A DNA stretch of 64,000 nucleotides, taken from Aquimarina spinulae (lineage in GTDB: Bacteria > Bacteroidota > Bacteroidia > Flavobacteriales > Flavobacteriaceae). The DNA lies in the NCBI RefSeq assembly GCF_943373825.1, contig NZ_CALSBP010000001.1:62001-126000 (forward strand), in the 5' to 3' direction. The notes under the pieces are model-generated. The model saw nothing but the letters and a program-made list of their open reading frames with translations. It made no database searches and was not told where the DNA came from. How positions within the stretch are numbered: the first letter of the stretch is position 1; each line of letters opens with the position of its first letter. Positions 1 to 64,000 of the stretch are shown piece by piece. The translations under genes were made by a program, and so were the position numbers.

Positions 1-467
1 CATATTTTGGCTTACAAGGGTATTTAGCGACATTGACTAGTGCTGCTGAAGCTGCTTTTGCAGGATCACAGATAACAGGTAATGGATGGATAGGAGCAAA
101 TGACGAGGCAACAGAAGGGCAATGGACATGGGTTACCGGACCAGAAGCAGGAACTCTTTTTTGGACAGGAAATCAAACTGGATCTGTTGTTCCTGGTGAA
201 TTTGCATTTTGGAACACAGGAGAACCTAACAATTGTTGTGGAGGAGAAGACTATGCACATATTACAGCACCAGGTATCGGGATTCCTAATTCATGGAATG
301 ACTTACCTATTGCCGGAGGAGGAGGAGCGTATGCATCACAGGGTTATATTGTAGAATATGGCGGTATGCCAGGTGATATACCTCTACAAATATCTGGAGT
401 AACTAGATTGAGAATAAGTTGCTCTGTGATTACCAATAGACAACGAACGTATAGAGTAAATAACTAG
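1..467 (+). CDS. C-type lectin domain protein, 3' end only
   Basis: The reading frame is already open at base 3 and runs to TAG at 465-467, so the gene begins upstream of the window; the ATG-like starts inside are not the true start. The visible part holds most of a C-type lectin-like domain: a WIGANDE segment, EGQWTWV, an EPNN sugar/calcium-binding type motif and a WND motif, followed by about 30 residues of tail. In the family these mark a calcium-dependent carbohydrate-binding fold, usually in large secreted adhesins. No type A sorting tail is obvious at the C-terminus. Domain call is firm; overall protein architecture is unknown. Confidence 0.8.
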   Translation, partial: YFGLQGYLATLTSAAEAAFAGSQITGNGWIGANDEATEGQWTWVTGPEAGTLFWTGNQTGSVVPGEFAFWNTGEPNNCCGGEDYAHITAPGIGIPNSWNDLPIAGGGGAYASQGYIVEYGGMPGDIPLQISGVTRLRISCSVITNRQRTYRVNN

Positions 468-477
468 GTTCTACTTA

Positions 478-2070
478 TTAAGAGGATAAAGACATTTTTC
501 TTTTTCGTCGGGTTACAGAAAAAAGAAATATAAAAATCGATAAAAATATAGCAACTCTAGCCAGATAATTTCCTGCTTTCGCATAAAATGTGATTTTATC
601 ATTTGTAACAAGGGTTCCTTTTAATGCTCCTTGTTTTTCATAGTCTAATTTTGCTACGATATTTCCTGTTTGGTTAATAATAGCAGAAATTCCGGTATTG
701 GCACTTCGTGCAATGCTTCTTCTGGTTTCAATAGCTCTTAGTCTGGCATAAGATAAGTGTTGTCTATGTCCTTGAGTATTGCCCCACCAGGCATCATTAG
801 TAATAATTGCCAGAAAGCTTGCGTTATTTCTAATATACCCTGTAGCAAATTCTCCATATATACTCTCATAACAGATTAAAGTTCCTACTCCAATACTATC
901 TTTAGAGAAGAATACTTCTCTATCTTCTTGCGTAGTTTTCTTGGCGACCGTTCCGCCAAGATCAATCATAGCATCACCCAAAATAGGTTTTAAAACACTT
1001 TGGTATGGAAAATTTTCTACACCAACAACTAATTTACTTTTGTGATATAACTCATCAGTTCCGTCGGGACGAACAAAAAATGCAGAATTATAGTCATCAT
1101 AATAAATGCCTTCTTTATAAGTGTTCGTTTGTTTGCGAATTTTACCAGGGTCATTAAATACATCTATTAATGATATTCCTGATAATACATTTGCATTAGG
1201 GTATTGATTAAGTATTAGTTGTGCAGTTTTTTTAGCAATAGAGATAGAGAAATTAGTAAGTCTGTTATTGTCTGCAAAAACAGTTTCTGGAGCAACAATA
1301 AAATCTGTTTTTGAAGTAGCAACGGTATTAGTTAGTGAGTCTAATAATTTACCTATTCGGGTATCTGTGGTGTTATACTTTTCTGTATAGGGATTTATGT
1401 TTGGCTGTAGAATAACGACTTCGATATCGTTACCTTCTTCTTTATACGTTTTTAGAATAATAAATGATATTATAATAGGGATTAGAATAATCAATCCATT
1501 ACTAATTGCAGACCTGTATAGAATAGCTTTATCCTTATGTTCTTTAAAAAGCAGTATGCTTTTAAAAATACTAATGTTAATGATCCAGATCCAAAGCGTA
1601 CCACCAAAAGTTCCTGTGTATTCGTACCATTGTACCCAAGAGGTAAAGCTTGCGAATCCATTACCCAGATTAAGCCAGGGCCAGGAAAACTCCCATTGTA
1701 AGTGCGTATATTCAAAAGTCATCCAAAAGCAAACCAGAAATATACTACTGATCGTAAATGTGGTTCTTTTGGCAACAATATGATAAATCAAAAACACCAA
1801 AGTCATTACCAGACTATTTACAATTTCTGCAAACCACATACCAAACGCAGTAGAATTATAGATCCACCAGGTGGTAATTATATTCCAAATAAAAAAGGCG
1901 AGAAAAGCAAAGGCAAAAACCTGGCTTTTACTGTATTTATTTTTACGAATGTTATATTCTGCAATCAAAAGAGGAACAAACCCAAAGAATAGAAATAAAG
2001 GAAAGCCATAGGTCGGCCAGCTAATGGCGAGTAAAAGGCCTGAAATAGTACACAATATGATGTTTCTCAT
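478..2070 (-). CDS. lnt: Apolipoprotein N-acyltransferase
   Basis: Inner-membrane enzyme that adds the third acyl chain to the N-terminal Cys of lipoproteins. The 530 residues fit the family: about 210 residues of hydrophobic N-terminal helices, then a nitrilase-like domain. The catalytic triad is visible as Glu262 (in APETVF), Lys344 (in YHKSK) and Cys400 (in LICYES). The C-terminus has a final hydrophobic helix and a basic tail. It converges on the lectin gene, with 10 bases between the two stops. Lipoproteins are abundant in this window, so the substrate supply is evident. Confidence 0.95.
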   Translation of the reverse strand: MRNIILCTISGLLLAISWPTYGFPLFLFFGFVPLLIAEYNIRKNKYSKSQVFAFAFLAFFIWNIITTWWIYNSTAFGMWFAEIVNSLVMTLVFLIYHIVAKRTTFTISSIFLVCFWMTFEYTHLQWEFSWPWLNLGNGFASFTSWVQWYEYTGTFGGTLWIWIINISIFKSILLFKEHKDKAILYRSAISNGLIILIPIIISFIILKTYKEEGNDIEVVILQPNINPYTEKYNTTDTRIGKLLDSLTNTVATSKTDFIVAPETVFADNNRLTNFSISIAKKTAQLILNQYPNANVLSGISLIDVFNDPGKIRKQTNTYKEGIYYDDYNSAFFVRPDGTDELYHKSKLVVGVENFPYQSVLKPILGDAMIDLGGTVAKKTTQEDREVFFSKDSIGVGTLICYESIYGEFATGYIRNNASFLAIITNDAWWGNTQGHRQHLSYARLRAIETRRSIARSANTGISAIINQTGNIVAKLDYEKQGALKGTLVTNDKITFYAKAGNYLARVAIFLSIFIFLFSVTRRKRKMSLSS

Positions 2071-2727
2071 AAAAAAGCTTCCTTATTGATAACGAAATTA
2101 AACTTATTTAGTTACAATTAATATAATTGAATGTTTCTTTTTTGTAACGTTTAGCAACGGGTAGTCTTTTAAGTGTTCAAACTGGCAATTTGATATAATT
2201 CTTTGCAATGTGATATTTACGAAGTTCGTTACTTAAAACTATATTTTATTTTGAAGGATTTAGAGTTACTTTTTTTAATTTATTTTCTAGTTTTTTTATG
2301 TTTTGATAGCTTAGTCTTTGTGAAATTTATAGCGGTCAAAATTTATAAATTCATACCTCGTTTTTAATGGTGTATAGCTAATATCCTTGTATTTCTACTA
2401 GCCTTTATACTATATTTGATTCGGTTATTAATACTTGTTTTATGTATTGGAATCACTGTCAGGAAAAAGAAAAGTAAAGGCTTCAATTAGAACAATAATA
2501 TATCTGTTGTGTGAAGAAATACTTTCAATTTTATTCCATAAATATCAGTAAATGGGCAATCATATCTAAAAAGAGGATGACCTATCAGGTTTGATTTTCT
2601 TTATCAAAGATCTTGATGAAAAAAACACATCAGTCGATGACTCCTAAAAAAGAAATGTAAGTAGTATCATAAATAAACAAAGCTCTAAAATGAGCTTTGA
2701 ATATAAAAACATTCTCTCGCGAGGAAT
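2071..2727. other. Intergenic stretch, no gene seen
   Basis: About 650 very AT-rich bases between lnt and the first peptide gene. No ORF with coding character was found. A perfect 8-bp hairpin (CAAAGCTC/GAGCTTTG, 2678-2685 with 2692-2699, 6-base loop) lies 28 bases before the peptide leader hairpin. It has no T-run, so it is probably not a simple terminator. Confidence 0.5.
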
Positions 2728-2748
2728 AGACACACATGGTGAGTGTCT
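2728..2748 (+). promoter_or_regulatory. Leader hairpin of GG-leader peptide gene, copy 1
   Basis: AGACAC at 2728-2733 pairs with GTGTCT at 2743-2748 around a 9-base loop. The ATG follows after 41 bases. The same element precedes the other three intact peptide genes at 40-41 bases. It could be an RNA hairpin near the mRNA 5' end or a DNA operator. Confidence 0.6.
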
Positions 2749-2789
2749 TAAAATGTTCATCACAATTGTAAATATTGAATATTTAAATT

Positions 2790-2978
2790 ATGAAAAAATC
2801 AATTTTAAACATAGGAAGAGCTTTAAGTAAAGAAGCGCAAAGAACAATTAATGGAGGAGGTCCGAATGATATAGAAAGTATATATGGCCCTCATGAATGT
2901 TCAATGTGTACTGATGGACACCGTTGTTATTATGATGTAGATGGTAATGGATATTGCACAGCTGAGACGGATGATTAA
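2790..2978 (+). CDS. GG-leader four-Cys secreted peptide precursor, copy 1
   Basis: A 62-residue precursor. Residues 1-23 form a leader (MKKSILNIGRALSKEA.. ending NGG) of the double-glycine type that C39-peptidase ABC transporters cleave. The remaining roughly 39-residue core is acidic and has four Cys spaced C-2-C-5-C-9-C. The leader closely matches the three genes that follow, while the core does not. No C39 transporter or modification enzyme is in the window, so export must be encoded elsewhere. It may be a bacteriocin, signal peptide or other secreted peptide; function is unknown. Confidence 0.75.
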   Translation: MKKSILNIGRALSKEAQRTINGGGPNDIESIYGPHECSMCTDGHRCYYDVDGNGYCTAETDD

Positions 2979-3371
2979 CTAATCCCTGGATCTTAAAATA
3001 TTTTTATTTGATGATGAAATACTACCGTTTTTGAAGGTGGTAATGTTCAAAAAGCTCAGTCATTTTTTAAGAACTTAATAAAATTTCTTTAAGTACATGA
3101 TAAAAAAAGTTATAGATTAATATAAATTATTGATTTCCAATAAAATATGTAGTTTTTGTTGCTTTTTGTTACCCTAGTTCTTCGATCTAGCTCAGGATAA
3201 ACTAAAGGCTAGAATCCATCTTGATATAATGTTATTAATAGTGGATTTACTCTTTTTTATTTCGGGTTTGGAAGAAAATAATTGAGGTCACTATTATTTC
3301 ATTCTATATATGAAAATATAAAGTGTTTTTTAAAGCTTTTGTATTATAAAAATATTCTTTTGGTAAAGAAT

Positions 3372-3392
3372 AGATACAAATTGTAAGTGTCT
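3372..3392 (+). promoter_or_regulatory. Leader hairpin, copy 2 (G-U variant)
   Basis: AGATAC at 3372-3377 faces GTGTCT at 3387-3392 with a 9-base loop. The single change from AGACAC turns a C-G pair into a U-G wobble, which keeps the stem in RNA but would break a strict DNA palindrome. The ATG follows after 41 bases. A TATTCTTTTG stretch at 3353-3362 resembles a degenerate Bacteroidota -7 element and would place the mRNA start close to this hairpin. Confidence 0.55.
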
Positions 3393-3433
3393 TAAAACAG
3401 TTGTCGTAAAAAATAATATTTAAAACTTATGTC

Positions 3434-3598
3434 ATGAAAAAATCAATTTTAAACTTAGGGAAAACTTTAAGTAAAGCAGAACAAAAATCAATTAATGGAG
3501 GTATTGCCCCGTATTTATGTACTCTAGGAGACCCTTGTTATCTTTTTATGGGACCAATATGTACAGATGTATGTATGCATGATCCTGGAGGGAGGTAG
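3434..3598 (+). CDS. GG-leader four-Cys secreted peptide precursor, copy 2
   Basis: A 54-residue precursor. Leader residues 1-23 run from MKKSILNLGKTLSKAEQ to NGG, followed by a 31-residue core with four Cys spaced C-5-C-7-C-3-C. It is the best match to the consensus leader of the group. It lies between its own leader hairpin and a strong terminator at 3684, so it is probably monocistronic. The core shares no evident sequence with the other copies beyond the Cys count. Confidence 0.75.
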   Translation: MKKSILNLGKTLSKAEQKSINGGIAPYLCTLGDPCYLFMGPICTDVCMHDPGGR

Positions 3599-3683
3599 AA
3601 TGTGAAATTAATTCTACATATATGTCTGCAAGTAAACAATCATTGTTTTAAAGTTTATATTACTGTAGGATATTGATAACTTG

Positions 3684-3722
3684 GCTGAGTTGCTTTTTAC
3701 GAAAAAGGGACTCAGCTTTTTT
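3684..3722 (+). terminator. Intrinsic terminator after peptide copy 2
   Basis: GCTGAGT (3684-3690) pairs with ACTCAGC (3710-3716), with an inner CTTTTT/AAAAAG stem, followed by six T. Confidence 0.8.
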
Positions 3723-4026
3723 AAAAACGTACTAAAGTTTTTCTAAGTACCTGATAAAAAGTTATACGTAAATATAAATTACTTTTTTTCAATAAGATAT
3801 ATTATATTAGTTGTGTTTTATTACCCTAACCCCTCAACCTAACTTTGGATAAACTGAGGACTAGAATCCATTTTGATATATAGTGTTATTAATAGTGGGT
3901 TTACTCTTTTTTATTACGGATTTGGAAGAAAACAATTGATTGTTTCATTCAAAATATGAAAGTATAAAATGCTTTTTATGGCTTTTATGTTATTTGTATT
4001 AGCAATAATATTCTTTTATAAAGGAT

Positions 4027-4047
4027 AGACACAAACGATGAGTGTCT
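4027..4047 (+). promoter_or_regulatory. Leader hairpin, copy 3
   Basis: AGACAC (4027-4032) and GTGTCT (4042-4047) flank a 9-base loop, 40 bases before the ATG at 4088. The loop and the following TTAAAATG sequence match copy 4 almost exactly. Confidence 0.6.
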
Positions 4048-4087
4048 TAAAATGGTTGTCGTAAAAAATAATCTTAAAACCTATATC

Positions 4088-4264
4088 ATGAAAAATCACA
4101 TTTTAAACTTGGGTAAAGTTTTAACCAAAACGCAACAAAAACAAATTAATGGAGGCAGGTGTCAAAATGCATTTCAATGTTGGGAATGGGCTAATTTTTT
4201 TGGACCAGAAGATGCGTATGCATGTATTGATGGGAATTGCGGACTTAATCCAGGTCCACTTTAA
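4088..4264 (+). CDS. GG-leader four-Cys secreted peptide precursor, copy 3
   Basis: A 58-residue precursor. The frame is open back to 4052, but ATG 4088 is preferred because it aligns with the start of the other leaders and keeps the hairpin untranslated. Leader residues 1-23 (MKNHILNLGKVLTKTQQ..NGG) precede a 35-residue core with four Cys spaced C-5-C-14-C-4-C. The leader is nearly identical to copy 4, so these two split most recently. Confidence 0.75.
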   Translation: MKNHILNLGKVLTKTQQKQINGGRCQNAFQCWEWANFFGPEDAYACIDGNCGLNPGPL

Positions 4265-4273
4265 TTGCTGGGA

Positions 4274-4378
4274 GTGTGAAAAATCAAATTTAAACTTAAG
4301 AAAAGTTTAGATAAAGTAGAACAAAAAATAATTAATACAGAAAATCTTATATCCGGTGAATGCGATCTCCAAAAATAG
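4274..4378 (+). pseudogene. Decayed GG-leader peptide gene
   Basis: The 35-codon stretch still reads like the leader (KKSLDKVEQKIIN) in one frame. A TGA sits where codon 2 would be, no ATG remains, and the double Gly has become Thr-Glu. The core is reduced to about 11 residues with one Cys. The upstream leader hairpin is also missing. This is a dead fifth copy between copies 3 and 4. Confidence 0.6.
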
Positions 4379-4433
4379 AATAGTACAATTCTATATGTAA
4401 AGTTCTATGTCAAAATAGGATATACTTGATAAT

Positions 4434-4454
4434 AGACACAAACGATGAGTGTCT
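4434..4454 (+). promoter_or_regulatory. Leader hairpin, copy 4, with -7-like element
   Basis: AGACAC (4434-4439) and GTGTCT (4449-4454) lie 40 bases before ATG 4495. TATACTTG at 4421-4428 differs by one base from the Bacteroidota -7 consensus TAnnTTTG and ends 5 bases before the hairpin, which would put the hairpin at the very 5' end of the mRNA. No clear -33 element was seen. Confidence 0.6.
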
Positions 4455-4494
4455 TAAAATGTTTGTCGTAAAAAATAATCTTAAAACTTATATT

Positions 4495-4656
4495 ATGAAA
4501 AATCACATTTTGAACTTGGGTACAGTTTTAACCAAAACTCAACAAAAGCAAATTAGTGGAGGAAGACCAGTTAATTGTTACCATCATGCAATTTGTCCAC
4601 CAATCGATGAACCAGATTCGTGTATAATTTATGGTAATGTATGTCATGTACTGTAG
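4495..4656 (+). CDS. GG-leader four-Cys secreted peptide precursor, copy 4
   Basis: A 53-residue precursor. ATG 4495 is chosen over the longer open frame from 4426 because it matches the other leaders. Leader residues 1-23 end SGG instead of NGG; the 30-residue core has four Cys spaced C-5-C-8-C-6-C and two adjacent His. A strong hairpin terminator follows. Role unknown, as for its paralogues. Confidence 0.75.
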   Translation: MKNHILNLGTVLTKTQQKQISGGRPVNCYHHAICPPIDEPDSCIIYGNVCHVL

Positions 4657-4688
4657 GTAAATGATTCCAAATTTCCAATTTACTATAG

Positions 4689-4717
4689 AATTCCCCGGGG
4701 TAGAGCCTCGGGGAATT
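4689..4717 (+). terminator. Strong hairpin after peptide copy 4
   Basis: A 12-bp stem (AATTCCCCGGGG with CCTCGGGGAATT, one G-U pair) around a 5-base loop. It is the most GC-rich structure nearby. There is no long T-run after it, so it may act as a terminator or an RNA stability element. Confidence 0.65.
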
Positions 4718-4795
4718 ACTCTTGAGAGGTAAAAAGCATATTTTTAAGTGTTCATTAGAGAAAATAGTTTACTATTTTTACACAAAATCGACTTC

Positions 4796-5560
4796 ATGCT
4801 TATTAAAAGACAAATCCCAAACTTCATAACGCTTCTCAACCTTTTTTGCGGATGTATTGCTGTTATTTTTGCTGTTTTGGAGCAATTAGAATTTACTGCA
4901 TTGTTTGTAATGCTAGGTATAGGATTTGACTTTTTTGATGGTTTTGCAGCCAGAATATTAGATGTTAAGAGTGAATTGGGATTACAACTTGATTCTTTGG
5001 CAGATATGGTTACCAGTGGGGTTGCACCTGGTATTGTGATGTATCAATTGTTATCTCAAGTTTTTGGAAAACCATTTTATGTAACTCCTGATTCTTGGAA
5101 TTCTGAACAGATTTTAGCGAGTTTTGATATGTCTTATGTATCCTTACTGGGTTTATTGATAACCTTGGCTTCTGCATATCGATTAGCTAAATTTAATATA
5201 GATACCCGCCAAACTACTTCATTTATTGGTTTACCCACACCAGCAAATACATTATTAATTGTTAGTTTGCCATTAATACTCAAGTTTCAGCAAGAACCCT
5301 GGATTTTAGAAATAATCCTTAATAAATGGTTTTTGATAGGATTAACTATACTAAGTTGTTATTTACTTAATGCTGAGATTCCTCTATTTGCTTTAAAATT
5401 TAAGAATTGGAGGTTTGCAGAAAATAGGATTCGTTATATTTTTATAATACTTACCATTATTTTAATTGTATTCTTAAAATTTATAGCAATACCTTGTGTG
5501 ATATTGCTTTATATTTTAATGTCTTTATTTTTCAAAGAAAAAAAGCTGATCGGAGAATAG
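4796..5560 (+). CDS. pssA: CDP-diacylglycerol--serine O-phosphatidyltransferase
   Basis: Integral membrane enzyme joining serine to CDP-diacylglycerol, the first step to phosphatidylethanolamine. The CDP-alcohol phosphatidyltransferase signature D-G-x2-A-R-x8-G-x3-D-x3-D is complete (FDGFAAR through LQLDSLAD). Several hydrophobic helices follow. The frame is open back to a GTG at 4748, but ATG 4796 (MLIKRQIPN) gives the usual family start and about 254 residues. It converges on lptB. Confidence 0.9.
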   Translation: MLIKRQIPNFITLLNLFCGCIAVIFAVLEQLEFTALFVMLGIGFDFFDGFAARILDVKSELGLQLDSLADMVTSGVAPGIVMYQLLSQVFGKPFYVTPDSWNSEQILASFDMSYVSLLGLLITLASAYRLAKFNIDTRQTTSFIGLPTPANTLLIVSLPLILKFQQEPWILEIILNKWFLIGLTILSCYLLNAEIPLFALKFKNWRFAENRIRYIFIILTIILIVFLKFIAIPCVILLYILMSLFFKEKKLIGE

Positions 5561-5618
5561 TTTGTGATCATTTTTTTTTAATGATTAAGACTCAAAAATC
5601 AAATACTCCGTATTATCA

Positions 5619-6359
5619 TTAAAAATTCAATTTCTTTTTTCTAAGTTCGAAATTTTGTCCCAGATAAACTTTACGTACCATTTCATCTTCGGCCAATTCT
5701 TCGGGAATACCAGCTTTTAGAATACTTCCTTCAAACATCAAATAGGTTCTATCTGTTATAGCAAGAGTTTCCTGTACGTTATGATCCGTAATCAGAATAC
5801 CGATGTTTTTATCTTTTAATTGTGCAACAATACGTTGTATATCTTCTACAGCTACTGGATCTACCCCTGCAAAGGGTTCATCCAAAAGGATAAAATTGGG
5901 ATCTGTAGCCAGTGCTCTTGCTATCTCTGTACGACGGCGCTCACCACCACTTAGGAGATCACCACGGTTTTTACGGATATGCCCTAAGCCAAACTCTTCG
6001 ATAAGTGCTTCCATTTTATGCAATTGCTCTTTTTTAGAAAGTTTGGTGAGCTGAAGTACACTTAAGATATTATCTTCGATACTTAATTTTCTGAACACAG
6101 AAGCTTCCTGAGCCAAATAACCAATACCATTTTGGGCACGTTTATACATTGGATATTTGGTAATATCGGTATTGTCTAGTGTAATTTTTCCTCCATTAGG
6201 CTTTACCAAACCAACAATCATATAAAAGGAGGTTGTTTTACCGGCACCATTTGGTCCCAGAAGCCCAACAATTTCTCCCTGATTCACCTCCAGAGAGATT
6301 CCTTTTACTACTTTTCTACCTTTATATGATTTTACAAGATTATCTGCTTTTAACTTCAT
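5619..6359 (-). CDS. lptB: LPS export ABC transporter ATPase LptB
   Basis: Cytoplasmic ATPase that drives lipopolysaccharide extraction from the inner membrane with LptF/G. At 246 residues it is a single nucleotide-binding domain: Walker A GPNGAGKT at 35-42, signature LSGGE at 136-140, Walker B ILLDEP at 157-162 and H-loop His193. The FAGVDP and EARRLTE-like (GERRRTE) segments favour LptB over a generic ABC ATPase. It is the last gene of the minus-strand run kdsD-tatC-CMD-lptB, which groups envelope functions. Confidence 0.92.
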
Positions 6360-6439
6360 ATCAGAATGACTTCTTTATATCGGGGGTGTTGCTAAAATGA
6401 GCTCGTAAATTTACATTATTCTTTTTAACTGCTATATAC

Positions 6440-6790
6440 TTAAGAAGCTTTTGCTTCAAGTGCGTCCCAAAACTCATAAGCACGACGTAAATGAGGGATA
6501 ACGATAGTACCTCCTACCAGGGTAGCAATACTAAGGGATTCGACCACTTCTTCTTTGGTTAACCCTTCTTTATGACAGGTTTCAAGATGGTAGCGTACAC
6601 AATCGTCACAGCGCAGTACTACAGAAGCTACTAACCCTAATAATTCTTTTGTTTTTACATTTAGAGCACCTTCCATATAGGCATTGGTATCCAGGTTAAA
6701 GATTCTCTTAATTATTTTATTATTGTCCTCCAGAATACGAGAATTCATTTTCTCTCTGTAGCTGTTGAATTCGTCAACTATATCACTCAT
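6440..6790 (-). CDS. Carboxymuconolactone decarboxylase family protein
   Basis: A 116-residue all-helical AhpD-like protein. The core motif C-D-D-C-x3-H (Cys61, Cys64, His68) matches the redox-active CxxC-type members rather than true decarboxylases, suggesting thiol-disulfide or peroxidase-type chemistry. Its ATG overlaps the tatC stop by four bases, so the two are translationally coupled. The substrate cannot be told from sequence. Confidence 0.85.
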   Translation of the reverse strand: MSDIVDEFNSYREKMNSRILEDNNKIIKRIFNLDTNAYMEGALNVKTKELLGLVASVVLRCDDCVRYHLETCHKEGLTKEEVVESLSIATLVGGTIVIPHLRRAYEFWDALEAKAS

Positions 6791-7626
6791 TTAGATTGTT
6801 TTTGTAATTTTTTCTTTTCTTTTTTTATAACAGCTTTAGATATAAAAATACTTACCTCGTATAATATTAAAACCGGAATAGCAACAATAACCTGACTAGC
6901 AATATCAGGTGGTGTAATTACGGCAGAAAGTATTAATACAATTACTAAAGCAAATTTTCTGTATTTCCTTAAGAACTCAGGAGTAACTAACCCTACTTTG
7001 GTAAGGAAAAACATAATAACAGGAAGTTCGAATATTAGACCACAAGCTATTACTGAAGCTCTTACCAGTGCTATATAGCTATCAATATCAAATTCGTTAA
7101 GCACCTCTTTACTCACTTGATATCCTCCTAAGAAATTAATGGATAATGGTGTAATCACGTAGTATCCAAAAAGTACTCCCAGGAAAAATAAACAGGAACA
7201 GATAATAATAAATCCTTTAGAATTCTTTTTCTCTTTATCATACAATGCGGGAGAAATGAATTTCCAGAATTCATATAGTACATAAGGAAATGCTATAATA
7301 AAACCTGCTGTTATTGAGGTCCAGATATGAACAGAAAATTGACCCGCTACTTTTCTACTCTGCACGCTAAAAGGTAATTCTTTAAAGCATAAACTTTCAT
7401 CTAAACCTAGAAGTTTAGATAGATTACAGAGACCGTTATAGGTGGGGAAATCTGGTTTTTTTGGACCAAAAATTATAACATCGAAGATGAGTTCTTTTGA
7501 TATAAAAGCTATAATTCCGGCAATGAGTACTGCAACCGTAGCCCGAATTAAATGCCAGCGTAGCTCTTCTAGATGATCTAGAAAAGACATAGACTGAGGG
7601 TCTTTTTGAGTAGTGTTGTCAGCCAT
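6787..7626 (-). CDS. tatC: Twin-arginine translocase subunit TatC
   Basis: Six-helix inner-membrane receptor of the Tat pathway, which exports folded proteins. The N-terminal MSFLDHLEELRWHLIRA segment is the family hallmark, followed by the expected series of hydrophobic helices and the FELP-containing loop. The 279 residues include an insertion of about 20 residues with two Cys in the first periplasmic loop. It abuts kdsD (shared base at 7626) and overlaps the CMD gene, so co-expression is likely. No tatA is in the window. Confidence 0.95.
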   Translation of the reverse strand: MADNTTQKDPQSMSFLDHLEELRWHLIRATVAVLIAGIIAFISKELIFDVIIFGPKKPDFPTYNGLCNLSKLLGLDESLCFKELPFSVQSRKVAGQFSVHIWTSITAGFIIAFPYVLYEFWKFISPALYDKEKKNSKGFIIICSCLFFLGVLFGYYVITPLSINFLGGYQVSKEVLNEFDIDSYIALVRASVIACGLIFELPVIMFFLTKVGLVTPEFLRKYRKFALVIVLILSAVITPPDIASQVIVAIPVLILYEVSIFISKAVIKKEKKKLQKQSK

Positions 7627-8594
7627 TATAAAATACCTTCTCTCATTAAATCATGAATGTGTAGTAACCCGACATATTTACCATCCTTTTCTGCTAGTAA
7701 TTGAGTTATTGAGTTTTCCTCTAATTTCTCTAAAGCATCTACTGCCATTGCATCATTATCAATACGTTTGGGGTTAGGAGACATAATATCTTTAGCGATC
7801 AAGCCCTCAAAAGAAGTAGTGCCTTTTGTTAACATTCTACGCAAGTCTCCATCAGTTATAATACCAAGAATAGTCCCGTTTTCTGTAACTGCGGTAGCTC
7901 CTAATCTTTTTTCTGTCATTTCAACAATTACATTATTTATATTAGACTCTGGAGATACTTCAGGTTTTTCGTTTCGAGATGTGATATCGCTTACTCGAAG
8001 GTATAGTTTTTTTCCCAATGCACCTCCTGGATGATATTTGGCAAAATCCCTACTAGAAAACCCTTGCAGGTGCAATAAGCATACTGCAAGTGCATCTCCT
8101 ATAACCAGTTGCGCAGTGGTACTTGTTGTAGGGGCTAGATTATTAGGGCATGCTTCTTTTTCTACATAGGCATGCAATACATAATCAGCTTCCTGACCTA
8201 AAAAAGACTCTTTATTAGCTGTAATGCCAATTAAAGGGTTTTTAAAATTTTTAATCAAAGGAACCAGAACTTTTATTTCTGGAGTATTACCACTTTTAGA
8301 AATACAAATAACGATATCATCTTCGAGAATATTTCCTAAATCACCATGAATGGCGTCGGCAGCATGCATAAAAACTGCAGGAGTACCTGTAGAATTCATT
8401 GTAGCAACAATTTTGGTGGCAACAATAGCACTTTTGCCTATACCGGTAATAATAACTCTACCTTTTGAGTTATGTATCGTTTCTACAGCATCAGAAAATT
8501 CTTTATCAATGAGCTCTTCTAAGTGGGCAATTGCACGAGCTTCCTCGGCAACAGTTTTTTTGGCATATGAAATTATAGTGTCCTGGGTGTTCAA
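7626..8594 (-). CDS. kdsD: Arabinose-5-phosphate isomerase (KpsF/GutQ family)
   Basis: Converts ribulose-5-phosphate to arabinose-5-phosphate, the first step to Kdo for lipopolysaccharide. The 322 residues have the standard layout: a SIS domain (about 30-180, with GIGKSAIVATKIVATM and HGDLG) and two C-terminal CBS domains (about 200-320, including ITDGDLRR). It heads the minus-strand operon that ends with lptB, linking Kdo synthesis with LPS transport. Confidence 0.92.
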   Translation of the reverse strand: MNTQDTIISYAKKTVAEEARAIAHLEELIDKEFSDAVETIHNSKGRVIITGIGKSAIVATKIVATMNSTGTPAVFMHAADAIHGDLGNILEDDIVICISKSGNTPEIKVLVPLIKNFKNPLIGITANKESFLGQEADYVLHAYVEKEACPNNLAPTTSTTAQLVIGDALAVCLLHLQGFSSRDFAKYHPGGALGKKLYLRVSDITSRNEKPEVSPESNINNVIVEMTEKRLGATAVTENGTILGIITDGDLRRMLTKGTTSFEGLIAKDIMSPNPKRIDNDAMAVDALEKLEENSITQLLAEKDGKYVGLLHIHDLMREGIL

Positions 8595-8647
8595 AATTTA
8601 AAAAATTTTCGTGTTATAAATAAAGATTTTACTATCTTTAATTTACG

Positions 8648-8655
8648 CAAAGGTA
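8648..8655 (-). promoter_or_regulatory. -7 promoter element for the kdsD operon
   Basis: On the minus strand the bases read TACCTTTG, an exact TAnnTTTG match, about 55 bases before the kdsD start. No clear TTG at -33 was found. Confidence 0.5.
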
Positions 8656-8715
8656 TACAATACCTTATTAATTTTAAATAGTGATAAAAAAAAGCGTATT
8701 AATTTATGCTTTGTT

Positions 8716-8723
8716 TATCTTTG
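8716..8723 (+). promoter_or_regulatory. -7 promoter element for recQ
   Basis: TATCTTTG matches TAnnTTTG exactly and would give a leader of about 100 bases before recQ. The -33 element is not obvious. Confidence 0.5.
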
Positions 8724-8829
8724 GCATACTAAAATTAAAAACGAAACATCCACTAAGTCTGTATTTGGGGAAATAGATTTAGTGTTAGTGAATCTTTATT
8801 TAATTGGTATATAAAAGTTAAATGATTTA

Positions 8830-11034
8830 ATGAGTTTGAATGAAACTGACTTGCAAAGTGCTTTAAAAAAACATTTTGGGTTTAGTCAATTTAGAGGACT
8901 ACAGGAAAAGGTAATACAAAGTGTTTTGGAAAAACAAAATACATTTGTAATCATGCCTACAGGCGGAGGTAAATCCCTATGTTATCAACTGCCCGCTTTA
9001 ATGTGTAAAGGGACCGCTATTGTGGTTTCACCCCTGATCGCATTAATGAAAAACCAAGTGGATGCTATTCGAAGTATTTCATCAGTAGAGGGTATTGCCC
9101 ATGTACTTAATTCGTCTCTTAATAAATCCGAAGTAAAAAGGGTAAAAGAAGATATAATTAATGGGGTCACTAAGCTATTGTACGTTGCACCAGAATCACT
9201 TACTAAAGAAGAGTATGTAGATTTTTTAAAATCTCAGGAAATTTCTTTTTTAGCAGTAGACGAAGCGCATTGTATTAGTGAATGGGGGCATGATTTTAGA
9301 CCCGAATACAGAAATCTACGCAATATTATAAAAAGAATAGGAGAAGATATTCCTATTATAGGACTTACCGCAACTGCAACTCCAAAAGTACAGGAAGATA
9401 TTCTTAAAAATTTAGGGATGAGTGATGCTAAAACATTTAAAGCATCATTTAATCGCCCTAATCTGTTTTATGAAATACGCCCTAAAACAAAAAATGTAGA
9501 TGCAGATATAACCCGTTTTGTGAAACAAAATAGTGGTAAAAGTGGGATTATATATTGTCTTAGTAGAAAAAGAGTAGAAGAGCTGGCACAGACATTAGAA
9601 GTTAATGGTGTAAAAGCTGTTCCTTATCATGCAGGATTAGACGCCAAAACCAGAGCTAAACATCAGGATATGTTTTTGATGGAAGATGTAGATGTGGTAG
9701 TTGCTACCATTGCCTTCGGAATGGGAATCGATAAACCCGATGTGCGCTTTGTGATTCATCATGATATGCCTAAAAGTATAGAGAGTTATTACCAGGAAAC
9801 AGGACGTGCTGGCCGAGATGGAGGAGAAGGACATTGCTTGGCATACTATGCATATAAAGATATAGAAAAGTTAGAAAAATTTATGAGCGGTAAACCTGTT
9901 GCCGAACAGGAGATAGGCCACGCTTTGTTACAAGAAATAGTAGCATTTGCAGAAACCTCTATATCCAGACGTAAATTTATATTACATTATTTTGGTGAAG
10001 AGTTTGATGATGTAAATGGTGATGGTGCTGATATGGATGACAATGTACGTAACCCAAAGAAAAAGCACGAAGCTAAAGATGAAGTAAAGTTACTGCTTGA
10101 AGTCGTTAGTAAAACTGGAGAGATATATAAATCTAAAGATCTGGTTAATACACTTATAGGTAAGAGCAATGCCTTAATTATTTCGCATAGAACACATCAA
10201 CAAGATTTCTTTGGAAGTGGTAAAGCAAGAGATGACAAATATTGGATGGCTCTTGCACGCCAGGTGTTGGTAAAAGGATATTTGCGTAAAGATATCGAAA
10301 CTTATGGAGTGATTAGGATTACTGCAGAAGGAAAAAAATTTATCGACAACCCGATAAGTTTTATGATGACCGAGGATCATATATATAATCAAACTACCGA
10401 TGATTCTATAATAACTGCAGCAAAGTCTGGAGCTAAAGGAGGTAGTGATGATAAGTTAGTTGGGATGCTACGGAATTTAAGAAAAACAGTATCCAAAAAA
10501 CTAGGAGTTCCTCCATTTGTAGTGTTTCAGGATCCTTCTATTGATGATATGGCTCTTAAATATCCCGTTACTGTAGAAGAATTAGCAAATGTTCATGGTG
10601 TAGGTGAAGGCAAAGCCAAAAAATACGGCCCTGCATTTGTAGCGCTTATAGCAGAATATGTAGAAGAAAATGATATTATGAGACCCGATGATTTTGTAGT
10701 TAAAAGTACAGGAGCTAATAGTGGTCTAAAATTATATATCATACAAAATGTAGATAGAAAACTACCTTTGGATGATATAGCTGCTGCAAAAGGGATGGAT
10801 ATGACTGCTTTTATAAAAGAAATGGAAGCTATTGTCTATAGCGGTACTAAACTTAATATTGGGTATTGGATAGATGAAATTCTTGATGAAGACCAGCAAG
10901 AAGAAATTCATGAATATTTTATTGAAGCCGAAAATGATAAAATAGATACAGCAATAGAAGAATTTGATGGGGACTATGATGATGAAGAATTACGTCTATA
11001 TCGTATCAAATTTATTAGTGATGTAGCGAATTAG
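8830..11034 (+). CDS. recQ: ATP-dependent DNA helicase RecQ
   Basis: A 3'-5' DNA helicase for recombination repair, 734 residues. Seen in order: Walker A (PTGGGKS, about 43-49), DEAH box 144-147 with ISEWGHDFRPEY, helicase C-terminal motifs including the QETGRAGRDG segment, an RQC region, an HRDC-type domain (about 540-620), then a long acidic C-terminal extension. The RQC segment (SISRRKFILHYFGEEFDD..) has none of the four zinc-binding Cys found in E. coli RecQ. Divergent from the kdsD operon. Confidence 0.95.
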   Translation: MSLNETDLQSALKKHFGFSQFRGLQEKVIQSVLEKQNTFVIMPTGGGKSLCYQLPALMCKGTAIVVSPLIALMKNQVDAIRSISSVEGIAHVLNSSLNKSEVKRVKEDIINGVTKLLYVAPESLTKEEYVDFLKSQEISFLAVDEAHCISEWGHDFRPEYRNLRNIIKRIGEDIPIIGLTATATPKVQEDILKNLGMSDAKTFKASFNRPNLFYEIRPKTKNVDADITRFVKQNSGKSGIIYCLSRKRVEELAQTLEVNGVKAVPYHAGLDAKTRAKHQDMFLMEDVDVVVATIAFGMGIDKPDVRFVIHHDMPKSIESYYQETGRAGRDGGEGHCLAYYAYKDIEKLEKFMSGKPVAEQEIGHALLQEIVAFAETSISRRKFILHYFGEEFDDVNGDGADMDDNVRNPKKKHEAKDEVKLLLEVVSKTGEIYKSKDLVNTLIGKSNALIISHRTHQQDFFGSGKARDDKYWMALARQVLVKGYLRKDIETYGVIRITAEGKKFIDNPISFMMTEDHIYNQTTDDSIITAAKSGAKGGSDDKLVGMLRNLRKTVSKKLGVPPFVVFQDPSIDDMALKYPVTVEELANVHGVGEGKAKKYGPAFVALIAEYVEENDIMRPDDFVVKSTGANSGLKLYIIQNVDRKLPLDDIAAAKGMDMTAFIKEMEAIVYSGTKLNIGYWIDEILDEDQQEEIHEYFIEAENDKIDTAIEEFDGDYDDEELRLYRIKFISDVAN

Positions 11035-11053
11035 AATATGATATACAATATAG

Positions 11054-11087
11054 AAAAAGGCTTTGGAGGAACTCCAAAGCCTTTTTT
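11054..11087 (+). terminator. Intrinsic terminator of recQ
   Basis: GGCTTTGGAG and CTCCAAAGCC form the core of a 15-bp stem with a three-base loop, ending in six T. Confidence 0.9.
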
Positions 11088-11693
11088 ACTGCCTTATTCC
11101 AAAATCAGTTTATTTATAAAAATTCTCGAAGACTGACTGAAAAACACTTATTTCAAAATTTAAATGAATCGTTAAAACTAATTTTGTTAGCGTTTATCAA
11201 TTAATCTACTACACTCACCAATATGTTAATTTGATTTTTATTTACTAACCATATATTTATATAAGATTTTATTTTTTATACGATATAAGTGTAATCAGTT
11301 TGTGAGAAATAAATTAAATCATCTATTGTGTCTGAAAAATTAAAGCATTGAGGTATAACTCTTTTTAAACTATATACTAAATTTTGAATAGTATAAATAA
11401 ATTATAGAAACAGTTAAAAAATACAAAATCAAAAAAATTAAAATCTCACTATACTGATTACTTGTTGGAATTATTGAGACACTTGTAGTACTTATCAATA
11501 AAAGATGAAAACGGAATTAAAAAGTTGTCTGGTAGTAGATAAAATCACAGGTACGCAGAGCTATAATCTCAGTTTAGCTCATGGTATGTCTGGTATCTTA
11601 AAATAGATCCATACCATTTTTGATAAGTAGAAAGCAAGTAAAAGTATTTATGAAGAATACTTATTTATTTAATAACAATTAAAATTTTTAATC
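11088..11693. other. Intergenic stretch before the broken peptide gene
   Basis: About 600 AT-rich bases. A 33-codon ORF at 11505-11606 was examined; it has no strong coding signal and no recognised family. No terminator, repeat or RNA gene was seen. Confidence 0.4.
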
Positions 11694-11874
11694 ATGAAAA
11701 AAAAGAAGTTATCTAATTTAAATTTAAACAAAAAAAACGATTTCTAAATTGAATAGTTCAAAAATAATTGGTGGTAGAGATTCTCGTCCTACTGTTCCTA
11801 CTTTAGAACTTTCTTATTGTATAGGTATTCCCGGAGTTCCTGCAGGTTGTATGTCTGTTGACCCTTGCGCATAA
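11694..11874 (+). pseudogene. GG-leader precursor peptide with broken frame at an A8 tract
   Basis: From ATG 11694 the frame stops after 17 codons (MKKKKLSNLNLNKK..). Dropping one A from the run of eight at 11730-11737 restores a 59-residue precursor: a lysine-rich leader ..NKKTISKLNSSKIIGG and a core of about 31 residues with three Cys and several Ser/Thr. This leader type resembles Bacteroidota class I lanthipeptide-like natural product precursors. It is a different family from the 2.8-4.7 kb peptides. It may be a dead gene, a slippage-read gene or a sequencing error. A LytTR gene lies just downstream on the other strand. Confidence 0.55.
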
Positions 11875-11948
11875 TAGAACCTCTATCCTGTTACTTTATT
11901 TTGTAATAGTGAAAGTGATTAAGTAAAAAAGGATTAATCATTTAATAA

Positions 11949-11984
11949 GAGGCTGTCTAAAAATATTTAGGCAGTCTTTTTATT
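11949..11984. terminator. Hairpin with T-run between converging genes
   Basis: CTGTCTAAA and TTTAGGCAG form an imperfect stem with an AT loop, followed by TCTTTTTATTTT. It could end the peptide transcript. The outer GAGGCTG resembles another hairpin at 42984. Confidence 0.5.
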
Positions 11985-12087
11985 TTCAGTTAATTGATTA
12001 AGATTCTGGCTTAAGTTTTCGATATCGAGTGTTTTAGAAAATAACTTAAAGCGCTCTATATATGCGAAAAAAATATTCTACATCAAT

Positions 12088-12450
12088 TTATGAAAGACTT
12101 TTTATTAATTCTATTAACTTTGGTTTATTACGTATAGAAACAACTATTCTTTCTTTATTACTCAGAGTGATAGCTTCTTTTTTGTATATAGAGTGAATTT
12201 GGTTAATATTAATTAATGTTGATCTATTTGCTCTAAAGAATCCTTTTTTAGATAATAAGCCTTCATAATATTTTAAAGATTTCGAAACTAAATAAGTTGA
12301 TTTATTGGATGCTGTAAAAAGACTATAGTTGCCATCTGCCTCACATTTAATAATGTCATTTATATCTACTGCAATATGCTCATTCCCAATATGAACTAGT
12401 ATTTTGGAGATGCTGGAACTTTCTTTTAAAAAAATATGGTTTTGCGTCAA
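12088..12450 (-). CDS. Stand-alone LytTR DNA-binding regulator
   Basis: A 120-residue protein consisting almost only of a LytTR domain (about 20-118): a beta-rich start, then GFFRANRSTLININQI, the family's conserved FFR-x-x-R-S motif. It has no receiver domain and no membrane helix, so any signal must come from a partner or from expression level. In other bacteria LytTR proteins often control bacteriocin or peptide-signalling genes; here it converges on a GG-leader peptide gene. That link is inference. Confidence 0.85.
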   Translation of the reverse strand: MTQNHIFLKESSSISKILVHIGNEHIAVDINDIIKCEADGNYSLFTASNKSTYLVSKSLKYYEGLLSKKGFFRANRSTLININQIHSIYKKEAITLSNKERIVVSIRNKPKLIELIKSLS

Positions 12451-12827
12451 AAGAAAAGGTTTTTTTATTGATTTGTTACTTTGAATTGTTCTTAGACTTA
12501 GAGCGTGTTATTAACTTGATATTCCGTTTTTGGTTTTGTTTAATAGATATAGGGGGTACAGATATGGTTACTAAATGTGTTTACTATATAATGTAGTAAT
12601 AATGTAAAATGTTACCTTGTTTTTATGTTATATTCTGATTAAATGTGCCGTTGTGTTCAGAAATATTGACGTTATTAAGGATGATCGGAGATTGTTATTA
12701 TAAATATTCATTTAAATTTAAGCTAAGAATATTGTTAGAACCGTACTAATTCATTAATTTTTCTAAAACTTAATGCCATTTGCTTTTTAAGAACACAAAA
12801 TATTATAATAAACCACCTACAATTTCC
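12451..12827. other. Intergenic stretch between LytTR and PPIase genes
   Basis: About 380 AT-rich bases between divergent genes. It must hold the LytTR promoter on the minus strand and the PPIase promoter at its right end. No ORF or repeat of note. Confidence 0.4.
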
Positions 12828-12835
12828 TATCTTTG
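12828..12835 (+). promoter_or_regulatory. -7 promoter element of the PPIase gene
   Basis: TATCTTTG is an exact TAnnTTTG match, 32 bases before the ATG at 12868. No clear -33 TTG. Confidence 0.55.
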
Positions 12836-12867
12836 CAACTTGTTTAAACTTAAATAAAAAGACTGTC

Positions 12868-13800
12868 ATGCAAGACGGATTATACGCAAAATTTAATACT
12901 TCAAAAGGAAGTATATTAGTAAATCTAGAATATAAAAAAACACCAGGAACAGTAGGTAATTTTGTTGGCCTGGCGGAAGGTAATATAGATAATCAGGCTA
13001 TTCCTCAAGGAAAACCATATTATAATGGTTTAAAATTTCATAGAGTGATCGCAGATTTTATGATTCAGGGAGGAGATCCTCAAGGAACTGGAGCTGGTGG
13101 ACCAGGATATCAATTTGATGATGAGATTCACTCAGATTTAAAGCATGATGGCCCAGGGGTATTGTCTATGGCTAATGCTGGCCCAGGAACAAACGGAAGC
13201 CAGTTTTTTATTACTCATGTAGAAACATCTTGGCTGGATGGAAAACATACTGTTTTTGGTAAGGTAGTAGAAGGGTTAGAGATTGTAAATACTATAGAAC
13301 AAGGCGATGAAATCGAATCTGTAGAGATACAGAGGGTAGGAGCAGAAGCCGAAAGTTTTAATGCTGTTGAAACTTTTAGAAGTTTTAATGGGGCTAAAGC
13401 AGAAAGAGAAGCTGCGGCCAGAAAAAAAGCTGAAGATTTATTAGAAGAAATTGCTGCAGGGTTTGAAAAAACCGATAGCGGTTTACGATATAAAATTATT
13501 CAAAATGGAGATGGGGTAAAAGCAGAAAAAGGAAAAACTGTCTCTGTGCATTACAAAGGGAGTTTGACCGATGGCACGGTATTTGATTCTTCATATAAAC
13601 GTAATCAACCTATTGACTTTCCGTTAGGAATGGGACAGGTAATTTCTGGATGGGATGAAGGGATTGCACTGTTACAAGTAGGAGATAAAGCAAGATTTGT
13701 GATTCCGCCATACCTTGGATATGGAGACCGAGGTGCCGGAGGAGTTATTCCACCTAATGCAACACTTATTTTTGATGTTGAGTTGGTAGAAGTAAAATAA
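12868..13800 (+). CDS. Dual-domain peptidyl-prolyl isomerase (cyclophilin-FKBP fusion)
   Basis: A 310-residue cytoplasmic protein (no signal peptide) carrying two unrelated proline isomerase folds. Residues about 3-155 are a cyclophilin: [15 protein letters not shown], a [12 protein letters not shown] segment and the [12 protein letters not shown] end. A charged helical linker (about 165-205) leads to an FKBP domain (about 215-309): [18 protein letters not shown], a GWDEGI segment and [23 protein letters not shown]. Fusions in this order are known as CFBP-type dual immunophilins and occur in flavobacteria. A terminator follows, so it is likely a single-gene unit. Confidence 0.93.
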
Positions 13801-13828
13801 CTTTAGTTCATTACATACAAAATTTAAA

Positions 13829-13857
13829 AAAAAGTCCCTAATAGAGGGACTTTTTTA
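13829..13857 (+). terminator. Intrinsic terminator of the PPIase gene
   Basis: AAAGTCCCT and AGGGACTTT form a stem around AATAG, with a T-run. Confidence 0.9.
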
Positions 13858-14127
13858 TTACTTGTTTTTTATCTGGTACATAAAAATAAATCCTTCATAT
13901 TTATGATTTGATAATAATATGAGAATAATGAAGGTATAAATTATTATATCCTTAGTGTTTTTTTATATTAAAAGCTTTATTTTTAATGAATTGTATTTTT
14001 TTTAACATGATTTTTTATTATTTTTAACATTGCAATTTTTTTAAAATCATTTTGTTAAAAAAATGTATTAGGAGGTTTAAATCCTCTTTTATTTATATTT
14101 TAACCCAAATTGCATACCCCCCTAGAT

Positions 14128-14925
14128 ATGAAACAAGGACTTATTACTTTTTTGATTCTGTGTAATATTCATCTTGCTCTTGGTCAAGAAAAGGTAGATA
14201 TTCTAGTAAACATCAATGATCAAATAGAGATGATAGATGGTTATATAGAATTTGATACTTTTTTCTTAGACCCAGAAGAGTTTCTTGATAAGATGGCTGA
14301 TCATGGCGCAGAACTAAACGGATATTATGAGCATGAACGTCTCAAAAAGATTGTTAGAAAAGTTGGTACCAGAACAGCAGATGTTGTAACTGTATTTTAT
14401 TTTTGGAATGACCAACTTATTCATGTAAACTACAAACAGCGACCTTATTTAGAAACAAAAAACGAGAGTGGTCAACGAATTATGGACTATTCTAGCGCTT
14501 TTACTAAGTATGAGTCGAAACATTATTTTAAGAATGATGAAGAGCTAGAAAAAAAAGAAATTGGCCAACCTTTGGATGATATGGAGCCCGAAGAAGAGTT
14601 TATCAAATATGCGTATAAAATGAAAGCTCTATTGGATAATAAATTCTATAACAGAGATACATATGAAGCGTTACAGGGAAAATGGCTTTTTATTCAGAAT
14701 ACAGATGACTATTTGATTTTTGAAGGAACAATACGATTTAATTTTTATAACGGAAAATTTGCAAATCGTTTGAAAACCAGAATAGAAGATGGAGGCGTAT
14801 TGGTTTGTTTTTTTCCAATGGATGACCGTATTTATAGATATAAAATCGATGACTTAAACGATAATATGCTTACACTAACAGATCTTTTTTCTAAAGAAGA
14901 ATTTGTTTATGCTAAAGTAGAATGA
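14128..14925 (+). CDS. Secreted protein of unknown function
   Basis: About 265 residues. ATG 14128 (MKQGLITFLILCNIHLALGQ) gives a clean signal peptide and is preferred to the TTG at 14110. The mature protein is acidic, lacks Cys pairs or a lipobox and has two apparent parts: an N-terminal segment of about 100 residues and a C-terminal beta-rich segment (about 190-265, GKWLFIQNTDDYLIF..) like small extracellular domains. No family recognised. It precedes a YfiT-like gene by 11 bases, so the two are probably co-transcribed. Confidence 0.7.
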   Translation: MKQGLITFLILCNIHLALGQEKVDILVNINDQIEMIDGYIEFDTFFLDPEEFLDKMADHGAELNGYYEHERLKKIVRKVGTRTADVVTVFYFWNDQLIHVNYKQRPYLETKNESGQRIMDYSSAFTKYESKHYFKNDEELEKKEIGQPLDDMEPEEEFIKYAYKMKALLDNKFYNRDTYEALQGKWLFIQNTDDYLIFEGTIRFNFYNGKFANRLKTRIEDGGVLVCFFPMDDRIYRYKIDDLNDNMLTLTDLFSKEEFVYAKVE

Positions 14926-14936
14926 TTTTTTAAACT

Positions 14937-15452
14937 ATGGATTTAAGATATCCTATAGGAAAATTTGAATGTCCAAAAATTATAACTTCGGATCATATCG
15001 AAAGATGGATATATGATGTAGAAGAGCTACCCACGAAATTATCAAATCTGGTTTCCACATTTAGTGAACAACAATTAGAAACACAATATCGTCCCGATGG
15101 GTGGACCGCCAGGCAGGTAATACATCATATTCATGATAGTCATCATAATGGGTATATTCGATTTAAGTGGGCATTAACAGAAAATAAACCCATGATAAAG
15201 GCCTATGATCAACAATTATGGGCCGAATTATTTGATACTAAGTCTGCTCCAATTCATTTATCCTTAGACTTGATAAAAGCTTTACATGCTAAATGGGTAT
15301 ACTTCTTAAAAGGTTTATCTGCTCATGATCTCGAAAAAGAGTTTATACATCCAGAAGGAGATATCTCAATTTCGTTGGGCGAAGATATTGGTATCTATGC
15401 ATGGCATGGTAATCATCATTTTGCACATTTGCAAATTATTGCTCAACTCTAA
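14937..15452 (+). CDS. YfiT/DinB-family putative metal-dependent hydrolase or thiol transferase
   Basis: A 171-residue four-helix DinB-fold protein closely following the Bacillus YfiT pattern: LRYPIGKFE start, GWTARQVIHHIHDSHHN (about 55-71) and WHGNHHFAH (about 156-164). The His residues in these two motifs are the expected divalent-metal ligands. Members act as metal-dependent thiol S-transferases or are uncharacterised; the natural thiol is unknown here. It nearly touches the converging GNAT gene (one base between the stops). Confidence 0.85.
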   Translation: MDLRYPIGKFECPKIITSDHIERWIYDVEELPTKLSNLVSTFSEQQLETQYRPDGWTARQVIHHIHDSHHNGYIRFKWALTENKPMIKAYDQQLWAELFDTKSAPIHLSLDLIKALHAKWVYFLKGLSAHDLEKEFIHPEGDISISLGEDIGIYAWHGNHHFAHLQIIAQL

Positions 15453-15453
15453 T

Positions 15454-15978
15454 TTAAAGAGATAATACCATTCTTTGCATCTCCCTATGTTCATCTTTTA
15501 GATCAGGATATTCCAGGTTATAAAAAGAAACAGTATCAAATCCCATTTTTTTATAAAAAGGTAGTGCAGGGCTGGTACTCATTACATCTAGCCAAACTAT
15601 TTTCTTACCTAGATTAACAGCATAATTTTTAACAAACTCGATTCCCTTTTTGCCGATGCCTAGACCTGTAGCTGATTTTAAAAGATATATTTTTTCTAGC
15701 TGTAATGTTATAGAACTATCAAATCCTTTGATAGTTTCCTGCTTTTTTATTTTTAATAACCCTAAAGATGTGTTTGCTTTTTGAATTAAAAAATAAACAA
15801 TGGTATCTGTTTTAAAATCTTCTTCAAAAGCTTTTTGATTAAAACTTAGATTTATATAATAACTGGGGTCATTATTTTTCCAAATATGGGAATAATGTTC
15901 GGGGTAGAATTGTTGACTTATTTTACTCAACTCATTACTATCTTTAGCAGAGCATTTTTTAAAAACTACTTCTTGCAT
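15454..15978 (-). CDS. GNAT family N-acetyltransferase
   Basis: A 174-residue single-domain acetyltransferase. The acetyl-CoA pyrophosphate loop is visible as SATGLGIGKKGIEFV around residues 105-120, followed by the WLDVMSTSPALPFYKKMGFD segment typical of the family's C-terminal half. The acceptor substrate cannot be inferred. It may be read with the thioredoxin-like gene upstream on the same strand (42-base gap). Confidence 0.85.
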   Translation of the reverse strand: MQEVVFKKCSAKDSNELSKISQQFYPEHYSHIWKNNDPSYYINLSFNQKAFEEDFKTDTIVYFLIQKANTSLGLLKIKKQETIKGFDSSITLQLEKIYLLKSATGLGIGKKGIEFVKNYAVNLGKKIVWLDVMSTSPALPFYKKMGFDTVSFYNLEYPDLKDEHREMQRMVLSL

Positions 15979-16020
15979 ATCTTGAAACTACGATATTGTA
16001 GCAATTTTTATAAATTATAT

Positions 16021-16578
16021 CTATTCTTTCCACTTAATATTACAACCAATACTTGGTTTTTGTTCTTCAGAAACTTTGGCATTGCGAAGTACTGCATCAA
16101 GTGCCTGACGAAGATCACGGCCATTTACAGGAATTCCGTTTCCCGGTCGGGAATCATCTAGTTGTCCTCGATAAATAAGTTTTGATTCTGAATCAAATAA
16201 GTAAAAATCAGGAGTGCAGGCAGCATCATATATTTTAGCAATATCCTGAGTTTCATCAAATAGATATGGGAATGTATAGTTGTTTTTTTGAGCAGTTTTC
16301 CACATTTCTTTAGGGGCGTCTTGAGGGTATTTTTCGATATCATTACTGCTAATAGCTACAAAACCAAACCCCTGAACCCGATAGTCATTAGCGATACGTA
16401 CTATTTCTTCGTTAACATGGATCACAAAAGGGCAATGATTACAGATAAACATAACCACAGTTCCTTTTTCGCCTTTTATATCGTTAAGAGAATACTTGTC
16501 ATTAGTAATAGAGTCTACAAGTGTAAAATCGGGTGCAATAGTACCAAGGGGTAACATATTAGACGGAGTACGAGCCAT
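16021..16578 (-). CDS. Thioredoxin-fold (AhpC/TSA-like) redoxin
   Basis: A 185-residue protein with no signal peptide. It has a C-N-H-C active-site motif at 46-49 in VVMFICNHCPFVIHV, the hallmark of a redoxin subgroup with CxHC. The following FVAISSNDIEKYP and the DFYLFDSESKLIYRGQLDDSRPG segment are standard for thioredoxin-family proteins. It probably handles thiol-disulfide exchange or peroxide reduction; the partner is unknown. Confidence 0.85.
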   Translation of the reverse strand: MARTPSNMLPLGTIAPDFTLVDSITNDKYSLNDIKGEKGTVVMFICNHCPFVIHVNEEIVRIANDYRVQGFGFVAISSNDIEKYPQDAPKEMWKTAQKNNYTFPYLFDETQDIAKIYDAACTPDFYLFDSESKLIYRGQLDDSRPGNGIPVNGRDLRQALDAVLRNAKVSEEQKPSIGCNIKWKE

Positions 16579-16682
16579 GATTTTCTTTTTTTTGAAAGGT
16601 TTCAGATTACAATATTATACCATATAAGTCTACAAAAACAGACCTTAGTTACAACTGTAATTTACAATTTTAAACATTGAAT

Positions 16683-16779
16683 TCATCTTGATTTTTTCTG
16701 TTTGTAAAAACATAAGGTCTTTAACCATTGTTGATACCTTTTTATACGGTATAATTACAGTGTGAAAAAATCAAGATGA
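16683..16779. repeat. 97-bp element with perfect 16-bp terminal inverted repeats
   Basis: TCATCTTGATTTTTTC at 16683-16698 is the exact reverse complement of 16764-16779. The 65-base interior contains a smaller ATACC/GGTAT hairpin. It lies between the redoxin and M14 genes. No target-site duplication is evident. It could be a miniature transposon-like element or an unusually long terminator for the M14 gene. Confidence 0.55.
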
Positions 16780-16798
16780 GTAGTTCACTTAATATTTT

Positions 16799-19312
16799 TT
16801 ACATTTCATCACTAAAGAAAATAGCATTCATTAGTAATTTATTCGTCCCATACCAGAAAGCTCTAAAATTAGTATTGTCGGTAAACAAGATTATATTTCC
16901 TTTTCCAAAATCGTTATGCTTAAAAGGAATTGTTCCTGACAGAGAATCCAAATTCTTTTTACTAATATATCCACTTAGCAATGGTTTTTTTGTATATCGA
17001 ATTGGATTGTTGTAACTCTGCTTGTCTGGTTTAATAAATAATTTTGTATTTCTAAATAGTGAAATCTTATCATTTTTATAACCAAAATTAATAGGATGAG
17101 AACGATCTATTTCGGCTTCAAAAATAGCTCCACCAATTACTTGTGCACCATTAAAATCTTGTTTTTGTTCAAAGGATATGTTTTTTGCATCATTTTTTGG
17201 AGTAGCAAATTCGATTTTCATGAATTCATTATTCTTAAAAAACTGGGCAGCATTTCTATATCCAATTAGTGTTCCGCCGTTACGAACCCATGTCTTTAAT
17301 TTTTCTGCTTTTTCTTTGTCAAAAGACGGTCTCCGACTATTTGGCAATATAATATGTGTATACTTTGATAACGTATGTTTATTAAAATTACCTGTTTCTA
17401 GTTTTGTGATAGGAATATCATAACGTTGATCCATTAAATGCCAGATTTCTCCAGCATCATAAGGTGTGATTTCACCACCTGTAAACAAACCTATTCTTGG
17501 GAGTGATAAAGCACGAAATTGATTACTTCCAAGGTCAATTCCCTTGGTAAGACCTGTAGAAACACTATTGATATCAATATGATTCTCGGCAGCTATTTTT
17601 TGTAATAATTTATGTAGCTCTTCTTTATTTAATTTTTGATTTTGAACAGGAATTAAAATTGTACCATAGTCATAATCTTTGTTTTCTAATGAGAAAGGTT
17701 TCATTCCAACTTTGGCTCGTAATCCATTAGTTAGAATTTGATATAAAGCCTTTGGAGTGTAATACTCATGCCATTGTATCAAGTATGCATAATTACTTTT
17801 GCTAACAGACTTGGTCTTTCGATACGTGAGGTCTGATATTTCGCTACCTATATTAGAAATAGCTGCGTTTTCAGAATAATCCAGATTAAAGGCCAAAGGA
17901 AATGTCCAGGCAGAAACATCATAAAAGAGACTATCTTGAAATGTTGTTCTTTTTTCAAAAATAGCTTTTAATAATCTTTTTTGTCTCTGGTTCTTAGGAA
18001 CAATATAGCTATACTCTTTTTTGAAAAAATTACCTTGAATGGTTACATCTTGTTTAAGTTCATATAATTTGACTTGATGTCTTTTAAGGATTTCGGCAAG
18101 ATGGTAAGATGAAGTTGCATCTTTTTGGTTGCCAAAAATATAAGCATCTTTAGTTACTTCTTTTCTTGCGTTGTTGTAGAAACTTCGTTTATATTCTAAT
18201 AACTGTTTACGCATTGATTTTGCAGCTTCTAATGTAGAAAGTGTTGCGGTAAATTGATTTCTTATTGTAAAAGGAAAGGTAAGTAGCCCATTATCGGTTA
18301 GCTGGGCGTGACCACGCGAACTACCTTGTTCAAATAAAATGCCAATACTTCCATTAATATCTGGAAAAGTAGATCCTTTACCATAATAAAAGTCGTCGAA
18401 ATTCTCTTCGGTATAATATAGTGAGCCAATATTATCTAAGGCTTTAGCATGATAATTACCAATTTTTTTGGTGAGTTCCTGATTTAATTTAGGGGTTAAA
18501 GGATGCGTTCGTGATTGAATTCCGGGTTGAAAAAAGAAAGTGCTATTAGATCCCATTTCATGATGATCGGTAAGAATATTGGGATACCATTTATGAAAAG
18601 TCTTGATGCGAGCTCTGGATTCTGGTAATTGTACGGGTAACCAATCACGATTCATATCAAACCAATAATGATTTGTTCTTCCTCCAGGCCATACTTCACT
18701 GTATTCTCGATCTTGAGGATCTGTACTAATGTTTTTACTTTTATTGGTATTTGCCCAATAAGCAAAACGTTGTAAACCATCAGGATTCAATGAGGGATCG
18801 AATAAGATAACAACATTGTCTAAAAGATTATCTATTTCTTGCCCTTGTGCAGCAGCAAGGTAGTATGCAGCAACTAATGATGCATTAGAACCGCTAGGTT
18901 CGTTACCATGAATAGAAAATCCTTGATATACAATTGCCGGGAGATCTTCTATATGTATTGCATTAGAACCATTTTGGGTAAGCTCTACATGCTTTTTTTG
19001 TATTTCCTGAAGGTTTTGGTGATTTTTTTCTGAGGTTATCGTAAGTAATAGTATCGGGCGATCTTCAAAAGTTTTTCCTCTATCTTCAATTGTTATTCTT
19101 GAAGATGCTTTGGCAAGAGCCTGCATGTAATTTATAAGTTTATCGTGGGTTACATGCCATTTTCCCGGGACATAACCAAGTACACTTTGCGGAGTAGGAA
19201 TATCAGGATTGTATGTAACATTTTTTGGGAGGTAATACTCTAAAGATAAATCATCTTGAGAAAAAGAGACAAAATTTAGTAGTGCAAAAAAAATAGTAAA
19301 AATACGTTTCAT
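16799..19312 (-). CDS. Secreted M14-family zinc carboxypeptidase
   Basis: An 837-residue exported peptidase with signal peptide MKRIFTIFFALLNFVSFSQ. The zinc site is seen as His135 and Glu138 (IHGNEPSG), with the third ligand in DHHEMG (His250 or His251) and the catalytic Glu328 in ILFEQGSSRG. The peptidase domain ends near residue 380. The remaining 450 residues look like a class I glutamine amidotransferase-type fold (IGLFTGGEITPYDAG.. about 610-720) and a beta-rich end, as in other large Bacteroidota M14 proteins. Likely periplasmic or extracellular peptide degradation. Confidence 0.9.
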   Translation of the reverse strand: MKRIFTIFFALLNFVSFSQDDLSLEYYLPKNVTYNPDIPTPQSVLGYVPGKWHVTHDKLINYMQALAKASSRITIEDRGKTFEDRPILLLTITSEKNHQNLQEIQKKHVELTQNGSNAIHIEDLPAIVYQGFSIHGNEPSGSNASLVAAYYLAAAQGQEIDNLLDNVVILFDPSLNPDGLQRFAYWANTNKSKNISTDPQDREYSEVWPGGRTNHYWFDMNRDWLPVQLPESRARIKTFHKWYPNILTDHHEMGSNSTFFFQPGIQSRTHPLTPKLNQELTKKIGNYHAKALDNIGSLYYTEENFDDFYYGKGSTFPDINGSIGILFEQGSSRGHAQLTDNGLLTFPFTIRNQFTATLSTLEAAKSMRKQLLEYKRSFYNNARKEVTKDAYIFGNQKDATSSYHLAEILKRHQVKLYELKQDVTIQGNFFKKEYSYIVPKNQRQKRLLKAIFEKRTTFQDSLFYDVSAWTFPLAFNLDYSENAAISNIGSEISDLTYRKTKSVSKSNYAYLIQWHEYYTPKALYQILTNGLRAKVGMKPFSLENKDYDYGTILIPVQNQKLNKEELHKLLQKIAAENHIDINSVSTGLTKGIDLGSNQFRALSLPRIGLFTGGEITPYDAGEIWHLMDQRYDIPITKLETGNFNKHTLSKYTHIILPNSRRPSFDKEKAEKLKTWVRNGGTLIGYRNAAQFFKNNEFMKIEFATPKNDAKNISFEQKQDFNGAQVIGGAIFEAEIDRSHPINFGYKNDKISLFRNTKLFIKPDKQSYNNPIRYTKKPLLSGYISKKNLDSLSGTIPFKHNDFGKGNIILFTDNTNFRAFWYGTNKLLMNAIFFSDEM

Positions 19313-19349
19313 ACGTTTTATTTTTTTGTAATTATTTTTGATGGGTGAA

Positions 19350-19384
19350 TATAAAAAAAACCGCTTCAGTGAATGAAGCGGTTT
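19350..19384 (-). terminator. Terminator of the DUF3276 gene
   Basis: On the minus strand AAACCGCTTCA and TGAAGCGGTTT form an 11-bp stem with a 5-base loop and a T-run. Confidence 0.9.
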
Positions 19385-19415
19385 ACATAACTTTAACTTA
19401 AAGTCGTATTATTGT

Positions 19416-19808
19416 CTAGATATCGTCAAAACTTACGTCTGTAAAGCTTTCTGTTGATGCAGAAACTTCTTCAGCAACTTTGTTTTCAACTCCATCTTTT
19501 TCATATGATTTCTGAAAGTCTTTCTGGTGACGTTCACTTATTACTTCTTCTCCTTTTTCATCGACAATGAAGTGAGTCATTTCATTTAAGATCTCTGTAA
19601 AACCAACAAAATCTTCTTTGTAAAGGTAGATCTTATGTTTCTTATAGTGAAAAGATCCATCATCATTGGTAAACTTTTTACTTTCTGTTATTGTTAGATA
19701 ATAATCTCCTGCTTTTGTAGCTCTTACGTCAAAGAAATATGTTCTTCTTCCTGCTCGTAAAACTTTTGAGAAAATTTCTTCTTTATCCATCATTTCATTA
19801 TCACTCAT
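19416..19808 (-). CDS. DUF3276 / PUR-domain nucleic acid-binding protein
   Basis: A 130-residue protein of the PUR-alpha-like DUF3276 family. The conserved core runs from KEEIFSKVLRAGRRTYFFDVR to the YKEDFVGF segment (about 8-80), followed by an acidic, Ser/Glu-rich tail. Homologues bind single-stranded or purine-rich DNA/RNA; a cellular role in Bacteroidota is not established. It has its own terminator, and its own promoter is presumed in the 78-base gap to the ABC gene. Confidence 0.88.
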   Translation of the reverse strand: MSDNEMMDKEEIFSKVLRAGRRTYFFDVRATKAGDYYLTITESKKFTNDDGSFHYKKHKIYLYKEDFVGFTEILNEMTHFIVDEKGEEVISERHQKDFQKSYEKDGVENKVAEEVSASTESFTDVSFDDI

Positions 19809-19886
19809 AATCCGTATTTATTAATTAATTAATATGTTATGATGGTTTCAAAAATCCAAAAAAATTGTTAACCTCACAAAAAAAAC

Positions 19887-21644
19887 TCAAATTTCTTTTT
19901 CACTAAGTTGTTTTAAATAGAGATCTTTATAATATCCTTCGATGCTTATTAGTTGATTATGAGAGCCTTGCTGGATTATTTTGCCATCTTCTAAGACCAT
20001 AATTTTATTTGCATTTTTTGCAGTAGATACCCTATGACTTACGATAAAAGTTGTCTTATTCTTAGAAATTTTGTGAAGATTGTTAAGGATTTCTTCTTCT
20101 GTTTCGGTATCTACAGCAGATAAACAATCGTCAAAAAGGAGTACAGGTGGATTTTTAAGTATTGCTCTTGCTATAGAAACACGCTGTTTTTGACCTCCAG
20201 ATAATGTGATACCACGCTCCCCTAAAACAGTATCATATCCTTTACTAAAACCTATTATGTTTTTATGTACTACCGCATTTTTGGCAGCTTCATATACTTG
20301 ATCATCTGTCGCATTCTCATTACCAAATTTTATATTGTTTTGTATACTGTCACTAAATAAAAATGCATCCTGAGGGACATAACCAATACTCTCTCTCAAG
20401 TCGGTTAAATTGAGGTTTTTTAGAGGAACTCCATCTATTCGTATTTCACCAGACGAAACATCATATAGCCTGCCTATTAAATCTAATATTGTTGATTTTC
20501 CAGAACCAGTTTTTCCTATAATACCTATTGTTTCTCCATTTTTAACCTCAAAACTAATATTTTTAAGAGCAGTGATATTAGTATCATCATAGGTAAAAGA
20601 AACGTTGTCAAAATTAATATTTCCAGTAATTGGTGTATTTTGAGTTACCGTATTAGTGATCTCTGGCTCTTGACTTAGAAATTCATTAATTCTTACCTGA
20701 GAGGCTTCTGCTTGCTGCACAATAGAACTAACCCATCCAACTGTAGCTACAGGCCAGGTTAGCATATTGACAAAAATGATAAATTCTACAATTACACCTA
20801 GGTCTTGTATCGTACCATCAATAAATTGCTTTCCTCCAATATAGATAACTAAAATATTACTAAAGCCGATAAGTAATACCATTAGAGGAAAAAACAATGC
20901 TTGCACTTTGGCCAGGTCAAGATTCTTATCCTTACTCTTATCAGATAATTCGGTAAAATTTTTCTGGGTGGGAGATTCCAGACCGTATGCTTTGATTACA
21001 GAAATACCACTAAAGGATTCTTGAGTAAAAGTGGTTAGTTTAGATAAAAACTCTTGCACTACAGTACTACGCTTATGAATCGCAACACTCAATTTATAAA
21101 TAGAAACCGATAATATGGGCAAAGGAGTAACAGTATATAAAGTAAGCTCAGGAGCTATACTAATCATATATCCTATCACCACAACAAATAGAGTAATAGT
21201 GTTTACACTATACATAATTGCAGGACCAACATACATTCTAACGCGGGATACATCTTCGCTAATACGATTCATAAGATCACCTGTTCTGTTTTTCTTATAA
21301 AAATTAAGGGATAGCTTTTCATAATGTTGAAATACCTCATTTTTAAGATCAAACTCAATAAATCGAGAAACTACAATAAAAGTTTGACGCATTAAAAAAG
21401 TAAATAATGCCGAAATAAGTAATGCTCCTGCAATAAGAAGAATATTTATGATAAGCCCGTTTTTTACCTCGGCAATATCAGTAATATCTTTATTAATATA
21501 TTGTTCTACAACATCTACAGAGTCACCAACTAATGTAGGAACTATTGTAGCAAAAACTCTTGCGATTATGGTAATTACCAATCCAATAATAAGTCGGTAT
21601 TTATATTTTAAAAAGTATTTGTTCAAATGGCGTAATGCGCGCAT
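19887..21644 (-). CDS. ABC exporter, permease-ATPase fusion (MsbA-like)
   Basis: A 585-residue half-transporter. Six membrane helices (about 15-300) are followed by an ATPase domain with Walker A GKTGSGKS (377-384), signature LSGGQ (481-485) and Walker B VLLFDDCLSA. The residue after the Walker B Asp is Asp rather than the usual catalytic Glu, a feature of degenerate or heterodimeric exporters. There is no N-terminal C39 peptidase, so it is not the maturation transporter for the GG-leader peptides. Substrate unknown (lipid or drug). Confidence 0.9.
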   Translation of the reverse strand: MRALRHLNKYFLKYKYRLIIGLVITIIARVFATIVPTLVGDSVDVVEQYINKDITDIAEVKNGLIINILLIAGALLISALFTFLMRQTFIVVSRFIEFDLKNEVFQHYEKLSLNFYKKNRTGDLMNRISEDVSRVRMYVGPAIMYSVNTITLFVVVIGYMISIAPELTLYTVTPLPILSVSIYKLSVAIHKRSTVVQEFLSKLTTFTQESFSGISVIKAYGLESPTQKNFTELSDKSKDKNLDLAKVQALFFPLMVLLIGFSNILVIYIGGKQFIDGTIQDLGVIVEFIIFVNMLTWPVATVGWVSSIVQQAEASQVRINEFLSQEPEITNTVTQNTPITGNINFDNVSFTYDDTNITALKNISFEVKNGETIGIIGKTGSGKSTILDLIGRLYDVSSGEIRIDGVPLKNLNLTDLRESIGYVPQDAFLFSDSIQNNIKFGNENATDDQVYEAAKNAVVHKNIIGFSKGYDTVLGERGITLSGGQKQRVSIARAILKNPPVLLFDDCLSAVDTETEEEILNNLHKISKNKTTFIVSHRVSTAKNANKIMVLEDGKIIQQGSHNQLISIEGYYKDLYLKQLSEKEI

Positions 21645-21784
21645 AAAAGATTAATATTTAAAAACGGATTTATTAATAAATCCGTAAAGTTTAACAGTGT
21701 TAAATTTCAAATTGATAAAAATATGCTATTTTAGCACCCTTATTTTGAGTATAATATAATTGTAATATTTAAAAATTTTATAAC

Positions 21785-22882
21785 ATGATAACCGAAGTGT
21801 TTACTGCAAATCAACTTAAAAAAGAGGCTCCAGTATTTGGTCAACTATCTTTTGATAATCACGAACAAGTTGTTTTTTGTCAGGACAAAGATACAGGATT
21901 GAAGGCAATAATTGGTGTACATAACACAATTTTAGGACCTGCTTTAGGTGGGACTAGAATGTATGACTATGCAACAGAGTGGGATGCACTTAACGATGTA
22001 TTAAGGTTATCACGAGGAATGACCTACAAAGCTGCTATCACAGGTTTAAATCTTGGAGGAGGAAAAGCAGTAATTATCGGAGATCCTAAAAAAATAAAAA
22101 CACCAGAGCTAATGAAGCGCTTTGGTAAATTTGTACATACATTAGGTGGTAAGTATTATACTGCAGAAGATGTAGGTATGGAAACTTCTGATATGGATAC
22201 CGTAAGAGAAGTCACTCCTTATGTAACAGGAATATCCGAATCAAAAGGAGGAGCAGGCAACCCTTCTCCGGTTACAGCTTATGGTGTGTATATGGGAATG
22301 AAAGCAGCTAGTAAATTTGCCTACGGAAATGATGCATTAGAAGGAAAACGAATTTTGGTTCAGGGAATAGGACATGTAGGAGAAGAATTGGTGCGTTTAA
22401 CCTCTGAAGAAGGAGCAAAAGTAATCATTAGTGATATCAACCAAGAAAGACTCGAAGCAGTAAGCGCTAAGTATGGTGTTGATATTTATAGAGGAGATGA
22501 TCTATATGCAGAAACTGCAGATATTTATGCTCCTTGTGCTCTTGGTGCAACTGTTAATGATAAAACAATTGATAAGTTAAAAGTAAAAGTGATTGCCGGA
22601 GCAGCAAATAATCAATTAGCTAACGAAAATATTCATGGTCCTTTATTACAAAAGAAAGGAATCGTGTATGCTCCAGACTTTTTGATTAATGCAGGAGGTA
22701 TTATCAATGTATATGCAGAGATCGAAGGGTATGGCAGAGATCAAATTATAACCAAAACCGAAAAGATTTATGATACTACTTTAGATATTTTAAACAAAGC
22801 AAAAGCAACCAACGTGACTACAAATGCAGCGGCAATTAGTATAGCAGAAGATAGAATTGCAGCACGGAAAAAAGAAATGTAA
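21785..22882 (+). CDS. Leucine/valine-type amino acid dehydrogenase (Glu/Leu/Phe/Val family)
   Basis: NAD-dependent oxidative deamination of branched-chain amino acids to keto acids is the likely reaction. The 365 residues match leucine dehydrogenases: LGPALGGTRM, RGMTYKAAITGLNLGGGKAV with the active-site lysines (Lys82, Lys94), and a Rossmann domain with VQGIGHVGEELVRLTSEEGA. The C-terminal IINAGG..NVYAEIEGY segment is also typical. Hydrophobic rather than acidic substrate preference is inferred from overall resemblance to LeuDH. Confidence 0.88.
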   Translation: MITEVFTANQLKKEAPVFGQLSFDNHEQVVFCQDKDTGLKAIIGVHNTILGPALGGTRMYDYATEWDALNDVLRLSRGMTYKAAITGLNLGGGKAVIIGDPKKIKTPELMKRFGKFVHTLGGKYYTAEDVGMETSDMDTVREVTPYVTGISESKGGAGNPSPVTAYGVYMGMKAASKFAYGNDALEGKRILVQGIGHVGEELVRLTSEEGAKVIISDINQERLEAVSAKYGVDIYRGDDLYAETADIYAPCALGATVNDKTIDKLKVKVIAGAANNQLANENIHGPLLQKKGIVYAPDFLINAGGIINVYAEIEGYGRDQIITKTEKIYDTTLDILNKAKATNVTTNAAAISIAEDRIAARKKEM

Positions 22883-22934
22883 TCATACCTTATAAAAAAA
22901 GAAGTTTTAAGGTAGGTACGATTAAAAATAATAG

Positions 22935-22978
22935 TATTTTTGCAGGGCAAAAGTGAAAACATACTTTTGCCCTTTTTT
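22935..22978 (+). promoter_or_regulatory. -7-like element followed at once by a terminator hairpin, ahead of nusB
   Basis: TATTTTTG (22935-22942) matches TAnnTTTG. Three bases later GGGCAAAAGT (22945-22954) pairs with ACTTTTGCCC (22963-22972), then six T. The hairpin may simply end the dehydrogenase transcript. If the -7 element is used, the nusB mRNA would begin with a terminator, allowing attenuation by an antitermination factor. Confidence 0.6.
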
Positions 22979-23003
22979 AATATAAAGTTCTTTGTAATTT
23001 TCT

Positions 23004-23948
23004 ATGTTAACCAGAAGACATATTAGAGTAAAAGTAATGCAGTCTCTCTATTCGATGGAGCAGACGCAAAGTGACAATCTTGGTAAAGAAGAGAAATTTC
23101 TTCTTTATAGTATTGATCAGATGTATGAATTGTTTATTATAAATCTTCAGCTTCTGGTAGAAGTTAGAAAACATGCAGCTGAGTTTTTGGCAAAAAGTCA
23201 AAAAAAATATCTTGCTACCTCCGAAGAAAAAAATCCTAATACCAAATTTATCAATAACGAAGTTCTGTTATTGCTAGAGAAAAATATTCAACTCAAAACA
23301 GAAATTGAGAAGAAAAAATTGAATTGCTGGGAATTAGATGATGAGTATGTGGCTATATTATGGAAAGAGATTAAAGAAAGTGAGCTGTATACAGATTATA
23401 TGAGTACTAAGCTTAGCTCTTTTAGAGAAGATAAAGATTTTGTACTCGATATTTTCAAAGAAATCGTAGCTCCCAATGATAAACTTTATGAATATATCGA
23501 AGATAAAAAGCTAACGTGGGTTGATGATTTACCACTGGTAAATACTTCGATTATCAAAATGCTTAGAAAAGTTAAATCATCTCATAATGAGCAAATGACA
23601 TTACCTAAGCTATACAAGGATATAGAGGATAAGAAATTTGCAACCGATATTTTTAGAAAAACAACACTTAATGGTGTAGAGTTTACAAAAGAAATTGATG
23701 GTAAAACACCAAACTGGGATCAAGATCGTATTGCAGAATTGGATAAAGCGATCATAAAAATGGCCATTTGCGAGTTTGTAAAGTTCCCTTCAATACCGGT
23801 AAAAGTAACAATTAACGAATATTTAGAAATAGCAAAAGAATATAGTACACCTAAAAGTAGTATTTTTATCAATGGAATTTTAGATAAAATCTCTAAAGAG
23901 TACCAGGAAAATGGTAAATTAAACAAAGTAGGTCGTGGATTAATGTAA
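23004..23948 (+). CDS. nusB: Transcription antitermination factor NusB (long Bacteroidota form)
   Basis: RNA-binding factor that acts with NusA, NusE and NusG on rRNA operons. The N-terminus MLTRRHIRVKVMQSLYS is the conserved boxA-binding helix; the C-terminal NusB core (about 200-305) includes ELDKAIIKMAICEF and VTINEYLEIAKEYSTPKSSIFINGILD. At 314 residues it is about twice the E. coli length because of a charged helical insertion in the middle, usual in this phylum. DUF1573 and yajC genes follow in the same direction. Confidence 0.92.
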   Translation: MLTRRHIRVKVMQSLYSMEQTQSDNLGKEEKFLLYSIDQMYELFIINLQLLVEVRKHAAEFLAKSQKKYLATSEEKNPNTKFINNEVLLLLEKNIQLKTEIEKKKLNCWELDDEYVAILWKEIKESELYTDYMSTKLSSFREDKDFVLDIFKEIVAPNDKLYEYIEDKKLTWVDDLPLVNTSIIKMLRKVKSSHNEQMTLPKLYKDIEDKKFATDIFRKTTLNGVEFTKEIDGKTPNWDQDRIAELDKAIIKMAICEFVKFPSIPVKVTINEYLEIAKEYSTPKSSIFINGILDKISKEYQENGKLNKVGRGLM

Positions 23949-24001
23949 TATTTTAGAAAAAATAGTATTTTTAACCCTCAAATAATTAAAAAACCCAAGT
24001 A

Positions 24002-24481
24002 ATGAAAAAAGGAATCTTAATTTTAGCCGGAGTTTTTGCTATGACAGTTATGTCTTGTAAAGACAATGCCGCAGAAAAAGTTAAAGAAGAAAATGTAGAA
24101 ATAGCAGCAGATCGAGATGCAAAGAACGCAGATTTTCCTGTGATGACTTTTACTGAAACTGAACACGATTTTGGAACTATCAATGAAGGAGATGTTGTAG
24201 AGCATAAGTTTGCATTTACCAATACAGGTAAAGCACCTTTGGTAATCGTAAGTGCAAAAGGTAGCTGTGGATGTACTGTGCCAGAATGGCCAAAAGATCC
24301 AATTGCACCAGGAGCAACAGGTGAGATGTTGGTGAAGTTTAACTCTAACGGAAAACCAAATCAGCAAACTAAGCAAGTTACTATAACTGCTAATACTGAA
24401 GCTGGAAAAGAAATTCTTAAGATTAAAGCTATGGTAACTCCAAAGGCTAAACCCGTAAGTGGAACACCAGTAAGCGAATAA
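24002..24481 (+). CDS. DUF1573 lipoprotein
   Basis: A 159-residue lipoprotein: signal MKKGILILAGVFAMTVMSC with lipid Cys19. The DUF1573 domain (about 48-140) has the Ig-like pattern HDFGTINEGDVVEHKFAFTN, then GSCGCTVPEWPKDPI with a short CGC motif, then ATGEMLVKFNS. Molecular role is not known. It sits three bases before yajC and 53 bases after nusB, an arrangement that suggests one transcript. Confidence 0.85.
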   Translation: MKKGILILAGVFAMTVMSCKDNAAEKVKEENVEIAADRDAKNADFPVMTFTETEHDFGTINEGDVVEHKFAFTNTGKAPLVIVSAKGSCGCTVPEWPKDPIAPGATGEMLVKFNSNGKPNQQTKQVTITANTEAGKEILKIKAMVTPKAKPVSGTPVSE

Positions 24482-24484
24482 TTT

Positions 24485-24775
24485 ATGGAGCAAATACAAT
24501 CATTTCTTCCTTTTATACTCATATTTGTCGTAATGTATTTTTTTATGATACGACCACAGATGCAAAAAGCAAAAAAGGAGAAAAAGTTTGCTGAAGACTT
24601 AAAAAAAGGAGATCGTGTCGTAACAAAAAGTGGACTTCATGGTAAAGTTTTTGACTTCAGTGAGAAAAATAATGCTATTATTATTGAAACAGGATCTGGT
24701 AAATTAACGTATGATAAATCTGCAATTTCGTTGGAGATGAGTCAAAAATTAAATCAACCAGCGGATAAGAAATAA
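24485..24775 (+). CDS. yajC: Preprotein translocase subunit YajC
   Basis: A small inner-membrane partner of SecDF in protein export. The 96 residues show one N-terminal membrane helix ending in the family signature FFMIRPQMQKAKKEKKF, then a soluble domain with GDRVVTKSGLHGKV. It is the third gene of the run nusB-DUF1573-yajC and is followed by a terminator. Confidence 0.95.
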   Translation: MEQIQSFLPFILIFVVMYFFMIRPQMQKAKKEKKFAEDLKKGDRVVTKSGLHGKVFDFSEKNNAIIIETGSGKLTYDKSAISLEMSQKLNQPADKK

Positions 24776-24792
24776 TAACTAGCCTACTTGTT

Positions 24793-24834
24793 AAAAGCGC
24801 GATGAAATTAATTTAATTTTACCGCGCTTTTTTG
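24793..24834 (+). terminator. Intrinsic terminator after yajC
   Basis: AAAAGCGCG (24793-24801) pairs with CGCGCTTTT (24823-24831); the loop contains a further AT-rich stem; T-run follows. Confidence 0.85.
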
Positions 24835-24857
24835 TTTTATTAGGTTTACTATTTTTT

Positions 24858-25394
24858 TTAGAAGAAACGATACCCTATTAATATTCCACCTCTGGCAAAA
24901 CCAACAACGTCACTCTGGTTTAGTAAATAACGTCCTCCCCCTAAGCTGATTTCAAAAACAAATCCATTTTTACTCACCCATTTTTGACCAATTACTAACC
25001 CAATACCCATATCTATCCAGTTTTCATGCTGAACACTGTTGTTAGATGCATTAAAAATATCATTTTCTCCACCGGCAAAACGTAATACTCCTTCTACGAA
25101 TAAACCTCTGGCACCAAAATCTTTCTTATTTAAGAAATATTGCCTGTAATAGGGTTCAATAGCAAAAGCCTGATACTCCCTAAAATCATCATCTAAACTT
25201 ATACTTACAGCTAACCCCGTACCAGAATATTTGCCAATGACATATTCATAATTGATTTCTAAATTAGGTATTACTAGTGCTTCGAATGCATCTAACCTAA
25301 ATTCATGTTTGTTTTGATTGTTTACAATGTTGTCTTCTTGTGCTTGAGATTTACAAAAAATGAATAGTAAAATTATTGTGAAAAGTTTCTTCAT
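24858..25394 (-). CDS. Small outer-membrane beta-barrel protein
   Basis: A 178-residue exported protein: signal MKKLFTIILLFIFCKSQAQ, then alternating amphipathic strands ending in YLLNQSDVVGFARGGILIGYRFF, whose terminal Phe is typical of outer-membrane barrels. No named family recognised; likely a DUF3575-like or OmpW-sized barrel. No co-directional neighbour is close, so it is probably expressed alone. Confidence 0.65.
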   Translation of the reverse strand: MKKLFTIILLFIFCKSQAQEDNIVNNQNKHEFRLDAFEALVIPNLEINYEYVIGKYSGTGLAVSISLDDDFREYQAFAIEPYYRQYFLNKKDFGARGLFVEGVLRFAGGENDIFNASNNSVQHENWIDMGIGLVIGQKWVSKNGFVFEISLGGGRYLLNQSDVVGFARGGILIGYRFF

Positions 25395-25838
25395 TACGTG
25401 ATTGTTTTATTATAAAAAATGGTTTGATTTTGTAAAAATGATCTCTTTAAATAAATCGTTTAACCACTTCATATTCTCGGAAAGAAGAATGTTCTATGAT
25501 ATGTCATCTTGATTATAGATTCGTTTATAAGTGATCTCTTTGAAATTTTATAGTTTTAATGTTAAAATGATTTCCTGAAATTTATAGGTGTTTTAGAATC
25601 TTGATTTAGTATATTTCAATCCAAAAATAAGAATACCCTCTATGCTTTTATACCCTGAAAATAGGGGGTGCAAGTATAAATAATAAATGAATATTTTAAG
25701 AATTGACCTATAGTTTTATATATGACCGGCCGGACAACTATAAAAAATAGAAGAACCCTTTATTGGTTCTAAATTTTGTAAGATAGATGCTAGAAAACGA
25801 AATAGGTTGCTAGAAAATGTAGTTAAATTGTTATAAAC
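25395..25838. other. Intergenic stretch, no gene seen
   Basis: About 440 AT-rich bases between two minus-strand genes. A GACCGGCCGG patch near 25722 and a run of short C/G tracts near 25636-25672 stand out from the AT background, but no ORF, terminator or known repeat was identified. Confidence 0.4.
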
Positions 25839-27089
25839 TTATTCTGTCTGGAGTTTTTTGCTTGCAGTTAATTCTGCAACCTTAACAATTACCTCAACTG
25901 CTTTAATCATACTTTCTACAGGAACATATTCGTATCGCCCATGAAAATTATGCCCACCTGCAAAAATGTTTGGACATGGCAGTCCCATAAAACTTAATTG
26001 CGATCCATCAGTCCCTCCGCGTATAGGTTTTATAATAGGTGTAATATCAAGAGATTTCATAGCCTCTTCTGCAATATCTACAATATGCATTACAGGTTCT
26101 ACTTTTTCTCTCATATTAAAATACTGATCTTTGATTTCTATATGTACAACCTCTTTGGCATGTTGAGTGTTAATTTCATTTGCCAGATTTTTCATTACTT
26201 TTTTTCTAGCTTCAAAATGCTCTTTGTCATGATCTCTAATTATATACTGTAATTGAGTCTCTTCAACATTACCTTTTGTAGTGTGTAAATGAAAAAAGCC
26301 TTCTCGACCACTTGTATGTTCAGGAGTTTCCATTCTTGGTAGTGAATTGATAAAATCCTGTGCGATGTACATACTATTAATCATTTTCCCTTTTGCATAA
26401 CCAGGGTGTACGATTTTCCCTTTTATAGTTACCACAGCACCAGCCGCATTAAAATTCTCATATTCAAGCTCTCCAATTTGGCTACCATCCATAGTATATG
26501 CCCAATCTGCACCAAATTTTGAAACATCAAATTTATGAGCACCACGACCAATCTCTTCGTCGGGTGTAAACCCTATCCGAATTTTACCATGTTTAATCTC
26601 AGGATGTTGTACAAGATATTCCATCGCGGTTATTATTTCTGTAATCCCTGCTTTATCATCAGCTCCCAATAGTGTTGTACCATCGGTAGTAATAAGGGTT
26701 TGACCTTTATACTGCTTTAAATCTTCGAAATAATCAGGAGAGAGTATGATATTTTCTGATGCATTTAACGTAATATCTTTACCATCATAATTTTCTATAA
26801 TCTGTGGATTTACATTTGCACCTGTAAAATCGGGACTAGTGTCAAAGTGCGATATAAAACCAATAGTGGGTACTTTCTGATCAATATTAGAAGGTAATGT
26901 AGCCATGATATAGGCATGCTCATCTATACTAATGTCTTCTAAGCCAATATCTTTTAAATCTTCGACTAACTTATTAGCAAGATCCCACTGTTTTTCGGTA
27001 CTGGGAGTTGTATTACTTTCGGGATCACTTTCGGTGTCAATAGTCACGTAACTTATGAACCTATTTATGATGTGTTGTTTTGAAATCAT
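25839..27089 (-). CDS. pepT: Peptidase T (tripeptide aminopeptidase)
   Basis: Zinc-dependent cytoplasmic aminopeptidase of the M20 family that removes N-terminal residues from tripeptides. Start 27089 ([19 protein letters not shown]) matches the family better than the upstream ATG at 27122. Metal-site motifs are visible: [42 protein letters not shown] and the final [13 protein letters not shown]. The [19 protein letters not shown] segment is diagnostic for PepT. About 416 residues, normal length. Confidence 0.95.
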
Positions 27090-27153
27090 TGCTGCTACTA
27101 TTTTAATATTTGAAGAATTCAAAAATACACTTTTATTAGAACCTTGGATAACT

Positions 27154-27161
27154 TATTTTTG
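27154..27161 (+). promoter_or_regulatory. -7 promoter element for pyrD
   Basis: TATTTTTG matches TAnnTTTG exactly, 20 bases before the pyrD ATG. No standard -33 TTG was found. Confidence 0.5.
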
Positions 27162-27181
27162 CACAAGCAAAATTATATTTA

Positions 27182-28213
27182 ATGTATAAATTCTTACTAC
27201 GTCCTTTACTATTCTTGTTTGATCCAGAAAATGTGCATCATTTTACCTTTAGGATGATTCGATTTTTTTCGAAAATTCCTTTACTACCATCAATTTTTAG
27301 AAATTTATATAAAGTAGATGATCCAAAATTAGAACGAGAAATTTTTGGATTAAAATTTAATAACCCCGTGGGACTGGCTGCTGGATTTGATAAGAATGCA
27401 GTTTTATATAATGAATTAGCTGATTTTGGATTTGGGTTTATCGAAATAGGAACGGTAACTCCCAAAGGTCAGGAAGGTAATCCTAAAAAGAGATTGTTCA
27501 GGCTTAAAGAAGACCAAGGGATTATCAATAGAATGGGATTTAATAATAAAGGTCTTGAGGCGGTCGTAAATCAACTTCGAAAAAATAAGGGTAAACTTAT
27601 TATAGGAGGAAATATAGGAAAGAATACAGATACGTTACCAGAGCATTATACCAAAGACTATCTAGAGTGTTTTCGAATATTACATCCATATGTAGATTAT
27701 TTTGTTCTTAATGTGAGTTGCCCAAATGTGGGGAGCCATGCAAAACTAAATGACAAAGAATACTTAAACGAATTAATAGTAGCTGTACAAGAAGAAAATA
27801 AAACGTTCGAAAAACAAAAACCTATTGTATTGAAAATTGCACCCGATTTAAATACAAATCAACTGGATGAAATCATAGAATTAGTAGCAGATACTAATTT
27901 GGATGGAGTTATTGCAAGTAATACTTCTGTAACCCGAGAAGGGTTAAAGGCCTCTAAAAATAGATTAGAAGCTATAGGTAATGGAGGCTTAAGCGGTCAA
28001 CCCATAAAAAATAAAAGCACAGAAGTGATTAAATATTTATCAGAAAAAAGTGACAAAGCGTTTCCGATTATTGGAGTAGGAGGAATACATAGTGCTACCG
28101 ATGCTATAGAGAAATTAGAGGCTGGAGCAAGTCTGGTACAATTATATACCGGCTTTATTTATGAAGGTCCCAAATTGATCAGGGATATTAATAAAGCAAT
28201 ACTTAGTAGCTAA
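27182..28213 (+). CDS. pyrD: Dihydroorotate dehydrogenase, membrane (class 2) type
   Basis: Oxidises dihydroorotate to orotate in pyrimidine synthesis, passing electrons to quinone. The 343 residues include the N-terminal amphipathic extension (1-45) of class 2 enzymes, then [34 protein letters not shown] and IGVGGI motifs. The base position reads NVSCPN with Cys180, whereas class 2 enzymes usually show SSPN. The short gap (11 bases) to the LysE gene suggests co-transcription. Confidence 0.93.
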
Positions 28214-28224
28214 GCTTTTAGAAT

Positions 28225-28851
28225 ATGAACTACGAAATTCTCTACACCTTTGTTATAGCAACATTGGCATTGTCTATCTCACCAGGACCCGATAATATAT
28301 TTGTGTTAATGCAAAGTGTGGTAAACGGCAAAAAGTATGGATTGGCTGTGGTGGCTGGTCTAATGTCTGGATGTTTAATACATACTACGTTGGTTGCTTT
28401 TGGTGTATCTGCAATTATTAAACAAAGTGAAATGCTCTTTTTTACTATTAAATTATTCGGAGCGTTGTATTTGTTTTTCCTGGCTTACAAAGTGTTTAGA
28501 AGTGAAGCAGCAGTAAGTCTATCAGAAAATAGTATGCCTAAGAAAAGCCTCGGGCAATTATTTAAACAAGGGTTTATAATGAATGTTTTAAATCCTAAAG
28601 TATCTATATTCTTTTTAGCATTTTTCCCTGGATTCTTATTTAGCAAAACAATAAGTAATGTAGTACAATTTTATATACTTGGATTTCTTTTTATTGTAGT
28701 TTCGTTTATTATTTTTGGTTTGATAGCGATTCTGGCAGGATCTATTGCAGAGTATTTAAAAAAGAGCTCAAAAATCGGAGTTGTTCTAAAATGGCTTCAG
28801 ATTATTGTTTTTATCGGGATAGGAGTTTTTATTCTTATTTCGGGGAAATAA
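28225..28851 (+). CDS. LysE/RhtB-family amino acid exporter
   Basis: A 208-residue membrane protein with about six hydrophobic helices. The first helix carries the family signature LSISPGPDNIFVLMQSV; the GLMSGCLIHTTLVAFGVSAII segment and FIMNVLNPKVSIFFLAFFPGF are also characteristic. It probably exports an amino acid or related metabolite, identity unknown. Position right behind pyrD may reflect transcription only. Confidence 0.9.
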   Translation: MNYEILYTFVIATLALSISPGPDNIFVLMQSVVNGKKYGLAVVAGLMSGCLIHTTLVAFGVSAIIKQSEMLFFTIKLFGALYLFFLAYKVFRSEAAVSLSENSMPKKSLGQLFKQGFIMNVLNPKVSIFFLAFFPGFLFSKTISNVVQFYILGFLFIVVSFIIFGLIAILAGSIAEYLKKSSKIGVVLKWLQIIVFIGIGVFILISGK

Positions 28852-29281
28852 GATATTTGAATTTGATTATTATGTAATTCTTTTAGTTCTGAATTGCCCC
28901 ATATTATTCTAGATTAAATCGAGAAAAACACTTAATATGCTAAGATAAAGTGAAATATTAAGTTTTGATTTAATGATGTCTTCTTTTACTATAGATAATT
29001 ATGGTATTACAAGTAGTGATTTAGGAAATCTGATTTTGTATTGTGGTTTATAAATTTTGTATATCATATTTAATTATATAACAGTGGTAAACCAGAAAGA
29101 AAACAAGAAAAAGGTATATTTACTATGTATTAACGAACAAAATAGAGGTAGTGTATTGAAAATGAATTCTTTTTCGAATTAAGATTTTTTATGCTATATA
29201 TCTTTGATTGATTTATTAGTTTTAAAACCAATCTGTTTGATTGAAAAGATAAGGATGATATATTATATGACATAGAATAAT
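28852..29281. other. Intergenic stretch upstream of the TPR-AraC gene
   Basis: About 430 very AT-rich bases. No small ORF, repeat or terminator stood out; it presumably contains the regulator's promoter. Confidence 0.4.
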
Positions 29282-30982
29282 ATGAGTAAAATAACACAAA
29301 TAATACGGTTAGTATTTGTTTTATTTAGTACTTACTCTTCATTTTCACAACAAATAGAAGAACGTTTTGAAATTCCGGATTCTTTAAAACATAGATCTTA
29401 TGATGAAATCTATAAGAAGTATAGGTATTATATTAAAGACACAATAAAATCCCGAATTTATTTAAAAACATACCTTGAAAAAGCAAGAAAAGATGGAGAC
29501 AGTATTAAAATGGCAAGAGCTTATGGTATGCTATATTATTTTGTTGAAGATGATGTGGTTAAAATAAAATACTTAGACGAATCCATTAAACTAAGCAAAA
29601 ACCAGAACCATCTTTTTTACCCCGCTTTTCCGTACTCTAGTAAAGGAGGGTTTTACTTAAATAAGTGGGATTATGAACGAGCATTAGATAATTATCTGAT
29701 GGCTTTAAAATTCACAAAAATAAATAAGAATACAGATTTTCAATATTTGACTCAGCATAATATTGCTATTATAAAGAGTAAATTAGGTAAACATCAAGAG
29801 GCCTTGGATATTTTTAAAAAATGTCTTGATTATGAAGAAAAAATGAAGATTAGAGATACTCTTGATTATATGGAAATCATTGTAGATTTAGCAGAAACAT
29901 ATACTAAAAATAGTATGATAGATTCTTCAGATTACTATTTAAAAAGAGGCTTTTCTTTATCAAAACAGCACAATAATGATTTTTACTATAGATTTCTTTT
30001 TAATCAAGGAGTTAATTTTTATTATAAAAAAGAATACGGTAAAGCTGAGCAAAATATAAAGGAATCGTTACCATATTTATCTCAGTTAGAAGATAAGGGG
30101 CATACTGTAAACGCATATTTCTATTTGGGAAAAATAAATGAATCTATCACAAATAAAAGTGAAGCAAATTATTTCTATAAAAAAATAGATTCTGTATTTC
30201 AAAATACAAGATATATAACCCCAGAAGTAAGAGAGAGTTATTCGTTTCTAATTAATTATTATAAAACAAAAAAGGATTATAAAAATCAACTGTTATATGT
30301 AGAAAGGTTACTCAAGTTTGATAGCTTACTGCACCAAAATAATATATTGGTAAATGAAAAAATGATAAAAAAATATGATACAGCAGAACTTTTAGCAGAG
30401 AAAGAAAAGGTAATAGCATCTATAGATAGCGAAAACTCATACTTCAAAAAATCTATCAGGTTCTTAATTATTACTGTCATTGTTATAAGTGCTCTTTTTT
30501 ATTATCAATATCTAAGGAAAAGACGATATTCAAAACGGTTTAATGCATTGATTGAAGAAAAAGATAACAGTATAAAAAACAAGAATGATATCATTTCTGG
30601 AAACTCGGAAAGGAGAATTCTTAAAATATCAGATGATATTAAAGAAGATATTTTATATAAAATTCAAAAATTTGAAGAGAATTTAGGATTTCTTGAAACG
30701 AATATTACTTTAGTTAATCTTGCATCGAAACTAAATACAAATAGCAAATACCTTTCTAAAATAATTAATCAATACAAAGAAAAGAGTTTTTCTCAATATA
30801 TAAATGACCTGAGAATAGAGTATTTAATAGAAAAACTCAAAACTGATAAAATTTATACTAATTATACTGTCAAAGCCATTGGTGAAGAAATAGGATTTAA
30901 AACTGCGAATGCCTTTTCTAGAGCTTTTTTTAAGAAAACAGGAAAGTATCCATCTGATTATGTCAGAGAGCTATACAAGTAA
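29282..30982 (+). CDS. Membrane-bound TPR sensor with AraC-type DNA-binding domain
   Basis: A 566-residue one-component regulator. An N-terminal signal-like segment ends at SSFSQ, followed by a helical region of tetratricopeptide repeats (about 60-360; e.g. WDYERALDNYLMALKF, LGKHQEALDIFKKCLDYE). One membrane helix (about 393-410) is followed by a coiled stretch and a C-terminal AraC helix-turn-helix (about 460-566, ending ANAFSRAFFKKTGKYPSDYVRELY). The TPRs should lie outside the cytoplasm and the DNA-binding domain inside. Targets are unknown. Confidence 0.88.
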   Translation: MSKITQIIRLVFVLFSTYSSFSQQIEERFEIPDSLKHRSYDEIYKKYRYYIKDTIKSRIYLKTYLEKARKDGDSIKMARAYGMLYYFVEDDVVKIKYLDESIKLSKNQNHLFYPAFPYSSKGGFYLNKWDYERALDNYLMALKFTKINKNTDFQYLTQHNIAIIKSKLGKHQEALDIFKKCLDYEEKMKIRDTLDYMEIIVDLAETYTKNSMIDSSDYYLKRGFSLSKQHNNDFYYRFLFNQGVNFYYKKEYGKAEQNIKESLPYLSQLEDKGHTVNAYFYLGKINESITNKSEANYFYKKIDSVFQNTRYITPEVRESYSFLINYYKTKKDYKNQLLYVERLLKFDSLLHQNNILVNEKMIKKYDTAELLAEKEKVIASIDSENSYFKKSIRFLIITVIVISALFYYQYLRKRRYSKRFNALIEEKDNSIKNKNDIISGNSERRILKISDDIKEDILYKIQKFEENLGFLETNITLVNLASKLNTNSKYLSKIINQYKEKSFSQYINDLRIEYLIEKLKTDKIYTNYTVKAIGEEIGFKTANAFSRAFFKKTGKYPSDYVRELYK

Positions 30983-31085
30983 TTTCCGTATCAATATTAC
31001 TAGTTCGTTTTCACGGAATTGTAACTAATATTCTTTGCCTGGATGTCTTTTTAGGCTTTACATTTGATCCTGAAAAATGTAAAGT

Positions 31086-31466
31086 ATGAAATCTTATTTA
31101 CACTACAACAAAAGTAAATTTATCACTGAAATTATTGAAGCATTGTATATGAAGCAAAATATATTCATGTATACTCTAACATATCATTATGCTTATGAAG
31201 TGTTACTCTATGCATGGATAAATAAGTTCTCCTCTATAGGAAAATCAAGTGAAGAAGAAATAAAATTGATTTATAATGCTCGGAACATATTTTTACTTAA
31301 TAGCAATAGCATTTTATGTAGTGATCCTAATCTATTTTTAAAGAACTTTCTACTTATGCTTCCTATAACATATAGACAATTAACTACTCAACAAACGAAG
31401 TTAGTATACCATAAAATTGTATCATGGATACAGATATTTAAAAATTATAGAGGCTATACTACTTAA
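31086..31466 (+). CDS. Hypothetical protein
   Basis: A 126-residue ORF of aromatic- and Tyr-rich composition with no signal peptide, no clear membrane helix and no recognised motif. It follows the TPR-AraC gene by about 100 bases in the same direction. Length and an in-frame ATG near a spacer favour a real gene, but similarity evidence is lacking, so it may be a lineage orphan or a spurious ORF. Confidence 0.4.
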   Translation: MKSYLHYNKSKFITEIIEALYMKQNIFMYTLTYHYAYEVLLYAWINKFSSIGKSSEEEIKLIYNARNIFLLNSNSILCSDPNLFLKNFLLMLPITYRQLTTQQTKLVYHKIVSWIQIFKNYRGYTT

Positions 31467-31589
31467 AGTAAATCTTCCTATTAAGATTATAGATCAAAAT
31501 GTCATCATGTTTTATCATATGTTGGACAGGATACAACAAAAGATCAAAACCATTTGTAAACCATAATACATCGTTTAAATTTTATATCA

Positions 31590-32069
31590 ATGAGAAATAT
31601 TATCCAGGACTTACTTACACAAGACGAAAAAAAGAAAGCAGAAGAACTAGTTGCAGAATTAGAAGTTATATTTATAGATAAACTATCAGCATTAACGGAA
31701 AAACAACGCAGGGATTATAAGGCGATCAATGAGAAAAACAAACTGTTTGTCAATAAAATATGGGATTATCGACAACATAGTAGTTCTTTAAGTTCTCCGG
31801 ATGTAGATTGGGAGGAGTTTGAAAAGGATTACAAAGCCAGAGTATTTACAGAAAACCTTTTAGGTCGTGTAGAAAGTTTGGCGTATCGTCTGGAAAGTAC
31901 CAAAATTTTACATGATTATGATAATTATCAGGATGCATTAAACGATTATGCTTATTCTCAATACAGTAAGGGAGCAGGAAAACCGGGATTTACTGAAAAA
32001 GTAGCAGAATTAAAACAATTTTTTGCACGTACTAAAAGTATTCCAACAACCGATGAAACAGAAGAATAG
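31590..32069 (+). CDS. Helical hypothetical protein at the edge of the RHS locus
   Basis: A 159-residue, charged, all-helical soluble protein (MRNIIQDLLTQDEKKKAEEL..), ending in an acidic TTDETEE tail. No catalytic motif or export signal. Similar-sized helical proteins occur beside RHS loci in other flavobacteria as I recall them, but no function is known to me. The 21-bp-period array starts 11 bases after its stop, and the array's least interrupted frame is the same frame as this gene. Confidence 0.65.
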   Translation: MRNIIQDLLTQDEKKKAEELVAELEVIFIDKLSALTEKQRRDYKAINEKNKLFVNKIWDYRQHSSSLSSPDVDWEEFEKDYKARVFTENLLGRVESLAYRLESTKILHDYDNYQDALNDYAYSQYSKGAGKPGFTEKVAELKQFFARTKSIPTTDETEE

Positions 32070-32079
32070 CCTCATTTAA

Positions 32080-32352
32080 CCCAAAAGACCTTCTGATGGG
32101 TTAAAAAGACGTTCCGTTTAGCCAAAAAGACGAAGTTTTTAACTCAGGTAGTGAAAATTTCAGCTAAAGAAGTTAAAATTTCAACTCATTTCCTTAAAAT
32201 TTCAAGACAATGCTTTAAAAATTAAACAAATCGAGCTAAACACTTCGTTAAAAAGACGCGTAGGAAGGTTAAAAAGACGCATCACAAGATCTTTGTGGTT
32301 AAATGGTTTATAGATTCTATCAAAATTTCAGCTCAAATAATTAAAAATCAAG
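32080..32352 (+). repeat. Array with strict 21-bp period (13 units)
   Basis: AAAAAGACG occurs at 32103, 32124, 32250 and 32271, and AAAATTTCA at 32154, 32175, 32196 and 32321; all occurrences of each motif share one phase modulo 21. Cutting at 21 bases gives 13 degenerate units, each with a TTAAAA-type core; the first is a variant with CAAAAGACC. Twenty-one bases equal two helical turns and also seven codons. The array could be curved DNA, a protein-binding array or a decayed heptad-repeat coding sequence. Confidence 0.7.
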
Positions 32353-33131
32353 TTTAAAAGTTAAAAAAAGGAAAACAGGAATAACTAGTAGTATAGTAGC
32401 TAAATTTTGTATAAGCACTAAGGAATATCGAGTACTTGTAAGACTTATATAAGCATGGTACCGTTTCGTATATAATTACTAAGGGTAGTCATTTTTTTTA
32501 TGGAACGGCCATGCTTATTTCTCATATCTGTACAATATCGAGATATCAAAAATGAATACTGAATAACGAATTACCAATGATAAATTATGAATTATGAATT
32601 ACGAATGATAAAAGTCGGGTGACAGAAGTCAGAAGTTTAAACTTAGAGTCTCAGGTTCTTTGAAACTTTGCTTCTTTGGAACTAAATGAATATCGAATAC
32701 TGAATAAAACTGTAAAATGAAAAATATAAAAGCCACAAATCAAAAGACTATGAGATAAATTATCAACTAAAACTAGTTTAGCTTTTTATAGCTAAAAACC
32801 ATTTTAAATATCCTTTCCCAAACTTGTACATACTCACACTTCTCTCGTCATAATTTCAAAAAGTACAAAAGGAATATGGGAGTATGTTCACAATTACATA
32901 GTACCTCATTTATGATATGTAGCCATATAGAAAACTATTGTGTTGTGCTACTCCTGTATTCTTACTAAAAAATAATAATCTAAAAAACAAGAAGCAAACA
33001 ACCATCAGTGTATGTGTTGCCTACTTAGATAAAAGGAAAAACAGGAGTAATCCAAATCATAATTAAAGTTGAGTTTTTGTAATACCCCATCTTTTGCGGT
33101 TGCTCCTGTATCCTTTTTTAATTAAGAAAAT
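32353..33131. other. Non-coding stretch with short repeats
   Basis: About 780 bases without a convincing gene. It contains a long hairpin (32449-32518), a patch of short direct repeats of the GAATTA(C/T)GAA type (about 32551-32612), and repeated (A)GGAAAAACAGGA(G/A)TAA segments near 32366 and 33034 with inverted forms near 32949 and 33100. It looks like decayed repeat-rich DNA upstream of the RHS operon. Confidence 0.5.
32449..32518. repeat. Long imperfect hairpin
   Basis: ATAAGCATGG (32449-32458) and CCGTT (32461-32465) pair with AACGG (32504-32508) and CCATGCTTAT (32509-32518): 15 pairs with a two-base bulge and a 38-base loop. Confidence 0.6.
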
Positions 33132-33305
33132 ATGTTACCAGACGATATAAATGATATACCACCAGATACGCTCAATGGCATTTTAAAAGCATTGCATATT
33201 GATGCTGGTGAGTTTATGTACCAACTTTTAAACGATAACCCAAAACAGGTGATGATCTATGCTAAAATATATGCTTTTGTAAATGATATCACAAAAACTA
33301 TTTGA
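33132..33305 (+). CDS. Small acidic hypothetical protein in RHS locus
   Basis: A 57-residue protein (MLPDDINDIPPDTLNGILKALHIDAG..) with balanced, coding-like composition and a helical pattern. No known family. Its stop lies three bases before the next start, implying an operon with the following small gene, the HTH gene and the RHS genes. Confidence 0.6.
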   Translation: MLPDDINDIPPDTLNGILKALHIDAGEFMYQLLNDNPKQVMIYAKIYAFVNDITKTI

Positions 33306-33308
33306 ATT

Positions 33309-33520
33309 ATGAAAAACACATTACTACTAGCTATCATTATATCAATGCTCTCTTTAACCATTGCCCTACTGCAAGATAAACTGATACAGGATAAGGAACC
33401 ACACTATGAAACTAGACATAACTATCCTTTGGGGTTGACCGTGCTGAATATGATAAAATTTGGCATGATGATGAAGAATTTGAAGAAGATGAATTGTACC
33501 ATGAAGATTATGGTGAATAA
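33309..33520 (+). pseudogene. Small membrane-anchored protein gene, frame broken at a G4 run
   Basis: The N-terminus (MKNTLLLAIIISMLSLTIALL) is a signal or anchor helix. As given, the frame after 33434 becomes Met/Lys-rich and non-coding in look, continuing to 33566. Adding one G to the GGGG at 33431-33434 switches to a frame reading GVDRAEYDKIWHDDEEFEED and ending at TAA 33518-33520, an acidic tail that looks far more natural. The intended product is about 71 residues. Function unknown. Confidence 0.5.
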
Positions 33521-33637
33521 CCTCACTTTTGATGTTTCCCCAAACCATCAGCCCCGTTTCCTATAACCTACCAATAATGAACACCTGCTTATGGCTATAG
33601 CAATGATTTTTTTAATGAATGCAAAAACTTTAGAGTT

Positions 33638-33994
33638 ATGAACATCATGCTAAAACAAATCGAATTGATACAACGTATTGATCAACTAATCCGTCTTAAT
33701 GCTACCGGATCTCCTATGGAACTGGCAGCAAAATTAAAGATCTCTAAAACCAAACTATACCGCACGCTTTTTATCATGAAACAACTTAATGCCCCAGTAG
33801 AATTTGATACCTCTTCACAGCAGTATTATTATGCTGAATCGGTCAAATTCACCTGTGGTTTTTACTCCAATAAAAGCACTGTGAATCAGATGTATACTAT
33901 CGCAGAAAATATACATAAAAAAACGTTCAACTTTTTTTACCCAGTCCCGAAAAATGAAACTGGCGTGCTTTATTATTGCACACGGAGTACTTAA
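33638..33994 (+). CDS. HTH (DeoR/HTH_11-like) DNA-binding protein in RHS locus
   Basis: A 118-residue protein. A winged-helix pattern spans about 8-62 (IDQLIRLNATGSPMELAAKL, ISKTKLYRTLFIMKQL, then a beta hairpin ending YYYAESVKF). No ligand domain follows, only a short tail with three Cys. It is a plausible local regulator of the RHS operon, starting about 190 bases before it. ATG 33638 is used; a second ATG at 33647 is possible. Confidence 0.7.
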   Translation: MNIMLKQIELIQRIDQLIRLNATGSPMELAAKLKISKTKLYRTLFIMKQLNAPVEFDTSSQQYYYAESVKFTCGFYSNKSTVNQMYTIAENIHKKTFNFFYPVPKNETGVLYYCTRST

Positions 33995-34181
33995 ATACTA
34001 ACTATATAATTATCTAACTATGAAAACAAAAAAACTGCAATTTAACTTATGTAACCTATGTAAAAACAACAATTCTTAATATCAAACTAATAATCATGGA
34101 TTGTGCTATTCTTACTGATTTATACATATGGTAAGAATAGGTATGACCATAAAAAAATAATCATTACTAAAAATTACTTTT

Positions 34182-37100
34182 ATGAAAAAACAACTTTTAT
34201 TCTTTGTTTTTATGCTGAGTGCTGTGATGTCGGGTCAGGAGTTACCAGATCTGGCTCCCCCTACTCCAGAGGTAGCCGCTATGGGTAAGTATCTTGATGT
34301 GCCAGTGAGTCTTTTTACAGGCACTCCTAATATTTCGATTCCGCTGGCCAGTATCTCCGAGGGAATACTGAATGCTTCGGTCTCTGTGAGTTATCATGCT
34401 TCGGGGATTAGAGTAGGTGAGATGGCTTCCCGAGTGGGATTGGGCTGGTCACTTCATGGGGGAGGTATGATCTCCCGCCAGGTTCGCGGTATTGCCGATG
34501 ATCACACCGAAGGCTTTATTAATACCAGTAACACAATAGATCATTATTTTGCCCAGGATGCCAATGGGCGATCACAATTATTTCAATCCGCCATATCAGA
34601 CAACCAGGATTTTGAATCAGATGTCTACCATATCAATGTCGCCGGGTTGTCCGGCAAGTTCTTTTTTAATCAGAACGGTACTATCGTTATGCATCAAAAG
34701 AGTGATTTAAAGGTTGTGGCGCTTCGTGATGGGATTACCATTTCTGGATGGCAGGTGACCACCCCAGAAGGGGTGCTCTATAGTTTTGGAGTCATTCCGG
34801 GAACTACTCAACAGGTAGCTGAAATCAAGGAAACCCGTTTTTTTTTCGCAAGCAACTAATTTACCTTCAAGAATTATAGAACATACTACGGGATGGTACT
34901 TAACTCAGATTTCTGATTATCGCGGGAATCAAATTAATTTTAACTATACCAAAGGGACTCAGCAGATTACCTATTGGAATATAACGGGGCAAAGTAAAAA
35001 TTTAATAGGAGTTGGATCATCGTGTAGTAGCAGTACTGCAGCAGAGCCTGTTTCTTTGACAGAAGATAAGTATACCCCTACCTATTTATCATCTATCACT
35101 ACTACTCAAGGCAGTATTGTTTTAGAATATAATGATACCCGTATAGATCTTAAAAATGACAAAGCCCTTACTGGGGTCAAACTGTTAGATAGCAACAATG
35201 TTACTATTGATCGATATGTATTGGAACAAGACTATTTTACTTCTCCCGGGGGTATGGAGCATTTATTGAATTATGGTGATACAGATCAGCGTACCAAGCG
35301 TCTTTATCTTAAAACCATCACCCAACAAAAAGGTAGTACAGACAATAAAGTTCATCGTTTTACCTATAACCAGGCTCATCAATTACCAGAGCGTTTTTCG
35401 TTTTCGCAGGATTTATGGGGGTATTATAATGGAGTAAATAATGCTAAACTATATCCTGGTATTGTGTATGTTCCTTATACTTCTGCTGTAGAGGTAGCAG
35501 GAGCAGATAGAACCGTAAGCGAATTGCATACCAAGGCTTTATTGTTAGAAGAGATTGTTTATCCCACAGGAGGAAAAAGCAAGTTTATTTTTGAATCCAA
35601 TACCTTATCAGGGAATCAAGATTTTTTTATAGGAACCAAAATGGTAGACCAACAAATCCCAGGAGCCCAGTTGCATAACGATGCTTCACAATCCGGGGCT
35701 ACTTTTTCTACCACCTTTACCCTTAGTGAATCTACTGATGCCTATTATAGTGTAGCAGCAGAAACCTCTTGTCAATACAGTAACAACGATTGTCCGGCGA
35801 TACGTTTATATAAAGACGATGCTATTATCACGACTTTTAATACCGCCAATGAAACCGGTATTGAGCGTTTATCTGCTGGTAGCTATACTATAAAAATTGA
35901 AAATGGTCCATTTCAAACGGGGAATACTGTGAGTATTGCTTTTACTCAAAAAATAGCCATTAATGCAAGCCAGGCCAATGAAGCAATAGTTGGAGGCTTA
36001 CGGATAAAAGAAATCCAGTTTATGGATCATGATAATTCGATGATTAACAGCAAAAAATATGACTATCAAAAGTTTGATGATGCTACAGTATCCAGTGGCA
36101 GGTCTTTAAACCCTCCAGTTTTTGTATCGCGTAGGATCCCTTTTAGTGACTGTAGCCAGGATGTTTTACGATCAAATGCGATTTTTCCACTCAATGGTCA
36201 AGGTGGTTCTCATGTAAATTATACAAATGTTACCGAGTATACTCAGGGGCAGGAAAATGGAAAAACCCAGTACATCTATAGCTACAGTGCAGATGGGAGT
36301 ATTAATGCTACTAATGTATTTGAAGGTATTGGTAATTTGATGGTTCCTGCAACAGATTATTCACATCGTAGAGGTCAGTTATTAGAAGAGAAACAGTATC
36401 GATATGAGAAATCAACAGATAAGTTTACCATAGCTGAAGCCACAAAAACGATCTATACGCCTACCGATGATTTACGAACACAAAACCTGATGATGGGTAA
36501 GGTTGGGGACCTTAATGAACATGCAAGATATGATAACATCAGTGAACGCTATTTACCCTCTGGTACAGAAACAACAATATATTATCCATCGGGAGATGTA
36601 AAAACGACGACTCAGTATAGTTATGATATAGGGTATCAGGGGAGAACCATCCCTATAGCAACTACCACTACCAATAGTTTTGGGGAGACGATAACCTCTA
36701 AACGCTTTTTTGCAGATGATGTAACCTCTGCTACCGCTCTTGGAGCACCTCTTACTACTGAGGAGTATACGGCAATAGGTACTCTTAAAAAGAGTAGTAG
36801 TTATCGTATAGGAGCGCCTATCCAGCAAGAAACCTGGGTAGGGGGTCAACAAGTAAGTGTACAACGTACGACATATAAGGTTTGGAATGGTATGACCTTA
36901 CCCAAGACGATTCAAGCCTCTAAATCAGGAGGGGCTCTGGAAGATCGTATCGAATACCTCTCTTATGATGCCAAAGGGAATCCCTTAGAGGTAAAACAAT
37001 CAGAAGGGAGTCACCTTATTTATATCTGGGGGTATCAGGATAGTTTTCCTATTGCCAAGGTTGTAAAATCCAGTTATACGGGTATGCCAGCAGCAGTAAC

Positions 37101-37380
37101 GAGTTTGATTGATCAGTTAAAAACGGTTTCAAACAGTGAAGATACTACCGCAAAAGAGCAAAGCATGCGAGATCTGGTGGTTCAGCTTCGGGCACATCCT
37201 TATTTTGCTGGTGCACAGATCACTTCCTATACCTATGACCCACTGATAGGGGTAACCTCGGTTACCGATCCCAAAGGGTATACTATGCATTATAGCTATG
37301 ATACCTTCAATAGATTGGAATATGTAAAGGATGATGCCGGGAAGCTGATTTCAGAGAACAAATACGGGTATAAAAAATAA
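34182..37380 (+). CDS. Secreted RHS/YD-repeat carrier protein 1 (single-base frame break)
   Basis: Two abutting open frames, 34182-34859 and from about 34845 to 37380, form one gene of about 1065 codons. Removing one T from the nine-T run at 34838-34846 joins them without a gap in sense. It has a signal peptide (MKKQLLFFVFMLSAVMSGQ), an N-terminal SpvB/RHS-like entry region (TPNISIPLASISEGILNASV, SYHASGIRVGEMASRVGLGW) and a C-terminus with YD motifs (YTYDPLIGVTSVTDPKG, YDTFNRLEYVKD). In flavobacterial RHS loci such a protein precedes the main RHS effector. GC content is well above that of neighbouring genes. Confidence 0.8.
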
Positions 37381-37388
37381 GAAAAACA

Positions 37389-40300
37389 ATGAGAAATACT
37401 AAAATACAACAGTATATAATAATGCTTATTGTAATGATGAGCAGTACAATGATGTTCTCTCAATTAGGAGATTGTGGGATTACTTCCTACCGTGATGCCG
37501 ATGGAGATGGTTGGGGTGATTATAACAACACAACCTGTCAGCTTACTATTCCCAGTGGATATGTTTCTAAATACGGAGATATTAATGATAATAATCAATG
37601 GATTACCAATATCCCACCTAAGAACTTTTATAGAGATGCCGATGGCGATGGTTGGGGTAATCCCAATATAGTAACCTATCGTAGTGTACAGCCTTCTGGT
37701 TATGTGACCAATAATAGTGATCGTGATGACAGTACCAGTTTGATTACCAATATTGCACCTCGACATTTTTATAGAGATGGCGATGGCGATGGATATGGTC
37801 ATCCTGGTATAAGCACCTATCGCAGTGTACAACCCTCTGGATATGTAACCAATAGTAGTGATTGTAATGATGGCAGCAGTGCCATACACCCTAATACAGT
37901 ATGGTATAAGGATAGTGATGGTGATGGTTTTGCGATTGCAACAAAAAAGCAATGTAGCAGCCCCGGAGCAGGATATACCCTTAGTGTGCTTCCGGTTACC
38001 GATTGTCATGATGGCGATAGTAGTTTAAACCCCAATACGGTTTGGTATCCTGATGGTGATAGTGATGGCTGGGGAACGGCCTCTGATTTGGGAGCGGTAA
38101 AGAGACAATGTAGCCAACCAACCGGCTATACACAAAAGGTAGGAGATTGTAATGATAATAACATTAATATCCACCCCGAAACCGTTTGGTATAAGAATAG
38201 TGATGGTGATGGATTTGCCAGTACTTCTAAGGTACAATGCATCAATCCGGGAGCAGAGTATACCTATGAAGAATTACCTCTGGGAGATTGTGATGATAAT
38301 AATGCTGCTATTCATCCTAATACAGTTTGGTATAAGAATAGTGATGGGGATGGTTTCGCCAGTACCTCTAAGGTACAATGTAGTAATCCTGGAGCCGGTT
38401 ATAGCTTAACGGTAAAACCCCTGGGGGATTGTGATGATAGTAATGCTGCGATCCACCCCAATACGGTTTGGTATAAGAATAGTGATGGCGATGGTTTTGC
38501 CAGTACGACCAAAACCCAATGTGCTCACCCAGGTAGCGGCTATAGTTTAACGGTAAAACCCCTGGGAGATTGTGATGATGGTAGTGCTGCCATCCACCCT
38601 AATACGGTTTGGTATGCAGATACCGATGGAGATGGTTTTGGAGACCCTAATGTTTTAAAACAACAGTGTATTCAACCTGTGGGATATGTATTGAATAATA
38701 ATGATCAATGTCCAGAAAAATCAGGACCCCAACAAGGCTGTATTTTTATTCCTCACCAGCTTCATCTCTCTAATGAGAATTATGTATTTACCCGGGTGTA
38801 TCAAAAGCCCATGACCTCACCAGACCAGATACATTATAATAAAGATGTGATAGAGAGTGTCACCTATTTTGATGGATTGGGCAGAACAAAACAACAAATA
38901 GCGATCAAAGCTTCACCCGATGGTAAGGATATTGTAACTCACATCGGGTATGATGAGTATGGCAGGCAAGACAAACAATACCTGCCTTTTGAGTCGAATA
39001 CTAGCGTTGGCAGTTATAAAGATGTTGATATTGTTAACGATATTAACCAGTATTATGAAACTAAGTACGCCGATGATTTTATCGGAGTAGCAAAAGATCA
39101 TAAGGATTTTAATGCCTATTCAGAGAGTGTGTTTGAAGCTTCTCCTCTTAACAGAGTAGTAGAACAGGGAGCTCCGGGTAAGGATTGGAAGGCTAATAAA
39201 GATAGTGATACAGATCATACCATTAAATTTAATTGGGACACCAATATCGCAAATGAAGTGGTTACTTTTAAGGTAAATTTTGCCAATCCAGGTGATACAG
39301 AAACCCCAGCCTTAGTACAAGATGGTTTTTACCCTGCCAATCAGTTGTATGTTACCATTACCAAAGATGAGAACTGGACTGCGACAGATGGCAATAACCA
39401 TACGACCAAAGAGTACAAGGATAAACAAGGTAGAGTGATTTTAAAAAGAACGTTTGCTTCGACAGGCTCAGCAACCTCAGAGGCGCATGATACCTATTAT
39501 GTATACGATAGATTTGGGAATTTAACCTATGTAATCCCTCCTAAAGTAACTACAAATGACAGTGTATCAGAGAGTGAGTTATCTGAATTGTGCTATCAAT
39601 ACAAATATGATAATCGTAATAGGCTTATCGAGAAGAAGATCCCTGGTAAGGATTGGGAATATATTGTGTATAATAAACTAGACCAACCTATTCTTACTCA
39701 GGATGCCAGTTTAAGAAAAGAAATGACGGGTAAGGCCTGGGATCAATGGTTGTTTACTAAATACGATGGCTTTGGTAGAGTGTTGTATACAGGAACGGTT
39801 ATTAATGGGAGTAACAGAAAGGTTATTCAGAACAGAGTAAATGACGCTACAACCCCACAGTATGAGTCTAAACTAGCTTCTCCTATTACTATTGGGGGTA
39901 CAACTGTTTATTATTCTAAAGATGCATATCCAACAAGTATCTATAAGGTGTTTACCATCAACTATTATGATGGCTATGGGTTTGATATTGTAGGACTAAC
40001 CAATCCCGGTACCGTATATGGTGAGACTGTTCTTAACCATACAAAATCTCTACTTACAGGAAGCAAAGTACGGGTATTAGATACCAATGACTGGATTACT
40101 ACGGTTACCAGGTATGACAATAAAGCAAGGCCTATCTATGTAGCTAGTAAAAATGAATATCTCAACACTACTGATATTGTAGAAAGTGATCTTGATTTTA
40201 CGGGTAAAGTAAAACAAACCAAAACGATACATACCAAAGACAGTAATGCTGCCATTGTAACGATAGATACGTTTACGTATGATGACATGGGTAGGCTGTT

Positions 40301-42116
40301 GATACAAACCCAAAAAATCAATGATCAAGGGGTTGAAACTATTGTTGAAAATAGGTATGATAAATTAGGACAGTTAGAACGTAAGAAAACAGGAGGTGGA
40401 TTACAGGACGTAAACTACACTTACAATGTTAGAGGATGGCTTAAGAGCATTAATAACGATAGTTATAATGATAATGATCTATTTGATTTTACTCTTAATT
40501 ATAACACTCCTCAACACGGAGCAAAATCACAGTATAAGTACAACATAGCAGAAGCCGAGTGGAAAACAGCCAGTGATAATGTAGGGCGATGGTATGCGTA
40601 TGATTATGACGCATTTGAACGAATATTAAGCGCAACCAGTAATGATGGTAACTACAGTGTAAGTAATATTACCTACGATAAGATGGGGAATATCATGACT
40701 CTAAACCGCAGTGGTTGGCAAAATACATCGAGTTATCCTAATCTTGATGTACTGGGTTATACTTACGATAGTGGTAATAAATTATTGAGTGTTACTGATT
40801 CTGGAAATAAATCCTATGGTTTTAAAGATAGAAGTTTTACAGGTAATGATTATTCATATGATGCAAACGGAAATCTTATAGAAGACAAGAACAAAGGAAT
40901 TACTAGTGTTAGCTACAACCATTTTAACTTCCCTACACAAATAAACGTTACTAATCCCGATCATGATGGTAATTTACAGTATGTATACGATGCCAATGGT
41001 GTGAAGTTAAAAAAGATCGCTTTAGATAGAGGAACTACCAATATTTTAGAATACAATGGTAATTTTGTATATGAGAACGGTTCTTTGAAATCTATAGCAC
41101 ACCCAGAGGGGTATGTTGAGCAGGAAGATGATGGTTCATTTGCCTATGTATATGAGCATAGGGATATCTGGAAAAACACCAGAATCACTTATGCAGACAA
41201 TAATAAAGATGGTGTTATTACTGCTGCTGAAATACGCAGAGAGCAAAACTACTATCCATTTGGTATGACATGGCAAGGTGTTAATAGCACAATTAGAAAT
41301 GCTACAAATAATTTAAAGACTTATCAAGGACAAGAGTTAACCGAGGATTTAGGTTTAAATACTCATGAGTGGCGTTACCGTATGAGTGATCGTAGTATTG
41401 GTAGGTTTTGGCAGATTGATCCTTTATCAGAGGATTATATGTATAATGCTACATATGCTTTTCAGGAGAATAAAATGGGGATAGGCATTGAGTTAGAAGG
41501 TTTAGAAGTTGATACGTTTCCTGTTCCTGAACTAGATGAAGCTAAAGTATATTCAGAGATTAGTCATGAAGTAAAAGCAATTGCAGCTTATATTGCTAGA
41601 GGTTTTGATAAATTATTCTTTAGTGGTTCTGGAAAAGCTACTCAAAACGCTTATAAATCAGGAGATAAAAGTGGAACTATGCTGACCACAGTTAACACTA
41701 AATTAACTGCGGAAGTAGGGTTTAATTTAGAAAAATATATAAATGATATTCAAGAATCACCTGATGGAACTGCAATAATGTCTAATACGCCAATGGTAAT
41801 AGCTAAGTTTAAAAAAGAAGTTTATTTTGAAACTTCACTTAAGGGTTCTTTTAAAGCTACTCCAGTAGCAGACGTAACATTAGAGGGTAAAGAAAAGATT
41901 GATATATTTACTGGTAAAACTACTATTAAGGCAAGGGGAACTTTTGGAATAAAAGAAAATGGAATATTTGTTTCAGGATCAACATCTTCCGATAATTCTT
42001 CAAAAATGGAGGCTGGTTTAAGACTTAAAGTTAAAACCCCAAAATTGTTAAATGGCACTTCTTTTACTGGGGATTTAATATTTGGTGTTAGAGTTCCTAC
42101 AAGTGGAAAGAAATAA
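37389..42116 (+). CDS. Secreted RHS-repeat polymorphic toxin-like protein 2
   Basis: A 1575-residue exported protein, eight bases after protein 1. Order: signal peptide (1-25); about nine Asp-rich repeats (about 30-440) of the D-x-D-G-D-G thrombospondin type 3 kind, most with MopE-like DCxDxxxAIHPNT links, likely binding calcium; a DUF6443-like segment (about 455-600, YFDGLGRTKQQIAIKASPDG); YD/RHS repeats (about 650-1330); the RHS core end (YYPFGMTWQGVN, GRFWQIDPLSEDY, ending about 1373); and a roughly 200-residue C-terminus unlike the rest and more AT-rich. RHS proteins shield such a tip as toxin. No nuclease or deaminase motif was recognised in the tip. Confidence 0.85.
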   Translation: MRNTKIQQYIIMLIVMMSSTMMFSQLGDCGITSYRDADGDGWGDYNNTTCQLTIPSGYVSKYGDINDNNQWITNIPPKNFYRDADGDGWGNPNIVTYRSVQPSGYVTNNSDRDDSTSLITNIAPRHFYRDGDGDGYGHPGISTYRSVQPSGYVTNSSDCNDGSSAIHPNTVWYKDSDGDGFAIATKKQCSSPGAGYTLSVLPVTDCHDGDSSLNPNTVWYPDGDSDGWGTASDLGAVKRQCSQPTGYTQKVGDCNDNNINIHPETVWYKNSDGDGFASTSKVQCINPGAEYTYEELPLGDCDDNNAAIHPNTVWYKNSDGDGFASTSKVQCSNPGAGYSLTVKPLGDCDDSNAAIHPNTVWYKNSDGDGFASTTKTQCAHPGSGYSLTVKPLGDCDDGSAAIHPNTVWYADTDGDGFGDPNVLKQQCIQPVGYVLNNNDQCPEKSGPQQGCIFIPHQLHLSNENYVFTRVYQKPMTSPDQIHYNKDVIESVTYFDGLGRTKQQIAIKASPDGKDIVTHIGYDEYGRQDKQYLPFESNTSVGSYKDVDIVNDINQYYETKYADDFIGVAKDHKDFNAYSESVFEASPLNRVVEQGAPGKDWKANKDSDTDHTIKFNWDTNIANEVVTFKVNFANPGDTETPALVQDGFYPANQLYVTITKDENWTATDGNNHTTKEYKDKQGRVILKRTFASTGSATSEAHDTYYVYDRFGNLTYVIPPKVTTNDSVSESELSELCYQYKYDNRNRLIEKKIPGKDWEYIVYNKLDQPILTQDASLRKEMTGKAWDQWLFTKYDGFGRVLYTGTVINGSNRKVIQNRVNDATTPQYESKLASPITIGGTTVYYSKDAYPTSIYKVFTINYYDGYGFDIVGLTNPGTVYGETVLNHTKSLLTGSKVRVLDTNDWITTVTRYDNKARPIYVASKNEYLNTTDIVESDLDFTGKVKQTKTIHTKDSNAAIVTIDTFTYDDMGRLLIQTQKINDQGVETIVENRYDKLGQLERKKTGGGLQDVNYTYNVRGWLKSINNDSYNDNDLFDFTLNYNTPQHGAKSQYKYNIAEAEWKTASDNVGRWYAYDYDAFERILSATSNDGNYSVSNITYDKMGNIMTLNRSGWQNTSSYPNLDVLGYTYDSGNKLLSVTDSGNKSYGFKDRSFTGNDYSYDANGNLIEDKNKGITSVSYNHFNFPTQINVTNPDHDGNLQYVYDANGVKLKKIALDRGTTNILEYNGNFVYENGSLKSIAHPEGYVEQEDDGSFAYVYEHRDIWKNTRITYADNNKDGVITAAEIRREQNYYPFGMTWQGVNSTIRNATNNLKTYQGQELTEDLGLNTHEWRYRMSDRSIGRFWQIDPLSEDYMYNATYAFQENKMGIGIELEGLEVDTFPVPELDEAKVYSEISHEVKAIAAYIARGFDKLFFSGSGKATQNAYKSGDKSGTMLTTVNTKLTAEVGFNLEKYINDIQESPDGTAIMSNTPMVIAKFKKEVYFETSLKGSFKATPVADVTLEGKEKIDIFTGKTTIKARGTFGIKENGIFVSGSTSSDNSSKMEAGLRLKVKTPKLLNGTSFTGDLIFGVRVPTSGKK

Positions 42117-42189
42117 GTGTTTTTTTAGAAAAATATAACATATTATGCTTTAATATGTTATATTTTTGAATTTTATAGAATAGTTTAAT

Positions 42190-42879
42190 ATGGCTAATTA
42201 CAATAAATATACTGATCAAGAACTTTTGGGTATTCTTGGAAAATATAATTCACTAACTTTTATAGCAAAGACTGAATTGAAAAAAGAATTAGTAAAACGT
42301 AATATTTTTAAGGATACTAAAGATTTCAAGCAGCTGGAACAATTAATTAATCAGGAAATAGAAGAAATAAAAACACTTAGGTTTTTAAGCGATATTGGTT
42401 TTAAAATAAGCTGGTTTAATAAAGGTCAATCTTTTGAAGTTACCAGATCAGCAAAAGCAACTCTAATAGATTTAGTTTCTATTTTTTTAGGAATTATTTT
42501 TTCTGTAATGGGTATAGTTGGGTTATCCTCAATAATGAGTTATATGTCTTCTGATGTTACTTTTACTATTGCAGGATTTATTTTTAATGCCGTACTTTTA
42601 AGTATAGGTTTTTTCGGTTTTAGGATATTGTATAATGGTACAGATCGCTTAATAAAATATAAAGATTTTAAGTTTATTGTAAACCAAGGTGATATGATAT
42701 TGAGAAAGCGATTTGATTTTAAGATAGAAGAAATAGAAAAGGAAATATCTTCTTTAAGTATTAAAAAAGATGGTAATCAAATATCTCTTATGAGTGAAGA
42801 TATAGAAATTATTAATGTTACCTCTCCTAGTTATAGAGCAAAGATGACCTTGGAGGAAATAATCAGTCGTACTAGATGA
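42190..42879 (+). CDS. Two-helix membrane protein, candidate immunity protein
   Basis: A 229-residue protein. A soluble N-terminal segment (1-90) precedes two hydrophobic helices at about 92-113 and 124-146, then a soluble C-terminal domain. Gene composition is strongly AT-rich (a 60-base sample at 42241 has 13 G/C), against 36 of 60 in a sample of RHS gene 1. Position directly after a variable RHS C-terminus is where immunity genes lie in polymorphic toxin loci; a membrane protein would suit a membrane-acting or periplasmic toxin. Role is inferred from position alone. Confidence 0.55.
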   Translation: MANYNKYTDQELLGILGKYNSLTFIAKTELKKELVKRNIFKDTKDFKQLEQLINQEIEEIKTLRFLSDIGFKISWFNKGQSFEVTRSAKATLIDLVSIFLGIIFSVMGIVGLSSIMSYMSSDVTFTIAGFIFNAVLLSIGFFGFRILYNGTDRLIKYKDFKFIVNQGDMILRKRFDFKIEEIEKEISSLSIKKDGNQISLMSEDIEIINVTSPSYRAKMTLEEIISRTR

Positions 42880-43115
42880 AATATAATTATAGATATTAAG
42901 AAACAAGGTAATTGAGTCAAATAGCTGTTCAAAAAATACTGTATTTTATGATCAATTGCCAGTGTTAAATTAAATATAACAACGAGGCTGCCTAAATATT
43001 TTTTTGCAGCCCCCTGCTGCTCCTAGCGTGTAATTGATCGCTCCCGCTATGCCCTCCGCTCCCGCTATGTCTCTTGGCTAGTGGCGTCAAAGATTGGTAG
43101 GTAAGAGTAATAAAT

Positions 43116-43152
43116 AAAAGTCACAATTGATAAAAAGATTGTGACTTTTTTA
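43116..43152 (+). terminator. Intrinsic terminator of the RHS locus
   Basis: AAAAGTCACAAT (43116-43127) pairs with ATTGTGACTTTT (43138-43149), then T-run. Confidence 0.85.
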
Positions 43153-43403
43153 CTTGAAATCTCTTATGCCAGTATCAAAAAATGAAACTCTAATATTGTA
43201 TTTTGGTCAGATAAACAAGAATTATAATATTTCATAATACATCTGGTTATATGTGGTTAGTTTTGCTATGGTGTATTGTAAATATAGTAGTGTAAAAAAA
43301 TATTAGGATTAAAATATAGATGTAAATCTATTTTAGGATTAAATATAAATATGTAAACTTTTTTTAGGACGAGACAAGATGTAAAAAACACTGTTTTACT
43401 GAT

Positions 43404-43428
43404 AAAAAAACCAAGACTCATGCCTTGG
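43404..43428 (-). terminator. Terminator of the lipoprotein operon
   Basis: On the minus strand CCAAG and CTTGG form a short stem around GCATGAGT, followed by seven T. It lies about 60 bases beyond the last lipoprotein gene. Confidence 0.5.
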
Positions 43429-43486
43429 CTCTTTATATAGGTAATGGGGTAAGTCATAATACGCTGCTACTTGATAATAGCAGTTC

Positions 43487-43993
43487 TTATTTGCCAAAGT
43501 GTTTCATCACAGCATAGTAATCATTGATATCAACTCCTTCTGCTTTTAATTTGGATAGGATATCATCCTGCTTACCGTTTATGTTTGTTGATGCTATGAT
43601 TACTATCCTTAGTTCTTCAAGTTGCCCGGCAGTAACAGAAAATGTGGTAGTTTCATTTTGTATAAAAAAATTCATAGAGTAGTTTCTCAACGATATAAAG
43701 GTTCTGATATCTATCCCTAATGGGGTTTTAGTAGTTGGTATAGGGTATAAATTAGTACTTCCGTTAAATTTTAGATATCCCAAAATCGCATCATTATCAA
43801 GTACTACCTGTGATAATTCTGGTATAGATTGGTCATGAAATGTTCCCGATACTGTAGAAAGATCATATGTAAAAGATCGAAGTGGACCAACGGGCCCAAT
43901 CGCGCCATCTTCTCCATTGCAACAGCAGCTATATGTAAAAAGAATAGTAAACACTAAAAGAATTGACTTTAGTTTTGATTTTTTTGTTTTCAT
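43487..43993 (-). CDS. Lipoprotein with short collagen-like motif
   Basis: A 168-residue protein with a lysine-rich signal and lipobox SCCC (lipid Cys23-25). Right after it is a short G-x-y run, GEDGAIGPVGP, then a beta-rich domain of about 120 residues and a helical tail. No named family recognised; resembles small bacteroidal lipoproteins with truncated collagen-like stalks. It is the fourth and last gene of the minus-strand run starting at 47720. Confidence 0.65.
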   Translation of the reverse strand: MKTKKSKLKSILLVFTILFTYSCCCNGEDGAIGPVGPLRSFTYDLSTVSGTFHDQSIPELSQVVLDNDAILGYLKFNGSTNLYPIPTTKTPLGIDIRTFISLRNYSMNFFIQNETTTFSVTAGQLEELRIVIIASTNINGKQDDILSKLKAEGVDINDYYAVMKHFGK

Positions 43994-44021
43994 GATGTAA
44001 AGTTTTAGTGATTTCTATATT

Positions 44022-45068
44022 CTATAATGTCAAGTTAGATTTTAGCAAATAAAAAGCATTGTCTTCTCCCTGGGTATTAAGCCAGAAGTTAGTACCGTCA
44101 AAAGCAACTCCTTTCATAGAATATCCTGATATTTTGTAGGTTTCGATAGCTTTAAACTCTGGAGTGATTTGACATTTATATAGGTACTGCCCATCTGCGA
44201 TATACAAATATCCACCTTGAAAATCAAGGCCATTAACCGGGTTGAATCTTAAATCAATTTGCTGAAGTATTTCTCCCGGGTTTAACGATCCATTAGACTT
44301 ATAGCGACTTATATAGTCATTATTATCGGTGGCAACCCATATGTAACCAGGCTTTTCTGATGCTAATCCTGTTATAGAACCTCCTATATCTATAGAGGTA
44401 TAGAATGTTTCTCCGGTACTGTAAAACGACGCCCGAAAAGTGTTTGCTTCGGTACCAGCCTGAAAAAGAAGTGGATTGGTATCAGACTTTTCGATTTCTA
44501 CGACTTTGGGGGCAAGCGTGGTTGCCATTGTAGAGGTTATAGCTAGTGTTTCTGGATTGATTTTTAAAATACTGCTATCTTCTTCGCTATATCCTAAAAT
44601 CGAGGTTCCATCAAAAGTGATATCAATATCTTTAAAAGGTACTGCTGCATTTTGCAAAATAGTTAATGGCTTCACCCAATTATCCAGATTTAGATCAATG
44701 TCTAATCTCTTAAAGGTTGCAGTATTACCACGGAGCGTAATTTTAAGTTCGTTTTGATCTAAAACATATCCAAATTCTGAGATTTCGGTGGGAGTTAAAA
44801 AATTGATGCTATTTTCATTTATTGTAACATCGAATTGTTCGATACCTTTGAAACCTAACTCATTTTCGAATAGCATAGTTAATACCCCGTTTTCTTTATC
44901 AATTGTTATAAATTTTATGGATCCATCCAAAATGATTCCATTGGTATGTTCCCATGATCCATCGATTATTTTTGTTTCTGGTACCATGGTGTTTGCATTA
45001 TCATCATTGTTACATCGTATACACATACTCGCAACAAGGATGATTACAATGATCTGTATTGTTTTCAT
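44022..45068 (-). CDS. Surface lipoprotein with propeller-like C-terminal half
   Basis: About 348 residues. The start at 45068 (MKTIQIIVIILVASMCIRC) gives a lipoprotein signal with lipid Cys19 and an acidic NNDDN after it; the upstream frame to 45140 overlaps the neighbouring gene and is rejected. Residues about 30-120 look like a lipocalin-like sheet; about 135-340 have weak repeats (DITFDGTSILGY, GYIWVATDNNDYI, GYLYIADGQYL) suggesting a beta-propeller. It is read with two NHL lipoproteins upstream. Confidence 0.7.
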   Translation of the reverse strand: MKTIQIIVIILVASMCIRCNNDDNANTMVPETKIIDGSWEHTNGIILDGSIKFITIDKENGVLTMLFENELGFKGIEQFDVTINENSINFLTPTEISEFGYVLDQNELKITLRGNTATFKRLDIDLNLDNWVKPLTILQNAAVPFKDIDITFDGTSILGYSEEDSSILKINPETLAITSTMATTLAPKVVEIEKSDTNPLLFQAGTEANTFRASFYSTGETFYTSIDIGGSITGLASEKPGYIWVATDNNDYISRYKSNGSLNPGEILQQIDLRFNPVNGLDFQGGYLYIADGQYLYKCQITPEFKAIETYKISGYSMKGVAFDGTNFWLNTQGEDNAFYLLKSNLTL

Positions 45069-45090
45069 TGTTTTGATGTTAAGTGAGTAT

Positions 45091-46401
45091 TCATTCTTGC
45101 GTGATTTTTCGAATTTTATCATTGCTGGAATCGGAAACATAAAGATGATTATCGGTATCTATTGTAACATCAAATGGAGAATTAAACTGAGCGGATACTG
45201 CTGTGCCATCTGCAAAACCAGAGGTACTTCCTACCAGAGTAGTAACTACTCCTTGCGGTGTGATTTTTCTTATCTTGTCATTCCCATTATCAGCAACATA
45301 GATAACTCCAGCTGTATCGACGATAATGCCTGTAGGGGAGTTAAATTGGGCTGCAGTGCCATTGCCATCAGCAAAACCAGAGGTGTTTCCTGCGAAAGTG
45401 CTCACTACTCCTTGAGGCGTGATTTTTCGTACTTTATTATTACCCCGTTCTACTATATATAAGGTGTCATTCTTATCTATTGCAATACCTGTAGGGAAAT
45501 TAAATTGAGCCATACCACCAGTTCCATCTGCATAACCTGTAGTACTACCTGCTATGGTACTTACTACTCCTTGTGGTGTAATTTTTCTTATTTTATCGTT
45601 CCCAGAATCAGCAACAAATATATTTCCTAGAGTATCTGTTACAAGCCCATGAGGAAAATTGAACTGAGCCATAGTACCAGTTCCATCGGCAAAACCAGGA
45701 GCACTTCCTGCGATAGTACTTACTATTCCTTGAGGCGTGATTTTTCTTATTGCGTGGTTCCAGGTATCGGCCACATATAGATTGCCTTCTGTATCTATTG
45801 CAATACCCGTAGGGAAATTAAACTGAGCCATACTACCGGTTCCATCTGCATTGCCTCGAGTATTACCAGCTAGGGTACTTACTACTCCTTGAGCTGTGAT
45901 CTTTCTAATTTTATGGTTCTGTATGTCTACAACATATAGATTGCCATCTGCATCTACTGTAATACCAGTAGGGTTATTAAATTGGGCCACGGTACCAGCT
46001 CCATCTGTATAACCTTGAGTACTACCTGCTATAGTGCTTACATCTACTTCGGTAACAGTATAGGTAAATTCTGGGCCGGTAAGTGTTGTGCCATTTATAG
46101 ATAGGGTTACCAGACCTGTAAATGCTCTGGCAGGTACAATTGCCCTAATTTGGTTATTATTTACTGATTGTGTAGTACCTTCTTTTTCATTAAAAAATAC
46201 TTGTACCTTGCTAATATCTTCACCAAAATTATTGCCGTTGATAGTTACAATAGTAGTTTTTGGGCCACTGATGGGGTTTATACTACTTAGAGTTGCTACT
46301 GGTGGTGGTGATACTACTGGTGTATTGCCATTATCATCACTACTACAACTTGCTAGCACTAGTATTAGCAATAGAACTATACTGTTTTTTATTGTTTTCA
46401 T
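45091..46401 (-). CDS. IPT/TIG plus six-repeat NHL lipoprotein B
   Basis: 436 residues: signal with lipid Cys19 (LASCSSDDNGN, acidic surface-export-type tail), an IPT/TIG domain (about 40-118, INPISGPKTTIVTINGNNFG), then six NHL repeats of about 53 residues. Each repeat reads VSTIAGST-G-ADG-G---AQFN-PTGI-ID---NLYVAD--N-KIRKITPQG. Six repeats fit a six-bladed propeller, usually a protein- or glycan-binding scaffold. It is a tandem paralogue of the next gene, 11 bases away. Confidence 0.88.
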   Translation of the reverse strand: MKTIKNSIVLLLILVLASCSSDDNGNTPVVSPPPVATLSSINPISGPKTTIVTINGNNFGEDISKVQVFFNEKEGTTQSVNNNQIRAIVPARAFTGLVTLSINGTTLTGPEFTYTVTEVDVSTIAGSTQGYTDGAGTVAQFNNPTGITVDADGNLYVVDIQNHKIRKITAQGVVSTLAGNTRGNADGTGSMAQFNFPTGIAIDTEGNLYVADTWNHAIRKITPQGIVSTIAGSAPGFADGTGTMAQFNFPHGLVTDTLGNIFVADSGNDKIRKITPQGVVSTIAGSTTGYADGTGGMAQFNFPTGIAIDKNDTLYIVERGNNKVRKITPQGVVSTFAGNTSGFADGNGTAAQFNSPTGIIVDTAGVIYVADNGNDKIRKITPQGVVTTLVGSTSGFADGTAVSAQFNSPFDVTIDTDNHLYVSDSSNDKIRKITQE

Positions 46402-46412
46402 GTGTTCTTACT

Positions 46413-47720
46413 TTATTCTTGCGTGATTTTTCTTATTTTGTGATTATTAGTATCTGTAACATACAGTATGTGATCTCTATCTATTATAATTCCATATGGG
46501 TAAGTAAATTGTGCCGAAGTACTTGTGCCGTCTGCAAACCCTTCTGTACTTCCTGCCAGGGTACTAACGACTCCTTGCGGTGTGATTTTTCTTATTTTAT
46601 GATTTTCAGTATCCGCCACGTATAGATTACTATTTGTGTCTATTGTAATACCTAGAGGAAAGTTAAACTGAGCTATAGTACCAATGCCGTCTGCAGAACC
46701 TAGGGTACTTCCTGCCATGGTGCTCGCTACCCCTTGCGGTGTTATTTTTCTTATTTTATGATTTTCATAATCTGTCACATACAGATTACTATCTAGGTCT
46801 ATTGCAATACCTAGAGGATAGCTAAACTTGGCCATAGTACCAGTGCCATCTGCAAAACCTTCAGTATTACCAGCCAAGGTACTTACCACCCCTTCTGGTG
46901 TTATTTTTCTTATTTTATGATTGTAAGAGTCAGCTATGTATAAATTATTATCTGTGTCTATTGCAATAGCATAAGGTCTATTAAACTGGGCAACACTGCC
47001 TTGGCCATCTGCAAATCCTGAGGTGCTGCCTGCAAGTGTGCTTACCACTCCTTGTGGTGTTATTTTTCTGATTTTATGATTATTGGTATCCGTTACGTAT
47101 AGATTATTATCTGTATCTATTGCAATACTACTGGGACCATAAAACTGGGCTGCACTACTTTGACCATCGGCAAACCCTGAGTTGCTACCTGCCAGTGTGC
47201 TTACCACTCCTTGTGGTGTTATTTTTCTTATTTTATGATTGTTAGAATCAGCTATGTATAGATTATTATCTGTATCTATTACAATACCAATAGGCCTATT
47301 AAACTGGGCAGAAATGCCTTGTCCATCTGCAAATCCTAGTGTACTACCGGCTATAGTACTTACATGTACCTCGGTAATAATATAGGAGAATTCTGGGCCG
47401 GTAAGTGTTGTACCATTTACGGATAAGGTTACCAAACCCGAATATGCTTTGGGCGGCACTACCGCTTTAATTTGGGTGTTGCTTACCGATTGTACAGTAC
47501 CTTCTTTGTCATTAAAAAATACGTGTACCTTACTGATATCTTCGCCAAAATTATTGCCGTTGATGGTGACAATAGTAGTTTTTGGCCCACTGGTAGGGCT
47601 TATATTACTTAGAGTTGCTACTGGTGGTACTACTGGCGGTGTGTTGCCATTATCATCACTACTACAACTTGCTAGCACTAGTACCAGCAATATAACTATA
47701 CTATTTTTTATTGTTTTCAT
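46413..47720 (-). CDS. IPT/TIG plus six-repeat NHL lipoprotein A
   Basis: 435 residues with the same plan as the adjacent paralogue: lipid Cys19, IPT/TIG domain, six NHL repeats. The N-terminal 120 residues are nearly identical between the two, including at DNA level, whereas repeat units differ mainly at positions after ADG and FN-P. It is the first gene of the operon. The role is likely surface binding; ligand unknown. Confidence 0.88.
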   Translation of the reverse strand: MKTIKNSIVILLVLVLASCSSDDNGNTPPVVPPVATLSNISPTSGPKTTIVTINGNNFGEDISKVHVFFNDKEGTVQSVSNTQIKAVVPPKAYSGLVTLSVNGTTLTGPEFSYIITEVHVSTIAGSTLGFADGQGISAQFNRPIGIVIDTDNNLYIADSNNHKIRKITPQGVVSTLAGSNSGFADGQSSAAQFYGPSSIAIDTDNNLYVTDTNNHKIRKITPQGVVSTLAGSTSGFADGQGSVAQFNRPYAIAIDTDNNLYIADSYNHKIRKITPEGVVSTLAGNTEGFADGTGTMAKFSYPLGIAIDLDSNLYVTDYENHKIRKITPQGVASTMAGSTLGSADGIGTIAQFNFPLGITIDTNSNLYVADTENHKIRKITPQGVVSTLAGSTEGFADGTSTSAQFTYPYGIIIDRDHILYVTDTNNHKIRKITQE

Positions 47721-47760
47721 GTGTTCTTACTTTATTGTTTTTAAAAATTTTAATCTATGT

Positions 47761-48119
47761 TAACGTGAATACTGTTTAAGAGCAGGATACGTCACTTCGA
47801 AATTCTGTAAGAATTTAGTATAGAGAAGTGTTTTTTAGCTATAAATTTTCTTGTTTTCGATACATCAAATCAGAGATTTGGCACTCAAATTGACGAAAAT
47901 TTCTTATCTATTATTCACGTTATGTTAGTATAGGTTAGTGTTGTATTAGGCATATAGATTACTATCAATTTTATTTTTAGGCGTACCCTTTGTTTTCCAT
48001 TTATGATGTCGTTTAGTTAAGTTTTTAGTTGTCGGTCAGAGTCCTTCGATAAACTCAGGAAACCTGTCGAAGATTTTTGAAAACACAAATTTGGAATCAC
48101 TTCGACAAGCTCAGTGTGG
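47761..48119. repeat. Cluster of interspersed palindromic repeats
   Basis: The 450 bases between two operons hold no gene but several inverted repeats: TAACGTGAATA/TATTCACGTTA (47761 and 47912), a nested hairpin with AAATTTTC/GAAAATTT arms (47843-47850, 47895-47902) around CAAATC-AGA-GATTTG (47866-47880), and two related units, TCCTTCGATAAACTCAGGA (48042-48060) and CACTTCGACAAGCTCAGTG (48098-48116), whose outer four bases are complementary within each unit. These resemble widespread interspersed repeats of flavobacterial genomes. Confidence 0.6.
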
Positions 48120-48169
48120 CATATTGATTTAATCTTATCCTTTAAGGTAAACAAGATTGATAATTCGGG

Positions 48170-48769
48170 TTAAAAGAAAGCAGAAATACCAATCCCCAGA
48201 AAAATAGAAGACAAGCTTTCTTTGTAATTCGATGGTGCACCTTTGGGATTGACATCTTCCCAGGAATAGCTTACACTAGGTTCGATGGCGACATGATTTC
48301 CGAGGAAAAAAGCGTAACCAGCCCCAACTCTAAAACCAAAAATATTTGATTTTATATCTGTTGAGCCAAGCAATCCTCCATTGCTAGTTGTTTTAGAACT
48401 TGCTATACCAATAAGACCTTCGAAATAGATGTTGTTTTCTAGGTAATAACGTGCAAAAGGTCCTATACCAAAACCATTAGTGGTCGTTTCTATATCTCCA
48501 AAATCTGAATCTTGCTTTTCTTTGTTTGTATTAATGCCTAATTCGAGACCAACGGCAAGATTATCGATTACAAAATATCCAACTTTTGGCGTTATTCTGG
48601 TAGTAAATGCGGTTGCTTTGTCATCATTTCTTTTTCGGGTAGTGAAATAAACATTAACACTTCCGTTAGCAATAAAACTCCCCTTTGTTTTGGCGTCAAA
48701 TCCAGAGTCTTGTGCCTGGGATGAAACTATAAAAATGAATGATACGATTAATGTGGCTACTTTTTTCAT
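48170..48769 (-). CDS. Outer-membrane beta-barrel protein (porin family)
   Basis: 199 residues. Signal peptide MKKVATLIVSFIFIVSSQAQ, then a small barrel pattern: alternating amphipathic strands (GSFIANGSVNVYFTTR, YFVIDNLAVGLELGI, FGFRVGAGYAFFLGNHVAIEPSVSYSW) and a terminal Phe-Phe. Typical of OMP_b-brl-type eight-strand proteins. Last gene of the minus-strand run from 51847; 12 bases separate it from the TapB-like gene. Confidence 0.8.
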   Translation of the reverse strand: MKKVATLIVSFIFIVSSQAQDSGFDAKTKGSFIANGSVNVYFTTRKRNDDKATAFTTRITPKVGYFVIDNLAVGLELGINTNKEKQDSDFGDIETTTNGFGIGPFARYYLENNIYFEGLIGIASSKTTSNGGLLGSTDIKSNIFGFRVGAGYAFFLGNHVAIEPSVSYSWEDVNPKGAPSNYKESLSSIFLGIGISAFF

Positions 48770-48781
48770 AATGATTTAATT

Positions 48782-49501
48782 TTAATTAATTTGATATAAG
48801 ATGCTTTTTGTGATTAGTTTTCCGTTTGCTTTGCGTGTTTCTTCTTTTACCATACCCACACCTTCTGCTATCCATTGTTTAGTGTGTTGTATCGTGGTCA
48901 TTCCCATGGTTAACTCGTTGGTATAGGTAATTACATAGCAATCAAAAGTTCCTGCAGGGGTAGTAACTTGCTCTTTTGCAATTACTTTTCTGTTTTGCAT
49001 ATTGGTGGTCATATTTATGTTCATGATTCCCGCATTTACAGACATGTGTACAGATGCATTAGGTAATTCCTGACCAATAGTTAAACTATTGGGGAAAGAG
49101 ATGTCATCTCCCGTAATACTATATTCCATGTCGTTATATTGATCAAGTATACCAGGGGCAATAAAAGATTCGGGATCTAAACGAGTCGTTTTTCCCGAAC
49201 AATTGGCTTTAAATGATGAGGTGACAATTGATTTATTGTTCTTGCCATTTTTTAGATGCATAGCAATAGTAATAACACTTTGAGTAGTTGTGTTTTTTAC
49301 ATCGGTTACCTTAAATTCGGTTATGGTAGAGAGACGTTCCTTTTTATTATATTGATGAATGGTTAGTTTTTTGCCTTTCTCGCTAGCATAAAATTTACTA
49401 CAATTATTGTTCTGAGCAGAAACCGATGTGAGTACCAGTACTGCAATTAAAAAAGCGATATGTTTTATCTGTTTGTATTTCATTTTTTTGATATGTGTCA
49501 T
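48782..49501 (-). CDS. TapB/DUF3108-like exported protein
   Basis: About 239 residues from the start at 49501 (MTHIKKMKYKQ), or 233 from 49483; both avoid the overlap with the upstream gene that the longer frame (to 49561) would create. A signal peptide ends at SVSAQ. The C-terminal half carries the family pattern TPAGTFDCYVITYTNE and QWIAEGVGMVKEET seen in TapB/DUF3108-type proteins. The molecular role is not established; members are periplasmic or outer-membrane-associated. Confidence 0.75.
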   Translation of the reverse strand: MTHIKKMKYKQIKHIAFLIAVLVLTSVSAQNNNCSKFYASEKGKKLTIHQYNKKERLSTITEFKVTDVKNTTTQSVITIAMHLKNGKNNKSIVTSSFKANCSGKTTRLDPESFIAPGILDQYNDMEYSITGDDISFPNSLTIGQELPNASVHMSVNAGIMNINMTTNMQNRKVIAKEQVTTPAGTFDCYVITYTNELTMGMTTIQHTKQWIAEGVGMVKEETRKANGKLITKSILYQIN

Positions 49502-49508
49502 GATGGTT

Positions 49509-50762
49509 TTATGGATTAAACCGAATTCTAATAGATTCTCCATTTTGCTCCACCAGTTCATAAGTTCGATCTATTGCATCTTGTATATAATCTGCATAAT
49601 TGAAATTATTAGGTAAATTGATCAAATTCACATAATTCTCTTCGAAACGAGAAGTGTCTTCAAAATAATTGGTATAATCAGAGAGACTTTCTGGTAGTTG
49701 TGGAAGTGTTACTTTATTTGTGCCATTATTCGGAATGGTAATGTCCCAAAAAAGGTTTTTGGCGGCGGGATTTATAATTTGAGTTTCGATATTGGTACAT
49801 AAATAAATGCCGGATGGTTGTACTTGTAGACTGTTTGATGTAGAGGTGTATGAAAAATCCCAGTTTGGTTTTGTAACAGATACTATTTCAGGTAAAATAT
49901 TAGTTTTAATTGCTTTGCTATGTCGTACTCCATCAGGATATGATGCTCCATAGCTTGTTAAGTAATACTCAAAGCCATCAGTGATTTCCATATGTTGAGG
50001 AAAATTACTTTCGAGATTAACATATCTGTTGGTGTCATAAATAGCAGAAAGATCAGCGTAATTTCTGTCTGAAGTATCATTTAACGTTATAGAGCGTGTA
50101 GGTACTATGGTGAAATCTGCAAAACTCAAAGTTCTATTTTCAGTTTCTTTATAATTATCGATCCATGTATATCCATAAACCACAGGATCTACATCATTTG
50201 GCTTATACTTTATTTTTAGAAAAATTTTATCAGCAGAACTTTCTTTATTATATGCATAGGTTTTGGTAGGAGCACTGGTTAGGGGATCGACTCCATCGGT
50301 AATAGTTCTGTTTTTTAGTCCATAAACAGAAAGCCTGATTTGAGTAGCCCCTGTTAGATTTAGAGTGAACTTTATGCTACCATTTCTGGTAGGGTGATAA
50401 TTGGGAGCAATTGCACTACTACCTACAGGTACATCTTTGATAGTGATTAGACCTTTATAACTATCGGTTTCTAAAAGGGTAGTAAGCATAAAACTATTAG
50501 AAGCATAACCTTTTGCGATTAGCGTGTAAACTCCTGGTATTTTATTGGTTTCTACAGTAGCTAAGATCTCTCCTTCTGCATTATTGGCTATAATCATATT
50601 AGGCAAGCTGTTTACACTAAGATTAGAATAATCAAATGTTGCTAATATGATTTCTTGATTGGGATCTATTCCGGGGCCGTTATCATCGTTAGAACAAGAC
50701 AAGAATATGGCGATCGATAGCGATAATAAAAATGTATATAAAATAGATTTTGATGTTTTCAT
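49509..50762 (-). CDS. Surface lipoprotein of unknown function
   Basis: 417 residues with a lipoprotein signal (IFLSCSNDDNGPG, lipid Cys23, acidic tail). Beta-rich with two or three Ig-like segments in the first 200 residues (e.g. VPGVYTLIAKGYASNSF), then a region with TQIINPAAKNLFWDITIPNNG; the C-terminus is helical. No named family recognised. The gene lies between a Kelch-like lipoprotein and the TapB-like gene in one direction. Confidence 0.65.
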   Translation of the reverse strand: MKTSKSILYTFLLSLSIAIFLSCSNDDNGPGIDPNQEIILATFDYSNLSVNSLPNMIIANNAEGEILATVETNKIPGVYTLIAKGYASNSFMLTTLLETDSYKGLITIKDVPVGSSAIAPNYHPTRNGSIKFTLNLTGATQIRLSVYGLKNRTITDGVDPLTSAPTKTYAYNKESSADKIFLKIKYKPNDVDPVVYGYTWIDNYKETENRTLSFADFTIVPTRSITLNDTSDRNYADLSAIYDTNRYVNLESNFPQHMEITDGFEYYLTSYGASYPDGVRHSKAIKTNILPEIVSVTKPNWDFSYTSTSNSLQVQPSGIYLCTNIETQIINPAAKNLFWDITIPNNGTNKVTLPQLPESLSDYTNYFEDTSRFEENYVNLINLPNNFNYADYIQDAIDRTYELVEQNGESIRIRFNP

Positions 50763-50830
50763 TTTTCTAAGGTTTAGATTTTGATAAGTGCTACTTTTTT
50801 GTTTTTTTACTTTCTTTAATCAAGAAGTTC

Positions 50831-51847
50831 TTAATCTTCTTTTAAGCTTCGTATTTCACCGGTTCTTCGGGAACCTCCTGTACCATCGGATTGATTGCCT
50901 CCAAAAAGCCATATCTCATCATTAAATACTAATGCTGTGTAACTATTGATACCTTCTCTTCCTGGCCTGGGGCCTTCATAGCTGGTCCAGGTCATCATAT
51001 CTGATGAATACCATATCTCGTTATTAAACTCGGTAAGGTTATCTTTACCAGCAATGACCCATACTTTATCGTTGTAAACTGTTGCAGAATGTGCATTTCT
51101 TTCTGAAAACAGCGTAGTAGGGCTAACTTCTGTCCATAAACTACCATTGGTACTGGTCCATATTTCGTTTACTTTGTTGGCGGCTATATCTTCTCCTCCT
51201 AATAAATACATTGCATCATTAAAAACAACACCTTTTTGTCCTGCTCTTCCAGGGAACGCATTATCGGTTTCTTGTATCCAGTTTAAACCATTTGCTGTTG
51301 ACCATACCTCGGTTTGGTTAGTTGTGTGATTGCCTTTTGTCACATACATTTTACTGTTATATACCAAGGTTTCATGAGCCGGTAAAGCTCCAAAAGGAGG
51401 TGATAATTCATTCCAGGAAATCCCATCTGTTGAATGCCATATATTGGTATATGGAACATCTGCACTGTCTTTACCGCCTATAAGCCAAAGCTGACCATTA
51501 AACGTAGTTAATGTAGCCCCCGAACGAAAAGATGTAAAGCTTGCTGGTGTAGTGCTAGAAAGAGGAATGGTAGCCCAATCAATACCGTTATTGCTAGACC
51601 AAAGAAAATAAGGCCCAGAACTACCATATGTATTATAACCTCCGGCAGCATAAATTTTTCCATCAAAAATAGCCATTGCAACTCCTGCAAATTCACCCAT
51701 TTGATCTTCTTCGGTCTGTACTGTAAAGGTTAAAGAAAGTTCTCCTCCTCCTCGTATAGGAGTAGTATTGTCATCATCTAAGTCACATGAAAAATGGGTG
51801 GCTGTAAGGATGATTAATAATAGTACATTGAATCTTTTTGTTTTCAT
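50831..51847 (-). CDS. Kelch-like beta-propeller lipoprotein
   Basis: 338 residues: lipid Cys21 with an acidic DLDDD run, then about five to six Kelch-type repeats of about 47 residues. Each pairs an AVVYND-W--GG or LYNSKMYV type strand with a W-S-DG--W segment (e.g. GQLWLIGGKDS, DKVWVIAGKDN, DEIWLFGGNQSDG). Such propellers are binding scaffolds. First gene of the minus operon, so its promoter lies in the gap shared with the hybrid kinase. Confidence 0.85.
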   Translation of the reverse strand: MKTKRFNVLLLIILTATHFSCDLDDDNTTPIRGGGELSLTFTVQTEEDQMGEFAGVAMAIFDGKIYAAGGYNTYGSSGPYFLWSSNNGIDWATIPLSSTTPASFTSFRSGATLTTFNGQLWLIGGKDSADVPYTNIWHSTDGISWNELSPPFGALPAHETLVYNSKMYVTKGNHTTNQTEVWSTANGLNWIQETDNAFPGRAGQKGVVFNDAMYLLGGEDIAANKVNEIWTSTNGSLWTEVSPTTLFSERNAHSATVYNDKVWVIAGKDNLTEFNNEIWYSSDMMTWTSYEGPRPGREGINSYTALVFNDEIWLFGGNQSDGTGGSRRTGEIRSLKED

Positions 51848-52441
51848 TTCTTTACTTTTAGAGTTTTACAGCTTTATATCATTACGCAACGAATATTGTT
51901 ACCTTTATTGATCTCTTATTTTTTAAATTTTATTTCCTTAATGATTTTGTTTTTGTGTGTGATTTTTAATGTATAGGTTCCGTTTTCTAAATGGGTTATA
52001 TTTAGGTATATACTATTTGTAGGAGAATGATTGAGGTGTCCTTTGTAAATCTTTCTTTTTTTATTCATGCCTGTATATCGATCAATGAATCAGACTTTAT
52101 TTTTAGACTTGATTGTGTAAAGCTAGAATATGTAAAAGAGGATCGTTATAAGGTATGTAACAAAGACTATGAATTATGTAACATTAAGAAATAGGGGGAG
52201 GTACCCCTTTTGTTAGGGGTGTTTTTTGAAATGTAAACAGCCTATTTCTTTTGATTTTCTTTCTAAAAGTGAAATAAACTTTTCGTACTTTAACAGATAG
52301 CAATTCTATAAATTATGTAACAATATTGGTTACATATGGTATAATGATGCTAATGAAAATAATGTATCATTGTAATTTTGATTATAACCGTTTGTACAAC
52401 TTAAATTTATCTTTAGTATCAAAAATTTCTCTTACATTTTT
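51848..52441. other. Divergent intergenic region with one small ORF
   Basis: About 590 bases between the Kelch lipoprotein and the hybrid kinase. Besides the 50-codon ORF (51916-52068, minus) nothing coding was seen. A TATCTTTA at 52409-52416 is one base off the -7 consensus and points at the kinase. Confidence 0.5.
51916..52068 (-). CDS. Small protein resembling a T9SS-type C-terminal domain
   Basis: A 50-residue ORF with its own ATG. The second half (IYLNITHLENGTYTLKI.. to IKEIKFKK) has the pattern of the last 35 residues of type IX-secreted proteins: strand, L-x-x-G-x-Y, strand, then a lysine-rich end. There is no signal peptide, so it is either a detached remnant of a longer secreted gene or a small protein of its own. 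Confidence 0.45.
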   Translation of the reverse strand: MNKKRKIYKGHLNHSPTNSIYLNITHLENGTYTLKITHKNKIIKEIKFKK

Positions 52442-55400
52442 TTGTTATTTCTTACCTCTTCTTACTTATGTTGGGCTCAGGAATCTGTAGTAAATCCGAC
52501 AAAAGTTGTATTTGAAGAAATAATTATCACTTCTGATGATGGGCTTCAGGCATGGGAAAATATTGATGTATTTTATGAAGATGAAGAAGGGATTATTTGG
52601 TCACTTATAGAAGATGGTTTATATCGGTATAATGGATATTCTGCTGTAAATGTGACTAGTTTTTTATCTCGTTTTCATAATCTGGATGTAGGGAATCAGG
52701 CTGGAACAAGGTTTTTGATTGATAATGATGTTATTTGGTATGGAGAACGTAAAGGATTGTATAAGATAAATCTAGAAAAACGTACTTCAGAAAAAATATT
52801 TTTAGAAGAACCGTTACATCTTCCTAATTGGCGAAATTTCATTTTACAATTGAAATCAATAGCCGATACATTATATGTAGGTACTTCTAATGGAATCTAT
52901 ATCGTAGATAAAAAATCGAATATTGTTTTAAAGAAGTATTTAACCAACGGGATTGATATTCATCATCGTAATAGCTCACATGCTGTAGAATCTTTTTTTG
53001 TAAACGCAAAAAATAATATCATTTGGGTGGCACTACCTGATGGTTTTTATAAAATTAACATCAAAAACGATCACATAGAGCATTACCAGATTAAAGATGC
53101 CCCTTATATCTATCCTCATAATTTTCATGATATTATACGCTATGATAATGTATTTTTAATGCCTACTCATGGTTTAGGAATGGTAGAGTTTAATGTAGAA
53201 ACCAAGCAGTTTTCACGTTTTGAAACCAAAGTACATGAGAAATGGAGTCGTGCTGATAATGTTATTCGATCTGCAATTCCCTTAAGCGATAGTACTTTAT
53301 TGGTTAATGTAGTTAATTTGGGAAATGCACTTTACAATAGGCATACAAAAAAATATGAGTGGTTAGAAACACCAGAACCTATGAAAGATGGTGTTTTCTT
53401 AAACTTAGATAGAAGCGGATTTGTATGGGCATCGAAACGAGGAAGAATATTTCGTTCTACCCAGCCTGTGGTTAAAACCACTCAGCATTTTAAACATAGC
53501 ATTGATATAAGCAGTTTTGTGGCTAATAATGTTTTAAAAAGCAGGCCTTCTATCGAGGGTTATTCTACTATAGATCTTAAAGAAGGAGAACGAAATGTAG
53601 TATTAGATTTTTCTATTTCTAAGCCTTATGTTTTAGATTCTATAGCGTATAAATACCGATTAAATTCGGAAAAATGGATTCCTATAAAAACAGAAAATGT
53701 GCTAAGTCTTTTTGATCTGACTGCTGGCAAAAAGAATTTAACCATTCAAGCACTTGATGAAGATAAAAATGTGTTAGCAGTACGAGAATTAATATTCATT
53801 GTTCATCAACCTTTTTATCAATCTATATATTTTATCGGTAGTTGTGTTCTTTTTCTCTTAATAGCAATATATTTATTAGGAAGGTATAGTATGTTTAAAA
53901 AAACTACCAAAAAATTACAAGAACTAGATAAAGCAAAATCTAAATTTTTCGCTAATATTTCTCATGAATTTCGTACGCCTCTTACCTTAATTTCGGGACC
54001 TATTCAACAGCAACTTAAAAAAGAAAAACTTGATCCGATTGAACGTGCCAATTTTGAAATGGCGCAACGCAACTCACATAAGTTACTTTCTCTGGTAGAT
54101 CAACTTTTAGACCTTTCGAAAATAGAAACAGGAAATTTAAAGCTTAAGATAAGTCAACAAGATGTAATCTCTTTTATAGGGAGTATAGCCGATAGTTTTA
54201 CATATTTGGCCACAGAAAAAAAGATTAACTACCTCACGTATATAAATAAAACCCAGGCTATAACATGGTTTGATAAGGATATAGTAGAAAAGGTAGTTGT
54301 AAATCTGGTATCTAATGCCATAAAGTATACACCAAACAAGGGATCTATGGTATGCAATGCTACGGTAAAAGAAAATGAATTACACTTTGTGGTAAAGAAT
54401 ACAGGTAAAGGGCTTACCAAAGAAGAAGAAGTCAAAGTTTTTGAACGATTTTATCAGATTAACGAAAACAAAGAAGGAATTGGTATTGGTTTGGCTTTGG
54501 TAAAGGAATTGGTCTCGTTGCATAAAGGAACTATAAGTGTAGAAAGCATTCCTAATGAATGGACAGTCTTCACTGTAACATTACCTATTGCTAAAAAATC
54601 TTTTTCTAAAAAAGAATTTATAGATGATTCTATTGCTATTTCCAGAAGTGAAATAGGTAACTCTATTAGTGAATATAAAGAAGAACAAGCTGTAGAAGCC
54701 GATAAAACAAATGTAGATTTACCCATTTTGCTCATTGTAGATGATAATGATGATATTCGAAGTTATGTAGAGCATATATTTACAAAACGTTATACCATCG
54801 TAAAAGCCAAAAATGGAAAGGAAGGGATTGAACAAGCCATAGTGTATATCCCAGATATTATTATTAGTGATATTATGATGCCAGTAAAAGATGGTGTTGA
54901 GCTATGTAATGCATTAAAAAGTGATGAGCGTACTAGTCATATCCCTATTGTTCTATTAACTGCAAAAGCAGGAGATGAAAACAAATTAGAAGGCATAAAG
55001 ACAGGTGCAGATGATTATATCACTAAACCATTTCATGAAGGCGTACTAAAAGAACGTATAAACAAACTGATAGAAGTTCGCAAAAAATTACAATCGCGAT
55101 ACAGTCAGGAAGTTATTTTAAGACCAAAAGATGTAACTATAACCTCTGTAGAGGAGCAATTTTTAAGCCGTATGCAAAAGGTATTGGACGAAAATTTGGT
55201 AGAATCTTCTTTTTCGATAGAACTGTTTAGTCAGGCATTAGGTATGAGTCGTATGCAACTGCACAGAAAGTTGAAAGCATTAACAGGGTTGTCTGCTTCA
55301 GAATTTATTCGATCTCAACGCCTAAAATTAGCGGCACAATTACTTAAAAAATCCGATATTAATGTATCTCAAGTAGGATATAGTGTTGGTTTTAATGATC

Positions 55401-55471
55401 ATGCATATTTTAGTAAGTGTTTTAAAGAAATGTATCATTGTACACCTAATGAGTACAGTAAGAAAAAATAA
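52442..55471 (+). CDS. Hybrid two-component sensor (propeller/Y_Y_Y, kinase, receiver, AraC)
   Basis: 1009 residues. Order: short signal ending CWAQ; Reg_prop-like beta-propeller part (about 20-370); Y_Y_Y domain (about 378-455); one membrane helix (about 458-480); HisKA with His508 (FFANISHEFRTPLTL); ATPase with NLVSNAIKYTP and GIGIGLALVKEL; receiver with phospho-acceptor Asp near 810 (IIISDIMMP); AraC helix-turn-helix (about 910-1009). Typical hybrid regulators have a full double propeller and 1300-1400 residues, so the sensor part is short. No ATG or GTG fits the start; TTG 52442 is the best choice. It probably controls the divergent lipoprotein operon (inference). Confidence 0.88.
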   Translation: MLFLTSSYLCWAQESVVNPTKVVFEEIIITSDDGLQAWENIDVFYEDEEGIIWSLIEDGLYRYNGYSAVNVTSFLSRFHNLDVGNQAGTRFLIDNDVIWYGERKGLYKINLEKRTSEKIFLEEPLHLPNWRNFILQLKSIADTLYVGTSNGIYIVDKKSNIVLKKYLTNGIDIHHRNSSHAVESFFVNAKNNIIWVALPDGFYKINIKNDHIEHYQIKDAPYIYPHNFHDIIRYDNVFLMPTHGLGMVEFNVETKQFSRFETKVHEKWSRADNVIRSAIPLSDSTLLVNVVNLGNALYNRHTKKYEWLETPEPMKDGVFLNLDRSGFVWASKRGRIFRSTQPVVKTTQHFKHSIDISSFVANNVLKSRPSIEGYSTIDLKEGERNVVLDFSISKPYVLDSIAYKYRLNSEKWIPIKTENVLSLFDLTAGKKNLTIQALDEDKNVLAVRELIFIVHQPFYQSIYFIGSCVLFLLIAIYLLGRYSMFKKTTKKLQELDKAKSKFFANISHEFRTPLTLISGPIQQQLKKEKLDPIERANFEMAQRNSHKLLSLVDQLLDLSKIETGNLKLKISQQDVISFIGSIADSFTYLATEKKINYLTYINKTQAITWFDKDIVEKVVVNLVSNAIKYTPNKGSMVCNATVKENELHFVVKNTGKGLTKEEEVKVFERFYQINENKEGIGIGLALVKELVSLHKGTISVESIPNEWTVFTVTLPIAKKSFSKKEFIDDSIAISRSEIGNSISEYKEEQAVEADKTNVDLPILLIVDDNDDIRSYVEHIFTKRYTIVKAKNGKEGIEQAIVYIPDIIISDIMMPVKDGVELCNALKSDERTSHIPIVLLTAKAGDENKLEGIKTGADDYITKPFHEGVLKERINKLIEVRKKLQSRYSQEVILRPKDVTITSVEEQFLSRMQKVLDENLVESSFSIELFSQALGMSRMQLHRKLKALTGLSASEFIRSQRLKLAAQLLKKSDINVSQVGYSVGFNDHAYFSKCFKEMYHCTPNEYSKKK

Positions 55472-55629
55472 ATAGAATACGTTTTCTTTTATGAAGCCCT
55501 TTTTTGCATAGTTTTTGTAAAATGATAAAATCAGATGAGGTTTCTAATCGTGTCGAAACGCTTTAGATTTTAAAAAATAATCATACTTTTATACACACAA
55601 TTGAATATTTCTTAGTTTGCTACTCTAAA

Positions 55630-56496
55630 ATGACCGAAAACGTAAAAATTATTGAATGCCCTCGAGATGCTATGCAGGGTATAAAAGAATTCATTCCTAC
55701 CGAAAAAAAAGTTCAGTATATTCAGTCATTGTTACGGTGTGGTTTTGATACCATAGATTTTGGGAGTTTTGTTTCACCAAAAGCAATACCGCAAATGGTA
55801 GATACTGCAGAGGTTTTGTCGCAATTAGATCTTTCTGATACCAGAAGTAAATTGTTGGCAATTATTGCTAATGTTCGCGGTGCTAATGATGCAGTACAAC
55901 ATGAAGCAATCAATTATTTGGGATATCCTTTCTCGATTTCAGAAAATTTCCAAATGAGAAATACACATAAAACTATTGCAGAATCTGTAGCTACATTACA
56001 AGAAATATTACACATCGCAGATAAAGCAAATAAAGAAGTGGTGGCTTATCTTTCTATGGGGTTTGGTAATCCTTATGGAGATCCATGGAGTGTAGAAATA
56101 GTAGGAGAGTGGACCGAGAAATTAAGCAAGATGGGGGTGAAGATTCTTTCATTATCAGATACTGTTGGTACTTCTTCACCAGAAATTATTGATTACTTGT
56201 TTTCGAATTTAATTCCGGCTTATCCAGAAATTGAATTTGGAGCGCATTTGCATACTACACCAACAACCTGGTTTGAGAAAGTAGATTCTGCATATAAAGC
56301 AGGATGCAGACGTTTTGATGGAGCTATTCAAGGATTTGGAGGATGCCCAATGGCAAAAGATGAATTGACTGGTAATATGCCTACAGAACGTATGATCTCA
56401 TATTTTACAACGGTGAATGCCGAAACGAATATCAAAACGCTAAGTTTTGAATCTTCGCATAACGAGGCTACCAAAATATTTTCGTTGTATCATTAG
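55630..56496 (+). CDS. Hydroxymethylglutaryl-CoA lyase
   Basis: Cleaves HMG-CoA to acetyl-CoA and acetoacetate in leucine breakdown. The 288-residue TIM barrel shows ECPRDAMQG near the N-terminus (catalytic Arg12, metal Asp13), FGSFVSPKAIPQM, LSDTVGTSSPE, the metal-binding GAHLHTT near 205 and the flexible-loop Cys in GFGGCPMAKDELTGNMPTE near 238. The first motif departs slightly from the common PRDGLQN. A separate transcription unit. Confidence 0.9.
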   Translation: MTENVKIIECPRDAMQGIKEFIPTEKKVQYIQSLLRCGFDTIDFGSFVSPKAIPQMVDTAEVLSQLDLSDTRSKLLAIIANVRGANDAVQHEAINYLGYPFSISENFQMRNTHKTIAESVATLQEILHIADKANKEVVAYLSMGFGNPYGDPWSVEIVGEWTEKLSKMGVKILSLSDTVGTSSPEIIDYLFSNLIPAYPEIEFGAHLHTTPTTWFEKVDSAYKAGCRRFDGAIQGFGGCPMAKDELTGNMPTERMISYFTTVNAETNIKTLSFESSHNEATKIFSLYH

Positions 56497-56578
56497 TCTG
56501 TATCACACTTAAAACCAGCATAGTAATTTTCTTTCTTTACTGAAGTTTAAAATTAATTTAGATTTAGAATAAATAAAC

Positions 56579-56609
56579 TTTGTCAAGTTCATTTTGATGA
56601 ATATATTTG
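56579..56609 (+). promoter_or_regulatory. Full Bacteroidota promoter of the DUF4856 operon
   Basis: TTTG at 56579-56582 (-33 element), a 19-base spacer, then TATATTTG at 56602-56609 (-7, TAnnTTTG). Both elements and the spacing match the known consensus. The ATG is at 56650. Confidence 0.8.
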
Positions 56610-56649
56610 CGAACTCATAAGTTATTGATATTAAGTCTAAATAAAAGAA

Positions 56650-57870
56650 ATGAAAATTAAAAATTTGCTAAAAATCGTATGTATATCAGGAGCCTTTGTT
56701 TTAGGATCTTGTTCTTCAGATGATGATACTACTCCAGAAGTAGTGGCACCCGCAAACTACGTTTTTGAACGTAATAATGAAAGCTCTGTAAGTTTTGGAG
56801 GTCAAACTACGCGTATTGCAATGGCCGAAGAAATTGTAAGTAAATTAAAAGATAGAACAAGTACTGAAGCTATTTTGGATGCAATGTTTGCTCATGTAGA
56901 AGGAACAAATGATTTTTCTGATGCTAATCTAAATGCATCTGGTAAAAGTGTAAGAAGCAAAACGGCTGCGTCAAGAGATTATTTTTCTGATAACGCAACA
57001 GATGCTGCAGTTATAAAGGGAAAATTTGATGAGTGGATAAAAAGTCAGGTAGATAATGTTTTTCCTAATTGGGAAACAAGTGCTTCAGCTGGTGTAGCGG
57101 GAGTTATACAAGAAGCTGGTGGAGGATCTAATAGATATGTTAATGCAAAAGGATTAGAATTAAACCAAGCATTTGCCAAGAGTTTGATAGGAGCTTTAAT
57201 GACTGATCAAGCTTTAAATAATTATTTGGGAACTGCAGTTTTAGATGAAGCTTCTAATGTAGCAGATAATAATAATGGTGTGGTAGCAGAAGGTAAGCCT
57301 TACACTACAATGGAGCATAAATGGGATGAAGCTTACGGTTATTTATATGGAGCTTCTCAGGATAAAGCAGACCCAAATAAAACTATAGGTAAAGATGATA
57401 GTTTTCTCAATAAGTATATTGGAAGAGTAGAAGGAGATTCTGATTTTGCAGGTATTGCAAAAGAAATATTTGATGCATTTAAGCTAGGTAGGGCAGCCAT
57501 TGTTGCAAAGAGGTATGATGTACGTGATGCGCAAGCAGCGATTATTAGAGAAAAAATATCACAAGTTATTGCGATAAGAGCGGTATATTATTTACAACAA
57601 GGAAAAAATGCGTTAGAGGCCTCTACTGTAGATTATGCTAGTGCATTTCACGACCTATCTGAAGGGTTTGGATTTGTATATAGTCTACAATTTACAAGAA
57701 AATCACAAGGTAATGTTCCTTATTTAACAAGAACCGAGGTTCAAGGATTAATAGATCAGTTAATGGGAGGTACTAACGGACTTTGGGATGTAACTCCGGC
57801 AACTTTGCAATCAATTTCCGAAACTATTGCAGGTAAATTTAGTTTTACTGTAGGACAAGCTGGTAGCTAG
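56650..57870 (+). CDS. DUF4856 surface lipoprotein
   Basis: 406 residues with a lipoprotein signal (LGSCSSDDD, lipid Cys21). The start of the mature domain, YVFERNNESSVSFGGQTTRIAMAEEIVSKL, is the DUF4856 hallmark; the remainder is helical, including AVYYLQQGKNALE and HDLSEGFGFVYSLQF. DUF4856 proteins are found beside imelysin genes in flavobacteria and are thought to be outer-membrane metal-uptake partners. A strong terminator separates it from the imelysin gene, perhaps giving higher output. Confidence 0.85.
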   Translation: MKIKNLLKIVCISGAFVLGSCSSDDDTTPEVVAPANYVFERNNESSVSFGGQTTRIAMAEEIVSKLKDRTSTEAILDAMFAHVEGTNDFSDANLNASGKSVRSKTAASRDYFSDNATDAAVIKGKFDEWIKSQVDNVFPNWETSASAGVAGVIQEAGGGSNRYVNAKGLELNQAFAKSLIGALMTDQALNNYLGTAVLDEASNVADNNNGVVAEGKPYTTMEHKWDEAYGYLYGASQDKADPNKTIGKDDSFLNKYIGRVEGDSDFAGIAKEIFDAFKLGRAAIVAKRYDVRDAQAAIIREKISQVIAIRAVYYLQQGKNALEASTVDYASAFHDLSEGFGFVYSLQFTRKSQGNVPYLTRTEVQGLIDQLMGGTNGLWDVTPATLQSISETIAGKFSFTVGQAGS

Positions 57871-57894
57871 AATAATGAACAATTCATAAAGTTT

Positions 57895-57938
57895 AAAAAA
57901 AGAGGTTGGAAATTATAACATTTCCAACCTCTTTTTTT
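57895..57938 (+). terminator. Terminator between DUF4856 and imelysin genes
   Basis: GAGGTTGGAAA and TTTCCAACCTC, extended by A and T runs to an 18-bp stem with an 8-base loop, ending in seven T. Confidence 0.9.
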
Positions 57939-57945
57939 ACATTTG
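57938..57945 (+). promoter_or_regulatory. -7 promoter element for the imelysin gene
   Basis: TACATTTG matches TAnnTTTG exactly, starting on the last T of the preceding terminator and 31 bases before the ATG. No -33 TTG at the usual spacing. Confidence 0.5.
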
Positions 57946-57976
57946 CAAAAATTTATTAAGAATAAATAAAAATAAG

Positions 57977-59098
57977 ATGAAGAAATCATTATTTTTAGTT
58001 TTGGCCACGCTGGTTTTTATAGTGGGCTGCTCATCGAGTGATGATTCAAATGGTACAGGCGATAATACAGATAATTTTGACCGAAAAGCCTTATTAACTA
58101 ATATAGCAGATAATATAGTTATACCTTCGTATCAAAGTTTTTCTACCGATATAACTGCTTTAAAAACGGCAACCTCTACTTTTGTAACTACAACCGATAC
58201 AGCAAATCTTGTTGCGCTAAGGAATGCTTGGATAAAAGCATATACCTCATGGCAATCGGTGAGTATGTTTGAAATAGGAAAAGCAGAAGAACTTTCGCTA
58301 CGAAATTTTATGAATGTATATCCTGTTACTGTAGCCGAAATAGAATCTAATATTACTTCGGGAACGTATGATTTTACTTCGGTAACAAAACAAGACGAAC
58401 AAGGATTTGGAGCTTTGGATTATCTTTTGAATGGATTATCAGGTACCGATACAGGAATCGTAGAGTTTTATACTACCAATGCTAATGCTGCTGGTTATAA
58501 AAAGTATTTAACTGATTTGGTAGACCGTATGAATAATCTTACCGATGAGGTTTTAAACGACTGGAAAGGAAGTTATAGAGGTACTTTTATAAGTAATAGT
58601 GGATCTTCTGCAACAAGCTCGGTAGATAAATTGACTAATGATTTTATTTTTCATTATGAAAAGCATTTACGTGCAGCCAAAATAGGAATACCTGCAGGTG
58701 TGTTCTCGGGGTCTCCATTAGATAATACAGTAGAAGCTTTTTATAAGACAGATATATCTAAGGCACTTTTTAATGCTAATCTTAGTGCATTACAAGATTT
58801 TTTTAATGGAAAACATTTTGGGAGCACGACTACAGGAGAAAGTTTAAAAACATATTTAGATTTCTTAAATACAATTAAAAATGGCGAAGATTTAAGTACG
58901 CTTATCAATAACCAATTTAATACTGCAAGAACAAAAGCATCAAGTCTGGATGACGATTTCTCATCTCAGGTTCGTACCAACAATAGTTTAATGACACAAA
59001 CCTATGATGAATTACAGAAAAATGTAGTTTTTCTTAAGGTAGATATGCTTTCTGCAATGTCTATACGTGTAGATTTTGTTGATGCCGATGGAGATTAA
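57977..59098 (+). CDS. Imelysin-family lipoprotein
   Basis: 373 residues: signal with lipid Cys18 (IVGCSSSDD), then the two-lobed helical imelysin fold (RNAWIKAYTSWQSV, EIGKAEELSLRNFMNVYP, GFGALDYLLNG, DWKGSYRGTFI). The GxHxxE peptidase-type motif is not present; the corresponding GFGALDYL sequence is as in IrpA-like iron-regulated members. The family is linked to iron acquisition. Followed by HTTM and TonB-receptor genes, supporting an uptake role. Confidence 0.88.
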   Translation: MKKSLFLVLATLVFIVGCSSSDDSNGTGDNTDNFDRKALLTNIADNIVIPSYQSFSTDITALKTATSTFVTTTDTANLVALRNAWIKAYTSWQSVSMFEIGKAEELSLRNFMNVYPVTVAEIESNITSGTYDFTSVTKQDEQGFGALDYLLNGLSGTDTGIVEFYTTNANAAGYKKYLTDLVDRMNNLTDEVLNDWKGSYRGTFISNSGSSATSSVDKLTNDFIFHYEKHLRAAKIGIPAGVFSGSPLDNTVEAFYKTDISKALFNANLSALQDFFNGKHFGSTTTGESLKTYLDFLNTIKNGEDLSTLINNQFNTARTKASSLDDDFSSQVRTNNSLMTQTYDELQKNVVFLKVDMLSAMSIRVDFVDADGD

Positions 59099-59116
59099 AT
59101 TTGCATATATTGTTAG

Positions 59117-60478
59117 ATGACTTTTAAACTTAACGAATATCTGAAAAAAACAACGGAGGCTGCACCACTTGCAGTCTTTCGTATTTTTTTTGGAGTAATG
59201 ATGCTAATTAGTATTATTCGTTTTTGGAGCTACGGATGGATCGATAAACTATACATTCAGCCTAAGTTTTTTTTCTCATATTATGGTTTCGAATGGATAA
59301 AACCTATCGGAATCTATACCTACATTATTTTTGCCATATGCGGAATTTCTACAATTTTTATAGCACTTGGTTTCAAATATAGGATTGCAATAGTTACTTT
59401 TTTTATCAGTTTTACTTACATAGAGTTAATGGACAAGACAACATATCTTAACCATTACTATTTTATAAGCTTACTTAGTTTTGTAATGATTTTTTTACCT
59501 GCAAATAGGTATTATGCATTAGATGCGAAACTGAAAAGAATTTCTTATCAATTAATCCCTAACTGGACAATTGATGCTATCAAATTACTTTTGGGGATTG
59601 TATATTTTTATGCAGGTTTAGCAAAACTTAATTCTGATTGGCTGGTAAAAGCGATGCCTCTTAAAATATGGTTGCCTTCTAAATACGGTGTACCTCTTTT
59701 GGGAGATTTGATGCAAAAAGAATGGATGCATTATCTATTTAGCTATTCGGGTGCGATGTATGATCTTACAATTCCACTATTGTTATTATATAGAAAAACG
59801 AGACCTTTTGCTTTTATTCTGGTCGTTATCTTTCATGTATTAACCCGGGTTCTTTTTCCTATAGGAATGTTTCCTTATATTATGATTGTAAGCACATTGA
59901 TATTTTTTGATGCTAGTCTCCATCATAAGATATTAGATTTTATTTCCAAAGTATTTAAAATAAACAAGCTACAGTTTGACACCAATACAGCATTACAATT
60001 TTTTCCTAAGAAAAATAAAGTCTTTTTAACGTCTATAACTATATTCTTTGCGATTCAGTTACTTCTACCGTTTAGATATATATTATACCCGGGAGAATTA
60101 TTCTGGACAGAAGAAGGGTTTCGGTTTTCATGGAGAGTAATGTTAATGGAAAAAGCGGGCTATGCTAATTTTAAAATTGTTGATAGTGTAACCAAAAAGC
60201 GATTTTATGTTGATAACGACGATTTTCTTACCGCTTTTCAACAAAAACAAATGGCATCGCAACCTGACTTTATATTACAATATGCTCATTATCTAAAAAA
60301 ACATTTTGAAAGTCAAGGGCATCAAAACATACAAGTATTTGTTGAGAGCTATGTAACACTTAATGGAAGGTTAAGTACACAATATATAGATCCAACAGTA
60401 GATTTGGGAAAACAAAAAGAATCATTTAAACATAAAAATTGGATTATTCCATTTAAGGATGAAATTAAGGGATTATAG
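59117..60478 (+). CDS. HTTM-domain membrane protein (gamma-carboxylase-like)
   Basis: A 453-residue protein with at least seven hydrophobic helices in the first 300 residues and a soluble C-terminal region. FRIFFGVMMLISIIRFWSYGWI and the LGIVYFYAGLAKLNSDWL segment are typical of HTTM/vitamin K-dependent gamma-carboxylase-like proteins. The bacterial substrate is unknown. It starts 18 bases after the imelysin gene and overlaps the TonB receptor by 20 bases, so the three are translated from one message. Confidence 0.88.
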   Translation: MTFKLNEYLKKTTEAAPLAVFRIFFGVMMLISIIRFWSYGWIDKLYIQPKFFFSYYGFEWIKPIGIYTYIIFAICGISTIFIALGFKYRIAIVTFFISFTYIELMDKTTYLNHYYFISLLSFVMIFLPANRYYALDAKLKRISYQLIPNWTIDAIKLLLGIVYFYAGLAKLNSDWLVKAMPLKIWLPSKYGVPLLGDLMQKEWMHYLFSYSGAMYDLTIPLLLLYRKTRPFAFILVVIFHVLTRVLFPIGMFPYIMIVSTLIFFDASLHHKILDFISKVFKINKLQFDTNTALQFFPKKNKVFLTSITIFFAIQLLLPFRYILYPGELFWTEEGFRFSWRVMLMEKAGYANFKIVDSVTKKRFYVDNDDFLTAFQQKQMASQPDFILQYAHYLKKHFESQGHQNIQVFVESYVTLNGRLSTQYIDPTVDLGKQKESFKHKNWIIPFKDEIKGL

Positions 60479-62933
60479 CGTATTTTTTGGAACATTATTA
60501 ATGATAAGCTCAGTTTTTGGGCAATATCAATTTAAGGGCACAGTAACAAATTTAGATAATCAACCTATTGCAAATGCAGAGGTATATAACAGAACCAACG
60601 GTAAGCAGACCATTACAAATACCGATGGTCAATTTAAATTTGCAGACTTACCAAAAGGAGAGTATCTGATTACTATTTTTAGTTTTGATTTTGAAATTCT
60701 GGAACAGCAAATAAAGATTGAAGGCGATGAATCAAAAGATTTTGTGTTGAAACCCTTGGGAGAAGAACTTTCTGAAGTTTTGATCACACAACGAAAAGAA
60801 AAGATTTTTGGACTCAAACAACTTAGACCTGTAGAAGGAACTGCAATTTTTGCAGGTAAAAAAAGTGAAGTAATTCTGGTAGACCAAACAGTTGGGAATT
60901 TAGCTTCAAATAATTCTAGGCAGATTTATGCTCAGGTTGTTGGATTAAATATATACGAAAACAGTGATGCAGGCCTTCAACTTAATATTGGAGGTAGGGG
61001 ATTAGATCCGAACCGATCTGCCAATTTTAATATAAAACAAAATGGTTACGATATAAGTGCCGATGTTTTAGGATACCCCGAGAGTTATTATACTCCTCCT
61101 GCAGAAGCTTTGAGTGAAATACAGGTTGTTCGCGGAGCTGCATCATTACAATATGGAACTCAGTTTGGGGGATTAATCAATTTTAAAATGAAGCAGCCCA
61201 ATCCCAATAAAAAAATAGAACTCATATCCAGGCAATCATTAGGATCATTTAATCTATTTACGAGTTTTAATAGTATTAGTGGTACTTTAGGTAAGTTTAG
61301 TTATTACACTTATTTTAATTATAAAAAAGGTGACGGTTATAGACCAAATTCAGAATTTGATTCTAAAAACTTTTATGCGAATGTCGGATATACTTTTACC
61401 GATAAAACAAAACTAACTTTTGAAGCCACATATCTTGATTACCTGGCACAACAACCAGGAGGACTAACCGATACTCAATTCGATGAAAACCCAGAGTTTA
61501 GCAATCGAACCAGGAATTGGTTTGATGTAAACTGGAAATTATTCTCCCTAAAACTAGAACATAAATTCTCTGATAAGACCGATTTTAGTTTAAATCTTTT
61601 TGGTCTTGATGCTTCTCGAAAAGCAGTAGGTTTTAGAGGGAATCCTTTTATACTAAACTCAAACCCTATTACAGATGTGGATGAAACAGATGCTAATGGT
61701 AATTTTGCTTTTCCACGTGATTTGATTGTAGGTAACTTTAGAAATTGGGGTGCAGAGGCTAGATTATTAAGTAGATACAATTTGTTTGGTAAGGAGTCAG
61801 TTTTTTTAATAGGCTCAAAATATTACCAGGCTAATAATGACTCTAGACAAGGTCCGGGAAGTATCGGAACTAATGCAAGTTTTGACTTTGCTACGCAAGC
61901 ATTTCCAGATTACCCAAACCAATCTGATTTTGATTTTCCTAACCTGAATGTAGCCATATTTGGAGAGAATATTTTTAATATTTCTGATCGCTTTTCAGTA
62001 ACTCCTGGTTTTAGATTTGAATATATTAAAACCGAAAGCGAAGGAAGTTATAATCAGGTTAATTTTGATCTGGCAGGAAATCCTATATCTAATACTACCT
62101 TGGTAGATAACAGAACTCTGGATCGCTCATTTTTACTTTTTGGTATTGGAGCCAGTTATAAGCCAAATACCCATTTAGAAGCATATGCCAATTTATCTCA
62201 GAATTATAGGTCAGTTACTTTTAGTGATATTCGAGTAGTAAGCCCAACTTTTATAATTGATCCCGATATTTCTGATGAAGAAGGTTTTACTGCCGATTTT
62301 GGCGTTAGAGGAAAAATAGGAGGAAATAAACTGTCTTATGATATTGGAGGTTTTGGATTGCTATACGATGATCGAATTGGGATCGTATTAGACGACAGAG
62401 CAAATAGAGTTAGAAAGAATATAGGGAAAGCACTTATTTATGGGTTAGAAACTTTTATGGATTGGAACATTCTTAATACATTTTATGCGGGAAACTCAGA
62501 TTTCCGATTTAATTGGTTTGTTAATGCATCTTTTACAGAATCAGAATATATAGAGTCTGAAGAAGCAGGAGTAAAAGGTAAAAAAGTCGAATTTATACCA
62601 GTAGTGAACTTAAAAACCGGATTAAAATTTGGTTACAAAAACTTTCTTGCCAATACACAATTTACCTATTTGTCAGAACAGTTTACAGATGTAACCAATG
62701 CTACTAATGCACCTTCTGGAGATAGTCGTAATGGTATTATTGGCGAAATCCCATCGTACCACATCCTTGATTTTTCAGTTTCTTATCGGTATAAGAAATT
62801 TAAACTGGAAACAGGGGTAAATAATGTTTTAGATACTCGTTATTTTACCAGAAGAGCGACCGGTTATCCTGGGCCGGGAATTATACCTTCTGAGCCTTTA
62901 ACCTGGTATACCACTTTACAGTTTAAATGGTAA
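60459..62933 (+). CDS. TonB-dependent receptor, FecA-like, with carboxypeptidase-like N-domain
   Basis: 824-residue outer-membrane gated channel. Signal peptide (ends VFGQ), a CarboxypepD-regulatory-like domain (about 22-95, GTVTNLDNQPIANAEVYN), a plug (about 100-240, NIGGRGLDPNRSANFNIKQNG and VVRGAASLQYGTQFGGLIN), then a 22-strand barrel ending in the aromatic TTLQFKW. Its context with imelysin and DUF4856 points to iron or another metal complex as cargo; the ligand is not readable from sequence. Confidence 0.92.
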   Translation: MKLRDYSVFFGTLLMISSVFGQYQFKGTVTNLDNQPIANAEVYNRTNGKQTITNTDGQFKFADLPKGEYLITIFSFDFEILEQQIKIEGDESKDFVLKPLGEELSEVLITQRKEKIFGLKQLRPVEGTAIFAGKKSEVILVDQTVGNLASNNSRQIYAQVVGLNIYENSDAGLQLNIGGRGLDPNRSANFNIKQNGYDISADVLGYPESYYTPPAEALSEIQVVRGAASLQYGTQFGGLINFKMKQPNPNKKIELISRQSLGSFNLFTSFNSISGTLGKFSYYTYFNYKKGDGYRPNSEFDSKNFYANVGYTFTDKTKLTFEATYLDYLAQQPGGLTDTQFDENPEFSNRTRNWFDVNWKLFSLKLEHKFSDKTDFSLNLFGLDASRKAVGFRGNPFILNSNPITDVDETDANGNFAFPRDLIVGNFRNWGAEARLLSRYNLFGKESVFLIGSKYYQANNDSRQGPGSIGTNASFDFATQAFPDYPNQSDFDFPNLNVAIFGENIFNISDRFSVTPGFRFEYIKTESEGSYNQVNFDLAGNPISNTTLVDNRTLDRSFLLFGIGASYKPNTHLEAYANLSQNYRSVTFSDIRVVSPTFIIDPDISDEEGFTADFGVRGKIGGNKLSYDIGGFGLLYDDRIGIVLDDRANRVRKNIGKALIYGLETFMDWNILNTFYAGNSDFRFNWFVNASFTESEYIESEEAGVKGKKVEFIPVVNLKTGLKFGYKNFLANTQFTYLSEQFTDVTNATNAPSGDSRNGIIGEIPSYHILDFSVSYRYKKFKLETGVNNVLDTRYFTRRATGYPGPGIIPSEPLTWYTTLQFKW

Positions 62934-62980
62934 GCACTAGAATAGCTTTAGGTGTAGTAATGTATTAAAATGAAATTGTA

Positions 62981-63493
62981 ATGAATGAATTTTTTGAATA
63001 CGATAGTATGGTGGCGAAGTACTACCAGAAAACACCTAATCGCGTATTACCATTAGTTTCATGGGAGTTTTATGGAGAACACCTTTCAGTATTCGAAAGC
63101 TTTAAAGAAGATCTTAATACGTTAAAGAAAATTACCAAAAATTGGAATTTTACGAGAGACTATTACCAAGAATTTATTCAAGAACAATCTGTTATTGTTA
63201 TTACGAATCCCAATCTTAAAATTGTATACGCTTCACAAAATATTCAAAAACTAAGTGGATATTCACCTAATGAGGTTATAGGCAATTCGCCAAAAATATT
63301 TCAGGGTGAAGATACATGTACCAAGACATCTGCAAAAATACGAACTGCTATAGCTAGTGAGATTCCTTTTGAAGTATCGATTGTAAACTATAAAAAGGAT
63401 AAAACCCCATATTTATGCCAGATTAAAGGATTTCCGATTTGGGATAAACATGGTAAATTGGTTAATTATATTGCTTTTGAGAAAGTAGCATAG
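62981..63493 (+). CDS. LOV-like PAS protein lacking the photoactive Cys
   Basis: 170 residues: a helical N-terminus (1-65) and one PAS domain (about 66-168) that aligns with LOV domains over IVYASQNIQKLSGYSPNEVIG, FQGEDT, the NYKKDKTPY strand and GFPIWDKHGKLVNYIAFEKV. In LOV proteins the loop reads NCRFLQG; here it is SPKIFQG, with Pro104 where the flavin-adduct Cys should be. There is no output domain. It may bind flavin for redox sensing or act as a protein-interaction module. 47 bases after the TonB receptor. Confidence 0.82.
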   Translation: MNEFFEYDSMVAKYYQKTPNRVLPLVSWEFYGEHLSVFESFKEDLNTLKKITKNWNFTRDYYQEFIQEQSVIVITNPNLKIVYASQNIQKLSGYSPNEVIGNSPKIFQGEDTCTKTSAKIRTAIASEIPFEVSIVNYKKDKTPYLCQIKGFPIWDKHGKLVNYIAFEKVA

Positions 63494-64000
63494 TCATATT
63501 TTTATGAAACTAAATCTTGACCTAAGTTCTAATAACTTCATTAAATGCTATTTTTAGAGAAATCTATGTTTCAAAATTAAAATAGATAATCTTATTTTAC
63601 CTTTCATTTTTTATTCAACATCTCATTCGTCCCTTTTTTGGGTGTATTCATCACAAAAGCTATATTAAAATTTTGAATATATTTTTTATTCTTAAAGATT
63701 TGCCTTTAGGTATGTTACTAAGGAATGTTTGTTTAAAACAAAGAAAGGATGAAGATTCAAAGCATTTTAATTCATTTGTATATTAAGTTGTTTGTTAATT
63801 ATTGTTTAAAAATGAAGTGATACTAATCTTGATTTTATTAAAAATTGGTATTTATGATTATTTCAATTATGGAGGCATGAAACGTCGATTTAAAGAAGAT
63901 AAAATTAATTGACTAAAAATGACAAATTACCATACTACTAATTATAGTATTGTTTTCGTTAGATTAGTCAACTTTCGGGTATAATACTAAAAAACACTTA
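63494..64000. other. Intergenic stretch to the window end
   Basis: About 500 AT-rich bases after the PAS gene. No ORF with coding character, terminator with a clear T-run or known repeat was recognised. Confidence 0.4.

Follow-up and report, generated by a model that had tools for sequence, protein, structure and literature searches.

A covarying, predicted RNA pseudoknot upstream of cysteine-rich Gly-Gly peptide genes in Aquimarina spinulae

The window analyzed here, a stretch of 64,000 nucleotides of the Aquimarina spinulae genome (G000:C1:62001-126000; genome of 6.24 Mb in three contigs, 100% complete), contains four short tandem genes whose products share a leader and differ in their cores. 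What are these peptides, how could they leave the cell, and how might such a gene set be controlled? An earlier, sequence-only reading proposed a secreted, disulfide- or thioether-constrained peptide family under diversifying selection, but noticed neither the pseudoknot that precedes each of the genes nor how far the set extends across the genome.

The four-gene array and the turnover of its cores

The open reading frames and their translations confirm four intact genes in tandem. Their products, 53-62 aa long, have Gly-Gly leaders of 23 residues that are nearly identical, and each core contains four cysteines at the spacings first reported for them (Table 1). Twelve positions, including the final GG, are invariant among the four leaders. 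This likeness is not due to chance, because the leader-region DNA repeats within the array are 64-93% identical and because a profile of the four leaders, which these match by construction, also matches a separate locus (C2:1124696) at E 4.6e-13. The leaders end in GG and have conserved hydrophobic positions, as is characteristic of C39-exported Gly-Gly peptides, in which the leader ends in GG (or GA/GS). On one side of the array is a gene with apolipoprotein N-acyltransferase domains and on the other a gene encoding a CDP-alcohol phosphatidyltransferase domain, and neither a peptide exporter nor a peptide modification enzyme was found among the ten flanking ORFs scanned, as the sequence-only reading had it for the array; the C39 genes of this genome are on other contigs.

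Table 1. Features of the array, in window coordinates. E values refer to matches of the covariance model, in whose own alignment all four pseudoknots are included.
Feature	Position	Strand	Description
Palindromic stretch	2711..2727	+	Directly 5' of pseudoknot 1
RNA pseudoknot 1	2728..2762	+	P1 2728-2733/2743-2748, P2 2737-2742/2757-2762, L1 3 nt, L3 8 nt; E 2.9e-6
Precursor 1	2790..2978	+	62 aa; leader 2790-2858; core Cys spacing 2-5-9
RNA pseudoknot 2	3372..3406	+	Weakest of the four: 5/6 P2 pairs in fixed columns; E 0.002
Precursor 2	3434..3598	+	54 aa; leader 3434-3502; core Cys spacing 5-7-3
RNA pseudoknot 3	4027..4061	+	Covariance model match, E 1.2e-6
Precursor 3	4088..4264	+	58 aa; leader 4088-4156; core Cys spacing 5-14-4
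Decayed fifth precursor copy	about 4279..4378	+	Interrupted frame, between precursors 3 and 4
RNA pseudoknot 4	4434..4468	+	Covariance model match, E 4.2e-7
Precursor 4	4495..4656	+	53 aa; leader 4495-4563; core Cys spacing 5-8-6

The description of the cores as unrelated holds within the array but not beyond it: core 3 has relatives with 34-39% identity and the same cysteines in two other Aquimarina genomes and one Tenacibaculum. The protein search with precursor 3 retrieved five proteins, and the two named relatives are annotated as 'hypothetical protein'. The AlphaFold2 model of core 3, obtained from a 7-sequence alignment, consists of a helix and a beta-hairpin (pLDDT 90). Structure searches yielded no significant match, which does not imply a new fold, and a comparison of the core alignments A7 and A8 with the sequences of solved structures gave nothing at E<=1.

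Diversifying selection on the cores is not supported by their orthologs. The pooled core pN/pS is 0.17 for gene 2 (6 sequences), 0.13 for gene 3 (6 full-length sequences, with one copy cut by a locus end skipped) and 0.08 for gene 4 (4 sequences), values that are pairwise sums uncorrected for phylogeny and that indicate purifying selection; the sequence-only reading had itself named such conservation across strains as evidence against its proposal. Gene 1 and the one ortholog seen differ by a single synonymous change and no amino acid replacement, and another array gene, with the EELGWN core, has a pN/pS of 0.39. For gene 4, the leader (0.54) exceeds the core. The gene content of the array is variable. 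In the stretch read from another genome of the same species (G001), genes 1 and 2 are followed by a different third core, and genes 3 and 4 are absent; G002, G004, G020, G027 and G030 carry other mixes of genes. Across relatives, leaders and elements of the array are retained and the genes change. Because orthologs are conserved and array genes turn over, the variety of cores arises by gain (birth), loss (death) and replacement of whole cores rather than by diversifying substitution.

A dispersed set of probably exported precursors with mostly even cysteine numbers

The four-leader profile had 39 matches in the genome at E<=10, including the four array genes, and a broader profile, built from 16 leaders of this same genome, had 49 at E<=0.01. 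After merging, the set comprises at least 44 distinct, dispersed precursors, among them the four of the array, so that the whole-genome leader search that the sequence-only reading had suggested uncovered a set far larger than the array. This set was delimited by a leader score >14 and a length >=45, with entries sharing the first 30 residues merged; two Cys-free candidates (6.7 and 7.9 bits), one 19-residue frame consisting of a leader only, and copies cut by locus ends were left out.

A search for C39 ABC transporters, the absence of which would have spoken against export of these peptides, identified three C39 genes, none on the contig of the array, which supports the assignment of the precursors to exported Gly-Gly peptides. 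One of the exporters is accompanied by a split lantibiotic dehydratase, another by a LANC_like gene, and the third (G000:C2:404873) by an HlyD partner; beside this third exporter, no precursor emerged from a pattern scan. Orthologs of the third exporter at least 83% identical are present in 29 of the 37 Aquimarina genomes, all of them leader-positive, and are missing from the six leader-negative genomes (co-occurrence p 1.2e-5, with the 83% cut-off drawn after the data had been seen and with the confounding effect of phylogeny uncorrected). G003 and G013 have one leader match each and exporter relatives of only 71-72% identity; among the leader-negative genomes, G005 and G007 carry 67-74% identical relatives or fragments, and the completeness of G021 is only 55%. 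In G011 and G015, C39 genes that are 74% and 65% identical to the third exporter adjoin RNA elements and GG genes. We infer that the leader is cut at GG and that the core is exported by the unlinked C39 ABC exporter/HlyD pair.

The most likely use of the peptides would be competition with other bacteria. Alternatively, they could be secreted signals (pheromones) or modulators of the bacterium's own behavior, as is known for Gly-Gly peptides that serve as pheromones in Gram-positives; within 10 kb of each of the three C39 loci, a regulator is encoded that combines an AraC-type helix-turn-helix with TPR-like repeats, which is compatible with signaling. However, dozens of different cores per genome, combined with gene turnover, would fit an arsenal better than a code, and we consider the signaling role unlikely.

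The 44 cores contain 4 (20 precursors), 6 (17), 2 (3), 7 (2), 8 (1) or 5 (1) cysteines, that is, an even number in 41, where the Cys frequency predicts 22.0 (sd 3.4; binomial p 8e-10); there is no Cys in any of the leaders. In loci from other Aquimarina genomes, 65 of the 69 distinct precursors (score >20, 45-110 residues, merged by residues 21-45) likewise have an even number of core cysteines. Disulfides are therefore favored, and a VKOR/thioredoxin protein adjoins a related cluster in G015; these disulfides would form outside the cytoplasm, after export. Of the two kinds of constraint proposed by the sequence-only reading, the disulfide thus fared well and the thioether did not. That the precursors are lanthipeptides or other thioether-containing or otherwise modified RiPPs, modified in trans by the LanB/LanC proteins of this genome, has some appeal given the lanthipeptide-type genes next to two of the C39 exporters, the two LANC_like genes in the genome, and the class I lanthipeptide-type leaders of some RNA-bearing peptides (L142, with NF038153 at its cut-off). 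Nevertheless, the strong Cys parity and the VKOR/thioredoxin protein in G015 argue against it; the LANC_like genes are on contigs C2 and C3, away from the contig of the array, and no modification enzyme is encoded among the ten flanking ORFs scanned. Furthermore, none of the four array precursors matches the lanthipeptide leader model at E<=1, and no LanB/LanC linkage was detected among the ten flanking ORFs, so that the array does not qualify as class I lanthipeptide. We regard this explanation as improbable.

The precursors can be compared with several known families. NCBIfam NF047798 (leader_Chryseo, bacteriocin-like protein) and TIGR03949 (cerein 7B family) have the same general pattern of a short Gly-Gly leader, which precursors 2 and 3 match weakly and below the cut-offs (best scores of 16.1 of 23.5 bits for NF047798 and 14.8 of 21.5 bits for TIGR03949); with 16.1 bits as their best score against the curated cut-off of 23.5, the array precursors fall outside NF047798, and unlike these families, the cores described here are Cys-rich. 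Residues 11-47 of the paralog L021 weakly match the NF047792 CCPGW family putative bacteriocin (E 9.5e-5), with a score of 22.3 bits where the cut-off is 80. In the conotoxin and plant NCR peptide superfamilies, a conserved leader is combined with Cys-rich cores that vary greatly within recurring frameworks. The precursors described here show the same combination, but are bacterial, with Gly-Gly/C39 export instead of a signal peptide and a shared 5' RNA, and the likeness does not extend to demonstrated homology.

Six-Cys spacings of the knottin type occur in several paralogous cores, and some cores are weakly similar to known, including animal, Cys-rich families, in all cases below the curated cut-offs except for a partial WAP match of L008 (25.4 bits against a cut-off of 20.8). 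These knottin-like frameworks and animal similarities could be taken to mean that the targets of the peptides are eukaryotes, for instance algae or grazers. We give this possibility little weight: the weak similarity is accounted for by the shared Cys spacing, the curated cut-offs are passed only by the partial WAP match, and no fold match is significant. We read the similarities to Cys-rich families as probably convergent frameworks.

A 35-nt element with the covariation of an H-type pseudoknot

A 35-nt element is located about 60 nt 5' of the ATG of each of the four array genes (Table 1). The intergenic repeats of the array led to the palindrome AGACAY-N9-RTGTCT, which is also found before Gly-Gly genes elsewhere in the genome, and side-by-side comparison of the copies revealed that the 3' part of the loop can pair with the sequence 9-14 nt past the palindrome. 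This second helix (P2) was evaluated in 50 distinct 43-nt elements that were chosen only by the palindrome (the P1 pattern) and a short AT-rich flank, P2 being unused in the selection; this alignment (A4) omits two regex matches, L046, which was judged unrelated, and one that lies on the minus strand of the window. P1 is 97.3% paired in the 50 elements and P2 90.7%, with double-sided changes at all six P2 pairs and all six standard pair types at one P2 position. The P2 covariation of 0.684 was not reached in any of 500 shuffles (0.279, sd 0.024), and slid P2 registers were at most 51.7% paired. Less decisive were the number of pairs with double changes, which 5 of 500 shuffles matched, and that of further pair types, matched by 65 of 500; the outermost P2 pair fails in 12 of the 50 elements.

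The pairing extends beyond the genus. In 73 leader-selected loci outside Aquimarina, 66 elements were found, with P2 85.4% paired and fully paired in 43, compared with a shuffle mean of 23.8 and a maximum of 32 in 1000 shuffles. Loci from the same genus are omitted from the outside-genus sets, and the set of 66 accordingly lacks L208 (Aquimarina aggregata), which an earlier pairing count had taken in along with an unrelated regex match in L187; both counts keep regex matches that precede no GG gene.

With a P1 of 6 bp, an L1 of 3 nt, a P2 of 6 bp, no L2, and an A-rich L3 of about 8 nt, the element has the geometry of a classical H-type pseudoknot. Here we show computationally that this 5' element has the covariation of an H-type RNA pseudoknot, with two interleaved helices supported. 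Because P1 and the A-rich loop are nearly invariant and P2 varies freely, P1 and L3 might be the parts that are recognized, with P2 holding the fold, as the pattern of conservation suggests.

The CGCGA-bearing version of the palindrome that lies directly 5' of pseudoknot 1 precedes 77 of the 174 distinct upstream stretches. In these 77, its five pairs are 0.862 paired compared with 0.832 in shuffles (maximum 0.847); over all 174, the values are 0.659 and 0.566 (maximum 0.601), and the stretches lacking CGCGA, at 0.497 paired, are within the range of shuffles (maximum 0.507). This palindrome may form a third helix, although sequence conservation dominates. The Bacteroidetes-type promoter TAnnTTTG was not enriched upstream of the elements (9 of 190, compared with 9.9 in shuffles). 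In a sigma-70 scan, which yielded 21 sites compared with 17.4 in shuffles, the three best matches (10/12) fall on elements 1, 3 and 4 and, taken by themselves, would fit a promoter instead of an RNA element. That the element is a DNA site, namely, a palindromic operator or part of a promoter with incidental P2 pairing, is a reading to which we assign very low probability despite the near-perfect, sequence-conserved P1 palindrome, the second palindrome directly 5' of many copies, and these sigma-70 matches at 10 of 12 positions, given that P2 is not part of the palindrome and covaries with many types of pair, that G-U pairs occur in both helices, that the distances from P2 to P1 and to the ATG hardly vary, and that Bacteroidetes promoters follow a consensus other than sigma-70.

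Genes preceded by the pseudoknot and its proposed role

The covariance model R1, in which P2 is modeled as pairs, detected 26 sites of the pseudoknot in the A. spinulae genome at E<=10 (23 at E<=0.01), of which 20 are in the alignment of the model. With the GG genes assigned by eye, the 26 sites precede 22 intact Gly-Gly genes, one apparently decayed one, and three lipoprotein genes; the six sites new to R1 include four before Gly-Gly genes and two before lipoproteins. The 22 Gly-Gly genes are 19 of the 44 leader-bearing precursors, one of these (C1:483107) at E 8.6, and three with another type of leader. Thus, only 19 of the 44 have an R1 match; among the rest, more than half of the set, some are downstream genes in small clusters and others may use other control. 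Two of the three RNA-linked lipoproteins of this genome are related (27% identity, E 3e-9), and Pfam detected nothing over the cut-off in three of the four RNA-linked lipoproteins compared (one as a 130-residue part).

Matches to R1 are present in 30 of the 37 Aquimarina genomes and the leader in 31; G022 has three leader matches and no RNA match. In the family sample of 299 genomes, R1 was found in 27 (24 of 236 genera) and the leader in 30, with both in 24 (Fisher p 1e-26). Outside the genus, 36 of the about 81 R1 sites in this sample, located in 28 loci chosen by the RNA, were examined: 32 precede a GG-type ORF (the second Gly is changed in three, and two are only 33-34 aa long), one precedes a lipoprotein, and for three no ORF was found in range. 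In the class-wide sample, R1 matched 4 of 395 genomes, all in Flavobacteriaceae. The element therefore nearly always precedes a Gly-Gly peptide gene.

We found no earlier description of the element in the literature searched, which included PMC2864571, PMC10734526 and PMC9723704; it may nevertheless figure among the 64 structured 5' regions that PMC9723704 reports for a flavobacterial transcriptome, or among the 224 candidate RNAs of a further paper. Rfam 15 gave no credible match at the element (window positions 2500-4760 at E<=10, 12 loci at E<=1, and part of L037 at E<=10). Under permissive settings, an Rfam sRNA model on the minus strand overlapped elements 3 and 4 at chance level (E 2.7 and 6.3) and was rejected. 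H-type pseudoknots serve as cis-regulatory RNAs in preQ1-I and SAM-II riboswitches and in translational operators. Like RNAs of the preQ1-I/SAM-II type, the element has interleaved helices, a short L1 and an A-rich L3, and is small and located close to the 5' side of the start codon; unlike these, it has no credible match to Rfam 15 in the stretches tested and precedes genes of exported peptides, not metabolic genes. We know of no other such element associated with an exported peptide arsenal.

Taken together, these observations make it likely that the four genes are members of a scattered arsenal that encodes exported mini-proteins with disulfide bonds and shares a 5' pseudoknot controlling translation or stability. 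Assuming that the element is transcribed, the pseudoknot would lie in the mRNA leader, just 5' of the ribosome-binding region, and would adjust the translation or stability of these mRNAs together, with one trans-acting factor reading the conserved P1 stem and A-rich loop and the P2 helix clamping the fold. More tentatively, and with appreciable doubt, we propose that this undescribed pseudoknot is a family-wide post-transcriptional switch of the Gly-Gly arsenal of Flavobacteriaceae, which would respond to one factor or ligand regardless of the leader type, with the lipoproteins perhaps providing immunity, so that a single signal would tune dozens of unlinked weapons at the mRNA level.

Peptides that are short, varied and without biosynthetic neighbors are hard to find by other means, and gene-cluster tools probably overlook them; the shared RNA element marks their genes in one genome after another, including genes with a different type of leader. 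Should the pseudoknot bind a small molecule, few riboswitch-like elements would be smaller. The finding raises a testable question, namely, what the bacterium senses when it adjusts dozens of secreted peptides from unlinked genes through their RNA.

Palindromes upstream of the pseudoknot

A palindrome bearing CGCGA abuts pseudoknot helix P1 on its upstream side in 77 of the 174 distinct upstream stretches, and may act as an operator, an additional hairpin or part of a promoter. Immediately ahead of the array, a strong palindrome whose T-rich tail is on the minus strand is terminator-like. A match to RF02914 (DUF805b RNA), at the gathering score of that family, was detected at L037:515-552; a gene that carries the pseudoknot is about 1 kb away.

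Regulators and VKOR proteins

A large regulator (568-584 aa) combining an AraC-type helix-turn-helix (HTH) with TPR-like repeats is encoded within 10 kb at all three C39 exporter loci. VKOR-domain proteins (511-536 aa), which may be partners that form disulfides, are encoded at L318 and L025, with genes for Gly-Gly peptides and C39 exporters nearby. The L318 protein also matches thioredoxin, with a C39-like domain match slightly below the cut-off.

Lipoprotein genes bearing the pseudoknot

Four lipoprotein genes carry the pseudoknot. Those at L127 and L147 lie close to Gly-Gly genes; ahead of the one at L137 there seems to be what is left of the beginning of a Gly-Gly leader. The encoded lipoproteins are candidate immunity or surface proteins.

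Locations of the features discussed
Feature	Location	Genome or strand
CGCGA palindrome, immediately 5' of P1	window 2711-2727 and equivalents	
Strong palindrome, T-rich tail	window 2678-2699	minus strand
AraC-type HTH/TPR-like regulator	L024:5422-7176	
AraC-type HTH/TPR-like regulator	L025:2110-3816	
AraC-type HTH/TPR-like regulator	L026:613-2358	
VKOR-domain protein	L318:181-1791	G015 (another Aquimarina)
VKOR-domain protein	L025:14889-16424	
Lipoprotein, pseudoknot	L127 (C3:98463)	G000 (the window's genome)
Lipoprotein, pseudoknot	L137 (C2:622448)	G000
Lipoprotein, pseudoknot (E 0.21 only)	L147 (C2:2504299)	G000
Lipoprotein, pseudoknot	L201	genus other than Aquimarina
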